From: a virus
Length of the DNA stretch: 35,101 bases
Direction: 5' to 3' (one strand)
Virus record (IMG/VR): IMGVR_UViG_3300029309_000134
Coordinates: 1 to 35,101 of that record
Position numbers and translations under genes: made by a program. Each line of letters opens with the position of its first letter. Position 1 is the stretch's first letter. The notes below the pieces were generated by a model. That model saw nothing but the letters and a program-made list of their open reading frames with translations, searched no databases and was not told where the DNA came from. Shown one piece after another: positions 1 to 35,101 of the stretch.

Positions 1-100
1 TGAGATTCCTAACTAAAACTCTTGCTTCTACTGAATCCATTGTGCCTGGCGGATTCTTTTCTAAGTTTTCAATAAATTTTTCTTTTCCCTCAATAGTTCC
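1..100. repeat. Terminal direct repeat, left copy (circle-closing overlap)
   Basis: Bases 3-100 are identical to 35004-35101. Base 2 (g versus t at 35003) is the only difference before the match ends. It falls in the third position of a Leu codon (CTC versus CTA on the minus strand). The repeat lies inside an open reading frame, so it is best read as an assembly overlap of a circular or circularly permuted genome with a period of 35,001 bp, not as a functional terminal repeat. Confidence 0.9.
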
Positions 101-823
101 AATTTTTTGAAAGTTATCTACTACAGAATTTTTTAGAATGTCTTTTTGAGCTGCTTGACGTTTTACAGTAGCTTCAGTATTTGTCATATATCCCAGGCTA
201 ACAAGCTTTGCATAAATACCATTTTGGCCAAACAATTCGTTTGCAGCTTCAAGTTTTTCTGCTGCATTACCTACTACTGCTTGTTTTTTAAAATGATCTA
301 TTGAGTTTATCAGCACCGCTGCTTGTTCATTAATCAATCTGTTTGAGGTATTAGATCTCACTGACACACTTTTATTTGTGAAAGCCAGGTCTGCTTTTAT
401 TAGGAAATCTCTTTGAGCAGCTTTACTTGAAAAACCTTTTGATAAATCTTTTTTAAGTTTTTCAGAAGTTGCATTGAAAAATCTATTACTAAGGCTGGGA
501 TCCATTTTTGTGGCTTCAAGCGCAGCATCATTCAAAGCCTGATTATATTTTAAAGTTCCGTCAGCTAACTCAGATTCATATTTATTTTTTAATTCAGCTT
601 CAAAAAAAGCTAGTTTCTTTTGTTCTGCTGCCTTAAATTCTTCTGTCTGTTGACGTTCTGCAATTTGCAAAGCATTTAAAGATGCAGTTTGTGCAGCTTC
701 ACCAAGCCTTGCAGTTGCTTGTGCTGCTTGAGAAAAAGCACCAGGACTAGCTTGTACTGAAAGTTGTCTTGCACCAGTGCCAGTTGTCCTGGCAGATTGT
801 CTATTATAAGTAGGTACTTTCAT
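1..823 (-). CDS. Internal virion (ejection) protein, N-terminal part, T7 gp15 position; runs off the left edge
   Basis: The ATG lies at 823-821 and overlaps the stop of the 190-aa gene (TAATG), so the two are translationally coupled. Reading leftward there is no stop to base 1. The frame continues in register at the right end of the window: the Met codon at 40-38 is the same codon as 35041-35039. Joined across the circle the protein is 707 aa, and this entry holds about the first 274 residues. These are Ala/Gln/Lys-rich and almost wholly helical in appearance, with no signal peptide or membrane segment. Position between a gp14-like gene and two very large virion genes matches T7 gp15, a protein ejected into the cell to form the DNA conduit. 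Sequence identity to gp15 is not evident to me; the role rests on gene order, size and composition. Confidence 0.75.
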   Translation of the reverse strand, partial: MKVPTYNRQSARTTGTGARQLSVQASPGAFSQAAQATARLGEAAQTASLNALQIAERQQTEEFKAAEQKKLAFFEAELKNKYESELADGTLKYNQALNDAALEATKMDPSLSNRFFNATSEKLKKDLSKGFSSKAAQRDFLIKADLAFTNKSVSVRSNTSNRLINEQAAVLINSIDHFKKQAVVGNAAEKLEAANELFGQNGIYAKLVSLGYMTNTEATVKRQAAQKDILKNSVVDNFQKIGTIEGKEKFIENLEKNPPGTMDSVEARVLVRNL

Positions 824-1395
824 TAACCAAACCTCGTTTGCGCAGTTTGTTTTTGTAAATTAATATTATTTCGAATTGATTGTCTGTTTAGATTTGCACC
901 AGCTTGTATATTTGCAGCTGAGCTAAATCCTCTTAACAAACTTACACCAGCGTTTATATTACCAGCAGTTCTTGCGGTTGATCCATATAATCTATTCAGT
1001 TGTGCTTGCATCCTATTTTGCACGGCGCTTTCTTCAAGCTCCTGGACACCAACCGCTGCATTATATTTTCTTATAGCTATTTCTTCATCAGCTTCTTTTG
1101 CATTTGCTAGGGCAATCTTCAATGGCGTACCACCCTCAGCAACAAATCCATTATATCTAAATGCCTGACTTGTTGCATCCTGGAGATCAGAAAACTCCCT
1201 ACGAAATCTTGCAATGTCAAGCTGGCTAGCTATTTTAAGTTGCACTGCATCTTGTTCATTAGCCAGGGCATTACGCTCATTAATATCTGCATTATAATTA
1301 TTTGCTGCTTGCTGAGCTTTACCCACGGCTCTAGCGCCGTTTGCGGCCACCAGCGAACTTACTACAGTTGATGCTATTGCTGCTTCAATACCCAT
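823..1395 (-). CDS. Internal virion protein, T7 gp14-like (190 aa)
   Basis: A 190-aa protein opening with a glycine/alanine-rich hydrophobic stretch (residues about 2-25) that could be membrane-active, followed by a long charged helical or coiled-coil region (about 27-140) and an Asn/Gln-rich tail ending TRFG. This layout is usual for the small ejection protein at the T7 gp14 position, thought to form an outer-membrane channel at infection. The start overlaps the stop of the upstream GNAT gene (TAATG) and its stop overlaps the next start in the same way. Function is assigned from architecture and gene order. Confidence 0.7.
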   Translation of the reverse strand: MGIEAAIASTVVSSLVAANGARAVGKAQQAANNYNADINERNALANEQDAVQLKIASQLDIARFRREFSDLQDATSQAFRYNGFVAEGGTPLKIALANAKEADEEIAIRKYNAAVGVQELEESAVQNRMQAQLNRLYGSTARTAGNINAGVSLLRGFSSAANIQAGANLNRQSIRNNINLQKQTAQTRFG

Positions 1396-1835
1396 TAAAA
1401 AACCTTTGCATATCTAAAATAATCGCTACCATCTGGACCATATTTTCTCATAAGGCCCTCGTTTTCTAATCCCATAAACTGAGCAAACCTTTGAGCTTCT
1501 GGCCAATCTACTCTTACTGCTGATTGGATTCGCACCAATTTTTGTTCTTCAATCAGCCTTGGTAAATACTTAAAAATTATTTTCATCACTGGCCTTACAT
1601 GGCTATGCACTTTGTCAGTTGATAAAAACCAAACTTCAGCAACTCCTGGCCATAATTGTTTGATACCGCCGCAAGCTATCAGGTGGCCATTATCTATCGC
1701 ACTAAATGATTGACCAGGAACATGAAGTCCTTTTGCAAAATCCAAATGTTCTTTTATGTGCTGCGGCGCACCTTTATTCATTTTGCCGTCAAGTATTTCC
1801 TGGCCATGCTCTGGCTTGTAATCTGCTACTATCAT
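1395..1835 (-). CDS. GNAT-fold acetyltransferase-like protein in the T7 gp13 position (146 aa)
   Basis: The sequence has the look of a GNAT fold: an N-terminal strand-helix (to about residue 35), a central beta region around GHLIACGGI and AEVWFLST, a helix with PVMKIIFKYLPRLIEE, then WPEAQRFAQFMGLENEG and a C-terminal YFRYAKV strand. The usual acetyl-CoA loop (Q/R-x-x-G-x-G/A) is not clear. Proteins of this kind often fill the slot between tail nozzle and gp14-like genes in podoviruses, where T7 has gp13. It may therefore be a virion assembly factor that reuses the fold, or an enzyme that modifies a virion or host protein. The start codon overlaps the upstream stop (ATGA at 1832-1835). Confidence 0.7.
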   Translation of the reverse strand: MIVADYKPEHGQEILDGKMNKGAPQHIKEHLDFAKGLHVPGQSFSAIDNGHLIACGGIKQLWPGVAEVWFLSTDKVHSHVRPVMKIIFKYLPRLIEEQKLVRIQSAVRVDWPEAQRFAQFMGLENEGLMRKYGPDGSDYFRYAKVF

Positions 1836-4108
1836 TGATCGAAAGTTTGCAGCCTTGGAAAAATTGCTAATACTGTTGTTGGTAATGGCTGGTTTTGCTT
1901 GACTACAATAAATCCATCATTGTCAAAACCACCTCTAAATTCTAATTCTTTATCACCAGTAAACATCGAAAGAGCAGTGTCCATATCATCAGCTGAGCTT
2001 CTAAATGGTATTCTATCTATTTCACTTTCACTGCTACCTACCTGGATTCCAACAGTTCTAAATAATCTCAATGTAATATCATGTATTCTTTTTATTTTGC
2101 CCTGGGCCGTACCCTCAGTGCCGCCAGCATCTACTCGCATTGTTTGTAAGGTTGAATCAAAACCTAATCCAATATGCGCTTTTGTAACTGATCTATCCAA
2201 AGTAATTGATCCAGAGGAAACAGTTTTGTTAGGATGAGTTGCACCATTAGCAAGGATTGATACACTTTGGCCCTCTAAATGATTTAGACCAGATATTGTT
2301 GTTGCTGCGGATCCGCTATAAGTTAATCCGCTATCAACAAAAAAAGCATCTTCAACATCAGTGCCAAAATCAAAATTTGAAAATGTTTCTATGTATCTTG
2401 CAGTTGCGCCATTGATTGTTCTTTTTACAACCAGGTAAACATTATCTTCATCCAAATCACCAGGTATAACTGCAACACTTTCAACAACAGAATTACCAGA
2501 GCCAAAAGATCCACCAAGTATATGTTCATGCCAGCCAACAACATTTTCTTCTCGTCTATATGTCATGCCAACAAAACGACCATCAGTTAAAACACACCAT
2601 ACAATATTATCTGGCTCTTGCTGATAAGCCATTTCAGTTATGCCGCTATCAGTAATATGCTCTGCTAAGACAGTTAGATCTGGAGCCTGGTAACTATCTG
2701 AATCAAAATTATATACCAGCTCTCTTACTTTTCTTGATGCTCTTTGAACAAACATAGTTACGTTACCAACCTGGATAGGCTGGATATTTGCAGATCCATA
2801 ATTTGCCTGGCGTTTTATTTGAGCGTTTGTCGGCGAAAGAGGTTCGGCTGAGCCGCTTGCGCTTACTGCAAATTCACCACCGCTAGTGCCGACAATCAAA
2901 ACTCTACTTGAGGTCAGATACCTAATTACATTTACCTGGTTAGATCCAATAGTATATGTCAAAGCATCATCAGCATCTATACCATCTGCAAAATCTTCAA
3001 AGCTGCCACCTACTGAAAAAAACAAAGTTTGTGGTTGTGCCGTTGTATTTGCAAAAACAAGGCGCTGCTCAAAAAATGTTACTGCTGCTGGATGGCCAGT
3101 TGTTGCACTAAATGCACCCAGGCTAAAATTGTTATCAGCTTCAAGTTCGCCATTTATTGTTATTGATTGTCCAGCCGCTTCGTCTACTAGATCCACGCTT
3201 GGAGAAAATAATATTGTATCAGCAGTTACCTGAACTAACAAAACGGCAGTGGATTTATTATTACCACCATTTGATGCACCAGATATAGTTACCTTTTGAC
3301 CTACCTTAAAACCCTCAGTAACAAAATTACCAGCAGTGTCTGTAATTCTATCATTGTGTTCTAAACCAGTTGAGCTTGGATCACCCTCAAAAAATGCAAT
3401 AGTTGTTGCAGTGTAACCAGGCATCAGCTCAGTTCTACCCTCGGCATTTTCCTGGACAGTTGCAGTAACAGAGGTTGCACTTGAAAAGTTTGTTATTTTG
3501 GCAAAACCATCATGCAGCTTTATTAATCTTCCTACATCAGTTGAAACAAAAGTGCTTGCGCTTGCAGTAACAGTAACACTACCAGTACGGCCATTTGCAG
3601 TTAATGTTGTAGTTGTCGTGTTAGGATCTTGCATAGGACCACGGAGAAAATTAACTTCCGTTATTGTCCAGGCAGTATGACTTGTCCTGGTTATCTTTTG
3701 CACTGGATGAGATGGATGCACCAGGTACATAACATCTGCGCTTTGTGTAAACTTTATTTCAGATACCTGAGCGCTTGTATAAACAGTTGCGACTTCCACT
3801 GGACTGCCACCAGAAACTACAGTGCCGCCATCTTTATGTATTCTAAAATAGTTTTCACCAAATTCTAATATATAAGCTTGCTCAACATTAAATTCAAAAG
3901 GTATTAACCTGGTGAAGTTTGCGCTTGTTTTAACAGTATTAACATACTTCGTACCAGGTCTACGACTTGCACCGCCATGAGGATGTATTAAAAAGTTTTG
4001 TAACTTTTTGCAGCCATTGAAATATTTATTTACATCAGTGCGGCCCTCTAACCTGGGCGATAATTCACCAGCAGTAAAATTATTAAATGGAGGTGAAGCC
4101 TTAGCCAT
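1832..4108 (-). CDS. Tail nozzle / tubular protein B-like (T7 gp12 position, 758 aa)
   Basis: A 758-aa, beta-rich protein. The N-terminus (NNFTAGELSPRLEGRTD, then GCKKLQNFLIHPHGGASRRPGTKYV) is the hallmark of the large podovirus tail stabilisation/nozzle family. The middle (about 175-340) is Thr/Ser/Gly-rich with Ig- or lectin-like spacing. The later part (about 340-520) has FFEQRLVFANT and WCVLTDGRF stretches typical of propeller-like nozzle domains. It would form the distal tail tube that DNA leaves through. It follows the tail tubular A gene directly (TAA then ATG) and is coupled by ATGA to the GNAT gene, mirroring T7 11-12-13. Confidence 0.85.
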   Translation of the reverse strand: MAKASPPFNNFTAGELSPRLEGRTDVNKYFNGCKKLQNFLIHPHGGASRRPGTKYVNTVKTSANFTRLIPFEFNVEQAYILEFGENYFRIHKDGGTVVSGGSPVEVATVYTSAQVSEIKFTQSADVMYLVHPSHPVQKITRTSHTAWTITEVNFLRGPMQDPNTTTTTLTANGRTGSVTVTASASTFVSTDVGRLIKLHDGFAKITNFSSATSVTATVQENAEGRTELMPGYTATTIAFFEGDPSSTGLEHNDRITDTAGNFVTEGFKVGQKVTISGASNGGNNKSTAVLLVQVTADTILFSPSVDLVDEAAGQSITINGELEADNNFSLGAFSATTGHPAAVTFFEQRLVFANTTAQPQTLFFSVGGSFEDFADGIDADDALTYTIGSNQVNVIRYLTSSRVLIVGTSGGEFAVSASGSAEPLSPTNAQIKRQANYGSANIQPIQVGNVTMFVQRASRKVRELVYNFDSDSYQAPDLTVLAEHITDSGITEMAYQQEPDNIVWCVLTDGRFVGMTYRREENVVGWHEHILGGSFGSGNSVVESVAVIPGDLDEDNVYLVVKRTINGATARYIETFSNFDFGTDVEDAFFVDSGLTYSGSAATTISGLNHLEGQSVSILANGATHPNKTVSSGSITLDRSVTKAHIGLGFDSTLQTMRVDAGGTEGTAQGKIKRIHDITLRLFRTVGIQVGSSESEIDRIPFRSSADDMDTALSMFTGDKELEFRGGFDNDGFIVVKQNQPLPTTVLAIFPRLQTFDQ

Positions 4109-4699
4109 TTACAACCTCGCATTAATGAATGTGTTTGCAGCTAATACCTCGCTATCCTGGATGCTAGAAGTATTAGTTGTATTACCCTCAGTTGCATCAA
4201 CAAACCTCGCTTCTTTTAATTTATCTCTATACAAAGTTGCAAGCTGGGATGCCAGGCTAATACTACCAGATAAAGGATAAGCTATATCAGCTGCTAGCGC
4301 AGCCACAATAGTTTCTAGTAAAAGAGTGTCGTATTGGTTTGGATCAGTTACTTTACCTATAAACACCAGGTTTATAGTGCTTTCATCGGATAAAATTTTT
4401 CTACCCTCAAGCTCAAACTTTATCTCTGGATCTGAAAGTTTTAATACTCTCAAACAAAAAGGATCAGTAGGCAACGTAAACTGTTTTGCAAAAGTAAAAC
4501 TAGGTGCATCAGCATCTGGTGCTAGTGTCTGCCTGGTTATCAAACTATTCCAGGGATGTGATCTAAATGTTGCATCCCTTACAAACTCATATCTTTGATT
4601 GCATATCCTGGCAGCTTTACTATCTTCTGTAAGAGAAATAATATTAGATGCGCCAATTTGATTCAAAGCTGAGTTACAAATATCTACCACTGAAGCCAT
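4109..4699 (-). CDS. Tail tubular protein A (T7 gp11-like, 196 aa)
   Basis: The length and the opening VVDICNSALNQIGA, followed by ARICNQRYEFVRDATFRSHPWNSLI, are characteristic of the tail tubular protein A / gp11 family that joins the portal to the nozzle. The C-terminal half is helical, including ETIVAALAADIAYPLSGS. The ribosome binding site (AGGAA) lies just downstream of the terminator at 4712-4739, so this is the first gene after the capsid block. It abuts the nozzle gene with no gap. Confidence 0.9.
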   Translation of the reverse strand: MASVVDICNSALNQIGASNIISLTEDSKAARICNQRYEFVRDATFRSHPWNSLITRQTLAPDADAPSFTFAKQFTLPTDPFCLRVLKLSDPEIKFELEGRKILSDESTINLVFIGKVTDPNQYDTLLLETIVAALAADIAYPLSGSISLASQLATLYRDKLKEARFVDATEGNTTNTSSIQDSEVLAANTFINARL

Positions 4700-4711
4700 A
4701 ATAATTCCTAT

Positions 4712-4739
4712 AAAAAAGGCAGCGCATTGCTGCGCTGCC
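4712..4739 (-). terminator. Rho-independent terminator after the capsid genes
   Basis: A perfect 9-bp stem (GGCAGCGCA at 4718-4726, TGCGCTGCC at 4731-4739) with a 4-nt loop is followed on the minus strand by six T residues (4717-4712). It sits between the decoration-like gene (end 4746) and the tail tubular A gene (start 4699). T7 has its terminator T-phi at the same place, after capsid gene 10, where it raises capsid over tail gene expression. Confidence 0.9.
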
Positions 4740-4745
4740 TATAGT

Positions 4746-5222
4746 TTAGTTTATAACGTATTCAATAATGAATGACATAGTACCAGCAGTACCACCAGTT
4801 GCATTGAATGTTGCAGCAACATAGTAGTGTCCTCCTGGATCAGTTGAATCACCAGCAATAGTGTAAACTTCTTGACCGCAAGTATTAATATCTGCGGCTT
4901 CGAATCTTACATCTGTCATTGCAGCTGCATCAGCAACGGAGCTTGCAAAGCAATCTTCGTCTTTGACTACGCCAGCGCTAGTGTATAAGCCAACATTAAA
5001 TGTGCAGCTACCACCTAAACCATCACTGCCTATTTTAAGGGAGCTTATTCTGGCATTAGTAGGTATTGGAGCTAGCATAACAATATCGTTATCAGTGCTA
5101 TCTCCATCTGCTAATTCAATAGTGCCTTGAGCAATCCTGGTTGTTCCAGTTAACAAACCAGCATCGCTCATTGTATATGTAGCTTCAAAATTGGCTACGA
5201 GATCAGAATTTTTTGTTGTCAT
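4746..5222 (-). CDS. Putative capsid decoration / head protein (158 aa)
   Basis: A 158-aa, Thr/Gly/Ala/Asp-rich, probably all-beta protein without signal peptide or membrane segment. It lies directly downstream of the major capsid gene (14-bp gap with a GGGAGAT ribosome binding site) and upstream of a strong terminator, so it is made at capsid-like levels. Small acidic beta proteins here in related marine podoviruses are usually taken as head decoration or head fibre proteins. Three cysteines are present. I see no family-specific motif, so the role is inferred from position and composition. Confidence 0.6.
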   Translation of the reverse strand: MTTKNSDLVANFEATYTMSDAGLLTGTTRIAQGTIELADGDSTDNDIVMLAPIPTNARISSLKIGSDGLGGSCTFNVGLYTSAGVVKDEDCFASSVADAAAMTDVRFEAADINTCGQEVYTIAGDSTDPGGHYYVAATFNATGGTAGTMSFIIEYVIN

Positions 5223-5236
5223 AATCTATCTCCCAA

Positions 5237-6100
5237 TTAAGCTGATTCATCACAAAGGATAGAAACTACTTTAGCTTCTTCCATTCGTGTTGCACCAAAG
5301 GTTGCACAATAAAAGACTTGTGTACTGTAACTCTTATCAGCACGCTCATCAATTTTCGCCATTACGTCTTTTCCAACAGCAAGTTTGATTCCATCTTCAG
5401 CCCAAGCAAAGCAAGTTCTGATACTGGATGCCACACTTAATCTGGTTGACATAATAAATTTAAAACCCATAAAAGTGTCCACTTCACCAGCGACAAGAGC
5501 TTTGACAGTATTAAAATCACTTGATGTGATTTGTGTAGTACCAAGTAAAGCTTCTACTTGAGCTGGAGCTACGGCAATATATCTTGGGATTGATGGATCT
5601 ACAGATCCCTCATCCAAAATCTTTTTTGCACTTATGAGCTTGGCTATTGTTAAATCAGCTGATCCATGAGCAATAATATTACCAGCAAGCATTGAGGTAT
5701 CAGTGCTTCCACTGGATCCAGTTTTTGCCGTACCAGTTGCAGCAGTAATAATTGCATCATCCATTGATCTACCTATTGCTGAAGCAGCTGCTTGAGCATA
5801 AGTTGATGTAGGATCAATTAACATTCTTATTTTGTCGGCATCATCTATAAGATCGGCCCACTCATAAGAATCCATAGTTACCATTCGTCTTGAATGTGGT
5901 GTATCAAGAATTTGTGTATCTTGATGTCTTGAAGTTCTTTTGACCGCAGCGGTTGCACCTACCTGGTCAAAAAAGGCTTTCTCACCAGTTACAGATTCCT
6001 CAGATACAGAACCTCGTAGCAAAGAACCTCTTTGCTGCGACAATAACTGTACGTTGGAGCTGAACTGATTGACGAAAGCAGTAGTGATTTGTGAACTCAT
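5237..6100 (-). CDS. Major capsid protein (287 aa)
   Basis: A 287-aa, HK97-fold-like capsid protein. It has the N-terminal arm (SSQITTAFVNQFSSNVQLLSQQ), an E-loop-like segment around VTGEKAFFDQVG, DTPHSRRMV, a spine-like helix near YAQAAASAIGRSMDD, and a C-terminal half with PRYIAVAPAQVEALLG, FMGFKFIMSTRL and GATRMEEAKVVSILCDE. Such features are usual in podovirus capsid proteins of this size. The ribosome binding site AAGGAG lies just before the ATG. Gene order portal-scaffold-capsid-decoration supports the call. No N-terminal protease domain or internal protease gene is seen, consistent with scaffold-assisted assembly. Confidence 0.88.
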   Translation of the reverse strand: MSSQITTAFVNQFSSNVQLLSQQRGSLLRGSVSEESVTGEKAFFDQVGATAAVKRTSRHQDTQILDTPHSRRMVTMDSYEWADLIDDADKIRMLIDPTSTYAQAAASAIGRSMDDAIITAATGTAKTGSSGSTDTSMLAGNIIAHGSADLTIAKLISAKKILDEGSVDPSIPRYIAVAPAQVEALLGTTQITSSDFNTVKALVAGEVDTFMGFKFIMSTRLSVASSIRTCFAWAEDGIKLAVGKDVMAKIDERADKSYSTQVFYCATFGATRMEEAKVVSILCDESA

Positions 6101-6155
6101 TACATACTCCTTAGTTCATAAAATTAAAACGCTACCTGGGAATCCAGACGTAAGG

Positions 6156-6353
6156 TTATTTGGTTTTGCGAGGGCCTTTGCTTATCTCGACTACTTTACT
6201 TGGTTTTTCTTTTGGAGGACCATCAGGTTTATCTCCAGCTTCACACCATTGTAAATACTTATTAGCTCTTTCCATTGGATCATCAATGATTCTTCCTGAT
6301 CCAGTTTCTAGCACCATTCTTAAAACTTCTAATCTAAACTCTTTATTATGCAC
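6156..6353 (-). CDS. Small charged hypothetical protein between scaffold and capsid (65 aa)
   Basis: A 65-aa protein starting at GTG (6353-6351), overlapping the end of the scaffold gene by 8 bp. The N-terminal half is helical (EFRLEVLRMVLETGSG, then ERANKYLQWCEAG) and the C-terminal half is a proline/lysine-rich tail (PPKEKPSKV...RKTK). I do not recognise a family. Tight coupling to the scaffold gene and the position before capsid suggest a head morphogenesis accessory role. The overlap and frame conservation up to the stop support it being real. Confidence 0.6.
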   Translation of the reverse strand: MHNKEFRLEVLRMVLETGSGRIIDDPMERANKYLQWCEAGDKPDGPPKEKPSKVVEISKGPRKTK

Positions 6354-7185
6354 TTAACATCTCCCTATACTTCATAACTTCGTCTACATAGAAACTATGC
6401 TGAGGATGTTTTGCATCCCAGTAAGGTGTATCTTCAGCGGTCATTTCTACAATTTTATTATTTATTTCTTGAGGTCCAAGAGCATTGCTTGTTTTAACGC
6501 CCTCTAAGCTATCCTCACCGACTTTTTTGGTAATAAACTCACCAACATTCACAATCATCCTTATAACGTCTGGATGATCGCCTAAACGCCGCCCATCAGC
6601 TAATTCAATATCTGCAATCTCAACATTACCAAACTGCTGAAGAACGCCGTTACCAACTTTCATTCTATCCTGGAAAGCTGGCCCATATTCTTTTTGCAGC
6701 TCCTGAGTTGTCTTTTGCACCTCAGCTTGAACATTTAGCTGGTCGGTACTGAGTTGATTATTAGTTTGTTCATTAAATTTATTTAATAATAATGTTGCCT
6801 GGCGCTGCGACAACCCAGCTTCGTGGGCCGTGTTCTGAAACCAGTTCAACATTTCTTCATTTTTTACCTGGCCCTCTGGTATTGTAGCTGCCAAGTTATA
6901 ATCTTTTGCTTCATTCGGTCTACCGAGTTTGCCGTAAACAACATTCCAATCATCATCGGTGGCGTGTTTACCTGGTATGGCTACTTTATCAGCACCTATC
7001 ATGGATTGTGAATGAACAAAACTTTTTATCAATCCAGGTACATCCTGGATTGTTTCTAATGATTTATGTCCTTTTATTTCTTCTGGAATTTCTGAGCGCC
7101 AATCATATTCGGCTGGCTGCGCAGACGGAGCTTGTCCAGCATCTTCAACGGCTGGAGCTTCCGCTACCTGGGCTTCTTCACTCAT
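6346..7185 (-). CDS. Capsid assembly scaffold protein (279 aa)
   Basis: A 279-aa acidic protein. It has an Ala/Pro/Glu-rich disordered N-terminus (to about 28), then a conserved-looking patch DWRSEIPEEIKGHKSLETIQDVPGLIKSFVHSQ, GRPNEAKDYNL, and a long helical segment (about 110-185) followed by a helical C-terminus with WDAKHPQHSFYVDEV. This is the standard form of the scaffold gene found between portal and major capsid in T7-type and related podoviruses. The scaffold guides procapsid assembly and is later lost. ATGA overlap with the upstream 73-aa gene. Confidence 0.88.
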   Translation of the reverse strand: MSEEAQVAEAPAVEDAGQAPSAQPAEYDWRSEIPEEIKGHKSLETIQDVPGLIKSFVHSQSMIGADKVAIPGKHATDDDWNVVYGKLGRPNEAKDYNLAATIPEGQVKNEEMLNWFQNTAHEAGLSQRQATLLLNKFNEQTNNQLSTDQLNVQAEVQKTTQELQKEYGPAFQDRMKVGNGVLQQFGNVEIADIELADGRRLGDHPDVIRMIVNVGEFITKKVGEDSLEGVKTSNALGPQEINNKIVEMTAEDTPYWDAKHPQHSFYVDEVMKYREMLSA

Positions 7186-7403
7186 GTTTCTACTATGTCC
7201 TCTCTTTTTGGTTTATCGGCCAGCATTGCTTTTATAAATAGGACTACAGTACGCTGGCCCTCTCTGTAGGCCGTTTCGGTTGCATCTGGAGAAAAGGTTG
7301 ATCCATTTACATGATACCTAGCTTCCAGATCTTTTAAGATTGTTTCGCCATCTTTTGTGTTAAATAAAAGCTTATAAGCTGCTCTAAGCTCGTCAATACT
7401 CAT
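7182..7403 (-). CDS. Bbp19-like small head-region protein (73 aa)
   Basis: The short sequence (AAYKLLFNTKDGETILKDLEARYHVNGSTFSPDATETAYREGQRTVVLFI) matches the pattern of the small Bordetella phage BPP-1 Bbp19-type family: an FxTxxGxxVLxDL-like helix, then STFxPD, then an ExxREGxRxV helix. These are short proteins coded between portal and scaffold/capsid genes, of unproven function. ATGA overlaps join it to the portal upstream and the scaffold downstream. Confidence 0.7.
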   Translation of the reverse strand: MSIDELRAAYKLLFNTKDGETILKDLEARYHVNGSTFSPDATETAYREGQRTVVLFIKAMLADKPKREDIVET

Positions 7404-8998
7404 TGTGTAGCCTTTATTAACGGCGCTGCTGCACCAGCTGATTCAGCTATTTGCTGCGCCTGGTTTAACTGTTGTTGTTGTGCTTGCTGCGCTTGTCGTT
7501 GTTCTCTTATCTCACTTACCTGGTCATCACCTCGCACCGCCTTTGCTGGTACTGATAATGCACTAATCAAATGTTTGACCAGGTTATCTGCATCCAGGTA
7601 ATCGATAACACCAGGATCTACCTGGGCCAACGGCTGCATTAGTTCAATAAACTGTAGCGAGCTTTGAACATCGCCAGCTCTTTGAGCTTTTGCCAGCGGT
7701 GATACATATTCAATATCAAAATCCTGACCCTGGATAATATCTGGAGCTGGCTTAAAAAGATTTTTCCTGGCTAAAATATTGTAGCTCCTGGTTATCAATG
7801 GCTGCAATAACTCAGCTTGTAATCTTCCCAGCACTGGTCCTAACAATCTCATCTTTTCTTCAGTACGCTGCACAACCTCGGTTGCCGTCATTTGTGGTCC
7901 TTGGCCCAGGATAAGTTGGTCAACATAGAAAGCTGATTGTATAGCTTTCCTACGTTGTTCTTCCATATTTAAACCAATAGGATTGTTTGCACCTATATTC
8001 AATGGCTCTAGTCTATCTCTAGTGCCAGACCTATAAAAATTAAGGCCGCCAGGTACAGTTCTAATGGGGAGGATAAAACCATCATCTGGAACAAGTAAGG
8101 GAGGATCCACTTGTTTTTGAGCGGCCCTAATCGTTACCTCTGACATTTTATTAAGCATCTTAATATCTGCCAGGGCGGTCATGGCTGGAGAACGACCATA
8201 ACCTATCTCGAAACTTGCTTTTAAAAATCTGGGAACACAATAGCAAAACTCGTCAAAGCCGCCCTCAGATAAAATAGTTTTATTTTCTGGATCTATATAA
8301 ACTGAAGCCACTGGTTTGTTGCCAGCATCAACTCTTGTAATATCCCTTTCATCCCTGGTGTAAACTGCATGAAGCAATGTCATCATCTCGTAAGGTTTTT
8401 CTTCAGACATTTTCAGCATTTTTGCAGATATGTTTTCCGCACCAAACCTTTGTATAACTGCTCTTAGCGGCATTTTAAATTTACGATATACAGTATCTAC
8501 ACGGCCTTTTTCATTTTCAGTAACATAACATTCTGAAATATGCCTGGTTGAAAAACCAAGCTGAAACTCATCATCTTCTTCAATAAATATAACACCAGTA
8601 CCAAAAGTAATTAGATCATGGTAAAGCTCGTGTATCTGTTCATTAAAGTTTGACCTGGCAAAAGCGCCATACATTACACGCTCAACATCACCAAGCCATT
8701 CTCTTGCTGCATCATTCATGTTAAGTTCGTCATTACGATACTGCAATGAAAACCATTTGGTGGACATATTTGTAAGCATACCATGCAAACTTGCTGCTAG
8801 CAGCTCAGCTGCAAGACCAGCAGTGCCATCCATAATAAGTTCTGATCTTTTATCTCCTGGTGATCTAACCTTGTTTATATCAGCTTTCCTGGGTGCAACA
8901 TAATCAGCTACTTCTTGCCAGTGAGTTTCCCAGGTTGCTCTTTGATTTTCTAATGATGCAAACCTTTTTACAAGTTCATCAGCTAGTTTTTCTGACAT
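7400..8998 (-). CDS. Portal / head-to-tail connector (T7 gp8-like, 532 aa)
   Basis: A 532-aa protein of the T7 head-to-tail joining family. It opens with the typical helix (LVKRFASLENQRATWETHWQ followed by EVADYVAPRKADI), then DGTAGLAAELLAASLHGMLTN, DLITFGTGVIFIEE, a CVPRFLKASFEIGYGRSPAM region, the channel-lining segment with QSAFYVDQLILGQGPQMTATEV, and a Gln-rich C-terminus (about 490-525). It forms the dodecameric vertex through which DNA is packaged and to which the tail attaches. It starts one base after the stop of the 221-aa gene. Confidence 0.95.
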   Translation of the reverse strand: MSEKLADELVKRFASLENQRATWETHWQEVADYVAPRKADINKVRSPGDKRSELIMDGTAGLAAELLAASLHGMLTNMSTKWFSLQYRNDELNMNDAAREWLGDVERVMYGAFARSNFNEQIHELYHDLITFGTGVIFIEEDDEFQLGFSTRHISECYVTENEKGRVDTVYRKFKMPLRAVIQRFGAENISAKMLKMSEEKPYEMMTLLHAVYTRDERDITRVDAGNKPVASVYIDPENKTILSEGGFDEFCYCVPRFLKASFEIGYGRSPAMTALADIKMLNKMSEVTIRAAQKQVDPPLLVPDDGFILPIRTVPGGLNFYRSGTRDRLEPLNIGANNPIGLNMEEQRRKAIQSAFYVDQLILGQGPQMTATEVVQRTEEKMRLLGPVLGRLQAELLQPLITRSYNILARKNLFKPAPDIIQGQDFDIEYVSPLAKAQRAGDVQSSLQFIELMQPLAQVDPGVIDYLDADNLVKHLISALSVPAKAVRGDDQVSEIREQRQAQQAQQQQLNQAQQIAESAGAAAPLIKATQ

Positions 8999-8999
8999 A

Positions 9000-9665
9000 T
9001 TAGCTTCCTAATAAAGTTTTTCTTTGTACTGGCGCAGATCCAAGTATGCCCTGGGATGATGTATTTATCCCACGCCCTCTACCTCTACCGCTCATTGAAT
9101 AAAGTCTAGGTATTAATGATCCAGCTCTAACTGGTGCTTTAGGTTTAATTCTTCTTGACGTAGTGTTTGAAACGCCTTTTACGGCTTGTCCTGGACTACC
9201 ACTTGGAGGTGGTGGCGCTGACATAAGTTGTTGATTATCATTACCATCATCACCACCTGGAGGGTTTGGATCGCCCTCTGGCGCACCAGTATAAGCATCA
9301 TCTCCGCCAAACAAACCAGTACCCATAGTTCCCACAACATTACCGCTTGATCCATAAACTGGACTAGCACCTTGTTGTAACTGTGCTTGTGTCTGTTGTG
9401 CGCTTACTGCATTTATTACTGACAATGTGCCAAGACCTGGAACAAGAGCATCAGTTAATATATTACCAGTTAATGTCTGATTTGCTTGATTAGCAAGAGC
9501 AGTGCTGCCAGCAAAATCATCGTAAGATGGATCATTTGCTGCACCAGCAATAGCTGCATCACTTTCAGCTTGTGTCATGCCAGCCATCATGTTTTCTTCT
9601 TCTGCTACATCAGGATCAATGCTTGCACCTGGACTTCCAGGATCACTTGTTTCTGCGCCCATCAC
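9000..9665 (-). CDS. Low-complexity head-region protein with C-terminal SQGxL..AP..K(T/S)LLGS motif (221 aa)
   Basis: A 221-aa protein, largely disordered: acidic N-terminus, an Ala/Gln/Asn-rich middle with a hydrophobic stretch (about 75-95, GNILTDALVPGLGTLSVI), a Gly/Pro/Asp-rich segment, then a basic C-terminal third with GRGRGRG. Its last residues (SQGILGSAPVQRKTLLGS) align with the end of the neighbouring 75-aa protein. No enzyme motif is seen. Position between large terminase and portal suggests a packaging or head-completion accessory protein. The start overlaps the upstream stop (ATGA, 9662-9665). Confidence 0.65.
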   Translation of the reverse strand: MMGAETSDPGSPGASIDPDVAEEENMMAGMTQAESDAAIAGAANDPSYDDFAGSTALANQANQTLTGNILTDALVPGLGTLSVINAVSAQQTQAQLQQGASPVYGSSGNVVGTMGTGLFGGDDAYTGAPEGDPNPPGGDDGNDNQQLMSAPPPPSGSPGQAVKGVSNTTSRRIKPKAPVRAGSLIPRLYSMSGRGRGRGINTSSQGILGSAPVQRKTLLGS

Positions 9666-9889
9666 TTACTTCCCAATAATGATTTATATTCTATCGGAGC
9701 TTCAGTCAACAAACCTTGAGATCCAGTTAAAATGGTCTTTTGTCTACTAACTCGGTTAGCTCTTTTTCTTTTATCTTCTACTTCGTCTACGGAAGTTACT
9801 GCGCTATCTGGCACAACATCCATAGGCGGTGCTGGCGGTGGCGGCTCTACTGGCGGCGGCGCTGGCACTTTTGGATTAAGGAATCCCAT
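9662..9889 (-). CDS. Proline-rich small protein with the same C-terminal motif (75 aa)
   Basis: A 75-aa protein with a proline-rich N-terminus (PKVPAPPPVEPPPPAPPMD), a charged middle (DEVEDKRKRANRVSRQK) and the end SQGLLTEAPIEYKSLLGSK, which resembles the end of the downstream 221-aa protein. Short Pro-rich proteins ending in LLG are common next to the terminase/portal genes of T7-like marine podoviruses; their role is unknown. The start codon overlaps the large terminase stop (TAATG). Confidence 0.7.
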   Translation of the reverse strand: MGFLNPKVPAPPPVEPPPPAPPMDVVPDSAVTSVDEVEDKRKRANRVSRQKTILTGSQGLLTEAPIEYKSLLGSK

Positions 9890-11169
9890 TATATTGCTAC
9901 TCCCAATGGATTATAGTTACTATCTGCTATTGCTTGCGGCGGTCTATCAAAACCTCGGTTTTCTTTTATTCCAACCGCAAAGTATCGCCAGGCATCAGCT
10001 GCATGGCTCGCCCAATCATGTACTGGACTATTCCTAAATGTTCTCAATCTTTCATTGTAAGCTCGGTGATACTGGCGCAAAGCTTCCAGACCAGCCTTAC
10101 AATTTACCTGGTCAAACCAACAACGACCAAGAATAATCTGCGCAGCGTGTATGCCATCTTCAACTGGCAGCTTTGGTACAACCCTAAAATTGATTCCCAG
10201 GTCGTATGCGATCTCTCTGCGGCTTTTACCAGAGCCAAGCTCTCTAACCTCAATATCGTGTGGCGCATTGTGATTTCCATAGAAGTAGCTTTTCGATGTA
10301 AGTATTTTCGCATAGTGCGGTAATCCCTCATTGCGAGCTTCGTAAAAATCTATAACATGAATTGCCCTACCAACATTCTGAGTAAACCAGATTGCGGTAC
10401 TATCACCAATACCAAGATCCCACCAGGTATCTACTTTGTGCGCCTGGTCATACGGAACATTGCCTATGCGCCCACTTTCCTGGGCGGCTTGCAGCTCTTT
10501 TCCATAAATCGCACCAGGTACATTCGCAACCCAGGAACATTCAAACTCTTGTTCATACTGGTCCTCGGTCATTATCTGCCTGGCAGCGTGTAACTCTTGC
10601 TCATCAACTATACCAGTTTCGCTGGCCTTATAAACCTGGGTAAACCATTCATCACTGTTTTGAGCTGATTCATACAAATCAAAAAAAGCATTATGCCCTC
10701 TTGGAGTTCCAATAAAGAACGCCCAGCCTTTTCTATCTGATAATGCTGGCCGCAGCACTTCTGGAAACAAAGCTTCTGGCATATCTGCCATCTCATCAAG
10801 ACAAGCACCATCAGCGTAGATCCCTCGCAGCGCATCATAATTTTCTGCTCCGAGCAGCTGGATCCTTGCACCATTCGGTAGATCACACCGCAGCTCAGTT
10901 TCGTGAAACCTGACCATCGGCACCTTGCCAGCAAACTGCTTAAGATAATCCCATGCTACCGCCTTAGCCTGGCGGTATGTAGGCGCTATATAAAAATACC
11001 TGGGATTCGTCTTATCATTCAGTATCGCATCCCTCAGTAAATGATTTATAGCCATTACTGTTTTGCCAAATCGTCTATGACATACCACAACTCCCCAGCG
11101 ACTCTTGACCAGGGCATTGTGCAGTTTTGCCTGGAGCGGTCTTGGTGAATACGGAATCTCAATGTTCAT
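9889..11169 (-). CDS. terL: Terminase large subunit (426 aa)
   Basis: Packaging ATPase and nuclease. Walker A is in CHRRFGKT (residues 30-37). Walker B ends in ACLDEMAD, with D125 and E126 as the likely Mg-binding and catalytic residues. A coupling-type motif follows in FFIGTPRG (151-158). The RNase H-like nuclease domain has D251 in WWDLGIGDSTAIW and acidic residues in the C-terminal HDWASHAADAWRYF (384-397). 426 aa is on the short side for large terminases but all core motifs are present. The start is preceded by AGGGAG, with an 11-bp inverted repeat (11170-11180) between it and the ATG. A 246-bp gap separates it from the small subunit. Confidence 0.95.
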   Translation of the reverse strand: MNIEIPYSPRPLQAKLHNALVKSRWGVVVCHRRFGKTVMAINHLLRDAILNDKTNPRYFYIAPTYRQAKAVAWDYLKQFAGKVPMVRFHETELRCDLPNGARIQLLGAENYDALRGIYADGACLDEMADMPEALFPEVLRPALSDRKGWAFFIGTPRGHNAFFDLYESAQNSDEWFTQVYKASETGIVDEQELHAARQIMTEDQYEQEFECSWVANVPGAIYGKELQAAQESGRIGNVPYDQAHKVDTWWDLGIGDSTAIWFTQNVGRAIHVIDFYEARNEGLPHYAKILTSKSYFYGNHNAPHDIEVRELGSGKSRREIAYDLGINFRVVPKLPVEDGIHAAQIILGRCWFDQVNCKAGLEALRQYHRAYNERLRTFRNSPVHDWASHAADAWRYFAVGIKENRGFDRPPQAIADSNYNPLGVAI

Positions 11170-11415
11170 GTGTCAGACACTCCCTATCTGATATATATTA
11201 GATATAGCAAGCGGCGGCTTGCTTTGGGGTACCAGGGGTAGGCAAATTCTAAAAAAACCAGGTCAAACTTTGTAAAATAGCAGCCATATCGGTTAGTTAC
11301 CGCTAACTATTTCTATACTCAGCAACGATTACAGAAGATCGGCAAACAAAATTCAAAATCAAATCCCTCGTGTGCGAGATTACTGCCAAAGTGTTTGCAC
11401 AAAAATACGTTGATC
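11170..11415. other. Non-coding gap between terminase genes, rich in inverted repeats; candidate packaging site
   Basis: No gene is seen in these 246 bp. It holds an 11-bp inverted repeat GTGTC-a-GACAC (11170-11180), a 20-bp palindrome with one mismatched pair (11185-11204, TATCTGATATATATTAGATA), a hairpin GCAAGC-ggcg-GCTTGC (11207-11222), GTTAG-n6-CTAAC (11292-11307) and CTCG-tgtg-CGAG (11367-11378). Gaps are otherwise very rare in this tightly packed late operon, so the space probably has a DNA or RNA role. Terminases often cut near their own genes, so a pac or cos site is plausible. Confidence 0.45.
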
Positions 11416-11838
11416 CTAGTTTATCTCCAGGTTCCCATTCGCCCAGGACAAAGTTACCTGGCCATTATTCTCAGCTGCTTTATCTTCAGCTTTATCCCTA
11501 ACGCCTAACGGCTGCATCTGCCTAATATGTTTATCCATATGATCTGCTTCTAATCGTCTACGCTGCACTTCAGCCATTGCTAGCTTTGGATCATCTGGCA
11601 ATGCCATCTTAACCAAGTCTAGTATCTGATCCCTCATAACCTCACACTGCAACGCTCTAGCTTTACGATACATTGTATGAGCATCATCATTCTCTTGCAC
11701 CCATCTCAGTACAGTTCTCCAGCTTGGTAAGCTCTTTGTGTTATTACATATCCTGGTCAAGCTTTCACCCTCAGCAATACGCTCACAAATAGTTTCCATC
11801 TGTGGTTTTGTAACTCTTATTTTGTAAACTTTAGCCAT
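11416..11838 (-). CDS. terS: Terminase small subunit (140 aa)
   Basis: A 140-aa protein with an N-terminal helix-turn-helix DNA-recognition domain (about 8-50, METICERIAEGESLTRIC...SWRTVLRWVQ), a central helical oligomerisation segment (MYRKARALQCEVMRDQILDLVKMA, then KLAMAEVQRRRLEADHMDKHIRQMQP) and a short polar tail. This matches the small terminase-like proteins that recognise the packaging site and load the large subunit. It is the first gene of the late minus-strand block and lies 14 bp downstream of a strong bidirectional terminator. Confidence 0.85.
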   Translation of the reverse strand: MAKVYKIRVTKPQMETICERIAEGESLTRICNNTKSLPSWRTVLRWVQENDDAHTMYRKARALQCEVMRDQILDLVKMALPDDPKLAMAEVQRRRLEADHMDKHIRQMQPLGVRDKAEDKAAENNGQVTLSWANGNLEIN

Positions 11839-11851
11839 TTTCCCAGCTCAT

Positions 11852-11897
11852 AAAAAAACCTGGCAGAGAGATGACCAACTGCCAGGCTAGTTTTTTT
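11852..11897. terminator. Bidirectional rho-independent terminator upstream of the terminase operon
   Basis: A perfect 8-bp stem CCTGGCAG (11859-11866) / CTGCCAGG (11879-11886) has a 12-nt loop. On the minus strand it is followed at once by seven T residues (11858-11852), a textbook terminator lying 14 bp before the small terminase start. On the plus strand seven T residues follow after four bases (11891-11897), which would stop antisense reading out of the late block. Confidence 0.85.
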
Positions 11898-11968
11898 CAA
11901 CATAAAATTTGGTTTGCAGCTCCCATAAATCTCACACTAAACTGCAAACCGCCGAAAGGAGTCAAACA

Positions 11969-11992
11969 ATGAAAAATAGCTTGTTGAGGTAA
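11969..11992 (+). CDS. Possible 7-residue leader peptide (MKNSLLR)
   Basis: ATG at 11969 is preceded by AAAGGAG at a normal distance and followed by seven sense codons and TAA. It sits just right of the 9-bp inverted repeat at 11911-11950. It could be a short leader peptide, or chance. No promoter for it is clear on the plus strand. Confidence 0.25.
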   Translation: MKNSLLR

Positions 11993-12023
11993 ACCAGAGC
12001 TATCTTCTCAAAGCTTACCAAAA

Positions 12024-12053
12024 ACAGTAATCTTTTCGATTCATTTAGTCAAG
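12024..12053 (-). promoter_or_regulatory. Candidate late promoter
   Basis: On the minus strand TTGACT (12053-12048), an 18-bp spacer and TACTGT (12029-12024) form a sigma70-type promoter with a good -35 and a weak -10 that keeps the key T, A and final T. It points at the terminase genes. A transcript starting near 12017 would meet the terminator at 11852 after about 165 nt. It lacks the GTCAA arm found at the presumed repressor sites. Confidence 0.45.
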
Positions 12054-12099
12054 CAGCTTATTTGAAAAAAATTAATTTGAAAAAAACTTTGTCTACCCC

Positions 12100-12128
12100 T
12101 TGACTTCTAACGTCAATAGGCCCATATT
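12100..12128 (+). promoter_or_regulatory. Rightward promoter with overlapping operator TTGACTTCTAACGTCAA
   Basis: TTGACT (12100-12105), a 17-bp spacer and CATATT (12123-12128) form a sigma70-type promoter 19 bp before the 76-aa gene, whose ribosome binding site GGAGG is at 12135-12139. The -35 box is the left arm of the inverted repeat TTGAC-N7-GTCAA (12100-12116). Twelve bases of it (TTCTAACGTCAA) recur exactly at 15422-15433, and a near copy overlaps the integrase promoter. Confidence 0.65.
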
Positions 12129-12146
12129 AGTAATGGAGGTAAAAAC

Positions 12147-12377
12147 ATGAACAACTGGATAATTGCTGAGAAATTTGCTGGCAAGCCATACTGGTACAAA
12201 CACAAGTTTGCGCCAGTTTGGATCCTTAAAAACTTTGGCAACAGACCTCTTTGGCCTTACGAGGTCTACAAAACAACTGAGTGCGGCGAGTACAGAAAAG
12301 CTACTGGCCACACATTCTCTAAGCTTGATCTTGCCAAAGATCATGCTGAAACAATAATCAACATGGAGAGTGCATGA
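12147..12377 (+). CDS. Hypothetical small protein, first gene of the DpdA-like operon (76 aa)
   Basis: A 76-aa protein rich in aromatic and basic residues (WIIAEKFAGKPYWYKHKFAPVW), with TGHTFSKLDLAKDHAETIINM at the C-terminal end. I do not recognise it. A strong ribosome binding site (GGAGG, 7 bases before ATG) and ATGA overlap with the transglycosylase-like gene make it a real, translationally coupled gene, possibly a partner of that protein. Confidence 0.75.
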   Translation: MNNWIIAEKFAGKPYWYKHKFAPVWILKNFGNRPLWPYEVYKTTECGEYRKATGHTFSKLDLAKDHAETIINMESA

Positions 12378-13123
12378 AAAGGTTAGTTCACGGAACGCCT
12401 ATCACGCCAAAAAGATTGTTACCGCAGCTCAAAGGCAAAAGCTTTTGTGTCAGTTATATGCACCCAGAGCAACTTGCTGAGTGCATTGAGCTTGTTGGTG
12501 ATAACGAAATATTGATCCTGGACAACGGAGCTTTCACCGCCTGGAAAAAAGGCATCACTCTTGATGCTGCCTGGTGGGATGGCTTCTATGCCTGGGCCAA
12601 TGCTGCAATGGACAAGTGTCCTAATGCAGTGTGTGTGATTCCAGACGTTATCAACGGCGATGAAGCTAGCAACTTGCAGCTGATCGCTGATGCCATCAAA
12701 GGTGGCAAAATCAAGTACCCAGAAAGAGCAATGGCAATATGGCACATGAATGAAAGTTTTGACCAGCTCGAAAAGTTATTTAGGATTTTCAACTTCGTAG
12801 GCTTCGGCAGCTGCGGCGAGGTTGACATTGCCAAAAACAAACCAGGCAGCGCTTACATTGCCAAGATCAAGCAAGCCTGGGCGTTCATGGATTACTGGCA
12901 AAAAAAGTATGGCATCGACAAGCCTTGGATCCACATGATGAGAGGTTTGGGAGTGCTTCACAAAATTGGTTTTGACAGTGCAGATAGCTGCAATATTGCC
13001 ATGAATCACTGGAGAAACAAAAACAATGTTGTTCACCATGTAGCTCAGTTTGCAGACAGACTTGAAGCCAAGGTCAACAACCAGGAATTGAACGAGCTTC
13101 CCTTGTTCAATGTAGCAGCTTAG
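12374..13123 (+). CDS. tRNA-guanine transglycosylase / DpdA-like protein (249 aa)
   Basis: The order of motifs follows the TGT superfamily TIM barrel, which swaps guanine for a 7-deazaguanine. LDNGAF (D50) resembles the first TGT catalytic/substrate Asp region (DSGGF in bacterial TGT). PDVI (D91) and WHM (H114) follow; GFGS (133-136) resembles the glycine-rich substrate loop; IHMMRGLG (186-193) and FDSADS (D201, D204) resemble the second Asp region holding the nucleophile. At 249 aa it is much shorter than bacterial TGT and lacks the C-terminal four-Cys/His zinc site. This fits phage DpdA-type proteins that modify DNA better than tRNA enzymes. No precursor synthesis genes (folE, queD, queE, queC) are in the genome, so preQ0 or preQ1 would come from the host. 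The substrate is not decided by sequence alone. Confidence 0.7.
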   Translation: MKRLVHGTPITPKRLLPQLKGKSFCVSYMHPEQLAECIELVGDNEILILDNGAFTAWKKGITLDAAWWDGFYAWANAAMDKCPNAVCVIPDVINGDEASNLQLIADAIKGGKIKYPERAMAIWHMNESFDQLEKLFRIFNFVGFGSCGEVDIAKNKPGSAYIAKIKQAWAFMDYWQKKYGIDKPWIHMMRGLGVLHKIGFDSADSCNIAMNHWRNKNNVVHHVAQFADRLEAKVNNQELNELPLFNVAA

Positions 13124-13135
13124 AAAGGAGAAACT

Positions 13136-13636
13136 ATGAGCGCTTTTATCGTAAATCCAAAACACATTGCTGCCCTTGCAGCATTTACTATTCAACCCAG
13201 CAATTACTTTTATTGCTACAATATGCACACAAAAAAAGTACTGTTTGACTTCAGCTCTCCTGGCGTAGCAAACATAAAAAAGTTTCACCATGTAAAATGG
13301 ATAGCCAAGATGCTTGCTGAAGCTAACGTCAAGAGTGTCTACGAGCTTGAGAAAAGAGCTACTAAAGAAGTTTACAGTGCCAAGTATCTTGAGGATCTAA
13401 TGTTGTTTCCAGCTGATTGCATCAAAGCTCTTGAAAAGCTTGGCACTAACGGCCACAACTACTACTTGAGTGATGCTGATGTTTACAACATGGCTTGCTG
13501 CTTAAACTACCAGAGCTGCGAGGTAGAAAACTGGATGCACACTGATGCTTACTGGATCATCAAGGCGATCAAGGATCATGCAGCAAAAGGTATGGCTAGT
13601 GATGCTAAAGTTAAATGGGAATGGAAAGCTGCTTAA
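13136..13636 (+). CDS. Hypothetical phage protein (166 aa)
   Basis: A 166-aa soluble protein opening MSAFIVNPKHIAALAAFTIQ, like an uncharacterised phage/bacterial protein type with an N-terminal '(D/N)xxHIxxL' pattern and a later helical segment (MLAEANVKSVYELE, then YLEDLMLFPADCIKALEKLG). No catalytic motif is visible. GAAAGGAG lies before the ATG. It is the last gene of the operon with the transglycosylase-like gene, and its stop overlaps the stop of the convergent DUF6362-like gene (13633-13636) with no terminator between them. Confidence 0.75.
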   Translation: MSAFIVNPKHIAALAAFTIQPSNYFYCYNMHTKKVLFDFSSPGVANIKKFHHVKWIAKMLAEANVKSVYELEKRATKEVYSAKYLEDLMLFPADCIKALEKLGTNGHNYYLSDADVYNMACCLNYQSCEVENWMHTDAYWIIKAIKDHAAKGMASDAKVKWEWKAA

Positions 13637-14064
13637 AGCTTGTAATATAATCTAACCAGGGCATCCTGGTATCTACGCTTAACAATCCTGGGATCATTCA
13701 ATCCCAGGATTTTTGCTATCTTGGTCCATTTTGCGCCACGATCTCTAAATGCAGCTGAATGAGCTACGGCCCAGATTAGTCTGCGATCAGCTTCATCCAT
13801 AGACAATCCCATTGTAATTGCTTTATCTAACCTGGTTATCTGTTCTGGTGATGCTTTCAGCCTGGGAGATTCAAAAGAGTTATATCCATAAGCAGACCAT
13901 TCTTTGACATAATCTGGCCAATGCACCATCTTCTGCTTTCTGATTACACCAGGCAGCTTTCTTTCAGTTTCAGCTGCTTCCAGGAATAAATCATGTAGCT
14001 GATCTATTGCCAGTTTGTCTTGTGATCTTAATGCTCTTTCACTCTTTACGTCTAAGCTTATCAT
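13633..14064 (-). CDS. DUF6362-like HTH protein, candidate late regulator (143 aa)
   Basis: The arrangement (AAETERKLPGVIR, HWPDYVKEWSAYGY, then a linker, ADRRLIWAVAHSAAFRDRGAKWTKIAKILGLNDPRIVKRRYQDALVRL) matches the DUF6362 pattern of small phage proteins. Their C-terminal sigma-like helix-turn-helix (about 112-137) follows an RRLIWA helix. Such genes commonly sit near terminase genes and are suspected transcription regulators. It is the last gene of the leftward operon from 15.40 kb and overlaps the 117-aa gene by 26 bp. A role in switching on the late operon is inference. Confidence 0.65.
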   Translation of the reverse strand: MISLDVKSERALRSQDKLAIDQLHDLFLEAAETERKLPGVIRKQKMVHWPDYVKEWSAYGYNSFESPRLKASPEQITRLDKAITMGLSMDEADRRLIWAVAHSAAFRDRGAKWTKIAKILGLNDPRIVKRRYQDALVRLYYKL

Positions 14065-14392
14065 CCATTTCCTTTAGCCATTCTATCTTTTCAAATACTG
14101 GTATATGTTCCAGGTTTATAACTAAATCCTTGTAAGCTTCTTCGCTATATCTTCTCCTGAGCTTTGCCAGGACACGCCTTTGCAATTCATCCAGCGGATA
14201 CCTGGCACTACGCTGCACTGCTGCCTGGTAACTATGATTTGTAGCTTTCACTGTTAACTTAGCTAAGTTCTTTAGCTTAGCTAAGTTAGCTAATCTTTGT
14301 TTTTTATTTAAGGAATATTTAGGATTGCTAAGATTAGCGCTAAGCTTAGCACTTCCTGGCTTGACAAAAATTCTACTGTTTTCCTGATTCAT
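14039..14392 (-). CDS. Basic protein carrying an internal palindrome cluster; possible replication protein (117 aa)
   Basis: A 117-aa, strongly basic protein. Residues about 14-50 hold short Leu/Ala/Lys/Asn repeats (KLSANL, RLANLAKLKNLAKLTVKA) encoded by the palindrome cluster at 14256-14350. The C-terminal half is helical and charged (YPLDELQRRVLAKLRRRYSEEAYKDLV, ending KEMDDKLRRKE). I do not recognise a family. An initiator that carries its own binding sites inside its gene, like lambda O, is possible but unproven. It overlaps both neighbours (20 bp upstream, 26 bp downstream). Confidence 0.6.
   Translation of the reverse strand: MNQENSRIFVKPGSAKLSANLSNPKYSLNKKQRLANLAKLKNLAKLTVKATNHSYQAAVQRSARYPLDELQRRVLAKLRRRYSEEAYKDLVINLEHIPVFEKIEWLKEMDDKLRRKE
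14256..14350. repeat. Cluster of TTAGCTAA/GCTTAGC-type palindromes with adjacent A/T tract; candidate replication origin
   Basis: Perfect palindromes are AACTTAGCTAAGTT (14256-14269), CTTAGCTAAG (14276-14285), TTAGCGCTAA (14334-14343) and GCTAAGCTTAGC (14339-14350), with further TTAGCTAA copies near 14286-14293. Between the two groups lies an A/T-rich tract (14292-14326). Repeated sites flanking an A/T tract inside a gene of the early operon recall the lambda origin in gene O. Confidence 0.5.
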
Positions 14393-14663
14393 CTGTCAAC
14401 CCCCCATGTATAAAAAAATAATTACCGCCATCCAAATTGTGGTCAGAGTTAGCTTCGCCACAATCCATCCTGGCTAATTTATTTTCAATATGAAATTTTA
14501 CCGCATCACTTGCATAAAATCTTTCACCTGGTTTTAATTTTTTTTTAAAACTTAAATTTAATCTTGCCGCCAGGTTCTCGTAAAGTTCCTGGTAATCACC
14601 AAGCTTGTCAGCTCTATCTTTAAGTATCTGCGCAGCTACTTCTGCATATTGTTGTGGTGTCAT
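14373..14663 (-). CDS. Small helical protein, weakly DUF6378-like (96 aa)
   Basis: A 96-aa protein. The pattern QILKDRADKLGDYQELYENLAARLN, then ASDAVKFHIENKLARM and a final NLDGGNYFFIHGGL recalls the small DUF6378/MazG-like phage proteins: an R..x.GD helix, a DV....K.AR helix and a late D-Y helix. The match is partial, so a nucleotide pyrophosphatase-like fold is only a suggestion. It is coupled to the upstream 53-aa gene by ATGA (14660-14663). Confidence 0.6.
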   Translation of the reverse strand: MTPQQYAEVAAQILKDRADKLGDYQELYENLAARLNLSFKKKLKPGERFYASDAVKFHIENKLARMDCGEANSDHNLDGGNYFFIHGGLTDESGKQ

Positions 14664-14821
14664 TTGATAATCCTATCTGCATGATCTACTTTCAGCTCTT
14701 GTTCTCTCCAGGCTGCTTTCTCAGCTGCAAGCTCAGCTGGTGTAAGCGGCACTTGTTTTTTTTTCATCTCTTTATAAATCATAGATAAATACATAGCTCC
14801 AGTTCTAAATGATTCAACCAT
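14660..14821 (-). CDS. Small hypothetical protein (53 aa)
   Basis: A 53-aa reading frame starting at ATG 14821-14819. It begins MVESFRTGAMYLSMIYKEMKK and continues with LTPAELAAEKAAWREQE. It is helical and charged, with no known family. It is supported by exact coupling on both sides (TAATG with the VRR-NUC gene, ATGA with the 96-aa gene) and a GGGGAG ribosome binding site. Confidence 0.7.
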   Translation of the reverse strand: MVESFRTGAMYLSMIYKEMKKKQVPLTPAELAAEKAAWREQELKVDHADRIIK

Positions 14822-15210
14822 TATCTCCCCCTCAGTTTAATTAACTCTTGTAAAAATTCTTGTACCTGGTCAACAGATCTGCAAAGCGCCCAGAAAACAC
14901 CAGCTTCCTCTAGCCTATCTCTAATTTCCCTTTGGCTTTGAGTGAGCTGGCCCTTGCGACCTTTTACCTCAATAAATATTGATAACGATACGCCGCAGTA
15001 TGTCTGATCCCCTGGCACAAATATTTCTATGTCTGGCCAGCCAGCTTTCGTTCCCATACGTTTTTGTTTTACTTTAAATGACACATGGCGATTACCCTCA
15101 TTCGGTGAGTGATGCCAAACTGATCCAGGCGGCAGCATAATATCCAACCACCTGGCTATTCGTAGGTGTACTGTATCTTCCGAATCAATTTCTACGGATG
15201 ATAAAGTCAT
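14821..15210 (-). CDS. VRR-NUC domain nuclease (129 aa)
   Basis: A stand-alone VRR-NUC (PD-(D/E)XK) nuclease. HHSPNEG (33-39), KMGTKAGWPD-like RMGTKAGWPDIEIF (51-64, catalytic D60) and FIEVKGRKGQLTQSQ (79-93, E81-x-K83 with the following QxxxQ) are the family signatures. The length is normal for phage VRR-NUC proteins, which act as structure-specific endonucleases, some on Holliday junction-like DNA. It overlaps the HTH regulator gene by 26 bp in the same operon. It probably works with the exonuclease and annealing protein coded on the other side of the control region. Confidence 0.92.
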   Translation of the reverse strand: MTLSSVEIDSEDTVHLRIARWLDIMLPPGSVWHHSPNEGNRHVSFKVKQKRMGTKAGWPDIEIFVPGDQTYCGVSLSIFIEVKGRKGQLTQSQREIRDRLEEAGVFWALCRSVDQVQEFLQELIKLRGR

Positions 15211-15397
15211 TTGGCGTAACCGCTCCCATTGTTACTTCTAAAATCAAGCTTAAATTTTTTGGATTCGGTGTCAATGCCTGGTTATGATTTTTTGGTAAAC
15301 ACCACCGCCTGGCTACTGTAGCTTCTTTAAAACCAAGTTTTTCAGCTAGTTTTTTGTAACTCAAATTATTTTCTAATCTATATTCTTCTAGTGTCAT
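15185..15397 (-). CDS. Small HTH regulator, candidate lysogeny repressor/Cro (70 aa)
   Basis: I take the ATG at 15397-15395. An upstream extension to 15490 would run through the divergent promoters and carries unlike residues. The 70-aa protein starts MTLEEYRLENNLSYKKLAEKLGFKEATVARRW, an XRE/Cro-like helix-turn-helix (about 11-35), then NPKNLSLILEVTMGAVTPNDF, the usual end of small phage Cro-like regulators. It is the first leftward gene from the control region with paired TTGACGTT sites and is the best candidate for binding them. No larger CI-type repressor with a dimerisation or cleavage domain is present in the genome. Confidence 0.8.
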   Translation of the reverse strand: MTLEEYRLENNLSYKKLAEKLGFKEATVARRWCLPKNHNQALTPNPKNLSLILEVTMGAVTPNDFIIRRN

Positions 15398-15502
15398 GTT
15401 GAAACAAATATCAAAAATGTATTCTAACGTCAACATAATAAAATAAATTTGACAAGGTTGACGTTTACAGATACTGTTGTCGCTAATCAAAGGAGGAAAA
15501 CA
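15398..15502. promoter_or_regulatory. Divergent control region with paired AACGTCAAC / GTTGACGTT sites
   Basis: AACGTCAAC (15426-15434) and GTTGACGTT (15457-15465) are exact inverted copies. Leftward, TTGACG (minus, 15433-15428) with a 17-bp spacer and TATTTG (15410-15405) reads into the HTH regulator. Rightward, TTGACA (15449-15454) with a 17-bp spacer and TACTGT (15472-15477) reads into the exonuclease; a second TTGACG (15458-15463) is offset by 9 bp. The repeats cover the -35 boxes, so one protein could control both directions. AAAGGAGG precedes the exonuclease ATG. Confidence 0.7.
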
Positions 15503-16450
15503 ATGACACTCAAAGAAACACCAGTATATGCCAGTAGGTTTAATTATCTATGGCACTCAAATCCTAAATCAAAACTGAGATGCAAAGCTTTGTTTGACAA
15601 AGTTCATGTAAGGCCAGCTCTTGCTGAAGCCTGGGAAATATATCAACAGATAGATGCAAGCCAGCATTTAAGAGATAGTGCCTGGAAAATAATTCAAAAG
15701 TTTGAACAAAAATTTAATGGCCAGGACAATGCAGCAATGTGTGGTGGCCGTACTGTTCAAGAAGCTACTGATGCTATACTGATAAACAAAAGAGAAACTG
15801 GTGATGCAATCGACCAGGCTATTGAATCATATAATAAATACAAACCTCGCACCTGGGATGACGGAGCTGATGCAGAAAAAAAAGATAAATATATTGATGA
15901 ATTAGAATCAGTTATTAAAAATGCAGCAGCTGGTTTGCAAGAAGCTATGGCCAGGGATAACCAGGTAACTGGTGAAATAGAATATTTAAATATTTTACCT
16001 GGCACTGAGCTGCCACACAATACCAGGCCAGACTATAATAGGCGTGGAGATCTCAAAACAAAATGGTCCAGGATAAATAAAAAAACTAAATCTGGATTTT
16101 CAGCTGGCAGTTTGCCAAGCAGTTTATCTGGCCCTTTTGAACAAGCGGCACTCTACCAGGTAGCTGGATTCTGGGCGTGTAATGGTAAACTACCGCCTTT
16201 CTTGGTCTATGCTAACGCTACAGACTACAGAATTTTTGACCAGGGAAACACACCAGAGCTGCAAAACGATTACCTACAAGACGTTGTAAACGCCATAGTT
16301 CGTAATCATAAAACTACAGAAGAAATACTGAAAGCTGCAAAAGACAAAGAACATCTTTTTAGATTAGTTGATCCAGACTTTACCAATATATGTTGGGCGG
16401 ATCCACCAGAGATAATTGATGAAGCTAAAAAATTATGGGGGATCAAATGA
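15503..16450 (+). CDS. PD-(D/E)XK exonuclease, RecB/YqaJ-like (315 aa)
   Basis: The start is ATG 15503, set by AAAGGAGG just upstream; an earlier TTG at 15449 lies inside the promoter. The C-terminal half carries a PD-(D/E)XK core: GEIEY (E158, E160), then RRGDLKTKW with D183-x-K185, then FEQAALYQVAGFW (helix with Q214) and LPPFLVYANATDYRIF. The N-terminal half is helical with RTVQEATDAI near 83-92. This is the arrangement of phage RecB-like 5'-3' exonucleases that resect double-strand ends for a partner annealing protein. The Erf/Sak-type gene is three genes downstream in the same operon, so the two likely form the phage recombination system. Confidence 0.82.
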   Translation: MTLKETPVYASRFNYLWHSNPKSKLRCKALFDKVHVRPALAEAWEIYQQIDASQHLRDSAWKIIQKFEQKFNGQDNAAMCGGRTVQEATDAILINKRETGDAIDQAIESYNKYKPRTWDDGADAEKKDKYIDELESVIKNAAAGLQEAMARDNQVTGEIEYLNILPGTELPHNTRPDYNRRGDLKTKWSRINKKTKSGFSAGSLPSSLSGPFEQAALYQVAGFWACNGKLPPFLVYANATDYRIFDQGNTPELQNDYLQDVVNAIVRNHKTTEEILKAAKDKEHLFRLVDPDFTNICWADPPEIIDEAKKLWGIK

Positions 16451-16572
16451 TAAAAATGTTTTTTGAAATTCTATTTTTATTTATGTTTTGTGTATTTGCT
16501 TACTATGCACTTTGGTTTGGTTGCTTGGTTGACCAAGCTTGCTTTGATAGAAATTTTATTGAGATTTTATAA
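16447..16572 (+). CDS. Small single-span membrane protein (41 aa)
   Basis: A 41-aa frame beginning MIKMFFEILFLFMFCVF. One hydrophobic segment (about 4-28) is followed by a short Cys/Asp-containing tail. ATG overlaps the exonuclease stop (ATGA), and its TAA is followed immediately by the next ATG. The coupling on both sides supports expression. No family is recognised; a role in superinfection exclusion is possible but only by analogy with other small early membrane proteins. Confidence 0.65.
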   Translation: MIKMFFEILFLFMFCVFAYYALWFGCLVDQACFDRNFIEIL

Positions 16573-16959
16573 ATGAAATACGAAACAAAAAAGAAAGTGA
16601 AACAAGCTATGTTAGAAAAAAAATACAATGCAGAATTGAATCAAGCACCAAACATTCATAAAAACCCCAGGGAAACTGAGCAGCTGGCTTTGGACTTTAT
16701 CCTACCAAGAATTAAGAATATGCGCCTGGCGGTCCTGAGATCCGTAGCAAAAGCTGGATGGCCGCATGGCATAACTGGATCAGAAATAGTTGATGACATC
16801 GATGGATATATTGTATCAGTAAGACCAAGACTAACTGAGCTGCATGAGTATGGATTAATCATTCCAGGCAGTAAAAGAAAAAATAAAAGAGGATGCCAGG
16901 AGCTTACCTGGTTAATTACAACCGAGGGCGAGCAAGTAGCGAGGATGAAAGATGAGTGA
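16573..16959 (+). CDS. Winged-helix DNA-binding protein (128 aa)
   Basis: A basic N-terminal 40 residues precede a winged helix-turn-helix (about 47-115). MRLAVLRSVAKAGWPHGITGSEIVDDIDGYIVSVRPRLTELHEYGLI gives helices 1-3, and the GSKRKNKRGCQELTWLIT strand pair gives the wing. Such proteins often lie between exonuclease and annealing genes in phage early operons and may regulate or assist replication. It overlaps the annealing protein start by 8 bp. Confidence 0.7.
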   Translation: MKYETKKKVKQAMLEKKYNAELNQAPNIHKNPRETEQLALDFILPRIKNMRLAVLRSVAKAGWPHGITGSEIVDDIDGYIVSVRPRLTELHEYGLIIPGSKRKNKRGCQELTWLITTEGEQVARMKDE

Positions 16960-17605
16960 GCTGAAAGAAATATTAGAAACAATAAACCTTAAAACTATAA
17001 ATTTAAAAGGCAAAGAATACAGTATGGTATCTTCACGCCTGGAGATATTTAGAAAGCATTTTGGTTTTAGATATGGAATTGTAGAGGAGATCCTGGTAGA
17101 TGACGGCAAGCGTGTTGTAACAAAAACCAGTATCATTGATAGAGATAAACCAGAAATACCTATTGGTGTAGGACACGCTGAAGAAATAAGAGGTAGCTCC
17201 CTGGTTAACAAAACCTCAGCAATAGAGAACTGCATGACAAGCAGCCTTGGTAGAGCTTTGGCTACTGCTGCTGCTTTACATGGCGGTGAAATGGCAAGTG
17301 TAAACGAAATAGAAAAGGCACAAAACAATGAAAAAAATATTAACGAAAATAAAAAAGATCTTCCAAAAGATAAAGAAGATCCTCCAAAAAAAGAAGAAGA
17401 AACCACAGAGAAAGACCAGGAACAGTGGCAAAAAATAACTGAGAACTATCTTAAAAATATTGATGAACTCAAATCACAAAGTATGTGTTTGCACTGGTTC
17501 AATAGAAACAAAGATGTTCTTAAAAATATGAAAGTAGTTGTTCCCAGGATGTACGGCGAGATCCAGGAGCATTACGAAAGGAAACTTGAATTACTTAAAC
17601 TATAG
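16952..17605 (+). CDS. Single-strand annealing recombination protein, Erf/Sak-type (217 aa)
   Basis: The N-terminal 116 residues carry the conserved core of Erf/Rad52-like phage annealing proteins: KEYSMVSSRLEIFRKHF, a beta region with VVTKTSII, GHAEE (74-78), GSSLVNKTSAIENCMTSSLGRALA (81-104) and HGGEMAS (110-116). A long charged, proline/lysine/glutamate-rich linker (about 117-157) leads to a C-terminal helical domain. It should bind ssDNA and pair complementary strands after resection by the exonuclease. In a phage without its own polymerase this can also supply recombination-dependent replication and circularisation. Confidence 0.82.
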   Translation: MSELKEILETINLKTINLKGKEYSMVSSRLEIFRKHFGFRYGIVEEILVDDGKRVVTKTSIIDRDKPEIPIGVGHAEEIRGSSLVNKTSAIENCMTSSLGRALATAAALHGGEMASVNEIEKAQNNEKNINENKKDLPKDKEDPPKKEEETTEKDQEQWQKITENYLKNIDELKSQSMCLHWFNRNKDVLKNMKVVVPRMYGEIQEHYERKLELLKL

Positions 17606-17613
17606 GAGATATT

Positions 17614-17946
17614 ATGGGAAACTCACCACAATTTTCAAATACAAATATGAAATTCCAGAGGGCGGTAGGCGCATCTGACGATAACCCTGGACAAAAAGTT
17701 AAGGTAAGTATCTGGCTTAACTTTGATAATGGCTGGGATGATGTAAACAAAATACCTTTTCCGCCCACACCTGAGCAGCAAAAATCTATTGAAGATATAC
17801 ATAAACAAATTAAAGATTTGGGGATGGAACTATCAGTGCAGCTGCAAACTGATAATAAAATGAATATTGCCAGGACCAGGGCATTTTGTAACGAGCTTCG
17901 TTACGAAACTAAAAATGAATCTATTAGCGGATTTGATGATCTCTAA
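17614..17946 (+). CDS. Hypothetical early protein with acidic C-terminus (110 aa)
   Basis: A 110-aa protein opening MGNSPQFSNTNMKFQRAVGAS. It has a short beta segment KVKVSIWLNFDNGW, a helix EQQKSIEDIHKQIKDLGM and a tail ending SISGFDDL. An acidic end with an aromatic residue is a feature of ssDNA-binding proteins, but no OB-fold pattern is clear. AGGAGAT precedes the ATG. It closes the recombination operon, and its stop overlaps that of the convergent integrase gene (17943-17946). Confidence 0.65.
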   Translation: MGNSPQFSNTNMKFQRAVGASDDNPGQKVKVSIWLNFDNGWDDVNKIPFPPTPEQQKSIEDIHKQIKDLGMELSVQLQTDNKMNIARTRAFCNELRYETKNESISGFDDL

Positions 17947-19010
17947 AAATTTATCTTGGCAATCTTTTGTTGCAGCTTTTGTTTTCTAGCTAAATCTTGC
18001 ATCCAATGGCCATAGACGTTTTGAGTTATCTTAATATCGCTATGGCCCATAAGATTTGAAACTGTCCAAATGTCATCACCAAAATGCTCAAGCATCTTAC
18101 TGGCATAGTAATGTCTGAGATCGTGCCACCTCAAAGTTTTATCACTTACTTTCTTAACTACCTTTTGCAGCTGCTCCAGCCAGTAGCTTCTTCCTATCAT
18201 CGTATTGTACTTAGTGCCAAACACAAAGTTTGTTTTACCTGGTCTACCTTTTTTAATGTAAAGCTCTTTCAGCTCTTTTAAAATTTTACCAGGGATAGGC
18301 ACTATTCTATTTGATGTGTTTGTTTTGACCAGGCCCACGCCATGCTTCTCGATTTCGTCATCAACAACAACCTTGAGCTTTGCGCTTCGTCTAACATTTA
18401 CTTCAGACATTTTAAAATCAATATCATCCCAGGTCAAAGCTCGTTGCTCACCAGCTCTTAGGCCAGTGCTGCAAGCAAATCTGTAAGCTAGTTTAATTGA
18501 TTCTGGTAAATGGCTATCAATCTCATGGATAAAATCTGTGGATAATTTTTCAATCTTAGGCTGCTGCTCAACGATAGGTCTTTTGAACTCAGCATCTAAC
18601 ATGGGATTTTGCGCCAGGCAGTTTCTGCTTTTGCAAAAAGATAAAAACTTATTGAAACAAGATCGCATCTCTTTGACAGTTTTAAAGCTTCGCTTACCTT
18701 TTTTACCGCTATTAAATAATGTGGGGAGAATGTAGGATTCACAATGTTCTACAGTGAGATCCCTTGGTTTGAGCTGGCCAACAGTGCAGCTGCCTACATT
18801 GATTGCCAGGATTGTATCAAAGATATTTTTGTATTTATCAAAATAATCTGGCAGCGGTTTGCCGCTTTTCATATTTTTGTATTCTCTAAAATAAAATGTT
18901 CTTAGAAAATAATTATTTTTAAGTCTTATATCCCAATCTTTCCTGGCATCTTGGCATGGGAACTCACCAAGCAATTCTTGTATTGTCCAGTTTTCTATTT
19001 GTTTTTTCAT
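17943..19010 (-). CDS. int: Tyrosine integrase (355 aa)
   Basis: A site-specific recombinase of the phage integrase family. There is an N-terminal core-binding region (about 60-130) and a C-terminal catalytic domain with R175 (STGLRAGEQRALTW), K219 (GLVKTNTSNRIVPIP), H296-x-x-R299 (WHDLRHYYAS), H323 (MGHSDIKITQ) and the nucleophile Y333 (NVYGHW). All catalytic residues are present, so the phage should integrate. The ribosome binding site AAGGAGT and a strong promoter (19032-19060) with an operator-like repeat lie just upstream. No att core or tRNA fragment was found beside it. It is the only gene here that directly shows a temperate lifestyle. Confidence 0.96.
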   Translation of the reverse strand: MKKQIENWTIQELLGEFPCQDARKDWDIRLKNNYFLRTFYFREYKNMKSGKPLPDYFDKYKNIFDTILAINVGSCTVGQLKPRDLTVEHCESYILPTLFNSGKKGKRSFKTVKEMRSCFNKFLSFCKSRNCLAQNPMLDAEFKRPIVEQQPKIEKLSTDFIHEIDSHLPESIKLAYRFACSTGLRAGEQRALTWDDIDFKMSEVNVRRSAKLKVVVDDEIEKHGVGLVKTNTSNRIVPIPGKILKELKELYIKKGRPGKTNFVFGTKYNTMIGRSYWLEQLQKVVKKVSDKTLRWHDLRHYYASKMLEHFGDDIWTVSNLMGHSDIKITQNVYGHWMQDLARKQKLQQKIAKINF

Positions 19011-19031
19011 ACGTTTACTCCTTATACTATA

Positions 19032-19060
19032 TATATAAGAAGCATGACGTATGAAGTCAA
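19032..19060 (-). promoter_or_regulatory. Integrase promoter with operator-like repeat
   Basis: On the minus strand TTGACT (19060-19055), a 17-bp spacer and TATATA (19037-19032) form the best sigma70-type promoter in the window, 22 bp before the integrase ATG. The bases TTGACTTCATACGTCA (19060-19045) differ from the operator at 12100-12115 at only two central positions, so integrase is probably controlled by the same repressor. Confidence 0.7.
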
Positions 19061-19061
19061 T

Positions 19062-19313
19062 CTAAGCTTTCTTTTTCTTTTTCTTGCCTAGTAAATCTGC
19101 ATCTGCACGCCTTGCTCCACCACGGCCGCTGACAAACGAGCGAACACGGCCCATCGCCCAAGCTGCCTGGCTGGTCTTTGGTCTGCTCCCAGCCGAAAAG
19201 TACGCCGCCGCTCCTCGTTTATAGACCTTATCTAAGGTTGCTTTTGAAAATCTTGATGCGCCTGGTATGGATGAATATTTACCACCAGGCTTTTTCTTTT
19301 TGGTCGGTGCCAT
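19062..19313 (-). CDS. Small very basic protein with GSRPKTSQAAWAMGRV motif (83 aa)
   Basis: An 83-aa Lys/Arg-rich protein with lysine clusters at both ends (PTKKKKPGG and LGKKKKKKA). The middle, GSRPKTSQAAWAMGRVRSFVSGRGGARRADADL, is a pattern I recognise from small uncharacterised proteins of marine phages and large algal viruses. Function unknown; binding to nucleic acid is likely from charge. It is the last gene of the late block, coupled to its neighbour by TAATG, and 52 bp upstream of the integrase gene. Confidence 0.75.
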   Translation of the reverse strand: MAPTKKKKPGGKYSSIPGASRFSKATLDKVYKRGAAAYFSAGSRPKTSQAAWAMGRVRSFVSGRGGARRADADLLGKKKKKKA

Positions 19314-19507
19314 TAGGATTTACTCCTTTTTTTACTGATACGATTCATCATAGCTGGCGTAAGCTTGCCCTGGCGGTAGAGCTTTGCAGTTCGTAAGATC
19401 TCTTTTTCCCTGGCTTTGGGATTCTTTGCACCAGAAACATATTTTTTAGGTACGCCCTTTTTTGTTTTTGCTACTGGTGCAAATTTTCTTTTACCTGGCT
19501 TCTTCAT
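19313..19507 (-). CDS. Small very basic protein with KKGVPKKYVSG motif (64 aa)
   Basis: A 64-aa protein with about one third Lys/Arg. The KTKKGVPKKYVSGAKNPKAREKEILRTAKLYRQGK stretch is a recurring pattern in small phage proteins of unknown function; related segments occur in large DNA viruses. No hydrophobic core is obvious, suggesting a short helical or disordered nucleic-acid-binding protein. Both ends are coupled by TAATG. Confidence 0.75.
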   Translation of the reverse strand: MKKPGKRKFAPVAKTKKGVPKKYVSGAKNPKAREKEILRTAKLYRQGKLTPAMMNRISKKRSKS

Positions 19508-19623
19508 TATTTCTTTTTCTTAGAACCCATGATCTTTTTTTGTAAAGACATCGGCAATGTTTTTTGCTTTTTAGTTAAACCTTTTTTCATAGGTTTCTTT
19601 GCCATTCTTTTTCCATATGCCAT
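19507..19623 (-). CDS. Tiny basic protein (38 aa)
   Basis: A 38-aa frame starting MAYGKRMAKKPMKKGLTKKQ and ending MGSKKKK. The KKGLTKKQKTLPMSLQKKIM core is a pattern often seen in short marine phage proteins. The stop and the next start share a base (TAATG at 19507), and its start directly abuts the stop of the 92-aa gene, so it belongs to the basic-protein cassette. Confidence 0.7.
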   Translation of the reverse strand: MAYGKRMAKKPMKKGLTKKQKTLPMSLQKKIMGSKKKK

Positions 19624-19902
19624 TTAAGTTCTCCTTTTCTTGTGTCGGTTAGCAAAATTTCTGGCAGCTTGAACGGATCCAAACCCCCACTGTTTCATTG
19701 CAAGAGCTTTCCTGGTTGGTCTACCCTTGCTATCTTTCATAGGACCTTTCATGCCAGCAAACCTTGCTGCAAAAGAAACTCGCCTGGGAGATGTACCAGT
19801 TTTGAGCGGTCTTTTTAAATTACTGCCCTCGGTCCTCTTGAAAAATTTTCTTCCAGCTGCATTTAATCCACCTTTTGGATTTTGGTATTTTTTAGCTACC
19901 AT
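19624..19902 (-). CDS. Basic KGGLN..GR family protein (DUF6321-like, 92 aa)
   Basis: The sequence PKGGLNAAGRKFFKRTEGSNLKRPLK, SPRRVSFAARFAGMKGPMKDSKGRPTRKALAMKQWGF is the full signature of a small basic family common in phages, I believe DUF6321. The family repeats G-rich and basic turns and has no assigned function. It overlaps the peptidase gene by 11 bp. Confidence 0.8.
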   Translation of the reverse strand: MVAKKYQNPKGGLNAAGRKFFKRTEGSNLKRPLKTGTSPRRVSFAARFAGMKGPMKDSKGRPTRKALAMKQWGFGSVQAARNFANRHKKRRT

Positions 19903-20344
19903 CTATCAAACCTTTTCTATATCCATTCAATCTATCAAAGGTAAGCAGCTCACCTCTTGGATCATCAGCTATACTACAATGCACCCAGCCAGTATTACCT
20001 CCAGTATAACATTCAAGAATAAGCTGATCGAACTCCAGGTTATCTTTTATGTAATGACAAAGATCCCAGTTAGGTATTCCAGGTACTTCAAAATCAGCCG
20101 CCTGGCCTTTGCAATGTTGGCTCCTTTTTGAACTGCCAATCTGGATTGAAAGCTCAACACACCGAAAACCACTGCTTGGCGTAAATGGTATTCCATAATG
20201 ATCCCTTACTGGTTGCAAAATTTTCTCACACAAAATTTTCATGTAATGAATTTCATCTGCACCAGGATTGTTATTTATATCCTTGCGCTCAGCGGTCTGG
20301 CTTTTAATTAATTCTTTTATTGAAAAGTTTTTGGATAGCATCAT
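19892..20344 (-). CDS. Zinc M15-family peptidase, endolysin (150 aa)
   Basis: A small M15_3-type peptidase. The HIGSxHxxGxAxD-like motif appears as SSKRSQHCKGQAADF with zinc ligands H77 and D84. A second ligand block is GWVHCSI (H122), and SSGFRC (58-62) is the usual strand before it. This is the size and form of phage endolysins that cleave L-Ala-D-Glu or D-Ala cross-links in peptidoglycan. There is no signal peptide, so release needs a holin; candidates lie upstream in the same operon. Two Met codons open the gene; the first is used here. Confidence 0.92.
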   Translation of the reverse strand: MMLSKNFSIKELIKSQTAERKDINNNPGADEIHYMKILCEKILQPVRDHYGIPFTPSSGFRCVELSIQIGSSKRSQHCKGQAADFEVPGIPNWDLCHYIKDNLEFDQLILECYTGGNTGWVHCSIADDPRGELLTFDRLNGYRKGLIDGS

Positions 20345-20346
20345 GG

Positions 20347-20478
20347 CTATTTTCTCCTGGCGGTCCTTGCTGCCCTGGCAAATTGTGCTGCCGTTGGTGC
20401 GCCCTTAGCACCTTTTTTCCTCATTTTACCACCTCGTTTACGCTTTGCATGAATGTTGGCGTATAGTCCTTTTCTCAT
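20347..20478 (-). CDS. Tiny basic protein MRKGLYANIHAKRKR (43 aa)
   Basis: A 43-aa protein starting MRKGLYANIHAKRKRGGKMR and continuing KKGAKGAPTAAQFARAARTARRK. This (M)xKGLYxNIxAKxxR...G.P...AF opening is very widespread in short phage proteins of unknown function. GGAGG is placed 4 bases before the ATG. It lies between holin and endolysin genes, 2 bp from the latter. The 72 bp to the holin gene contain no gene. Confidence 0.8.
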   Translation of the reverse strand: MRKGLYANIHAKRKRGGKMRKKGAKGAPTAAQFARAARTARRK

Positions 20479-20550
20479 AAAACCTCCATTTTCCCAGGTC
20501 TAATCATACACGGCACTTTTGTTTTGGCGCTCCTGGCGCATCTGAGAGCC

Positions 20551-20928
20551 TTATTTTTTCTTGAATTTGTCTAAACCTTTTAATCCCAGGCCAGCAAGTA
20601 TAGTTACATACAAAACATTCTGATACCACTGCGGCAGTTCATTTAATCTTTCAAAACCTTGTTTGACTATTTCTTCCATGCCAGGAATAAAACAAAGACA
20701 CATTGGAATAAGAACGATTACTGTAATTATTTCATCACGCCAGGAATTTTGTGTACTCTGGGCCATGATAAGTTCCCACTTGCTATCATGTGTAGCAGCA
20801 GTTTTCATAACTTCGGCTTCTGCTTCAGCTTTTGCTTTTGCTACTGCGCCCTTTGCTTTTGTCTGCTCTATTTTTGATTCCATAAAGCTTGATGCTAGTG
20901 ATGCTAGCGGTGTTAAAAATTGTATCAT
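20551..20928 (-). CDS. Holin candidate, 3TM gene-transfer-agent type (125 aa)
   Basis: An N-terminal amphipathic segment (1-16), an Ala/Lys/Glu-rich helix (20-48), then NSWRDEIITVIVLIPMCLCFIPG (first clear membrane span about 66-83) and LPQWYQNVLYVTILAGLGLKGL (second span about 102-119) before a lysine tail. The SWRDE...LPxWYQ pattern is that of the 3TM holin family named from gene-transfer agents. It would form lesions that release the M15 endolysin coded two genes on. ATGA overlap with the upstream 53-aa gene. Confidence 0.8.
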   Translation of the reverse strand: MIQFLTPLASLASSFMESKIEQTKAKGAVAKAKAEAEAEVMKTAATHDSKWELIMAQSTQNSWRDEIITVIVLIPMCLCFIPGMEEIVKQGFERLNELPQWYQNVLYVTILAGLGLKGLDKFKKK

Positions 20929-21086
20929 TTTCCTATCTTGCTCATTGTTTGCTTATGTGCCTGAGTAAATGTTAATGGATTTTTTGTCCTGGTCATTAAC
21001 TTGGTCATCATAGTCATGTGTTTTTTTGTGTGATGTTTTGAGTGTTTTTTCATTGTATCGGCTTGACGTTTTGTAAGTTTTTTCAT
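20925..21086 (-). CDS. Tiny His/Lys-rich basic protein (53 aa)
   Basis: A 53-aa frame beginning MKKLTKRQADTMKKHSKHHT and ending QAHKQTMSKIGK. The KLTKRQ...MKKHxxHHTKKHM...FxxAHxxAxxKxGK pattern is a recurring small phage protein. I choose this frame over an overlapping one (21093-20953) because it is coupled by ATGA to both neighbours and matches a known pattern. The protein is very basic and may bind DNA. Confidence 0.75.
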   Translation of the reverse strand: MKKLTKRQADTMKKHSKHHTKKHMTMMTKLMTRTKNPLTFTQAHKQTMSKIGK

Positions 21087-21403
21087 TTGCCATTCCTATT
21101 CATAAATGCACTTGCTCCCATGTAAGCAGCAACAATGCCGCCACCAGTGATATAAAAAAGATTAGATATATCGGATAATGCTTTAACTCTTTCGAGATCG
21201 ACAAAGAACATAGCACCAGTAAACAGACCCATAGCAACCAGGCTGGCAGTTGCCATACGCCTCTGCGCTCTTTGTTTTCGTAGATCATGTTCTAGTTTTT
21301 TTATTTCAGTTACATGACTTAGCTCCTCATCTGAAACTATGCCATCTCCATCTTCGTCATACTCAGCGTAAATAGATTCTTTCTGTAATTTTTTCTGCAT
21401 CAA
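21083..21403 (-). CDS. EF-hand protein with two membrane spans (106 aa)
   Basis: A 12-residue canonical EF-hand loop DEDGDGIVSDEE (16-27; Ca ligands D16, D18, D20, S24, E27) is followed by a charged helix and two hydrophobic spans (about 50-70 and 82-101). This combination sits inside the lysis cluster, coupled by ATGA on both sides. It could be a holin-like or regulatory membrane protein that responds to calcium; only the motif and the spans are seen directly. Confidence 0.75.
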   Translation of the reverse strand: MMQKKLQKESIYAEYDEDGDGIVSDEELSHVTEIKKLEHDLRKQRAQRRMATASLVAMGLFTGAMFFVDLERVKALSDISNLFYITGGGIVAAYMGASAFMNRNGK

Positions 21404-21606
21404 TAAACCTTTACCTTTTTTGGATCTACCCTGGGAACTAATTTACAAATACATTCATAAACAATATCTTCATCATTTCGTTTGTATGATTGCTTGCTCA
21501 ATATGCTCTTAAAATCCATGCAAGATACTGCGCTTCTAAAATATATTCCTTGCTTGTCCATAGCTCCATTAAGACTACAGATTAGAAGAAAGGCACTTAC
21601 ACTCAT
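21400..21606 (-). CDS. Small exported Cys-containing protein (68 aa)
   Basis: A 68-aa protein with a hydrophobic N-terminus (SVSAFLLICSLNGA) that looks like a signal peptide or anchor, then a charged domain with cysteines (AVSCMDF and YECICKL). It is coupled by ATGA to both neighbours in the lysis cluster. A spanin-like or periplasmic accessory role is possible, but no lipobox is clear and no family is recognised. Confidence 0.6.
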   Translation of the reverse strand: MSVSAFLLICSLNGAMDKQGIYFRSAVSCMDFKSILSKQSYKRNDEDIVYECICKLVPRVDPKKVKVY

Positions 21607-22073
21607 ATGATACCTTTTTTCTTAGCTATTAATGCCAGGACAGTTACAACACCAGCACACAATGCAGTAATTAAAATACCTAAAAGAACTTTTAATATAA
21701 TATCCTGGATATTCTCTTTTCTTTTTTGTGCAGCAATCGCAGCTTCTTTCCTTTTTTTCCTGGCTTCAGAACAAAACGCTAAATAATCAGAATATAAGTT
21801 TGCCCTACCATATAACTGCATAAATTCACGCAGCTGGTCTTGTTTCTTTTTAATTTGCTCTAGCGCCATAAATTCTTCTAGGTCTGTATCTTGTCTACCT
21901 AAAAAATTTGTCCAAATACTATTTTTCTTTTTGTGTAAATCTGCTCTTAGTTGATCTTCTGCTGCTATAAATTTGCTGATCGAACTTGCAGCTTTGGTTA
22001 CATCTCTCGTGTTTTCTACTGTTTTTTTTATGACCGCAAAAGCAGCATTTGCCGCCGCAAGCATTTCCAACAT
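21603..22073 (-). CDS. Membrane-anchored coiled-coil protein (156 aa)
   Basis: The first 120 residues are helical and charged, with a W-containing middle (KKNSIWTNFLGRQDTDLEEFMALEQIKKKQDQLREFM). A strong membrane span follows at about 124-150 (IILKVLLGILITALCAGVVTVLALI), with a short basic tail. It is in the lysis/tail-end cluster and resembles proteins that recur there in marine phages. It may be a tail-associated or lysis membrane protein. Function unknown. Confidence 0.65.
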   Translation of the reverse strand: MLEMLAAANAAFAVIKKTVENTRDVTKAASSISKFIAAEDQLRADLHKKKNSIWTNFLGRQDTDLEEFMALEQIKKKQDQLREFMQLYGRANLYSDYLAFCSEARKKRKEAAIAAQKRKENIQDIILKVLLGILITALCAGVVTVLALIAKKKGII

Positions 22074-22092
22074 GGCATGACAAACCTATTAA

Positions 22093-22263
22093 TTAGTTTT
22101 TAAGTATTATTGATATGAGAAGCACGATAGTTGTACCAGCAGATCCTATAAGCACAGCTTCCAGGCGCTTAACACGATTCAGTAACTCTATAAATCTTTC
22201 CTGGCTAAGTGCTGCTAGAGTATCAAGTTCAGCCTTAACAGATTGTATGTTTGGTTTTGCCAT
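22093..22263 (-). CDS. XhlA-like small membrane protein (56 aa)
   Basis: A 56-aa frame starting MAKPNIQSVKAELDTLAALS, with an amphipathic/coiled-coil N-terminal half (LSQERFIELLNRVKRLEAVL) and a C-terminal span (about 35-54, VLIGSAGTTIVLLISIIL). This helix-then-span plan is that of XhlA-type phage proteins associated with lysis. The start overlaps the stop of the upstream gene (TAATG). It is likely an accessory holin. Confidence 0.7.
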   Translation of the reverse strand: MAKPNIQSVKAELDTLAALSQERFIELLNRVKRLEAVLIGSAGTTIVLLISIILKN

Positions 22264-22499
22264 TATTCAGCCTTTGCGTTTTTTATGTCATTCATAGTTT
22301 CAGTGTTGGCAAGTGATGTTTTTAATTTATTATAATTAGTATTATACAAGTCTTCAGCATCCTCCAGGGAATCTCTAAGAGATATTACTTGTTGTTGCCA
22401 CTTACTTACTTTGTTAAACAATCTTATCTGCTCTTGAGAAAGCTCATTTGATTTATATTCAGTGCCATCAATGGTTACAACTTGTGCTTGCTCACTCAT
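22263..22499 (-). CDS. Small coiled-coil tail-region protein (78 aa)
   Basis: I start at ATG 22499, which overlaps the upstream stop (TAATG); an in-frame TTG at 22505 is less likely. The protein opens MSEQAQVVTIDGTEYKSNEL, followed by a long coiled coil (LSQEQIRLFNKVSKWQQQVISLRDSLEDAEDLYN). The VTIDGTEY opening is common in small cyanophage and marine phage proteins next to tail fibre genes. The last CCWGG site before the desert lies in it (22364-22368). Confidence 0.7.
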   Translation of the reverse strand: MSEQAQVVTIDGTEYKSNELSQEQIRLFNKVSKWQQQVISLRDSLEDAEDLYNTNYNKLKTSLANTETMNDIKNAKAE

Positions 22500-22810
22500 T
22501 ACCAAGATACCCCACTTGCAGTAGTTGGTGTCTTAGATTCAGCTATCTGACTAGCAATATTATCTTCAATCCTCTTTACTTCATCTTCACCCAAAGCATC
22601 TTTTGCCCATTGTATAGCATTTGCTTCTTTGATATCTTTGTATGCTATAAAGTCTTTGCCTAGTGTTACACCTACTGTGCCATATGATGAACCAGTATTG
22701 CCATCACTATCTATATCACGTGCTGTCCAATGTATAGTTGTTACTACATCATCTTTGCCATCAAGTTTTATTGCTCTATCCATGTTGGATATTGTCCATG
22801 TAACTGCCAT
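22499..22810 (-). CDS. Small tail-fibre-region protein, DUF7936-like (103 aa)
   Basis: A 103-aa protein opening MAVTWTISNMDRAI, then VVTTIHWTARDIDSDGNTGSSYGTVGVTLGKDFIAYKDIKEANAIQWAKDALG. This MAVTWTIxxMDR...VTTxHW start is a recurring marker of small proteins after tail fibre genes in cyanophages and marine phages. The DUF number is from memory and not certain. No function is known; a virion or fibre-tip role is likely from context. Confidence 0.7.
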   Translation of the reverse strand: MAVTWTISNMDRAIKLDGKDDVVTTIHWTARDIDSDGNTGSSYGTVGVTLGKDFIAYKDIKEANAIQWAKDALGEDEVKRIEDNIASQIAESKTPTTASGVSW

Positions 22811-22811
22811 T

Positions 22812-24089
22812 CTATTCTCCTTTTAATTTTTTAACTTCGGCTTCAAGTGTCTCTATTCTTATCATAGCTTCTTGCAATGCTTTAACTGCTTTCATATATA
22901 AGATACTATATTTAACAGTTTTGCGAGTTTCTTCATCAGGGTTATTTTTTACATCAAAATATTCACCATCTTCAACAAGACCACTCATGTTAGATGCTTC
23001 TAGTTCTTGTGCAATAACTCCAATTTCTTTTTGTTCTTCTCCAATACGATTATAACGTCTTATTTTTAATGCTTTAATATCATTCCACTGCGAATTAGCA
23101 TCAACAATATTTTCTTTCAATCTTTCATCAGACAAAGAGCCATATTGATTACCAGCATTAACAACATTACCACTATCTCTTATTGCAAATTTTTGTGCAA
23201 CACCATGAATGTCTGCTCTCATGTGATTATAAGTTGAGTTTGTAGTATTTGTATTACTTCCAACTAAGAGAACATTGCCAGTAAAACTAGAACTATTTGC
23301 TCGTAAATCTGTTACACCCTGACTACCAGTGTTATCTGACCTTACTTGAAATTTAAAATTTGGTTCTTGAGTTCCTATTCCCACATTGCCATCTCGGTAG
23401 ACTCTCATTGCTTCTGTAAGTGAGCCACCACTTTTTCTTGTTGAAAATAGCAAATCTCCTACATCAGTACCATCTCCTCGTTGTGCTTGAACTCTAGCAT
23501 TTTCATTAGTGCCATCAAAAAAACCTAATAAACCCAATATTTGATTATTACTACCAGTACCATTATTACCTATTTGAATAGTTGCATAATCTTGAGAACC
23601 AGTACCTTGTAAAACTAAACTTGTGCGACCATCTCCAAAGTCAGTAAGCTCTGAGGTTCTGCCTATTAAAACATTGCCATCATTATTTATTCGCATACGT
23701 TCTGAAGCATTAACAGTAAATCTCATACTATTACCAGTGTGGTCATAAGCTATTCTACCTATGTCTGCATCAGAATTATCCCCAAAATATATTGCTTGAA
23801 AAGCGCCTGCATCACCTAAAAACTGCAAATCTGCCCTTGTTGCATCAGTTCCTTCTATAACTAATGCTGAATTAGAGTCTGCCGTTGCACTAGCATCTGC
23901 TGTTTTTATATGTAATTTTGTCTGTGGTGAGGTTTCTCCTATGCCTACTCGTTCTGTAGAATCTATAGTAATAGCAGTAGCATCAGCATTATCATCTATG
24001 CCCTGAGATGTAAAAGCACCACTGACATCTAATGTGCCACCCAAGTTAGCATCAGTTATTACGTTGGATATATCTCTTGCTCTTGTCAT
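22812..24089 (-). CDS. Second tail fibre / tailspike-like protein with S74 chaperone domain (425 aa)
   Basis: It opens MTRARDISNVITDANLGGTLDVSGAF and continues through beta-rich repeats of the form RVGIGETSPQTKLHI, NDGNVLIGRTS and DGNVGIGTQEPNFKFQV, typical of trimeric phage fibres. The C-terminal 109 residues (from about 317, LSDERLKENIVDANSQWNDIKALKIRRY) are an intramolecular S74 chaperone that folds the trimer and normally cleaves itself off. The S and D of the SDERLKENI start and K320-region residues fit the autoprotease site. The domain closely resembles that of the longer fibre. It has no T7-type attachment domain at the N-terminus, so it likely binds another tail protein. Confidence 0.85.
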   Translation of the reverse strand: MTRARDISNVITDANLGGTLDVSGAFTSQGIDDNADATAITIDSTERVGIGETSPQTKLHIKTADASATADSNSALVIEGTDATRADLQFLGDAGAFQAIYFGDNSDADIGRIAYDHTGNSMRFTVNASERMRINNDGNVLIGRTSELTDFGDGRTSLVLQGTGSQDYATIQIGNNGTGSNNQILGLLGFFDGTNENARVQAQRGDGTDVGDLLFSTRKSGGSLTEAMRVYRDGNVGIGTQEPNFKFQVRSDNTGSQGVTDLRANSSSFTGNVLLVGSNTNTTNSTYNHMRADIHGVAQKFAIRDSGNVVNAGNQYGSLSDERLKENIVDANSQWNDIKALKIRRYNRIGEEQKEIGVIAQELEASNMSGLVEDGEYFDVKNNPDEETRKTVKYSILYMKAVKALQEAMIRIETLEAEVKKLKGE

Positions 24090-24382
24090 TATTTATCTCC
24101 AGTAAATGTATCTGCATCAGCTATAGCTTTATCTATAACTGCAAAATCTAATTTACCCCAATCATCATAATTTTCTTTTTGATATTTAAGATAGCCAACA
24201 CTTCTTCGTACTCTTGCTTTCTTTTCTTCATGTGTCATATCAGAACCAAAATCTGAACTAACTGCATCACTACCTTTTGCATGAGTAGCAATTACTCTAT
24301 CAATATTTCTTGCTCCATCTAAGCAAGCCTTATGTGCTTGTTCTATTTGTTCTGTTGTTCTAGGTAATTCTTCAATTTCCAT
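24089..24382 (-). CDS. Small protein between the two fibres (97 aa)
   Basis: A 97-aa acidic, mostly helical protein (TTEQIEQAHKACLDGARNIDRVIATHAKG, then HEEKKARVRRSVGYLKYQKENYDDWGK). I do not recognise the family. Its position between two S74 fibres and TAATG-like contact with the downstream gene suggest a fibre-associated or assembly protein that moves with the fibre module. Confidence 0.65.
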   Translation of the reverse strand: MEIEELPRTTEQIEQAHKACLDGARNIDRVIATHAKGSDAVSSDFGSDMTHEEKKARVRRSVGYLKYQKENYDDWGKLDFAVIDKAIADADTFTGDK

Positions 24383-24385
24383 ATC

Positions 24386-27300
24386 TTAACCCTCTAGTGC
24401 TTTTACTTTGGTTTCTAATATCTCTATTCTTTCCATAGCTTCTTGAAGTGCTTTTACTGCTTTCATGTATAGTACGGAATATTTTACTGATTTAGTTGTT
24501 GTTCCCAAATCTTCATTTGTATTTGGGTCACGGTCTGGTTTGTCTGTTACAAGACCATTCATTCCAGCACTTTCAACTTCTTGAGCAACAACACCTAATC
24601 GCCAATGTTTATCTGAATCGCCACTAGCAACATCTGTTTTAAATTTAAAATTACGAATTGTTAATGCTTTTATATCTTCCCATTGTGATGATGCGTCTTT
24701 AATCTGTTCTTTGAGTTTTTCATCAGAAAATCCAGTATAGTTGTTATTTTGGTTTTCAACATCTCCATTAGCAAAAATTAAAAGTCTTGTGCTTGAACTG
24801 TCTTGACAAGCAAGAAAATAATGAGATTCACCATTAGGAGCTGCTCCAGAAAAATGAATATATAAACCATAAGGATTTGAAGCATGGCTATTTTCTATAA
24901 AAGTAGTTATATCTCCAGCATCTTGATGCATACAATGAGATGTTGAACCATTCCTTGTTGAATTACTAATATCATTAGAAATGTCAGTATATCCACTATG
25001 AATATGTATGTGTGGTTCACCATCTCCATCTGATATTACAATTTGATTACTTGATGTTCTTATATCTAAACCAGCTTCATTTCCACCATAAGAACCGATA
25101 ATTACATTCTTATCTCCAGTGGTCATGGCATCACCACTATCTTTTCCAAGAAATGTATTTCTAAAACCACCATTTACTGCACCACCAGCATTATAACCAA
25201 CAAAAGTATTGTGGTCATCATCAGTACAAGCATCTCCAGCATTAGCACCAATAAATACATTTTGGATTCCAGTGGTAATATTTAAACCAGCAAAAAATCC
25301 ATAAGCTGTGTTAAGTGATTGTGTTTCAGAAGCACCATTTTGATTGGCTAAAGCTGAGTAACCCATTGCTGTATTTCTTTGTCCACTAGTTTCAGCACTT
25401 AGAGTAAGATATCCTACTGCACAATTGGTAGTTCCATCAGTAATTGCATCACCAGAAAATGCACCAACTAAAGTATTTAAAGTACCTGATGTTGTTGCTA
25501 GTCCAGCATGATAACCTAATGCAGTATTGTAATCACCAGTTAATACTGCACCTAAAGCACTCTTGCCTACTGCTACTGTATAATTTGGAGTTGTAGCAGT
25601 TTCCCCTGATGAAGCTCCAATAAATACATTTTCAATTCCAGTGGTAACTGCTTTTCCAGAATTATAACCTACTGCCGTGCTTTGTGAATTGTTTCCAGCA
25701 TTTAAAGTTTTTAATGATTGATGACCAATAGCAGTGTTTCTACTATGTGTATCTTCTGTACTAAGTGCTTCAAAACCTACTGCTACATTATTATCGCCAG
25801 TTGTGATTGCTTGTCCAGCTTCATCACCAATAAATACATTATAATTTCCACCACTTTGTATAGAATCACCAGCATTTACACCAGCCCTAAAGTTTGATAT
25901 TCCACTAGTGTTAGATATAATATCTCCAGTAACAGTTAATGTTTGAGATATTGCTACAGTTCCATTTATATCTGTATTACCAGTAGTAAGTGTTGATGTA
26001 CCATTATTAATATTACCAAAGCCACTTGTAATTGATCCAGCATCTAATGCACCAGTACCAGTTATGCCAGTATATGATCCACTTACTCTAGCTACTGGCA
26101 CTGTACCTGATGCTAAGTTAGAAGCATTTAATGTTGCAACTTGAAATGTGCCAAATGTTACAATATCAACGACATCACCATTAGATAATGCACTAGCAAA
26201 TACAACAGAATCACCTGATGTAACAGTAACATCTGTGCCATTTACCATCTTTACACCATTTAGGTATACATCTAAAAACCCAGCATCATAAGCTAAAGTC
26301 TTACCACCAGCTTCTGCAAAACCAGTGCCTGATGCACCAGTTAGTGTTGTTGGTGTGCCAGTGATATTATATGTAAATCTATCTGATGTGCCATTTACTG
26401 ATGAACCAGCATTTTGGAAACCACTTGACCCAAATACTTTTAATGTATTAGCCGCAGTATCAAAGACTAGATCACCAACATCATTATCAGAACTTGGTAC
26501 ACCTGATTGTACTCTATATCTTTCAGCAAAACTGTTAACACCTGATATATTAGAAGCAACAGTATTTACATTAGTTATGCCACTACCAACAGTATTAACA
26601 TTACTTATTGCACCAGCTACAGTATTAATATTAGTAGCATTGCTTACTGCTGAATTTATATTTGTGGAATTTCCAGCTACTGAGGTAACATTACTACTTA
26701 TACCAGCAACAGTTGTTACATTTGATGATATTCCAGCTACTGTGTTTATATCAGATATATCACTTGCTACAGTGGTAATATTACTATTAGCACCAGCTAC
26801 AGTGTTAACATTGCTTATAGCACCAGCAACAGTGTTTACATTTGTTTGATTTGTTGATGTTAATGTAAGTTGCCGCCATTGATTATTAGTTAAATCGTAA
26901 ACTTTCATTATATCGTTTGTCGTATCAAAATACAAAGCACCATCAAGCAGTGCATTGCCATCATTATCAACAGTTGGATTACTTGACTTTGCGCCTAAGA
27001 ATCTATCGTCAAAAGTATCAAGGGCAGCTTCAGCTGCTGCCTGGGCGTTTGCAGCTGCCGTTGCAGAACTAGCTGCATTTGTTGCTTGTGTTGATGCGGT
27101 GCTTGCACTTGTGCTTGCATTTGATGCCTGAGTAGATGCAGTGCTTGCGCTACTTGCAGCTGCGGTTGCGCTGCTAGCAGCTGCCGTTGCAGAACTGGCA
27201 GCATTTGTTGCGCTTGTTGTAGCACTTGCTGCATCAACAATAAGTGAATATTTTGCACTGTTAGCGTTGGTTGTTAATGGCTGGGATCCGCTAGATGTAT

Positions 27301-27937
27301 GAGCTTCTGTTACAATAAATATATTATTAGTGCTGGTATCTTTTACAATATCTCTTATTACATATGCAGTGCTTGCCGCCCAATCACCTTTGAATGTTCC
27401 AAGTTCTTGTGTAACAGATATTTCACCGCTGCTATCAAAAGCAAGAACTTTACTAGCTCTATCTGTAGCACCAACAGTAAATTCAGTTGAAGTCATAGTG
27501 TTGGTACGAGATAATTTTATTGATCTATCAAGTTCTTCTTGAAGCTCCTGGCTTATAAGCGTCAATCTATCCAGGGCATTTTCATGGCTTTCAGCTGGAA
27601 AAGGATCATTAGCTACATAATCAGTTGATTGTGTAATATCTAAACCACGCCTTAAAATTACAGTTTCGCCATTTTGCGGTCTTTTATCTGAGCTTGAAAA
27701 ATGTGCATCACTGCTTGTGCCAGTATTGAATTTGAATAAAACATTACCGCCACTATCACTTCCAGCGTTTGTTACAATGTAATCAGTGTTTAAAGTTTTA
27801 ACTGTTTCAGTGCCAGTAGAGCTTCTAACAATAACATCTAAATCGGCATCCGCAAAAATTTTGAATCCATAAGCAAAACTATGAGCAGTGCCATTACCGC
27901 TATGTGAATTTTTTATTGTTGTTGTTGATACTGTCAT
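24386..27937 (-). CDS. Tail fibre, T7-type anchor plus repeats plus S74 chaperone (1183 aa)
   Basis: A mosaic fibre. Residues 1-140 are the T7 tail fibre attachment domain (TIKNSHSGNGTAHSFAYGFKIF, VILRRGLDITQSTDY, ESHENALDRLTLISQELQEELDRSIKL). An Ala/Ser/Thr-rich stretch (about 235-309) and a 10-residue repeat array (about 366-465) follow. Middle beta domains (about 500-690) lead to YadA/trimeric-autotransporter-head-type repeats (about 696-955; NVFIGxxAGxAxTTGxxNxAxG). An S74 chaperone ends it (from about 1070, FSDEKLKEQIKDASSQ). It recognises the host surface. Only the first 300 residues contain CCWGG sites; the rest lies in the 4.67-kb desert, pointing to a swapped receptor-binding part. 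Confidence 0.92.
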   Translation of the reverse strand: MTVSTTTIKNSHSGNGTAHSFAYGFKIFADADLDVIVRSSTGTETVKTLNTDYIVTNAGSDSGGNVLFKFNTGTSSDAHFSSSDKRPQNGETVILRRGLDITQSTDYVANDPFPAESHENALDRLTLISQELQEELDRSIKLSRTNTMTSTEFTVGATDRASKVLAFDSSGEISVTQELGTFKGDWAASTAYVIRDIVKDTSTNNIFIVTEAHTSSGSQPLTTNANSAKYSLIVDAASATTSATNAASSATAAASSATAAASSASTASTQASNASTSASTASTQATNAASSATAAANAQAAAEAALDTFDDRFLGAKSSNPTVDNDGNALLDGALYFDTTNDIMKVYDLTNNQWRQLTLTSTNQTNVNTVAGAISNVNTVAGANSNITTVASDISDINTVAGISSNVTTVAGISSNVTSVAGNSTNINSAVSNATNINTVAGAISNVNTVGSGITNVNTVASNISGVNSFAERYRVQSGVPSSDNDVGDLVFDTAANTLKVFGSSGFQNAGSSVNGTSDRFTYNITGTPTTLTGASGTGFAEAGGKTLAYDAGFLDVYLNGVKMVNGTDVTVTSGDSVVFASALSNGDVVDIVTFGTFQVATLNASNLASGTVPVARVSGSYTGITGTGALDAGSITSGFGNINNGTSTLTTGNTDINGTVAISQTLTVTGDIISNTSGISNFRAGVNAGDSIQSGGNYNVFIGDEAGQAITTGDNNVAVGFEALSTEDTHSRNTAIGHQSLKTLNAGNNSQSTAVGYNSGKAVTTGIENVFIGASSGETATTPNYTVAVGKSALGAVLTGDYNTALGYHAGLATTSGTLNTLVGAFSGDAITDGTTNCAVGYLTLSAETSGQRNTAMGYSALANQNGASETQSLNTAYGFFAGLNITTGIQNVFIGANAGDACTDDDHNTFVGYNAGGAVNGGFRNTFLGKDSGDAMTTGDKNVIIGSYGGNEAGLDIRTSSNQIVISDGDGEPHIHIHSGYTDISNDISNSTRNGSTSHCMHQDAGDITTFIENSHASNPYGLYIHFSGAAPNGESHYFLACQDSSSTRLLIFANGDVENQNNNYTGFSDEKLKEQIKDASSQWEDIKALTIRNFKFKTDVASGDSDKHWRLGVVAQEVESAGMNGLVTDKPDRDPNTNEDLGTTTKSVKYSVLYMKAVKALQEAMERIEILETKVKALEG
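25075..25850 (-). repeat. YadA-head-like repeats in the tail fibre
   Basis: About ten protein repeats of roughly 22-28 residues with the core N-(V/T)-(F/A)-(I/V/L)-G-x-x-(A/S)-G-x-A-(I/T/L)-T-(T/S)-G. This is the left-handed beta-roll pattern of trimeric autotransporter heads. Bounds are approximate. Confidence 0.75.
26543..26842 (-). repeat. Ten tandem 30-bp / 10-residue repeats in the tail fibre
   Basis: Ten units with the consensus N-(V/I)-(N/T)-(T/S)-V-A-(G/S)-x-(I/S)-S, beginning NVNTVAGAIS and ending NVNTVASNIS. Unit length is constant at 30 bp; one unit (NINSAVSNAT) is degenerate. It lies just inside the right end of the CCWGG desert and offers sites for slippage or recombination. Confidence 0.9.
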
Positions 27938-30411
27938 CTTGATTCCTCAAAAAGGTTGGATAAATCTACTGATCTATCTGGCGCTGCACTTCCAGGCCGC
28001 CACCAGTAAGATTGGTTGTATTCTTTTGCATATCTTCTTTCTATGTTTCTAAATTTTCTAGCAGCTTTTGGATCTGCCATTTGTTCTAATTGATTCAATA
28101 TACCTCTTTCTAAAGCTAACCTTGAATACCAAAGCGAGCTGCCTGGTGTATATCTACCAGCAAACCTCACCATATCACTTGCAAAGTTTGTATCTTCACC
28201 CTCTATAGCTTGTTGAACATTACCCATTGTTAATTTTAAAACATCTTCAGCCAGGCCCACTACTGGGCCAGCTATTGTTTGTGCCAGGCCGCCACCGAAT
28301 CTATTATGATCGGACATTAAAAAATCACCAAAAATACCAAGGCCGCCACTTTGCATAAATGCAGCTCCCCAAAACTCAGCGCTTGTCATTGGTCTAGGAT
28401 CACGACCTTTTGACATTTCTTTGAGCTGCAAGGCTAGCGCACCCATAATTGTTCCAGTAATTAAAAAATCAGCCAGGTATGTGCCTTTTCTAGCAGCGCC
28501 TTTTTGTGTTACTCCTCTTACTAAATGTGTATTTACTAGCGTTGTTCCAAAGTTTTTATACATTGCAAAAGACCTGGAAAGCTCACCAGCTATTGTTCCA
28601 GGATTAGTGTTACCTATCAAAGCAACCTTACCTCGCAAGCTTGATGATGGTACTGCAAAGTTTGTTTCAGTATTTATCATCTCTAATACTCTAAGAGATA
28701 AATCCCTGGCAGTATTACTATCTATATCTGTTCTTGCTGCTATGTTCTCGTGGCTTAAAAATTTTGCGCCGTCATATTCATACAAATCTGTAGATCTAAT
28801 AATATCCCACTTATCGGATCCTATACCATATCTTTGTAAGCTTGCTCTTATAGGCTCGTCTAACTGGTTAAATGCTTTTGGCGCTTGATCTGCAAGATAA
28901 CCTAAAAACTCCATACCAAACGCCCATCTACCAGCTTGTGTAAGCGGAGATAAAAAGCTTGCCCTCATAACAAAATCAGATATACGCCTGGTTATCTCTG
29001 GACCAGATACATCACCGACATACCTCATTTGTGCAGCTGCTACAGTTGTCCATCCCTCAGCTATCAAACCTAGTCTTACTGCTAGCTTGCCTTTTTCTTC
29101 AGCTTTCAAAGGATTTAGTAATTTTAAAACATCAGTTACAGTGCTTACTTGCGGTAATCCAACAAAACCCCTGGTAATTCTTTGAAAGTTAAAATCAGTT
29201 ATTGCTGATATTGATGCAGCACCAAGTTGTGCTGAAGTAAGTATAGATCTTATACCAGCAAAAGTATTTCCAAAAAATCCATCAATAGGCTGATTAACTC
29301 TACCAGACCAGCCGTTATATAATGTATCTATATAGTTTGCAGCTTTGTTAGCTTTGTTGATAGCCTTTGGATCTCCAGGCTCTACATTTTGTTTTATTTT
29401 AGTTTTTATAAAATCTAAAGTTGCCAGAGGATTTGGACCTAATATATCCATCTGAGCTATTTCTTTTGACATAGATGTGATGTGGCCCATCATTACATCA
29501 AAAGCATTAGTGTTACCAAATTTTTCCTGGTATTCTAACCAGGCATCCGCATCCTTGAAAACTAAAAACCTATGATCTGTTCTGCTATTAGCCAAAGATT
29601 TTCTATTGCTTGCCATTGCGCCAGGTTTGACTTTATTTAAGCCACCGCTGCTAATTGTTTCCCATACATCTTGTAAAGCAAATATTAGTCTATCTTCAGT
29701 CATTTTAAGACCAGTTTCATGGTCTAACATTTTTTCTGGATCTAGTCTGTTTTTTACAAAGCTTACCCATTCTGACATACCAGCCTTGCCTACTTCAATC
29801 TGGTCATGTTGCTGCGGTAATCCCCAATCAGATCTTTTTGGTATAGATCCACCAGCTCTATTAAATTGTAATCTTAGATCCTCGGCAGTTTCTTTCCAGG
29901 CTATTGCAAACTCTTTTGCGCTTACATCATCAGTAGTTTCTCCAAAAACTTCCCTGACCATATTTTTAAGTTGCGCTTTGTTTCTTGTAGATCCCAGCAA
30001 GTTTCTTTTAAATGTAGCCAGAACATCATACATTTTACTGGTAGCTCTTTGTTCAATCGCTTGTTGACGTTGCACCAGGCTAGAATATTTTGAAAAAATA
30101 TCTTGTTCTATTAGAGCTTCAGCTGCTTTTGCATAGTCTTGTTTATCGCCAAAACCTCTATATTCATTTAAATTTTTATCTACTTGTTTAAACGCCTGGA
30201 CCTGGAGTAACTTTTTTCTTTTCTTTTCAGAAGCAAGCTTTTGTAAACTTTCAAAAGTTTCTTTTGCAGCTCTTGCAGCAGCTGCACCTCTATTCATTTT
30301 GCCCTGGTATTCTACATCTAATCCAATATATAAATCACTAGCAAGCCTTGCCTGGTCATCAGTTAGGTTGCCCTCACGATTACCATTAGTAATACAATCC
30401 AAAAAACTCAT
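27934..30411 (-). CDS. Large internal virion protein, T7 gp16-type position (825 aa)
   Basis: I start at ATG 30411, which overlaps the upstream stop (ATGA); a TTG three codons earlier is possible. The first 330 residues are helical and charged. The middle has amphipathic and glycine/alanine-rich membrane-like stretches (RSILTSAQLGAASISAITDFNF; LITGTIMGALALQLKEM; GGLGIFGDFLMSD). The end, RNIERRYAKEYNQSYWWRPGSAAPDR, is typical of the last ejection protein of marine podoviruses. No lytic transglycosylase motif is visible. It likely forms part of the channel carrying DNA across the cell envelope. The next gene is the fibre (ATGA). Confidence 0.8.
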   Translation of the reverse strand: MSFLDCITNGNREGNLTDDQARLASDLYIGLDVEYQGKMNRGAAAARAAKETFESLQKLASEKKRKKLLQVQAFKQVDKNLNEYRGFGDKQDYAKAAEALIEQDIFSKYSSLVQRQQAIEQRATSKMYDVLATFKRNLLGSTRNKAQLKNMVREVFGETTDDVSAKEFAIAWKETAEDLRLQFNRAGGSIPKRSDWGLPQQHDQIEVGKAGMSEWVSFVKNRLDPEKMLDHETGLKMTEDRLIFALQDVWETISSGGLNKVKPGAMASNRKSLANSRTDHRFLVFKDADAWLEYQEKFGNTNAFDVMMGHITSMSKEIAQMDILGPNPLATLDFIKTKIKQNVEPGDPKAINKANKAANYIDTLYNGWSGRVNQPIDGFFGNTFAGIRSILTSAQLGAASISAITDFNFQRITRGFVGLPQVSTVTDVLKLLNPLKAEEKGKLAVRLGLIAEGWTTVAAAQMRYVGDVSGPEITRRISDFVMRASFLSPLTQAGRWAFGMEFLGYLADQAPKAFNQLDEPIRASLQRYGIGSDKWDIIRSTDLYEYDGAKFLSHENIAARTDIDSNTARDLSLRVLEMINTETNFAVPSSSLRGKVALIGNTNPGTIAGELSRSFAMYKNFGTTLVNTHLVRGVTQKGAARKGTYLADFLITGTIMGALALQLKEMSKGRDPRPMTSAEFWGAAFMQSGGLGIFGDFLMSDHNRFGGGLAQTIAGPVVGLAEDVLKLTMGNVQQAIEGEDTNFASDMVRFAGRYTPGSSLWYSRLALERGILNQLEQMADPKAARKFRNIERRYAKEYNQSYWWRPGSAAPDRSVDLSNLFEESR

Positions 30412-33400
30412 ACTACACAACCCTCAAGGCGGTCCAGCATACGCTGGTCTTGCGCAAATTCTTCTTGTAATTCTTTTAATGTTTGTGTTTTGGCTACAAT
30501 ACTATCGCCATCTACAGTGAGTTCCGTAGGGATCTCTAAATCTAAATCATCGACTAAGCTTGTCTGTTCTGCAATTTCTTGACCTGGGCCATCAATTCTT
30601 TGCCCTGGGATGTCGTCAACCACTGCTCCGCCACTTGCTCCCCTTTCTCCTCCGCTTGTGCGAAATTGTAACCCCTCAAAGATTCCGTCTGTATCTTCTC
30701 GGATTGTTGGGATCTCTCCAAGTTTTTGGTTGTTGTCGACTTCGGCGTAACCATCAGCTTTCCTTTGTTGTTTCAAACTAACATAAGTTTGATTTGGTTT
30801 TGCTCCTACATTTCTAACATAAACTGGATCAACTAATCTACCAGTATTAATAAATCTTTTAAGCATCCTGGTTAGTGCATTTTGTGGCGTTACATCCATA
30901 TTCGCTAGTGTAACTGTATAACCTTTTGCTTTAAGATTATCTATTTGTTTCTGAATACTACCTACTGTATCTCCCACTTTTGGAATAACTACATTAGATC
31001 CCTCATCAGTAATCAAATCTTTTACAAGCTTTGCTAGTGCGGAGCTTTCCTCATGCACCGCAGCTGCGCCTATGCCACCTTGAAATTCTGGTAATATTTT
31101 TTTTGCATCATCAGAATCTATTATTGCTGCATTAAGTTTTCTAGCAACTTGGTTAGCAAAAGTGCTTTTACCAGCAGCTGGAGGACCAAGCAATATAACC
31201 GCTTTTTTCTCAGTTTTTACTTTATAACCTGGTGGTACCTCAAGCTTCGCATCGGTGTATGCCAGCTTTTTCGCTCTGTCAATTAGCGAGTTTACGCCTT
31301 GAGCGTACCCTTTTAAGTTCATTCCGTCAACAACAAACTCTCTATTATCAAACCAATCTTTTGATCCGTAGTTTGCAGCTTCATGTGTTTTTGGTATTGC
31401 ATCAGCTTCTTCGATAGCTCTAATTACTGCTGGATGATTGTCTATTTCAGCATCCGTCATGCCCTGGTCAAGTTTTGTATTTAAATCTTGCCTGGCTTCT
31501 AGATCTGATAAAAAACCCTCTTGCCGTCTTAACTCACCAAACTGATCTTCTTCTAACTGATTTGATTGTTGCCTGGATCCTGGTCCAGCTGGTTCGTCAA
31601 AGTCGTTGAGGTTTGAGTTTGTTGGTTCATTCTCACTTGTGCGGACTTTCGCTTCACCATCGAAAGAGCGTCTGACGTTGCCAAACTCAAGGCGGTTGAA
31701 ATCGCCCTGGTTAATTGCAGATCTGACAGAGTTGATAAATCCTCTTGAAGCGTTGGTATAGTTGCCGCTTTCCCTGGCAAGTCTGGCTGCATCGTTGAGG
31801 GCATCGCTGAGTTGCCCTTTTCTGTTTGCAAGCGTGGTGATGAGCGTGATTGCTTGGCCATCTCTTGATACCCTTTCTTGGTTAGCGTTTCTTGCTAGCT
31901 GATTTCCCTCAGCTTCTAATCTTTCTGCATTATTTACAAGGTTTTGAAAAGCATTTTTATCCTGGCGTAATGCTTTTTGTGCCATATCTAATATCCTGGC
32001 TCTTTCAACAAAAAAACTTTCAGCCATAACTTCTTCGCCAAAAAGGTTTGCAGTTGTTTCTTTTCTAACTCCTGATTCAATAACTTGTCTTACTATAGCA
32101 TCAGCTTGGAACTCATTGTCTGGCATATTCCTGGCCAACACTCTCATTGCAGCTTCTTGTAAGGCTGAATCATCTGGAATCAATCTTCCAACAACCGCTG
32201 CAAACTTTGCTGGTACTACATCATTTACAACCATACCAAACAATTCATCGGTAAGATTTACAACCGCCCTGGCTTGTTTTACCAGGTTTGATCTTGGCGG
32301 CAGCTCACTTATCTTACTTGGATCTACTCGCAATACCTTTGCGGCATCAACCGCAGTGCCAGTACCCTCAGCAATATTTTTGAGTGCAGCAGTTACCCTG
32401 GCATAAGCTGGAGTAAATCCGTCAACCTCTCTTATCTTCATTCCATATAAAGTTACATCCTGGCCCTCAGCTTTTAATCTTTTAGCCAGGCCCAATCTTT
32501 GATGGCCGTCTGCAATAAACTGCCTACCATCGGCATACTCATAAACTACAATTTGTCCAGATTTTATTGGATCCCATTTTTTTACACCTTGCAAAGCATC
32601 AGTTACACCCTGAGCATCACCACCAGCTTTGAACTGAAAAAGTTTTGCATCCACTTGTAAATTATCTGGATCAAACTTAAAAACTTCATTATTTAAATTA
32701 TCAGATTCAAAAACATTCTTTGGTTTGATAACGCTTGATTCTGGTACTTCGTTTATGTTTACCAGGTCATTTGATTCTATTGCTGATTCAGCATCATTCA
32801 ATCTTTGTAAATGCTCGGATTCACTTGATAAGGGATTTGAATTTACTGCATCTTCTGAATTTTGAGCTGCCTTTACAAGTAAATCCTCTTTACTACCAGT
32901 TTTAAATAGGCCAGCTTTCTTGTATGCTTGGATTCCTTTTTTTATCTGATCGCTTGTAAAAGATATTGTTTTACCACCAGCTCTAAAAACAAAAGGTGAT
33001 GCTGCACCAAATCCAGCACCAAAAGCTATTGCCTGGTAAAACTGCGCATCAGTGTATTCAAGGCCAGTTTTTTTATACCAATCTCTTACATTGCTTTGAA
33101 TTAAATATTCTGCTCCACCTCCAACAATAGCTTGTTGTAAGGCTAGTTGATAAAGTTTACCAGGACCATTACCAAACATTAAGCTACCAATAACTACTGG
33201 ATCTTGTATTAGTGATCCAGCTTCACCAGTTAACCTGGCTAATACATTACTAAAACTTGGTGATCGTTCTGTTATCTCTTGGTTTTCTTTGAAAGCAAGC
33301 CTTGCTTGTTCTTTTGCATTTTCAATAAGTTTTTCATGGCTGAACTCACCAAACAAATCTGGATTATCTTTAATTATTTTTGATATTTCATTTACTTTTT

Positions 33401-33701
33401 TTTCATAGCCAGCATACTTTCTTTCTTCATTGAAAATAGCCATTGATAAAAGTTTGCCAGGATTTACAACATCATTAGACAAACCTAGCTTTTGTTTATT
33501 CTCATTTATAGTTTGTATGTATGGATCCCACTGCTCCTCCATAACAATAGATTCTGATACTGAAGTATTGTTATATTCGCTATACTTGTAAGCAGCTTTT
33601 AGGTTATCAATAAAACTAGCTTCACCAGTTGTAACTACTGTACCAGGCGTTGCCTTTGTTCCAGTACGTTGCTCCTCCTCTTTTGTATAAAGAAAACTCA
33701 T
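30408..33701 (-). CDS. Polyvalent internal virion protein with ParB-like and P-loop kinase (zeta-toxin-like) domains (1097 aa)
   Basis: The N-terminal 270 residues look like an ejection protein, with a hydrophobic, glycine-rich region (about 168-240). Residues about 370-430 form a ParB-like domain (VKKWDPIKSGQIVVYEYADG followed by RQFIADGHQRLGLAKRL, G399-H-Q-R402). A long helical middle follows (about 450-770). Residues about 826-965 form a P-loop kinase with Walker A GPPAAGKS (839-846), then AAIIDSDDAKKILPEF, a layout like zeta toxin and related small-molecule kinases. The rest is disordered and acidic. It fits the 'polyvalent protein' idea: several effector domains delivered into the cell with the DNA. 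Position equals T7 gp15/gp16. Catalytic activity is not proven by sequence. Confidence 0.8.
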   Translation of the reverse strand: MSFLYTKEEEQRTGTKATPGTVVTTGEASFIDNLKAAYKYSEYNNTSVSESIVMEEQWDPYIQTINENKQKLGLSNDVVNPGKLLSMAIFNEERKYAGYEKKVNEISKIIKDNPDLFGEFSHEKLIENAKEQARLAFKENQEITERSPSFSNVLARLTGEAGSLIQDPVVIGSLMFGNGPGKLYQLALQQAIVGGGAEYLIQSNVRDWYKKTGLEYTDAQFYQAIAFGAGFGAASPFVFRAGGKTISFTSDQIKKGIQAYKKAGLFKTGSKEDLLVKAAQNSEDAVNSNPLSSESEHLQRLNDAESAIESNDLVNINEVPESSVIKPKNVFESDNLNNEVFKFDPDNLQVDAKLFQFKAGGDAQGVTDALQGVKKWDPIKSGQIVVYEYADGRQFIADGHQRLGLAKRLKAEGQDVTLYGMKIREVDGFTPAYARVTAALKNIAEGTGTAVDAAKVLRVDPSKISELPPRSNLVKQARAVVNLTDELFGMVVNDVVPAKFAAVVGRLIPDDSALQEAAMRVLARNMPDNEFQADAIVRQVIESGVRKETTANLFGEEVMAESFFVERARILDMAQKALRQDKNAFQNLVNNAERLEAEGNQLARNANQERVSRDGQAITLITTLANRKGQLSDALNDAARLARESGNYTNASRGFINSVRSAINQGDFNRLEFGNVRRSFDGEAKVRTSENEPTNSNLNDFDEPAGPGSRQQSNQLEEDQFGELRRQEGFLSDLEARQDLNTKLDQGMTDAEIDNHPAVIRAIEEADAIPKTHEAANYGSKDWFDNREFVVDGMNLKGYAQGVNSLIDRAKKLAYTDAKLEVPPGYKVKTEKKAVILLGPPAAGKSTFANQVARKLNAAIIDSDDAKKILPEFQGGIGAAAVHEESSALAKLVKDLITDEGSNVVIPKVGDTVGSIQKQIDNLKAKGYTVTLANMDVTPQNALTRMLKRFINTGRLVDPVYVRNVGAKPNQTYVSLKQQRKADGYAEVDNNQKLGEIPTIREDTDGIFEGLQFRTSGGERGASGGAVVDDIPGQRIDGPGQEIAEQTSLVDDLDLEIPTELTVDGDSIVAKTQTLKELQEEFAQDQRMLDRLEGCVV

Positions 33702-35101
33702 TAGTTAAATCCGTAGAATTGTAGAGCATCTAAAATTATTTCATTGCCATTTAGATCGCCAGCAATCAAAAAATCTGGATCACCAGGCGTACCCCTGGCT
33801 AACTTGTACTTACCATCTCCGACAACATAAAGATTGTATTCTTCATCTTGAATATCTTTAAGAAGCTTTGCATCTATGTTAAAACCTTGAGCTGCAAAAT
33901 CTTCTAACTTTATGTCATCAAGCATATCTTCAAGTTTATCTGCATCAAGTTCTTTTGGTATTATTACTGGATGGCCATTTACTTTATCAACATTTCCTAC
34001 TGCCATTTTTATTGCATCAGCATATACATTGTTTCTAAAAAACTGTAATCCTTGATCGTTTGCCATTTTATTATAAATAAGATCAGATACTTGTTTTGCT
34101 GCTCCCTGGACTTCTGCTGGCGTGAATAATAAAGCATTGCCTAATGTATTAGAATATTCTGCTTGTGTATTTATGTTTGTAGCTTCTGGAGCTTTCTTAC
34201 CAGCATTTTTAAGATCTAAGCCTTGCAATGCAAACTTTGCATTATCAATCAAACCTAGCTGCATTAGACCGCCAATATGTGCAAGTTCTGGTGCGCCTTT
34301 TTGTGATAGCTCTGTTAAAACATCTGAGGCGTGTCTGCCAAAACCCTGGTTTAATTTATTCAAAACTAAAAGCTTTTGTTCTGTGCTAGTAGTGCTGGAT
34401 TCAAAAAATGCTTTTAAACTGCTGGCTTCTTCGTCTTTTAAAAATTTCAGCGCAGATCCATATTGGCCAGATACGGCCACTGCTTCACTTATTCTTTTAC
34501 TAACACGAACTTCGTAGTTTCCACTTAGAGATCTATCACCAGGATTAGCTGCTATTGAATCAACAAAATTTATAGGCGTAATTTTTGTATTACCAGCTCT
34601 TTCAGCAAAAGTAAGCGGATCTCTTTTAAGTTCAGATCTCATATTTGTTTCAAGAGTTTTAAGATCGTTTACTATTTCTGCTTCAATCAATGTATCTACA
34701 CCAGCCGCACCAGCTCCAGGTATTCCCTCAGTTGAATACTTTGTAATCTCAGCAGTAAGAGATGCCATGTTTGTTTTCCTGGCAACATCGAATATTTGTT
34801 TTTTTAATTTTAAATTATTAGCTAGTGCCACTAATTCTACACCATCTGGACCCATTGACTTTGCTTTATTTTCCAAACCATTGATTACTTCAATATCAAC
34901 AGTGCCACCTTTTTTAAAAATTTTATTTACATCATTTAGGTCTAATTTTAATGATGCAGCTTGAGTTTTATTTATGGCTTTCATATTTTTTATATCAGTT
35001 TTTAGATTCCTAACTAAAACTCTTGCTTCTACTGAATCCATTGTGCCTGGCGGATTCTTTTCTAAGTTTTCAATAAATTTTTCTTTTCCCTCAATAGTTC
35101 C
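33701..35101 (-). CDS. Internal virion protein, C-terminal part of the 707-aa gp15-position protein; continues at 1-823
   Basis: The frame is open from the right edge (35101) to the stop at 33701, giving the last 466 residues of a 707-aa protein whose start is at 823. Met at 35041-35039 is internal (residue 262). This half is helical and charged (NKTQAASLKLDLNDVNKIFKKGG; VNDLKTLETNMRSELKRDP), with later acidic helices (DKLEDMLDDIKLEDFAAQGFN) and a short beta end (YNLYVVGDGKYKLARGTPG). The stop overlaps the start of the 1097-aa gene. It has no enzyme motif and is probably a structural part of the ejected core. Confidence 0.75.
   Translation of the reverse strand, partial: GTIEGKEKFIENLEKNPPGTMDSVEARVLVRNLKTDIKNMKAINKTQAASLKLDLNDVNKIFKKGGTVDIEVINGLENKAKSMGPDGVELVALANNLKLKKQIFDVARKTNMASLTAEITKYSTEGIPGAGAAGVDTLIEAEIVNDLKTLETNMRSELKRDPLTFAERAGNTKITPINFVDSIAANPGDRSLSGNYEVRVSKRISEAVAVSGQYGSALKFLKDEEASSLKAFFESSTTSTEQKLLVLNKLNQGFGRHASDVLTELSQKGAPELAHIGGLMQLGLIDNAKFALQGLDLKNAGKKAPEATNINTQAEYSNTLGNALLFTPAEVQGAAKQVSDLIYNKMANDQGLQFFRNNVYADAIKMAVGNVDKVNGHPVIIPKELDADKLEDMLDDIKLEDFAAQGFNIDAKLLKDIQDEEYNLYVVGDGKYKLARGTPGDPDFLIAGDLNGNEIILDALQFYGFN
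35002..35101. repeat. Terminal direct repeat, right copy (circle-closing overlap)
   Basis: Bases 35004-35101 equal 3-100. See the left copy for the single synonymous difference and the reading of the overlap. Confidence 0.9.

Follow-up and report, generated by a model that had tools for sequence, protein, structure and literature searches.

The terminase genes of this virus probably lie behind a late switch of the Q type, with the DUF6362 protein as candidate for a new antiterminator family. The window, by which we mean the whole 35,101-nt stretch that was analysed (positions 1-35,101 of IMG/VR record IMGVR_UViG_3300029309_000134), comes from an ocean virus of bacteria, and the region of interest (11838-12147) is flanked on one side by the terminase genes, which are read leftward, and on the other by a rightward cassette of three genes. 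A preliminary description of this DNA had proposed a layout before the terminase genes like that of lambda pR'-6S-tR', and this is supported by a -10-like hexamer at the lambda spacing, a conserved spacer motif, a family-wide terminator and a second terminator further along.

The switch would work as follows. Host RNA polymerase would initiate at the leftward promoter before terS, and sigma, not yet released, would hold on to the -10-like hexamer among the bases transcribed first, causing the polymerase to pause. Without a phage factor the polymerase would proceed and come off some 166 nt further on, at the terminator lying just ahead of terS. DUF6362, the final product of the leftward early operon, would bind AATGnnCTnnAA between the -35 and -10 elements through its sigma-4-like HTH and load onto the paused polymerase, which would then resist both the terS-proximal and the late-operon terminators and transcribe the packaging, capsid and tail genes. 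Of this scheme, the sequence elements with their spacing and conservation and the gene order are observed, and the pause, the protein binding and the antitermination are inferred. With less assurance, we lean towards a fuller statement: that DUF6362 founds a family of processive antiterminators not described before, which has the Q21-type fold but no detectable sequence kinship to Q and, by loading at AATGnnCTnnAA on sigma-paused polymerase, acts as the late switch of a large uncultured group of marine phages, and that the terminated leader, which in many relatives has a 5' hairpin and an exposed CCUCC, may be a small RNA of lysogens.

If true, this would explain how late genes are switched on in a large group of uncultured marine viruses, and the reading gives a likely role to a protein encoded by 352 IMG/VR stretches. 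No paper dealing with late switching of these phages came up in the text accessible from the open-licence PMC literature. The large terminase of the pelagiphage Skadi is a distant relative of the window's; the available part of the Skadi paper describes such phages as having no RNA polymerase of their own and reports no terminator found in Skadi-1.

The leftward promoter and its surroundings

The elements discussed in this section are:

9889-11169, minus strand: terL, terminase large subunit (Pfam and PHROGs matches)
11170-11415: non-coding gap that separates terS from terL by about 250 nt and contains a hairpin and conserved CTCGCACACGAG
11416-11838, minus strand: terS, terminase small subunit (Sf6-like), first late gene (PF20901, E 1.8e-22; phrog_1482)
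12012-12017, minus strand: TAAGCT, a -10-like hexamer of the initially transcribed region and a candidate site of sigma-dependent pausing; the expected +1 is near 12017
12024-12029, minus strand: weak -10 element TACTGT, from sequence reading and alignment of relatives
12030-12046, minus strand: 17-bp spacer with conserved AATGnnCTnnAA, candidate antiterminator-binding (QBE-like) element
12047-12052, minus strand: -35 element TTGACT
12100-12128, plus strand: opposing rightward promoter of the cassette, TTGACT-17-CATATT, its -35 within the palindrome TTGACttctaacGTCAA
12147-13636, plus strand: rightward three-gene cassette, between the DUF6362 gene and terS

Conservation was assessed in two sets of relatives. 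Searching IMG/VR with terS gave 47 loci, 41 of which, together with the window, were anchored on the promoter and yielded 28 distinct sequences; in this first anchoring L003 was dropped (its contig ends at the terminator), L042-L045 failed and L046 was left out. A search with DUF6362 gave 352 IMG/VR relatives, of which 80 loci were kept. Among the distant loci with terS, 36 of 45 match a looser promoter pattern, and since that pattern contained the -35 and A[AT]TG, but neither the -10 nor the -10-like hexamer, counts of the former two are conditional in the distant set. The remaining nine of the 45, read by eye, have the same layout, with TACAAT, TAGAAT or CAAGCT as the -10-like hexamer.

TTG is present in 48 of 48 distinct promoters and TTGAC in 46, counts that are partly a matter of construction because the -35 element was used to anchor the rows. 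In the window the -35 and -10 are separated by 17 bp, the -10 matches only three of six consensus positions and the promoter is absent from the list produced by a consensus scan. Among the distinct promoters this first hexamer keeps T1 in 42 of 48 and A2 in 41 of 48, seven others having CATwGT one base on. The leftward promoter had been placed at 12053-12024; its layout was found and recurs in relatives, with the upstream edge corrected by one base to 12052. The full pattern (TTGACN, N17/18, TA-hexamer, N5/6, TAnnnT) has one match in the window where a shuffled window is expected to give 0.365, a single-window count that is weak alone; this sole match directly precedes terS, and the same layout stands before terS in relatives. 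Applied to the 41.7 kb of P22, the pattern picks out P late alone, and it has no match in the searched parts of three HTVC010P-type phages.

The most regular feature is the -10-like hexamer, which follows TACTGT after six bases. Counting from the first base of the -10, TAnnnT begins exactly 12 nt further on in 47 of 49 distinct sequences, and no other offset tested (2-30) occurs in more than 8 of them. When the sequences are grouped at 75% identity, 12 of the 14 remaining representatives have the exact offset; of the other two, one is displaced by a single base and the second carries CAAGCT. The inner three positions are free to vary, and 13 different hexamers are seen. The offset from the -35 is 35, equal to that of lambda pR' and of annotated P22 P late, both of which have AACGAT at this same distance from TTGACT. 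In lambdoid phages, according to the accessible text of PMC6606751, a -10-like element pauses the polymerase so that Q can load; for AlpA, changes to A2 or T6 of the -10-like element are described as hurting antitermination (PMC9371919, in the portion available), and these two are the invariant bases of TAnnnT here. The hexamer at 12017-12012 is a candidate pause site.

Within the spacer, positions -16 to -13 relative to the -10 are A in 48, A in 44, T in 47 and G in 47 of 48 sequences, and -6 is A in all 48, counts that are partly conditional on the anchoring. Relative to the -10, the AATG, a pyrimidine (C or T) and an A stay at fixed positions, although the -35 spacing is 17 or 18 according to group. 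The published descriptions available to us place the QBE (Q), ABE (AlpA) and ZBE (GafZ) elements between -35 and -10, and by analogy the conserved AATGnnCTnnAA, which occupies this position, is a candidate antiterminator-binding element.

Two neighbouring regions deserve mention. The rightward cassette, which includes a protein matching phrog_887 (queuine tRNA-ribosyltransferase), varies in gene content among relatives and is missing in many. The palindrome TTGACttc..ACGTCA overlapping the cassette -35 (12100-12116, plus strand) recurs at 19060 on the minus strand, upstream of the integrase gene, and the pair is possibly a shared operator. On the other side, the arms of the hairpin in the terS-terL gap seem by eye to co-vary in 19 aligned sequences, and the gap may be regarded as a candidate cos or pac site.

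Leader and terminators

4712-4740, minus strand: second strong terminator, between the capsid region and the tail-tube gene (hairpin scan)
11852-11886, minus strand: intrinsic, tR'-like terminator with 8-bp stem, 12-nt loop and U7 (hairpin scan; compensatory changes)
11852-12017, minus strand: predicted terminated leader RNA of about 166 nt (fold z -3.3)
11911-11919 and 11942-11950: exact arms, GGTTTGCAG and CTGCAAACC, of a 9-bp inverted repeat in the leader
15185-15490: HTH_3-like protein, below the Pfam cut-off
17943-19010: tyrosine integrase

The near-perfect terminator that had been described at 11886-11852, just before terS, stands up well: its stem is formed (plus strand) by CCTGGCAG at 11859-11866 and CTGCCAGG at 11879-11886, U7 follows on the minus strand at 11858-11852, and its hairpin energy of -17.4 kcal/mol ranks second in the 35-kb window. 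It ends 13 nt before terS. It is also kept in relatives: of 66 distinct stretches, each the 90 nt ahead of terS, 60 pass a test for hairpin and T-tract, compared with 52 of 300 random 90-mers from the window, and 50 of the 66 do so with at least five T in eight, as against 15 of the 300. The six failures comprise hairpins with a poor T tail (L108 and L099), strong hairpins without one (L109-L111) and a start called too far downstream (L122); L042-L045 give several weak passes. Alignment of 22 near relatives shows 100% pairing across the cells of the 8-bp stem, 16 of which are double changes (0 of 500 shuffles).

Counted with the -10-like hexamer at +1, as in lambda numbering, the predicted transcript (12017-11852) agrees with the length of about 165 nt given in the preliminary description, and the perfect 9-bp inverted repeat reported there is present with both arms exact. 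The leader RNA folds better than shuffled sequences (z -3.3). No Rfam family reaches its gathering score within the window; four weak matches near the leader, all far below the cut-offs, were taken as chance. Most short-leader loci have 53-54 bp between the -35 and the terminator stem despite differing hairpins, and in the window's group this interval is longer by an insert of roughly 110 bp.

Several further observations concern the leader. In many relatives the 3' arm of the terminator can pair just before the terS start (11838-11867), through CCAG/CTGG, TTGCT/AGCAA or TTACT/AGTAA; the summed longest match is 98 against a shuffle mean of 70.9 (0 of 1000), a figure that is no probability because the sequences are related, and the pairing is possibly a ribosome-site switch. 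On the opposite strand (11950-11993, plus) there is a strong Shine-Dalgarno sequence, GAAAGGAG (AAAGGAG), with a 7-codon ORF, and several insert-bearing relatives retain, by eye, a plus-strand Shine-Dalgarno with ORFs of a few codons; the possibility that the insert is a rightward 5'UTR was considered. Many distant leaders (within L074-L108) start with a 5'-end hairpin after the -10-like element, followed by unpaired CCTCCC, a combination that resembles an anti-Shine-Dalgarno small RNA. The tyrosine integrase and the HTH_3-like protein suggest a temperate phage, and it is therefore conceivable that the predicted terminated leader RNA is present in lysogens or uninduced cells.

The terminator in the late operon has the best hairpin energy in the window (-19.4 kcal/mol, at 4717 minus). 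It is kept in 15 of 15 genomes, with differing stems; these are the window and the 14 records, out of 15 searched, that hold the tail-tube gene. Its presence fits processive antitermination and would also fit simple dosage control.

The DUF6362 protein

13633-14064, minus strand: DUF6362 protein, candidate Q-type antiterminator (PF19889, E 1.8e-14)

All 94 loci that have both genes, a number that includes some contigs fetched twice, carry the DUF6362 gene upstream of terS and on its strand. The gap between the two is at most 300 nt in 36 of the 94; in the window the rightward cassette separates the DUF6362 gene from the leftward promoter.

The structure model (pLDDT 78, pTM 0.73) predicts an N-terminal helix, a region of loop and short helices, and an HTH like that of sigma region 4. 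Comparison of the model with VIA-align puts Q21 at the top of the list over 104-108 residues spanning 16-142, with Z scores of 7.1 and 6.9, the former within what VIA-align terms the "common" range; sigma region 4 domains come next, over about residues 66-143. A second DUF6362 model, under the heading of a distant relative, was compared with 188 chains, Q21 not among them, and there only sigma-4 domains rank high. Foldseek returned no match below E 2 for the DUF6362 model. Together, the synteny and the Q21- and sigma-4-like predicted fold lend support to the protein as the candidate antiterminator named in the preliminary description, and it likely works like Q.

Sequence comparisons set the protein apart from known families. 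Membership of the Q21 sequence family (PF06530) was ruled out: a Pfam scan of the protein gives DUF6362 alone, with no PF06530 in the window, and hhalign profile comparison with six PF06530 proteins, among them QuuD, which matches Q21 itself, gives a probability of 0.5%. Nor does DUF6362 at E 0.01 match PF03589, the lambda Q family, to which lambda Q and P22 gp23 do match. It had no tblastn match at E 0.01 in 50,697 phage records, nothing below E 0.2 among PDB sequences and nothing meaningful in NCBIfam, and its profile has no match in the parts of HTVC010P, Skadi-5 and HTVC100P searched. A genome scan found one relative, in a Flavobacteriales MAG contig that is probably a phage contig in the bin. 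Neither Pfam nor PHROGs gives DUF6362 a function, and no paper found in the open-licence PMC literature names it.

Alternative explanations and known systems

The leftward promoter might instead depend on an activator, either DUF6362 or another HTH protein, with TAnnnT at 12017-12012 as the true -10, TTGACT plus AATG..CT..AA as the activator site replacing the -35, and a terminator that merely lowers or insulates expression. The second hexamer is indeed often the better -10 (TATCAT, TATGAT or TACAAT, and by eye a perfect TATAAT in L042 and L044), and DUF6362 resembles sigma region 4 as much as Q21. We nevertheless regard this as unlikely: an activator-dependent promoter needs no TTGAC 17-18 bp upstream of a first hexamer that keeps T1 and A2, and the polymerase would still need to get past a terminator placed directly after the promoter. 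It is doubtful to a greater degree that antitermination is real but is performed by the leader RNA itself, in a put-like manner, or by another phage protein, DUF6362 doing something else. HK022 put RNA, which acts alone according to the accessible description, provides a precedent, and in many distant loci a hairpin forms the extreme 5' end of the leader. Against this, the 53-54 bp of short-leader relatives leave little room for a hairpin, and in every locus examined with both genes DUF6362, rather than some other protein, is the one found upstream.

We think it very unlikely that the hairpin is just an insulator blocking leftward read-through from the early side, with late transcription starting elsewhere, for example in the terS-terL gap. 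A conserved promoter stands just upstream of the terminator, at the 53-54 bp distance in most short-leader loci, and the 36 loci with DUF6362 within 300 nt of terS have no room for a cassette to insulate from. Two points speak for an insulator: the gap, at about 250 nt, is both conserved and non-coding, and a terminator at this place would also shield terS from antisense transcription across the rightward cassette. A Q-type switch involving DUF6362 stays our preferred reading, and it may be set beside the closest known systems.

In lambda (pR'-Q-tR') and P22 (gene 23, P late, t late), as here with the candidate DUF6362, the antiterminator gene precedes the late promoter and is read from the same strand, TTGACT stands at a 35-nt offset from the -10-like hexamer, and a terminator follows the promoter with the late genes beyond. 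Unlike these phages, DUF6362 has no detectable sequence likeness to Q, the first late genes encode terminase, not lysis functions, and a variable rightward cassette may separate regulator from promoter. For one of the two DUF6362 models phage 21 Q (PF06530; PDB 6P1B and 6P1C, the top VIA-align rows) is the best solved match to the predicted fold; the conserved spacer element differs from the direct repeat of TGAGCA that is described for that phage.

Two further systems were compared by description, from the accessible parts of their sources (further sources, likewise in part: PMC11150451, PMC10504331, PMC9004378). AlpA of Pseudomonas aeruginosa is, unlike the phage protein DUF6362, a cellular lysis regulator, but its promoter, like the unit proposed here, has an element between -35 and -10, a -10-like sequence and a downstream terminator, and the available text of PMC9371919 describes a fold that resembles Q21 although sequence homology is lacking. 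The Caulobacter gene transfer agent protein GafZ differs in working with GafY and IHF and in having its terminator after the first gene; as predicted for DUF6362 it has a sigma-like HTH and an element between -10 and -35, and its antitermination of a phage-like structural cluster resembles the role proposed here for DUF6362.

Follow-up and report, generated by a model that had tools for sequence, protein, structure and literature searches.

The window, a stretch of 35,101 nucleotides covering positions 1 to 35,101 of the IMG/VR virus record IMGVR_UViG_3300029309_000134, carries in the middle of a three-gene plus-strand operon (76, 249, and 166 aa) a gene whose product is probably a minimal, host-fed DpdA with a putative activity in exchanging DNA bases to evade restriction (Table 1). 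The new element is the setting, in which dpdA appears to be an optional slot cargo, driven by a dyad-bearing promoter and exchanged with ArdA; the literature searched contained no mention of the terS-DUF6362 slot and no report of DpdA in this phage group. Considering that ArdA takes this slot in sister phages, the dpdA-like gene is most likely one of the optional shields of this phage group against DNA-cutting defenses.

Table 1. Features of the window and of ArdA-bearing slot loci (positions without a locus name refer to the window)
Feature	Position	Strand	Evidence or remark
terminase small subunit (terS), left slot border	11416..11838	-	PF20901 1.8e-22
17-bp dyad TTGACTTCTAACGTCAA, putative repressor operator	12100..12116	+	overlaps -35; lone perfect TTGACN7GTCAA
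76-aa ORF, first operon gene	12147..12377	+	4-bp overlap with dpdA start; dispensable neighbor
dpdA-like gene, 249 aa	12374..13123	+	putative base-exchange enzyme; ORF, PHROG 887, 9g DpdA profile match, predicted barrel, dN/dS
166-aa ORF (MSAFIVNP... family), last slot gene	13136..13636	+	occurs with and without dpdA
DUF6362 protein, right slot border	13633..14064	-	PF19889 1.8e-14
small Cro/CI-type HTH protein, candidate repressor	15185..15397	-	HTH_3 E 1.2e-4, just under cutoff
integrase (temperate lifestyle)	17943..19010	-	phrog_1 8.8e-48
ArdA-type antirestriction protein, terS-DUF6362 slot, no dpdA	L268:3757-4293	-	
ArdA-type antirestriction protein, terS-DUF6362 slot, no dpdA	L276:3302-3844	-	
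further ArdA-type slot loci without dpdA	L269, L273, L277, L278, L279		

Head, portal, terminase, and tail genes identified the window as a T7-like podovirus, and its integrase bears out the temperate lifestyle proposed in the first-pass annotation. The portal protein was 61 to 62% identical to those of phages that we take to be HTVC010P/Skadi-like pelagiphages, and relatives of terL (47 to 55%) were detected in some genomes of the class searched, namely, that of an uncultured Neomegalonema genome. Despite the pelagiphage-like portal, the GC content of the window (39%) argues against SAR11 as the host. No tRNA genes were found in the window.

Slot occupancy was surveyed in 30 loci found by terS, which are not independent, several being near-copies of one another; dpdA occupied 16 of them, ArdA 7, and both none. 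Likewise, none of the 246 dpdA loci had ArdA. The ArdA calls were based on PF07275 (up to 32 bits, with a cutoff of 27) and on the ArdA structure 2w82 (5.7e-5). The locus L222 matched the window at 92 to 99% on both flanks and lacked dpdA, which was replaced by a 73-aa gene between the 76- and 166-aa genes. In L003 and L009, the dpdA DNA was 95 to 96% identical, compared with 84.5% for terL and 73 to 76% for the DUF6362 gene, a contrast as expected of a module that may have been exchanged. In sister phages, ArdA takes up the slot behind a promoter dyad of the same type, but it is an unrelated protein, a DNA mimic that acts directly by blocking restriction enzymes, whereas DpdA modifies DNA. 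This exchange offers a new and independent argument, drawn from sequence only, for an antirestriction role of dpdA, and the terS-DUF6362 slot of HTVC010P-like marine podoviruses is a place to seek new counterdefense genes. Small proteins are also encoded beside ArdA in the slot (L268:3447-3752, L273:619-936, and L276:3838-4302, all on the minus strand).

Promoter hexamers recognized by eye precede the operon, with TTGACT as the -35 element (12100 to 12105) and CATATT as a possible -10 element (12123 to 12128). The pattern TTGAC-N7-GTCAA had a single perfect occurrence in the window, where 0.02 were expected, and it sits at this -35 element. In most marine relatives, the dyad (perfect or with one mismatch) was located upstream of the dpdA cassette, from -22 to about -800, and several marine relatives had related sites at the early promoter near an HTH gene. 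The first-pass annotation had placed the gene under a presumed repressor, which holds insofar as the promoter carries a repressor-type operator dyad, while the pairing with the dyad, that is, its binding by the small HTH protein, is something that we infer. L024, L026, L040, L041, and L063 each contained the dyad two or three times, with the copies apparently heading successive plus-strand cassettes.

The ORF and its motif series were present in the order previously described, namely, LDNGAF (D50), IPDVI (D91), WHMNE (H124), GFGS (G145), WIHMMRG (H187), and SADS (D204). Close relatives of the gene, which had a GC content of 46%, were held by 41 IMG/VR loci, and its dN/dS of 0.05 to 0.07 versus several relatives reveals strong purifying selection, indicating a working gene. 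The protein matched PHROG 887, "queuine tRNA-ribosyltransferase," at an E value of 2.8e-27; Pfam and NCBIfam gave nothing convincing, including no Pfam TGT match, and PDB sequence searches with the protein and with the profile found no relative. With tblastn, 104 phage records were retrieved at 30 to 37% identity, including MED16 and SW9, and alignment-based scans added ∼150 relatives, found in viral contigs and in the genomes of bacteria, which were mostly Proteobacteria. In hhalign comparisons, the family profile matched the phage 9g DpdA at an E value of 6.7e-10 and four 9g-type DpdA relatives at 5e-12 to 8e-10, against a background of 0.022 for the best of the remaining 9g ORFs, whereas E. 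coli TGT reached only 0.36, i.e., no sequence-level match. Thus, the TGT/DpdA-type assignment made earlier stands, with the sequence closest to DpdA rather than to E. coli TGT.

The match to 9g DpdA covers the barrel region and all catalytic-site positions, pairing D50 with D72, D91 with D114, H124 with H141, H187 with H196, and D204 with D215, although 9g DpdA differs in its length (317 aa), its C-terminal extension, and the full preQ0/G+ cluster around its gene. His196 is the residue that separates DpdA from DpdA2 (Hutinet et al., PMC6884629). Among the relatives, D50, D91, H124, H187, and R190 were invariant (84/84) and D204 was nearly so (82/84), making D50, D91, H124, H187, and D204 the putative catalytic residues of the 249-aa protein. 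No conserved zinc ligands were found across the alignment of the 84 relatives, so that the zinc domain is indeed absent as first reported; however, its absence is normal for phage DpdA, the 9g-type proteins likewise having no conserved zinc site, and its loss was rejected as a novelty.

The AlphaFold model, built from 84 sequences (pLDDT, 93.4; pTM, 0.90), was an eight-stranded barrel. In VIA-align, its best partner was Cap10 of type IV CBASS (Z, 15.2; root mean square deviation, 3.3; 218 residues aligned), followed by the TGTs of archaea (15.0) and bacteria (14.7) and by DpdA, the DNA preQ0 insertase (7ui4; 13.8), in line with the TGT-type barrel expected from the motifs. Since PdxJ, an unrelated non-TGT barrel, scored 14.1, the fold alone cannot discriminate DpdA; it fits, but it is the sequence evidence that tells DpdA apart from other barrels. 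In Foldseek against the PDB, generic barrels ranked first, and TGT, Cap10, and DpdA came out on top only in the second look with VIA-align. Many annotated queuine tRNA-ribosyltransferases were among the best matches to the barrel model in predicted viral structures. A control model of a 9g-type DpdA (6 sequences; pLDDT, 51) was left out of the comparison.

Given the fold in common with bacterial and archaeal TGT (Z, 14 to 15) and the label that databases attach to the family, the protein might instead be a stripped-down TGT exchanging guanine in host or phage tRNA and thereby altering translation during infection. We consider this rather unlikely, because the protein has neither the TGT zinc site nor a sequence-level match to the E. 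coli enzyme, in contrast to its strong match to 9g DpdA, because 249 aa leave little outside the barrel and no RNA-binding extensions, and because its slot swaps with ArdA.

A dpdA without a precursor pathway was presented in the first-pass annotation as a notable combination, but such singletons are already documented, having been reported for 76 phages in 2019 (PMC6884629). The DNA of MED16, a phage without preQ0 genes, contains dADG at 0.13% of G and is still cut, showing no visible resistance to any enzyme tested (PMC8306585), and phage 7-11 has dADG at 0.02% of G (PMC6884629). Orion, whose host is without preQ0, has no dADG, while 9g DpdA expressed alone in E. coli inserts preQ0 into plasmid DNA (PMC6884629). 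Considering these low levels and the continued cutting of MED16 DNA, protection by such modification is unproven. Singletons are the largest and least understood group of DpdAs, and any DNA protection by them is putative (PMC6884629, PMC8306585). The 249-aa protein resembles the singletons of PHROG 887 (MED16 gp38 and those of Salmonella phages SW9 and SEN1) in its length of ∼250 aa, sequence family, and conserved residues, and also in that the phage itself has no preQ0 pathway. It differs from them in its identity (29 to 32%; 29 to 31% to MED16 DpdA), in its deep group, in being known from sequence alone, and in the position of its gene, which lies in a slot of HTVC010P-like podoviruses that is driven from an operator.

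Some members of the family do have precursor genes at hand, since a linked 7-deazaguanine gene was observed in 37 of the 197 family loci (26 of 114 nonredundant). Of all neighbor genes in the 197 loci, the commonest was Vut_1/YhhQ (28 loci, at +1 in 19 and at -1 in 7), and from the 7-deazaguanine pathway QueE (6) and QueD (4) came next. All linked genes were on the same strand as dpdA, with 32 of 38 being immediately adjacent, and Pfam confirmed representatives of them. YhhQ is involved in preQ0 transport (PMC5372724), and its homologues have been noted in some phages with no correlation with a group (Hutinet et al., PMC6884629); in the present data, the YhhQ link is tight for the small-DpdA family. 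In agreement with the earlier claim that the phage has no preQ0 genes, no match to Vut_1/YhhQ, QueD, QueC, or FolE was found anywhere in the window.

The quick tree, on which the phylogeny rests, placed the 249-aa protein in a group of 19 rows opposite a group of 105 rows (SH-aLRT of the branch, 100), the latter holding MED16 and all members linked to YhhQ, QueE, or QueD; even the YhhQ-linked row L075, the nearest by identity to the 249-aa protein, was placed there. YhhQ, QueD, QueC, and FolE were not found in the records of the 19-row group, many of which are fragments. Since this group is split deeply from the linked members and has no linked genes, we infer the base donor of the 249-aa protein.

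Such a separation leaves room for other readings. The marine group might be a separate DpdA branch that has left preQ0-on-DNA for another base or target, e.g., a deazaguanylated protein of type IV CBASS or qatABCD, acting from a slot in which this phage group swaps counterdefense genes, which seems unlikely. The separate tree group without a linked 7-deazaguanine gene would also suit a diverged homologue in which base exchange is lost or involves another base, and which has been retained for some other role; this is quite unlikely, however, given that all putative active-site positions are kept and dN/dS is ∼0.05. Very improbable is a protein that targets a protein-bound 7-deazaguanine or antagonizes type IV CBASS (Cap9/Cap10) or qatABCD defenses, perhaps through binding the conjugated base or taking it off. 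Cap10-CdnD with the NDG modification (PMC11996544) tops the structural matches in a tie with TGT, sharing the TGT-family barrel, and the slot seems to hold counterdefense genes, but the putative catalytic residues, including the aspartates, are intact as base exchange predicts, the window has no QueC-like Cap9, the context is a phage rather than a defense system, the operon proteins have no defense-family match, and those of the nearest relatives by sequence for which there are data act on DNA.

As a host-fed DpdA, the preferred reading, the enzyme would act on double-stranded phage DNA, breaking the glycosidic bond at selected guanines and re-forming it with a 7-deazaguanine, presumably preQ0 or a derivative from the host queuosine pathway. 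By analogy with TGT chemistry, D204 would act as the nucleophile and D50 as the general acid/base, while D91, H124, G145, and H187 would line the base pocket. A dedicated promoter over which a repressor-type dyad extends suggests that dpdA may stay off in the prophage and be expressed early once infection or induction has occurred. New phage DNA would be marked in this way and host restriction enzymes possibly blunted.

The 76- and 166-aa genes had been suggested as partners of dpdA, but they turned out to be optional neighbors and were rejected as obligate ones. The 76-aa gene is present in few relatives, and L222 carries a 99% identical copy of it without dpdA. The 166-aa ORF begins 12 bp downstream of dpdA; its family lacks dpdA in 10 of 30 loci and thus belongs to the slot rather than to dpdA. 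Against PADLOC and defense families, the three operon proteins had no match. The 166-aa family, with MSAFIVNPEHIAAL...CLEYQSCE (13136 to 13636 and relatives), was frequent in the slot with or without dpdA. Another recurrent cargo of ∼160 aa, with GPCCGVLACAIA ... HAQIVYN, occurred in 16 loci (e.g., L252:989-1468, minus strand, and L023:53-535, plus strand); it had no Pfam or PHROG match, possibly shows a papain-like cysteine protease pattern, and is a candidate counterdefense protein.
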